DNA of 8,029 nucleotides from JBFJWU01 sp041623475 [NCBI: bacterium]. Lineage in GTDB: Bacteria > J088. The stretch's first letter is position 1, and each line of letters starts with the position of its first letter. The stretch lies in contig JBFJWU010000141.1 of assembly GCA_041623475.1 (NCBI GenBank), positions 1-8,029 of the forward strand. Reading direction: 5' to 3'. This document shows positions 1 to 8,029 of this stretch, one piece after another. A program made the translations under genes and the position numbers. The notes under the pieces are model-generated. The model had not been told where the DNA came from and did not search any database. It was given only the letters and a program-made list of their open reading frames with translations.

Positions 1-2417
1 CCGCGGCCGAAGACGAGCTGCTGGAAGAGCCGGTCGAGGAAGCCCTGGCCGAAGACGAACTGCTTGAGGAACCGGTCGAGGAAGCCCTGGCTGAAGACGA
101 ACTGCTTGAGGAACCGGTCGAGGAAGCCCTGGCCGAAGACGAACTGCTTGAGGAACCGGTCGAGGAAGCCCTGGCCGAAGACGAATTACCGTTGCTTGAA
201 GATGAATCCGATGTCGTTGCGGCACCTCCGGTTGATGATGTCCTGGTAGAAGAGGAGTCCGACCTGGTCGCCGAGGAACCGGTTGACGAATTTGCGGATG
301 AGCCAATTGATGAATTTGACGAACTGCCGGCAGATGACGAACTCTTGGTTGAGGAACCTGTCAGTGCGGCACCGGCGGCCGACTTTTCAGACGAGCCAAT
401 CGTCGAAGACGAATTGCCGCAGGAAGAAGAACTGATCGAAGAAGACGAGTTCATCGACGAGCCGATTATTGAGGAAAGCGACGAGGATCGCCTGGCAGCA
501 GAAACACTGGATGGTATGGACAGCGCGGACATCGATGCCGCTGCCGCTGCGCCAGTCGACGACTATTATGTCGAGGAACCCGTCGAAGAAGTGCCTGTGG
601 ATGAACCCGTCGTACAGGCCAGTATGCTGGTCGACATTAACTGGGATACCAGCAGCGACAGGACCACAATCCGAATTGATGGCAACGGACCCATCGGTGA
701 CTACAACGCCTTTAAGCTGGAAGATCCGTCTCGGATCGTGCTCGATGTCTGGAACGTCGAATCGGCAATCGCCGGTGAGGAGTTCGCCATCAATTCAAAC
801 CAGGTCAGTTCCGTTCGCGTGGGCGATTACCCGGAAAAAGTACGGATCGTCTTCGATGTGCCGGGCGTATCGCCGCTGCCATTCGAAGCCAGCAAGGATG
901 GATCGGTTCTGGAAATCCAGATTTCGGGAATGGCCCAGACCAGGGAATCCGAGCAGATCGCTGAACCTGTCGCCGAGCCAGAGCCGATTATCGAGGTGGC
1001 GACAGTCGCTGAGCCTTTGGCAGAGCCAGAGCCAGAGCCGGCACCGGCGCCCAAGGAAATCGAAGAATCGCTTCCCGCAACCCCCAAGAAACCTGCGGTC
1101 GGTGCTGCCGAATTCGAAATGCGAGTTCGCGAAACCAAAAAGACCGAAGTCAAGGAAGAGCAAAAACAATACGCTGGCCGAAAGATCAGCCTTGATTTCA
1201 AAGACGCGGATATTGACAGCGTTTTGCGCCTGATCGCTGAAATCAGCAACCTGAACATTATTACCGACCAGGAAGTTGGCGGGACGATCAGCATTCGCCT
1301 GGTCAATGTTCCCTGGGACCAGGCCCTGGATGTCATCCTCAATGCAAAGCAGCTGGGGATTCGCAAGCTGGGCAATATCGTCCGAATCGCGCCGGTTGCC
1401 AAGTTGTCGGCAGAAGACGAGCAACGCCTGAAGACAATGGAAGGGCAGGAACAGCTGCTGCCGTTGTTTATCCGGATCGTTCCGGTTAACTATGCCAGCG
1501 CTGGCCAGCTCAAGTCCCGGGTCGAGTCATTGCTGTCCAAGCGCGGCAAGGTTGAAGTTGACAGCCGGACGAATGTCTTGATTATCAAGGACATCGAACG
1601 CAACATCGAAGACGCTGTTGCCCTGTTGCGGAGTCTGGATACGCCCACACCCCAGGTCTTGATCGAAGCAAAGATTGTCGAAGCCAATACGACTTTTACA
1701 CGGGACCTGGGTATCCAGTGGGGTTACGGACAGCAGTTCGCGCCATCATTTGGCAACGCGATCCTGCCGGGCAACGTTGGTGTCGCCGGCTCGTCGGCGG
1801 GCAACGTCGGCGTTCTGGACGGAGCGCCAAACTTTGCAGTTGACCTGCCTGCCGCCGCCGGTACAGGCGCTGGTGGTGCGTTGAGTTTCCTGTTTGGCAG
1901 CCTGGATAACAGCCTGGTCCTTGACCTGCGCCTGTCAGCAATGGAAGCAGCTGGAGAGGGCCGAATCATGTCAAGTCCGCGAATTACAACGCTGGACAAC
2001 GAGCAGGCAAAAATCCAGCAGGGTATTTCGATTCCGTTCCAGACAGTCAGTGCCCAGGGGACGCAGACGCAGTTTGTCGATGCGGCCCTGGAACTGGAGG
2101 TTACACCGCATATCACGCCGGACCGCTCGATCCTTCTCGACTTCAAGATCTCGAAGAACGCGCCGGACCAGACATTTACGGCTGGCACCGGTGTACCATC
2201 GATCTCCAAGAAAGAAGCGGAAAGTCGAATGCTGATCGCGGACGGCGAGACAGCCGTAGTTGGCGGGATATACACGATTGACCAGGGTACGTCCCGGTCG
2301 ATGGTGCCGTGGATCAGCAAGATTCCGGTTCTGGGCTGGTTCTTCAAGAAGAAATCGTTCCGGGACACCAAGACGGAGTTGCTGTTGTTTGTGACACCGC
2401 GAATCGTACAGCAGTAA
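1..2417 (+). CDS. pilQ: Type IV pilus secretin PilQ (5' end outside window)
   Basis: This is the outer-membrane secretin through which type IV pili are extruded. The frame (codons from base 3, 804 residues visible) is open from the left edge, so the start and signal peptide lie upstream; the first internal ATG, at 192, is not the start. Seen in order: an acidic repeat-built segment (3-620) with only one basic residue in about 219; an AMIN domain (about 621-926, with PSRIVLDVWNVE), which binds peptidoglycan in the family; a Pro/Glu linker (about 963-1091); the N0/STN domain (about 1170-1397, GRKISLDFKDADIDSVL and NVPWDQALDVIL); an N1 KH-like domain (about 1461-1706); a Gly/Ala-rich stretch (about 1722-1884); and the secretin pore (about 1905-2414), with SRMLIADGETAVVGGIY and the closing VPWISKIPVLGWFFKKKSF then ELLLFVTPRIV. 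These C-terminal motifs favour PilQ over GspD. The acidic extension is the odd part. pilMNOP would be expected upstream. Confidence 0.95.
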   Translation, partial: AAEDELLEEPVEEALAEDELLEEPVEEALAEDELLEEPVEEALAEDELLEEPVEEALAEDELPLLEDESDVVAAPPVDDVLVEEESDLVAEEPVDEFADEPIDEFDELPADDELLVEEPVSAAPAADFSDEPIVEDELPQEEELIEEDEFIDEPIIEESDEDRLAAETLDGMDSADIDAAAAAPVDDYYVEEPVEEVPVDEPVVQASMLVDINWDTSSDRTTIRIDGNGPIGDYNAFKLEDPSRIVLDVWNVESAIAGEEFAINSNQVSSVRVGDYPEKVRIVFDVPGVSPLPFEASKDGSVLEIQISGMAQTRESEQIAEPVAEPEPIIEVATVAEPLAEPEPEPAPAPKEIEESLPATPKKPAVGAAEFEMRVRETKKTEVKEEQKQYAGRKISLDFKDADIDSVLRLIAEISNLNIITDQEVGGTISIRLVNVPWDQALDVILNAKQLGIRKLGNIVRIAPVAKLSAEDEQRLKTMEGQEQLLPLFIRIVPVNYASAGQLKSRVESLLSKRGKVEVDSRTNVLIIKDIERNIEDAVALLRSLDTPTPQVLIEAKIVEANTTFTRDLGIQWGYGQQFAPSFGNAILPGNVGVAGSSAGNVGVLDGAPNFAVDLPAAAGTGAGGALSFLFGSLDNSLVLDLRLSAMEAAGEGRIMSSPRITTLDNEQAKIQQGISIPFQTVSAQGTQTQFVDAALELEVTPHITPDRSILLDFKISKNAPDQTFTAGTGVPSISKKEAESRMLIADGETAVVGGIYTIDQGTSRSMVPWISKIPVLGWFFKKKSFRDTKTELLLFVTPRIVQQ
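9..176 (+). repeat. Four 42-bp tandem repeats encoding a 14-residue acidic unit in PilQ
   Basis: Copies lie at 9-50, 51-92, 93-134 and 135-176, with a partial fifth unit (EDEL) beginning at 177. Each encodes EDELLEEPVEEALA, half of whose residues are acidic. Copies 3 and 4 are identical at DNA level, copy 2 differs from them by one base (T at 92), and copy 1 differs from copy 3 by four bases. All these differences are in third codon positions and are synonymous. The unit is a multiple of three, so gain or loss of copies keeps the frame. The two residues before copy 1 (AA) fit the end of another unit, so the array may continue to the left. Looser relatives of the unit (VEEPV, EDELP, DEPI) recur down to about base 610. 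Confidence 0.95.
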
Positions 2418-2421
2418 GGGG
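2416..2421 (+). promoter_or_regulatory. Ribosome binding site of the lipoprotein gene, overlapping the pilQ stop
   Basis: AAGGGG begins within the pilQ stop codon TAA (2415-2417) and lies 8 bases before the ATG at 2430. The overlap suggests that ribosomes ending on pilQ help start the lipoprotein gene, so the two are probably expressed together. Confidence 0.7.
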
Positions 2422-2429
2422 CTTGTGAA

Positions 2430-3179
2430 ATGAAAAACAATCTTAAAAAACTGCTGGCCGCAACGGCCGTGATCGTAATGGTAGCTGGCTGCGGTCGGCA
2501 GGAGTTCCTGAACGATTTCGAGGATGGCTACAAAGTCTATTTCGACCAGTTGGTTTACACAGATATTCGCGGTGCTGAAATCCAGGCATCGGGTGCAAGC
2601 ACCATCGACCTGTTCAGTTGCCAGGGCGTCGGAGTTGGCGAGGGAGTCTTTAGCCGTGTTGTCGTTGAGGGTCTGGTGAATGTGGTCGTTGAAACACTAC
2701 CCAGTCAGAGTTTCCCCAGCGGTGTCCAGTTGTGGATCACTGACTATACACTTTCCTATACGCCGCTCCCGAGTCCGCGGGACAATCTGCCAACGCTGGT
2801 CGCCCTTGACGATGTGATCGTGTCGTTTCCCGCAAGCCGAAGGAGTGGGCAGGTTTTTAACTTGAGTGAGTCCGGAACGCTGGAACAGGAGTTTCGCGTC
2901 GAGGTCTTTTCCGAGAAGAAACAATTGGAACTCGCAGACAACTTCATCGCCGCGTACGGAAGTGGCACCAGCCAGTTTGACAATGAAACAGGAATCTGGG
3001 CATACCCCGATTACCTGTTGACGTATACATTTTTCTTTCAGGATTCATACGGAAACCGCGGCAGCCACCAGGTTGAGTACAAATTAACCGTCGGCGAATA
3101 TGCCGATGACGACGAGACCTGCGATGGCGACCAGTACCGGGACGCAGCTGGTAGCGTCGACACGGTTTTTGGCAATTAG
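2430..3179 (+). CDS. Predicted outer-membrane lipoprotein of unknown function next to pilQ
   Basis: The 249-residue product starts with a basic n-region (MKNNLKK), a hydrophobic core (about residues 8-18) and a lipobox VAGC, so Cys21 should be lipidated. Gly at +2 is not the Asp inner-membrane retention signal, which favours the outer membrane. The mature part alternates hydrophobic and polar residues as beta-rich proteins do. Apart from Cys21 the only cysteines are Cys64 and Cys231, a possible disulfide. The tail from about residue 225 is Asp/Glu-rich. The arrangement (WITDYTLSYTPL in the middle, LLTYTFFFQDSYGN near the end) recalls beta-sandwich lipoproteins I associate with Desulfuromonadota, but this is from memory and no family is assigned. 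The ATG has a strong Shine-Dalgarno site and is 12 bases after pilQ. It could be a pilotin or other PilQ-associated factor, but only its position suggests that; there is no visible TPR, so it is not a PilF/PilW-type pilotin. Confidence 0.88.
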   Translation: MKNNLKKLLAATAVIVMVAGCGRQEFLNDFEDGYKVYFDQLVYTDIRGAEIQASGASTIDLFSCQGVGVGEGVFSRVVVEGLVNVVVETLPSQSFPSGVQLWITDYTLSYTPLPSPRDNLPTLVALDDVIVSFPASRRSGQVFNLSESGTLEQEFRVEVFSEKKQLELADNFIAAYGSGTSQFDNETGIWAYPDYLLTYTFFFQDSYGNRGSHQVEYKLTVGEYADDDETCDGDQYRDAAGSVDTVFGN

Positions 3180-3185
3180 ATCAGA

Positions 3186-3626
3186 TTGCCTCAAATACTG
3201 ATCATCAATGGCCCCAACCTTAACCTGTTGGGTGCCCGGGAGCCGGAAACGTACGGCTCAACAACGCTGGCGGAGATCGAGGACGGTCTCCGCCAACGCT
3301 TTTCCGGTCGCTGTGAAATGGAATTTTTCCAGTCTAACCACGAAGGCGAGTTGATTGACCGCGTCCAGTCCGTCCTTGGTAACGACGACGTAATCGGTTT
3401 TGTTATGAATCCCGGCGGGTTTACGCACACCAGTGTGGCGCTCCGCGATGCAGTTGCAGCCGTCGACAAACCGTTCATCGAGGTGCATCTAAGTAATGTC
3501 TTCGCCCGGGAAGAATTCCGACACGTGTCGTATTTTTCTGATCTGGCCGCCGGGGTGATTTCCGGCCTCGGGCCTGCCGGTTACGGCGCGGCAGTTGACG
3601 TTCTGCTGGAGCGCGCCAGCGCCTGA
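3186..3626 (+). CDS. aroQ: Type II 3-dehydroquinate dehydratase
   Basis: Catalyses dehydration of 3-dehydroquinate to 3-dehydroshikimate, the third step of the shikimate pathway, in the cytoplasm. The product (146 residues) has the usual length and complete signatures: [21 protein letters not shown] (Asn12, Arg18, Tyr23), [21 protein letters not shown] (Asn75, His81) and [18 protein letters not shown] (His101, Arg108, Arg112). Family knowledge makes Tyr23 the base and His101 the acid. The start is TTG: the lipoprotein stop TAG at 3177 is in the same frame, ATC and AGA follow, and the next codon is this TTG, so no upstream start exists and the conserved N-terminus begins at residue 4. No good Shine-Dalgarno site is visible, so translation may depend on ribosomes leaving the lipoprotein gene 6 bases upstream. 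Confidence 0.97.
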
Positions 3627-3674
3627 GGCGGATCCGATCAATTTAGGCCTGGATCTTTGCCAACTTTCATGGGC

Positions 3675-3679
3675 AGGTG
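3675..3679 (+). promoter_or_regulatory. Ribosome binding site that favours the ATG at 3687 for pepP
   Basis: AGGTG lies 7 bases before ATG 3687. The in-frame alternatives, TTG 3657, ATG 3669 and ATG 3696, lack a comparable purine-rich site at suitable distance. Confidence 0.5.
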
Positions 3680-3686
3680 TACCCTG

Positions 3687-4787
3687 ATGGCTCCCATGAA
3701 CTTTGACTCAAGAATTAGCAGGGTGCGAGAACTGCTGGACGATGCCGGTATCGCGATGATACTGATTGCGTCAGCAGAGAATTGCCGCTATTTAACCGGA
3801 TTCACCGGTTCGAACGGGCAGGTTCTGGTTTCGCGGGACACCGTTAGATTGCTGACTGACGGCCGCTATACGGCCCAGGCCAGCCAACAGGCAACCGCTG
3901 ATGATATTGTTATCTACACATCCCTGGCGAAAGAACTTCCCCGACTGGTTTCGGAATATGCTGGCAGCGCGATCGGATTCGAAGCAGCGGCGTTTACGGT
4001 TTCGGAGTGGGGACGGTTGGCCACTGAAACCCACGGTACAGATTGGCTCCCGGTTGGAGATGCCCTGGAAAAGCTACGGGTATGCAAGGACCGGCACGAA
4101 CTGGACTGCATAGCCAGGGCAGCTGCAATCGCCGAGCAGGCATTCCGGGACATTGAACCCGTGATCCAGGCAGGCAACAGCGAACGCGCAGTGGCCATGG
4201 AACTGGAATGGAAAATCCGACAGGCCGGCAGCGTGGCTGTGCCCTTTGATTTCATTGTCGCGTCGGGTTCTCGTTCGGCGTTACCGCACGGCGTTGCTAC
4301 GGACGCGGTGATTCAGTCCGGAAAACCGCTAACACTTGATTTCGGTGCCGAGTTCGGCGGCTATTTCAGTGATATGACAATCAGCGGTTCAGTTGGCAGC
4401 TCGGATTCCTGGTTGCAGGAGATCATGGCAGTGCTGCAGGCCGCCCAGAAAGCGGCGATCGATGCCTGCAAACCCGGTGTATCATGTCGGGACGTTGATC
4501 ACAGCGCCCGGAAAATCATAGCTGATGAGGGCTTTGGCGATGCCTTTTCCCACTCGCTTGGTCACGGCGTCGGACTCGCGGTACATGAGGCTCCCCGGCT
4601 GGCAGCAACGTCGGACGATATCCTGGCCGAAGGAATGGTCGTTACCATCGAGCCGGGAATATATGTCCCGGGAACAGGGGGTGCCCGCATCGAGGACATG
4701 GTGGTCATTACCGCTGACGGGTGCGAGTTGCTAACGTCGATTCCAAAGGAACATCGGACCTGGGGCGAACAATCTGATCCTGGCTGA
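3687..4787 (+). CDS. pepP: Xaa-Pro aminopeptidase / M24 metallopeptidase, short form
   Basis: A pita-bread-fold dimetal peptidase that removes N-terminal residues preceding proline. From ATG 3687 it has 366 residues. The N-terminal creatinase-like domain (about residues 1-130) carries RYLTGFTGSNG and LLTDGRYTAQA; the catalytic domain follows. All five metal ligands are present: Asp218, Asp229 (in LDFGAEFGGYFSDM), His293 (SHSLGHGVGL), Glu322 (TIEPGIY) and Glu336 (ARIEDMVV), with His201 and His300 as the usual active-site histidines. The size matches the roughly 350-residue YqhT/PapA group rather than the roughly 440-residue E. coli PepP, and a PepQ (Xaa-Pro dipeptidase) role cannot be excluded. 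Start choice: the frame is open back to TTG 3657, but ATG 3687 has an AGGTG site 7 bases upstream; ATG 3696 is also possible. aroQ next to a short pepP is familiar from Firmicutes and some Desulfuromonadota, where efp often follows; here purM follows. Confidence 0.93.
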   Translation: MAPMNFDSRISRVRELLDDAGIAMILIASAENCRYLTGFTGSNGQVLVSRDTVRLLTDGRYTAQASQQATADDIVIYTSLAKELPRLVSEYAGSAIGFEAAAFTVSEWGRLATETHGTDWLPVGDALEKLRVCKDRHELDCIARAAAIAEQAFRDIEPVIQAGNSERAVAMELEWKIRQAGSVAVPFDFIVASGSRSALPHGVATDAVIQSGKPLTLDFGAEFGGYFSDMTISGSVGSSDSWLQEIMAVLQAAQKAAIDACKPGVSCRDVDHSARKIIADEGFGDAFSHSLGHGVGLAVHEAPRLAATSDDILAEGMVVTIEPGIYVPGTGGARIEDMVVITADGCELLTSIPKEHRTWGEQSDPG

Positions 4788-4805
4788 TCAAGGGACAAGG
4801 GAAGA

Positions 4806-5858
4806 ATGGCAGACAAGAAAGACCAGTACAAAGATGCGGGAGTCGATATCGAAGCGGGCAACCAGTTCGTCGATGATATTCGGCCGCTGATCAAGGCTAC
4901 GCGCCGCCAGGGTGTCTTGTCAGACATTGGCATGTTCGCCGGATTTTTTGCAGTTGACAAGGAAAAGTACAAAGATCCGGTACTGGTCAGCGCCTGCGAC
5001 GGTGTTGGCACAAAACTGCTGCTGGCATCCGAGATGGACAAATACGATACGATCGGGATCGATCTGGTTGCCATGTGCGTAAACGATGTCCTGGTACACG
5101 GAGCCGAGCCACTGTTTTTCCTGGATTACCTCGCAGCAGGTGGACTTGCCGAAATCAATGGTTATGACCTGGTCAAGGGTGTTGCTGATGGTTGCAAGCA
5201 GGCGCGCGTAGCGTTGCTGGGTGGTGAAACCGCGGAAATGCCGGGACTTTACAGCAAGAAACACTTTGACATGTCAGGCTTCACGGTCGGCGCCGTCGAA
5301 CGTGACAAGGTCATTGACGGGTCAGGGGTACGGGTGGGTTCCGAGATCGTCGGCATTGCGTCGAGCGGCTTGCATTCGAACGGATATTCCCTTGTCCGCC
5401 GGCTGCTGTTGGAGAAGGCCGGCTACAGCCTGGACCAGCATCTCGATGAACTGGAAGGCATCCTGGGTGAGGTACTGCTAACGCCTACCCGTATTTATGT
5501 CCGCAGCGTCCTGCAGGCGATTGATCGGGTCAATGTGGTGTCTGCCGCCCATATTACCGGCGGCGGGATTATCGAAAATGTACCCCGGTTGTTGCCGAAG
5601 TCTGCACGGGCAGTAATCAACCTTGACTCATGGCCCAAGCAGCCCATCTTTTCGTTGATACAGCACGCCGGCAAGATTCCCGACGAGGAAATGCTGCGCG
5701 TATTCAACTCGGGGATCGGATTTGTCCTGGTTGTGCCCGAAGGTGACGGCGACAACACAATCGAGGTGCTGACCGAACAAGGCGAACGGGCATGGGTGAT
5801 TGGCAGCGTCGAGGCCAGGGAAGACGGTGATGATCCAGTCGTTATCAGCGGCGGTTGA
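4806..5858 (+). CDS. purM: Phosphoribosylformylglycinamidine cyclo-ligase (AIR synthetase)
   Basis: Makes aminoimidazole ribonucleotide from FGAM with ATP, the fifth step of de novo purine synthesis. The 350-residue protein has normal length and full family motifs: DGVGTK (residues 65-70), GIDLVAMCVNDVLVHGAEPLFFLDYLA (84-110, quoted motif split as GIDLVAMCVNDVL and VHGAEPLFFLDYLA), LLGGETAEMPG (137-147), GLHSNGYSLVR (188-198) and HITGGGIIENVPR (249-261). The N-terminal AIRS domain supplies the ATP site and dimer core; the C-terminal domain starts at about residue 175. The ATG follows an AAGGGAAG purine stretch, with AGG 5 bases away, and is 18 bases after pepP. Its neighbour purN acts in the same pathway, a common pairing. 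The C-terminal end at VVISGG looks natural and complete. Confidence 0.98.
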   Translation: MADKKDQYKDAGVDIEAGNQFVDDIRPLIKATRRQGVLSDIGMFAGFFAVDKEKYKDPVLVSACDGVGTKLLLASEMDKYDTIGIDLVAMCVNDVLVHGAEPLFFLDYLAAGGLAEINGYDLVKGVADGCKQARVALLGGETAEMPGLYSKKHFDMSGFTVGAVERDKVIDGSGVRVGSEIVGIASSGLHSNGYSLVRRLLLEKAGYSLDQHLDELEGILGEVLLTPTRIYVRSVLQAIDRVNVVSAAHITGGGIIENVPRLLPKSARAVINLDSWPKQPIFSLIQHAGKIPDEEMLRVFNSGIGFVLVVPEGDGDNTIEVLTEQGERAWVIGSVEAREDGDDPVVISGG

Positions 5859-5927
5859 CCGGGCCTGGCCGGATTGCAGGTCCATTGCCGGGCGCAGCCT
5901 GACTTTTTGGGTCACAGGGCAGCATAA

Positions 5928-6533
5928 ATGAACGTCGCAATTCTTGTTTCAGGTCGTGGGTCAAACATGGCTGCCTTGCTTCAGGCACACAGCAAGGGCG
6001 ATCTGGCCGTCAACCCGGCGGTGGTGTTTTCCAACAAGCCCGAGGCGCCGGCACTGGCAACCGCCCGCGACTTCGGAATCCCGGTCGAATCGATTCACCA
6101 CAAGACATTCAGCTCGCGGCAGGATTACGACCGTGCGGTTATCGACTGCTTGTCCCGGTACGACGTGCAGGGCGCGGTGCTCGCCGGGTATATGAGGATC
6201 GTAACGCCTGTTTTCCTGGATGCATTCCCGAAAGGTGTCGTCAATATCCACCCCAGCCTGCTGCCAAGCTTCAGGGGTGTTGACGGTGTCCAGCAGGCCT
6301 GGGACTACGGTGCCAAGGTCGTGGGCTGTACGGTGCATTTCGTCAATGCTGAAGTGGATGATGGCCCGATTATCGTCCAGAAGTCCATTGACGTGATGCC
6401 AGATGAAACAGCTGCAGCTCTTGGGTCTCGACTGCTCGACATTGAACACAAGGCAATTGTCGAGGGCGTTAATTTGTGGGGGGAGGGCCGTCTGTCCATT
6501 GTTGGCCGCAGGGTTGTCGTCGGGTCTGGTTAG
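5928..6533 (+). CDS. purN: Phosphoribosylglycinamide formyltransferase (GAR transformylase)
   Basis: Transfers the formyl group of 10-formyltetrahydrofolate to glycinamide ribonucleotide, the third step of purine synthesis. The 201-residue product is of family length. SGRGSN (residues 8-13) forms the phosphate loop, AGYMRI (86-91) lines the folate pocket, and the catalytic triad aligns exactly with E. coli numbering: Asn106 and His108 in VVNIHPSLLP and Asp144 in EVDDGPII. The segment after HPSLLP is FRGVDGVQQAWDYGAK, more like the Bacillus/delta-type proteins than the E. coli one. An AGGG about 10-20 bases upstream is a modest ribosome binding site. The 69-base gap after purM contains no convincing terminator or promoter, so the two are probably cotranscribed. 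The protein ends at the usual place after the C-terminal helix, with a short Val/Arg-rich tail. Confidence 0.97.
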   Translation: MNVAILVSGRGSNMAALLQAHSKGDLAVNPAVVFSNKPEAPALATARDFGIPVESIHHKTFSSRQDYDRAVIDCLSRYDVQGAVLAGYMRIVTPVFLDAFPKGVVNIHPSLLPSFRGVDGVQQAWDYGAKVVGCTVHFVNAEVDDGPIIVQKSIDVMPDETAAALGSRLLDIEHKAIVEGVNLWGEGRLSIVGRRVVVGSG

Positions 6534-6536
6534 GCG

Positions 6537-7388
6537 GTGTCCGACCACAAATACGATATCGGGCTTTATGGTGGAGGATGGACAACGGGGCTGATTGCCC
6601 TGGTCCTGGCGGCCAATGGACGCCGCGTCCTTGTTCTCCGGCCTGACGTTGATCCAGAGGGTCTGCCGCGCCCGTTCCCGCAGTTGTCCTGCCAGCCGTG
6701 GCAGGAATTGCTTCGCTATCTGCCGACAGGAGCCGACCGCGAAAGCTGGACATACGCGGGGGGGCGGGTCCACGATGTGTTTTCGCGCCGCGTCATTGCA
6801 AATGCCGACGTTTCCGAAACACTGGAGCCTGGACCCGGGCTGTTTTCCGCCGGAGTACCAGATACAGCGTGGGCCTGGGCCGAGCCGGTCCGGGGATATC
6901 GCGAATTCCTGAGCCAGGTGTGGGAACAGGTCGTCGCCGCTGGCGCCACCGTTGTCGCAGCGCCGCCGGGAATCCAACTGCAAGGCGGGATCGTTCGCGC
7001 AACGGTTGTACAACGAGTTGAAACCCAACCGAAAACGTGGCACCTGGTTTTTCCCGGGCAGGGTATGTATTCAGCAGGGCCGCGGTTCCCCGAATACATT
7101 CCGATTTGCGGCACAGAGGGTTCATTACAATGGTGGTCTGATATGTCCCAACGTGCGCTTTGGTCCTGCGGCGCTGCCGACGAGACCAGTATCAGGTGGT
7201 TGCCGGATTTGAAACGTACGGCGATTATTACCCGTGCCGCGGCCTGGGGAGTGGTGTCGGCGCGACGTTGCCGGGTCCACACCGTGCCCCCGGTTGCCGC
7301 CACACCACCTGATGACTGGGCAGAATGGATCTGGTCTGTAATCGCACAATGCGGCGGCAAAGATGCACGTTTGTCGTTGGCAAAATAG
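6537..7388 (+). CDS. Unrecognised small protein with Rossmann-type dinucleotide-binding N-terminus
   Basis: I do not recognise a named family. Residues 6-37 look like a beta-alpha-beta FAD/NAD-binding unit: YDIGLYGGGWTTG, a helix rich in Ala/Leu, then RRVLVLRPD. The position at the end of the second strand that normally carries an acidic residue contacting the ribose is Arg35. The rest is rich in Trp (for example W102, W104, W179, W180) and I see no second FAD signature, no membrane segment and no catalytic motif. At 283 residues it is shorter than most flavin oxidoreductases. The start is GTG: the purN stop TAG (6531) is in the same frame, one GCG follows, then this GTG, and the Rossmann strand begins 5 residues in. 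With only 3 bases after purN it is probably translated by coupling. It may be a diverged oxidoreductase domain or a non-catalytic binding protein. The frame is intact, and a promoter for the next gene overlaps its end. Confidence 0.78.
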   Translation: MSDHKYDIGLYGGGWTTGLIALVLAANGRRVLVLRPDVDPEGLPRPFPQLSCQPWQELLRYLPTGADRESWTYAGGRVHDVFSRRVIANADVSETLEPGPGLFSAGVPDTAWAWAEPVRGYREFLSQVWEQVVAAGATVVAAPPGIQLQGGIVRATVVQRVETQPKTWHLVFPGQGMYSAGPRFPEYIPICGTEGSLQWWSDMSQRALWSCGAADETSIRWLPDLKRTAIITRAAAWGVVSARRCRVHTVPPVAATPPDDWAEWIWSVIAQCGGKDARLSLAK

Positions 7389-7405
7389 CCCGTTTTGTGT
7401 ATAGT
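7377..7405 (+). promoter_or_regulatory. Predicted sigma70 promoter for yajC-secD
   Basis: TTGGCA (7377-7382) matches the -35 consensus in five of six positions, TATAGT (7400-7405) matches the -10 in five of six, and the spacer is exactly 17 bases. It overlaps the last codons of the upstream gene, whose stop is TAG 7386-7388. A start near 7412 would give a leader of about 65 bases before yajC. This is the only promoter-like site in the window that I find convincing. It implies that yajC-secD can be transcribed apart from the purine genes. Confidence 0.62.
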
Positions 7406-7476
7406 GGAAACCTCTTCAAAGGCCCGTTTTTGCGTTCGCGCCAACGGTAAGCCAGACATTTCGGGAGATTAGCTAA

Positions 7477-7845
7477 ATGTCGAGTTTCGAGCTCGTACCA
7501 TCTGCATACGCCCAGTCAGACGGGGCGCCGCCGGGCGGCACGCTTGGGGCATTCATGCCCATTATCCTGATGTTCATGGTGTTCTATTTCCTGTTGATCC
7601 GTCCGCAACAGAAAAAGGTCAAGGAACACCAGGAAATGGTCCAGTCGCTGGAACGTGGCGACGAAGTTGTGACCCAGGGCGGGATCCACGGCACAGTTGT
7701 CGGGTTGACCGAAAATGTAGCCACGATCGAGGTTGGCTCAGTATCCAAAGACGGTGGCAAATCAGCAAATAATACAGTCCGGATCAAAGTCGATCGTGAA
7801 TCCATTGCCCGACGCAAGGGCGGCAAGGATGGAGCAGAAGATTGA
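7477..7845 (+). CDS. yajC: Sec translocase accessory subunit YajC
   Basis: YajC is a small inner-membrane protein that joins SecD and SecF in the SecDF-YajC complex, which assists export and release of proteins through SecYEG. The 122-residue product has a short periplasmic N-terminus (SSFELVPSAYAQSDGAPPGG), one membrane helix (about residues 24-41) and the family hallmark LLIRPQQKK right after it. A cytoplasmic domain follows with GDEVVTQGGIHGTVVG, then a Lys/Arg/Asp-rich tail. ATG 7477 has GGGAG 9 bases upstream (7463-7467). The 88-base gap before it carries its own promoter. The TGA stop overlaps the secD start by four bases. In many bacteria tgt precedes yajC; here it does not. Confidence 0.96.
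   Translation: MSSFELVPSAYAQSDGAPPGGTLGAFMPIILMFMVFYFLLIRPQQKKVKEHQEMVQSLERGDEVVTQGGIHGTVVGLTENVATIEVGSVSKDGGKSANNTVRIKVDRESIARRKGGKDGAED
7831..7834 (+). promoter_or_regulatory. Ribosome binding site supporting the TTG start of secD
   Basis: GGAG lies inside the end of yajC, 7 bases before TTG 7842. The alternative ATG at 7872 would remove the short cytoplasmic N-terminus before the first membrane helix. Confidence 0.6.
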
Positions 7846-8029
7846 ACCCGCAGATTAGAGTCCGTATCGGGATGATCGTGGCCGCCGTTATTGCCGGCTT
7901 GCTTTTTATCGTCCCGACTGTCAGTGATGCACCTCCGGAATGGCTGGCCGCGATTACGCCAGAGTCCGGAGCGAAGCTGGGCCTTGATTTGCAGGGCGGT
8001 ATGCATCTGGTGCTGTCCGTGGATGTCGA
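7842..8029 (+). CDS. secD: Protein translocase subunit SecD (3' end outside window)
   Basis: The first 62 residues are visible. SecD is a polytopic inner-membrane protein that, with SecF, uses the proton-motive force to help proteins move through SecYEG. The visible part has a short basic N-terminus (MNPQIRVRIG), the first membrane helix (about residues 11-26) and the conserved periplasmic motif LGLDLQGGMHLVL (46-58). The start is TTG 7842, overlapping the yajC stop as TTGA, with GGAG 7 bases upstream. No in-frame ATG is seen just before it, and the next one (7872) lies in the membrane helix. The GMHLVL form of the motif resembles delta-type SecD more than the enterobacterial one, from memory. 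secF is expected downstream. Confidence 0.96.
   Translation, partial: MNPQIRVRIGMIVAAVIAGLLFIVPTVSDAPPEWLAAITPESGAKLGLDLQGGMHLVLSVDV

What the first reader, a model, noticed from the sequence alone, without database searches (positions are those of the whole stretch)
9..176. Near-identical 42-bp tandem repeats inside pilQ with only synonymous differences
Four in-frame copies encode exactly the same 14 residues, yet copy 1 differs from the others at four third positions and copy 2 at one. The near identity points to recent slippage or unequal exchange, while the strictly synonymous changes hint at selection on the peptide. Copy number could vary between strains and tune the length of a PilQ spacer without breaking the frame.
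Basis: partly seen in the sequence, partly recalled or inferred. Interest (0 to 1): 0.62.

Follow-up and report, generated by a model that had tools for sequence, protein, structure and literature searches.

The report
Acidic repeat array in PilQ linker
The sequence really holds four near-identical 42-base repeats inside the gene for the type IV pilus exit channel, in a flexible, strongly acidic linker; other arrays turn up in relatives' channels and a basic one is known from Neisseria, so this is a new variant of a known kind of feature.

Summary
Five of five synonymous is unlikely by chance (p 0.0008-0.0028); counting only changes that keep residue class, p is 0.05-0.14. The array lies in a linker of at least 205 residues (net charge -88) upstream of an AMIN domain in the PilQ secretin. 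The window begins 8 bases before copy 1, so total copy number is unknown. No parent genome or close relative is held; strain variation was untestable. In pilQ linkers of relatives, arrays exceed a codon-shuffle control (segments scoring >=60: 12 of 170, window included, against a mean of 0.33), with different units. One relative's pilQ appears split between two contigs both ending in its array. The nearest known counterpart is the variable 'small basic repeat' of neisserial PilQ (PMC3441751, PMC3031610, passages). Best reading: a slippage-born minisatellite in a disordered acidic tether under composition-level selection. Tuning between strains stays a hypothesis.

The parts
3..2417 (+). pilQ, type IV pilus secretin, 5' end missing (804 codons present)
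   Evidence: ORF open at 5'; Secretin, Secretin_N, AMIN, STN; TIGR02515 above cut-off
5..185 (+). 42-bp in-frame tandem array, 4.3 copies
   Evidence: TRF score 327
9..50 (+). copy 1, EDELLEEPVEEALA, four synonymous differences from copies 3/4
51..92 (+). copy 2, same peptide, one synonymous difference from copies 3/4
93..134 (+). copy 3
135..176 (+). copy 4, identical to copy 3
177..188 (+). partial fifth copy (EDEL, then diverges)
3..617 (+). acidic linker (205 residues present, net charge -88, one basic residue), on the disordered side of the charge-hydropathy boundary
642..917 (+). AMIN domain downstream of the linker (ORF residues 214-305)
   Evidence: PF11741, E 2.6e-11
918..1175 (+). 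second linker, Pro/Glu-rich, between AMIN and N0
   Evidence: composition
1176..2414 (+). N0/N1/secretin part

Best explanation
An in-frame minisatellite, made by replication slippage or unequal recombination, sits in the disordered acidic linker of the PilQ secretin upstream of the AMIN domain that precedes N0. Shown: the array, its frame, its place, the strongly acidic linker, and the recurrence of unlike in-frame arrays in PilQ linkers of relatives. Inferred: (a) a first AMIN domain lies upstream, off the window, as an inter-AMIN linker was found in 59 of 81 relatives; (b) the linker is a flexible periplasmic tether between domains held to bind peptidoglycan (recalled) and the outer-membrane ring, where length is loosely constrained, so copies can come and go; (c) purifying selection keeps the acidic/Pro/Leu-Val composition; (d) copy number may differ between strains. 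Any effect on piliation is a hypothesis by analogy with the neisserial repeats.
For: Exact copies and synonymous-only differences; p 0.0008-0.0028. Linker -88 over 205 residues, disordered side of the charge-hydropathy boundary. In the 79 relatives with a recognised AMIN, TRF (score >=50) covers 2.2% of linker bases and 0.11% of folded-domain bases. Of 170 linker segments (window included), 12 score >=60 and 4 score >=100; 60 codon-shuffled sets give means of 0.33 and 0, maxima 2 and 0. L031 has EAPIFEEAPPVE x3.8 (36 bp) between its two AMIN domains, its last copy the most diverged; its sister L030 (89% identical secretin part) has a different acidic unit. In 17 related pairs that I picked by hand from the tree, the AMIN-N0 linker is less alike than the secretin part in 16, and the inter-AMIN linker in 12 of the 13 pairs that have one; L095/L104 is the exception in both.
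Against: No copy-number variation was seen, because no strain-level data are held. In those 13 pairs the inter-AMIN linkers differ by only 0-6 residues in length. Most linkers of relatives are not strongly acidic (median acidic fraction 0.15; 6 of 90 inter-AMIN linkers above 0.25), and 155 of 170 linker segments have no array at score 50. L030 and L088 arrays have 3 synonymous to 4 replacement and 9 to 5 changes. Self-similarity of the rest of the window's linker to the unit is not significant (57 of 1000 shuffles reach it). Structure prediction was unusable (mean pLDDT 35, two-row alignment).
Confidence: 0.68

Rival explanations
1. A functional variable-number repeat that tunes PilQ: strains change copy number to alter the tether's length or charge and hence pilus assembly.
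For: Neisserial PilQ has a variable octapeptide repeat (4-7 copies in N. meningitidis, 2-3 in N. gonorrhoeae; PMC3031610 passage) between its B1 and B2 domains, said to influence the efficiency of pilus formation (PMC3441751 passage). Synonymous-only differences here.
Against: No strain data; replacing 2 gonococcal repeats by 6 left ring symmetry unchanged (PMC3031610); 155 of 170 linker segments have no array at score 50; related pairs have inter-AMIN linkers of nearly equal length.
Confidence: 0.2
2. The copy number is an assembly artefact: the array is real, but copies were collapsed or cut off at the contig end. (Not exclusive of the best explanation.)
For: The window starts 8 bases before copy 1. 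In genome G002 a contig with the start of a PilQ ends in 18-bp AEVQEV repeats (L002) and another with the rest of a PilQ begins with them (L089); contig L030 also ends in an acidic array. Of 5 pilQ ORFs cut at the 5' side (window, L030, L035, L082, L089), 3 are cut in a repeat array.
Against: The longest exact internal repeats are 62 and 51 bases, which reads or k-mers longer than that resolve; copies 1 and 2 carry private variants. Read type and assembler are unknown, and whether the window is a whole contig is not told.
Confidence: 0.3
3. The 14-residue unit is a structural or ligand-binding repeat (for example helical, or cation-binding), selected residue by residue.
For: Peptide identical in four copies despite five base changes.
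Against: A proline in each unit, extreme net charge, disordered side of the charge-hydropathy plot; none of the relatives' TRF arrays has this unit; no Pfam match in the linker.
Confidence: 0.08

Closest known systems
Small basic repeats (SBR, PAKQQAAA) of Neisseria PilQ
   Same: Tandem peptide repeats in the N-terminal linker region of PilQ, next to its beta-domains (AMIN-type, recalled); low complexity (PMC3441751, PMC3031610, passages)
   Different: Neisserial unit is 8 residues and basic, and its copy number is known to vary; here 14 residues, strongly acidic, variation unknown, in an unplaced lineage
L031 (genome G034) PilQ array, EAPIFEEAPPVE x3.8, 36 bp
   Same: Acidic, Pro-containing, in-frame, in the inter-AMIN linker; mostly synonymous differences, an edge copy the most diverged
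   Different: Other unit and period; 2 of 10 changes are replacements
G002 PilQ array, AEVQEV, 18 bp (5.2 copies in L089, 3 at the end of L002)
   Same: In-frame array in a PilQ linker at a contig end
   Different: Lies after an AMIN domain (L002) and before a further AMIN hit (L089); unit less acidic; copies identical

Membership tests
Type IV pilus secretin PilQ | Secretin domain with N0/N1 and PilQ-level profile score | tested here: met
   TIGR02515 443 bits, cut-off 284; Secretin, Secretin_N, STN
Type IV pilus secretin PilQ | AMIN domain(s) N-terminal to N0 | tested here: met
   PF11741 at ORF residues 214-305; a further upstream AMIN would lie outside the window
Type IV pilus secretin PilQ | pilMNOP genes upstream | not testable with these tools
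   window starts inside pilQ; ORFs that look like pilM-pilP by eye lie upstream in relative L001 (no profile run)
Coding minisatellite / VNTR | head-to-tail near-identical units, period a multiple of 3 | tested here: met
Coding minisatellite / VNTR | copy number differs between strains | not testable with these tools
   no own genome; no close relative found
Neisserial PilQ small basic repeat | basic octapeptide unit | tested here: not met
   unit is 14 residues with no basic residue
Neisserial PilQ small basic repeat | lies between the two beta-domains (B1/B2) | tested here: inconclusive
   upstream of one AMIN; the other side is off the window

The most novel reading that the evidence does not exclude
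PilQ linkers are general hot spots of in-frame minisatellites across bacteria, and this lineage carries an acidic, convergent counterpart of the neisserial repeat whose copy number adjusts the pilus channel; [quoted passage not shown]
Probability: 0.25. Interest if true: 0.5.

Novelty: new variant of a known kind. Interest (0 to 1): 0.3.

Why it matters
If copy number varies within populations, a single in-frame locus could change the reach or charge of the tether between cell wall and pilus channel, giving a natural series for testing what PilQ linkers do. More soberly, arrays recur in PilQ linkers of several lineages, which widens a feature described as peculiar to Neisseria, and they seem to break metagenome assemblies inside pilQ, so truncated pilQ genes in such genomes should be read with care.

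Tried and rejected
Close relatives were sought in genome contigs (3 loci, best 53%), viral contigs (none), plasmids (none), and in phylum, class and order samples (searches drew nearly the same genomes); the best identity over the N0-secretin part was 55%. The array DNA itself matched none of 395 genomes, but that search had no positive control. The tree of 81 rows (80 relatives and the window; L041 left out, its PilQ frame being broken) did not place the window with support. Decay of the same unit through the rest of the linker: unproven (57 of 1000 shuffles as good). AlphaFold2 on a two-row alignment: unusable, mean pLDDT 35. Antisense ORF 2-532 (Ser-rich): taken as a by-product of acidic codons, untested. 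Literature: searches for PilQ with small basic repeat (4 papers), AMIN domain/linker/repeat (4), tandem repeat/copy number (9), secretin/acidic/intrinsically disordered/repeat (0), SBR/Neisseria (3). I saw passages of five of the listed papers (PMC3441751, PMC10653833, PMC2884949, PMC3031610, PMC10327513) and only titles and abstract starts of the others; no acidic PilQ repeat appeared in what I saw. PMC10327513 gave nothing on repeats. Tonjum 1998, the primary paper on the neisserial repeat, is not held and is known here only through others.

Full report
Observation. The four copies at 9-50, 51-92, 93-134 and 135-176 are exact as described: each encodes EDELLEEPVEEALA, and the five differences between copies are all synonymous third positions. 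TRF gives 4.3 copies of period 42 at 5-185 with score 327; codon shuffles of the same linker never exceeded 59 in 60 trials. A partial fifth copy follows. The window starts only 8 bases before copy 1, and codon 3-5 already departs from the unit, so the left boundary and the total count are unknown.

Gene and place. The frame is pilQ, cut at its 5' end. The array is in an acidic linker of at least 205 residues with net charge -88 and one basic residue, upstream of an AMIN domain (residues 214-305). Array and linker fall on the disordered side of the charge-hydropathy boundary, as does the second linker; the AMIN and N0-secretin parts fall on the folded side. AlphaFold2 with two sequences gave no usable model.

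Selection. With the window unit, a random base change is synonymous with probability 0.24-0.31 (transition weights 1-4), so five of five has p 0.0008-0.0028. This treats the five as independent. If only changes that keep charge or hydrophobic class are counted, p is 0.05-0.14. Purifying selection on the peptide's character is therefore likely; selection on the exact sequence is not shown.

Relatives. No genome of the window's own organism is held. The genome-contig scan gave three loci, the best 53% identical. In a sample of 297 genomes from the phylum of G003 (the genome of L003, record title: Thermodesulfobacteriota), 172 had a PilQ match at E <= 1e-60; a draw of 395 from the phylum of G034 gave 3 at E <= 1e-142, all known. 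The tree leaves the window unplaced on a long branch. I read 81 pilQ genes (L001 and 80 fetched regions), chosen from the top of the match list, so they are not a random sample. AMIN domains were found in 79 of 81 relatives (not in L041 and L081) by an iterated profile built from the window's own. The 90 inter-AMIN linkers, in 59 proteins, run from 13 to 191 residues (median 58), with median acidic fraction 0.15; 6 exceed 0.25. The window's linker, at 205 or more residues and 0.43 acidic, is longer and more acidic than any of these 90; the 80 AMIN-N0 linkers (window's own included) run from 38 to 290 residues.

Arrays in linkers. In the 79 relatives with a recognised AMIN, TRF at score 50 or more covers 996 of 44,832 linker bases (2.2%, 13 proteins) and 153 of 142,803 folded-domain bases (0.11%, 3 proteins). 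Of 170 linker segments from 80 proteins, the window included, 15, 12, 5 and 4 reach scores 50, 60, 80 and 100; 60 codon-shuffled sets give means of 1.18, 0.33, 0.03 and 0. Of the 15, 14 have periods divisible by three, which is expected in coding DNA; L083, period 23, does not. The arrays of L030 and L089 lie before their first recognised AMIN and are not in that count. Units differ even between sisters: L031 has EAPIFEEAPPVE repeats; L030, with an 89% identical secretin part, has other acidic repeats. So position and, in part, acidic composition recur, the unit does not. Many of the other arrays are not acidic overall: L029 is Pro/Ala-rich, and L088 and L050 mix Lys and Glu. L031's array has 8 synonymous and 2 replacement changes against its consensus; L030 (45-bp unit) has 3 and 4, L088 9 and 5, so strict synonymy is not general. 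In 13 hand-picked related pairs the inter-AMIN linkers differ by 0-6 residues in length and are less alike than the secretin part in 12.

Assembly. In genome G002 one contig ends, after an AMIN domain, in AEVQEV repeats (L002), and another begins with the same repeats followed by the rest of a PilQ (L089). L030's contig also ends in an acidic array. The window starts in the same way. Its longest exact internal repeats are 62 and 51 bases, so the copies seen could be resolved by ordinary reads, but further identical copies could have been lost.

Known kinds. Neisserial PilQ carries 'small basic repeats' between its B1 and B2 domains, called unprecedented within the secretin family and said to influence the efficiency of pilus formation (PMC3441751, passages); a 2007 paper likewise calls meningococcal PilQ unique among secretins for its abundance and this polymorphic region (PMC2884949, passages). 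The octapeptide PAKQQAAA occurs in 4-7 copies in N. meningitidis and 2-3 in N. gonorrhoeae, and raising 2 to 6 did not change ring symmetry (PMC3031610, passages). M. xanthus PilQ has three AMIN domains joined by flexible linkers (PMC10653833, passages). The window's array most likely works as part of such a linker; it is not a member of the neisserial family, having another unit length and opposite charge.

Verdict. A real, in-frame minisatellite in a PilQ linker: a new acidic variant of a known kind. Recent origin and composition-level selection are supported, strain-level variation and tuning are untested, and the copy number at the window's edge is not reliable.

Noticed in passing
L002 5123-6117 and L089 (genome G002): One pilQ gene seemingly split between two contigs, one ending and one beginning in the same 18-bp AEVQEV repeats.
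   Followed up: partly
window 2430-3179: Lipoprotein-like protein (249 aa, VAGC lipobox by eye) right after pilQ, without Pfam or NCBIfam match at E 0.001; a possible pilus accessory protein.
   Followed up: no
window 6537-7388: 283-aa protein with a glycine-rich N-terminus like a dinucleotide-binding fold (by eye) and no Pfam or NCBIfam match, between purN and yajC.
   Followed up: no
window 3186-4787 and L113: aroQ followed by an M24 peptidase gene downstream of pilQ; the same pair lies about 3 kb downstream of pilQ in G002 (L113), the only one of 10 loci compared with an aroQ match.
   Followed up: partly
L041: PilQ frame broken: the reading frame found is only 165 aa and the search reported one TAG inside the match (G025).
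   Followed up: no
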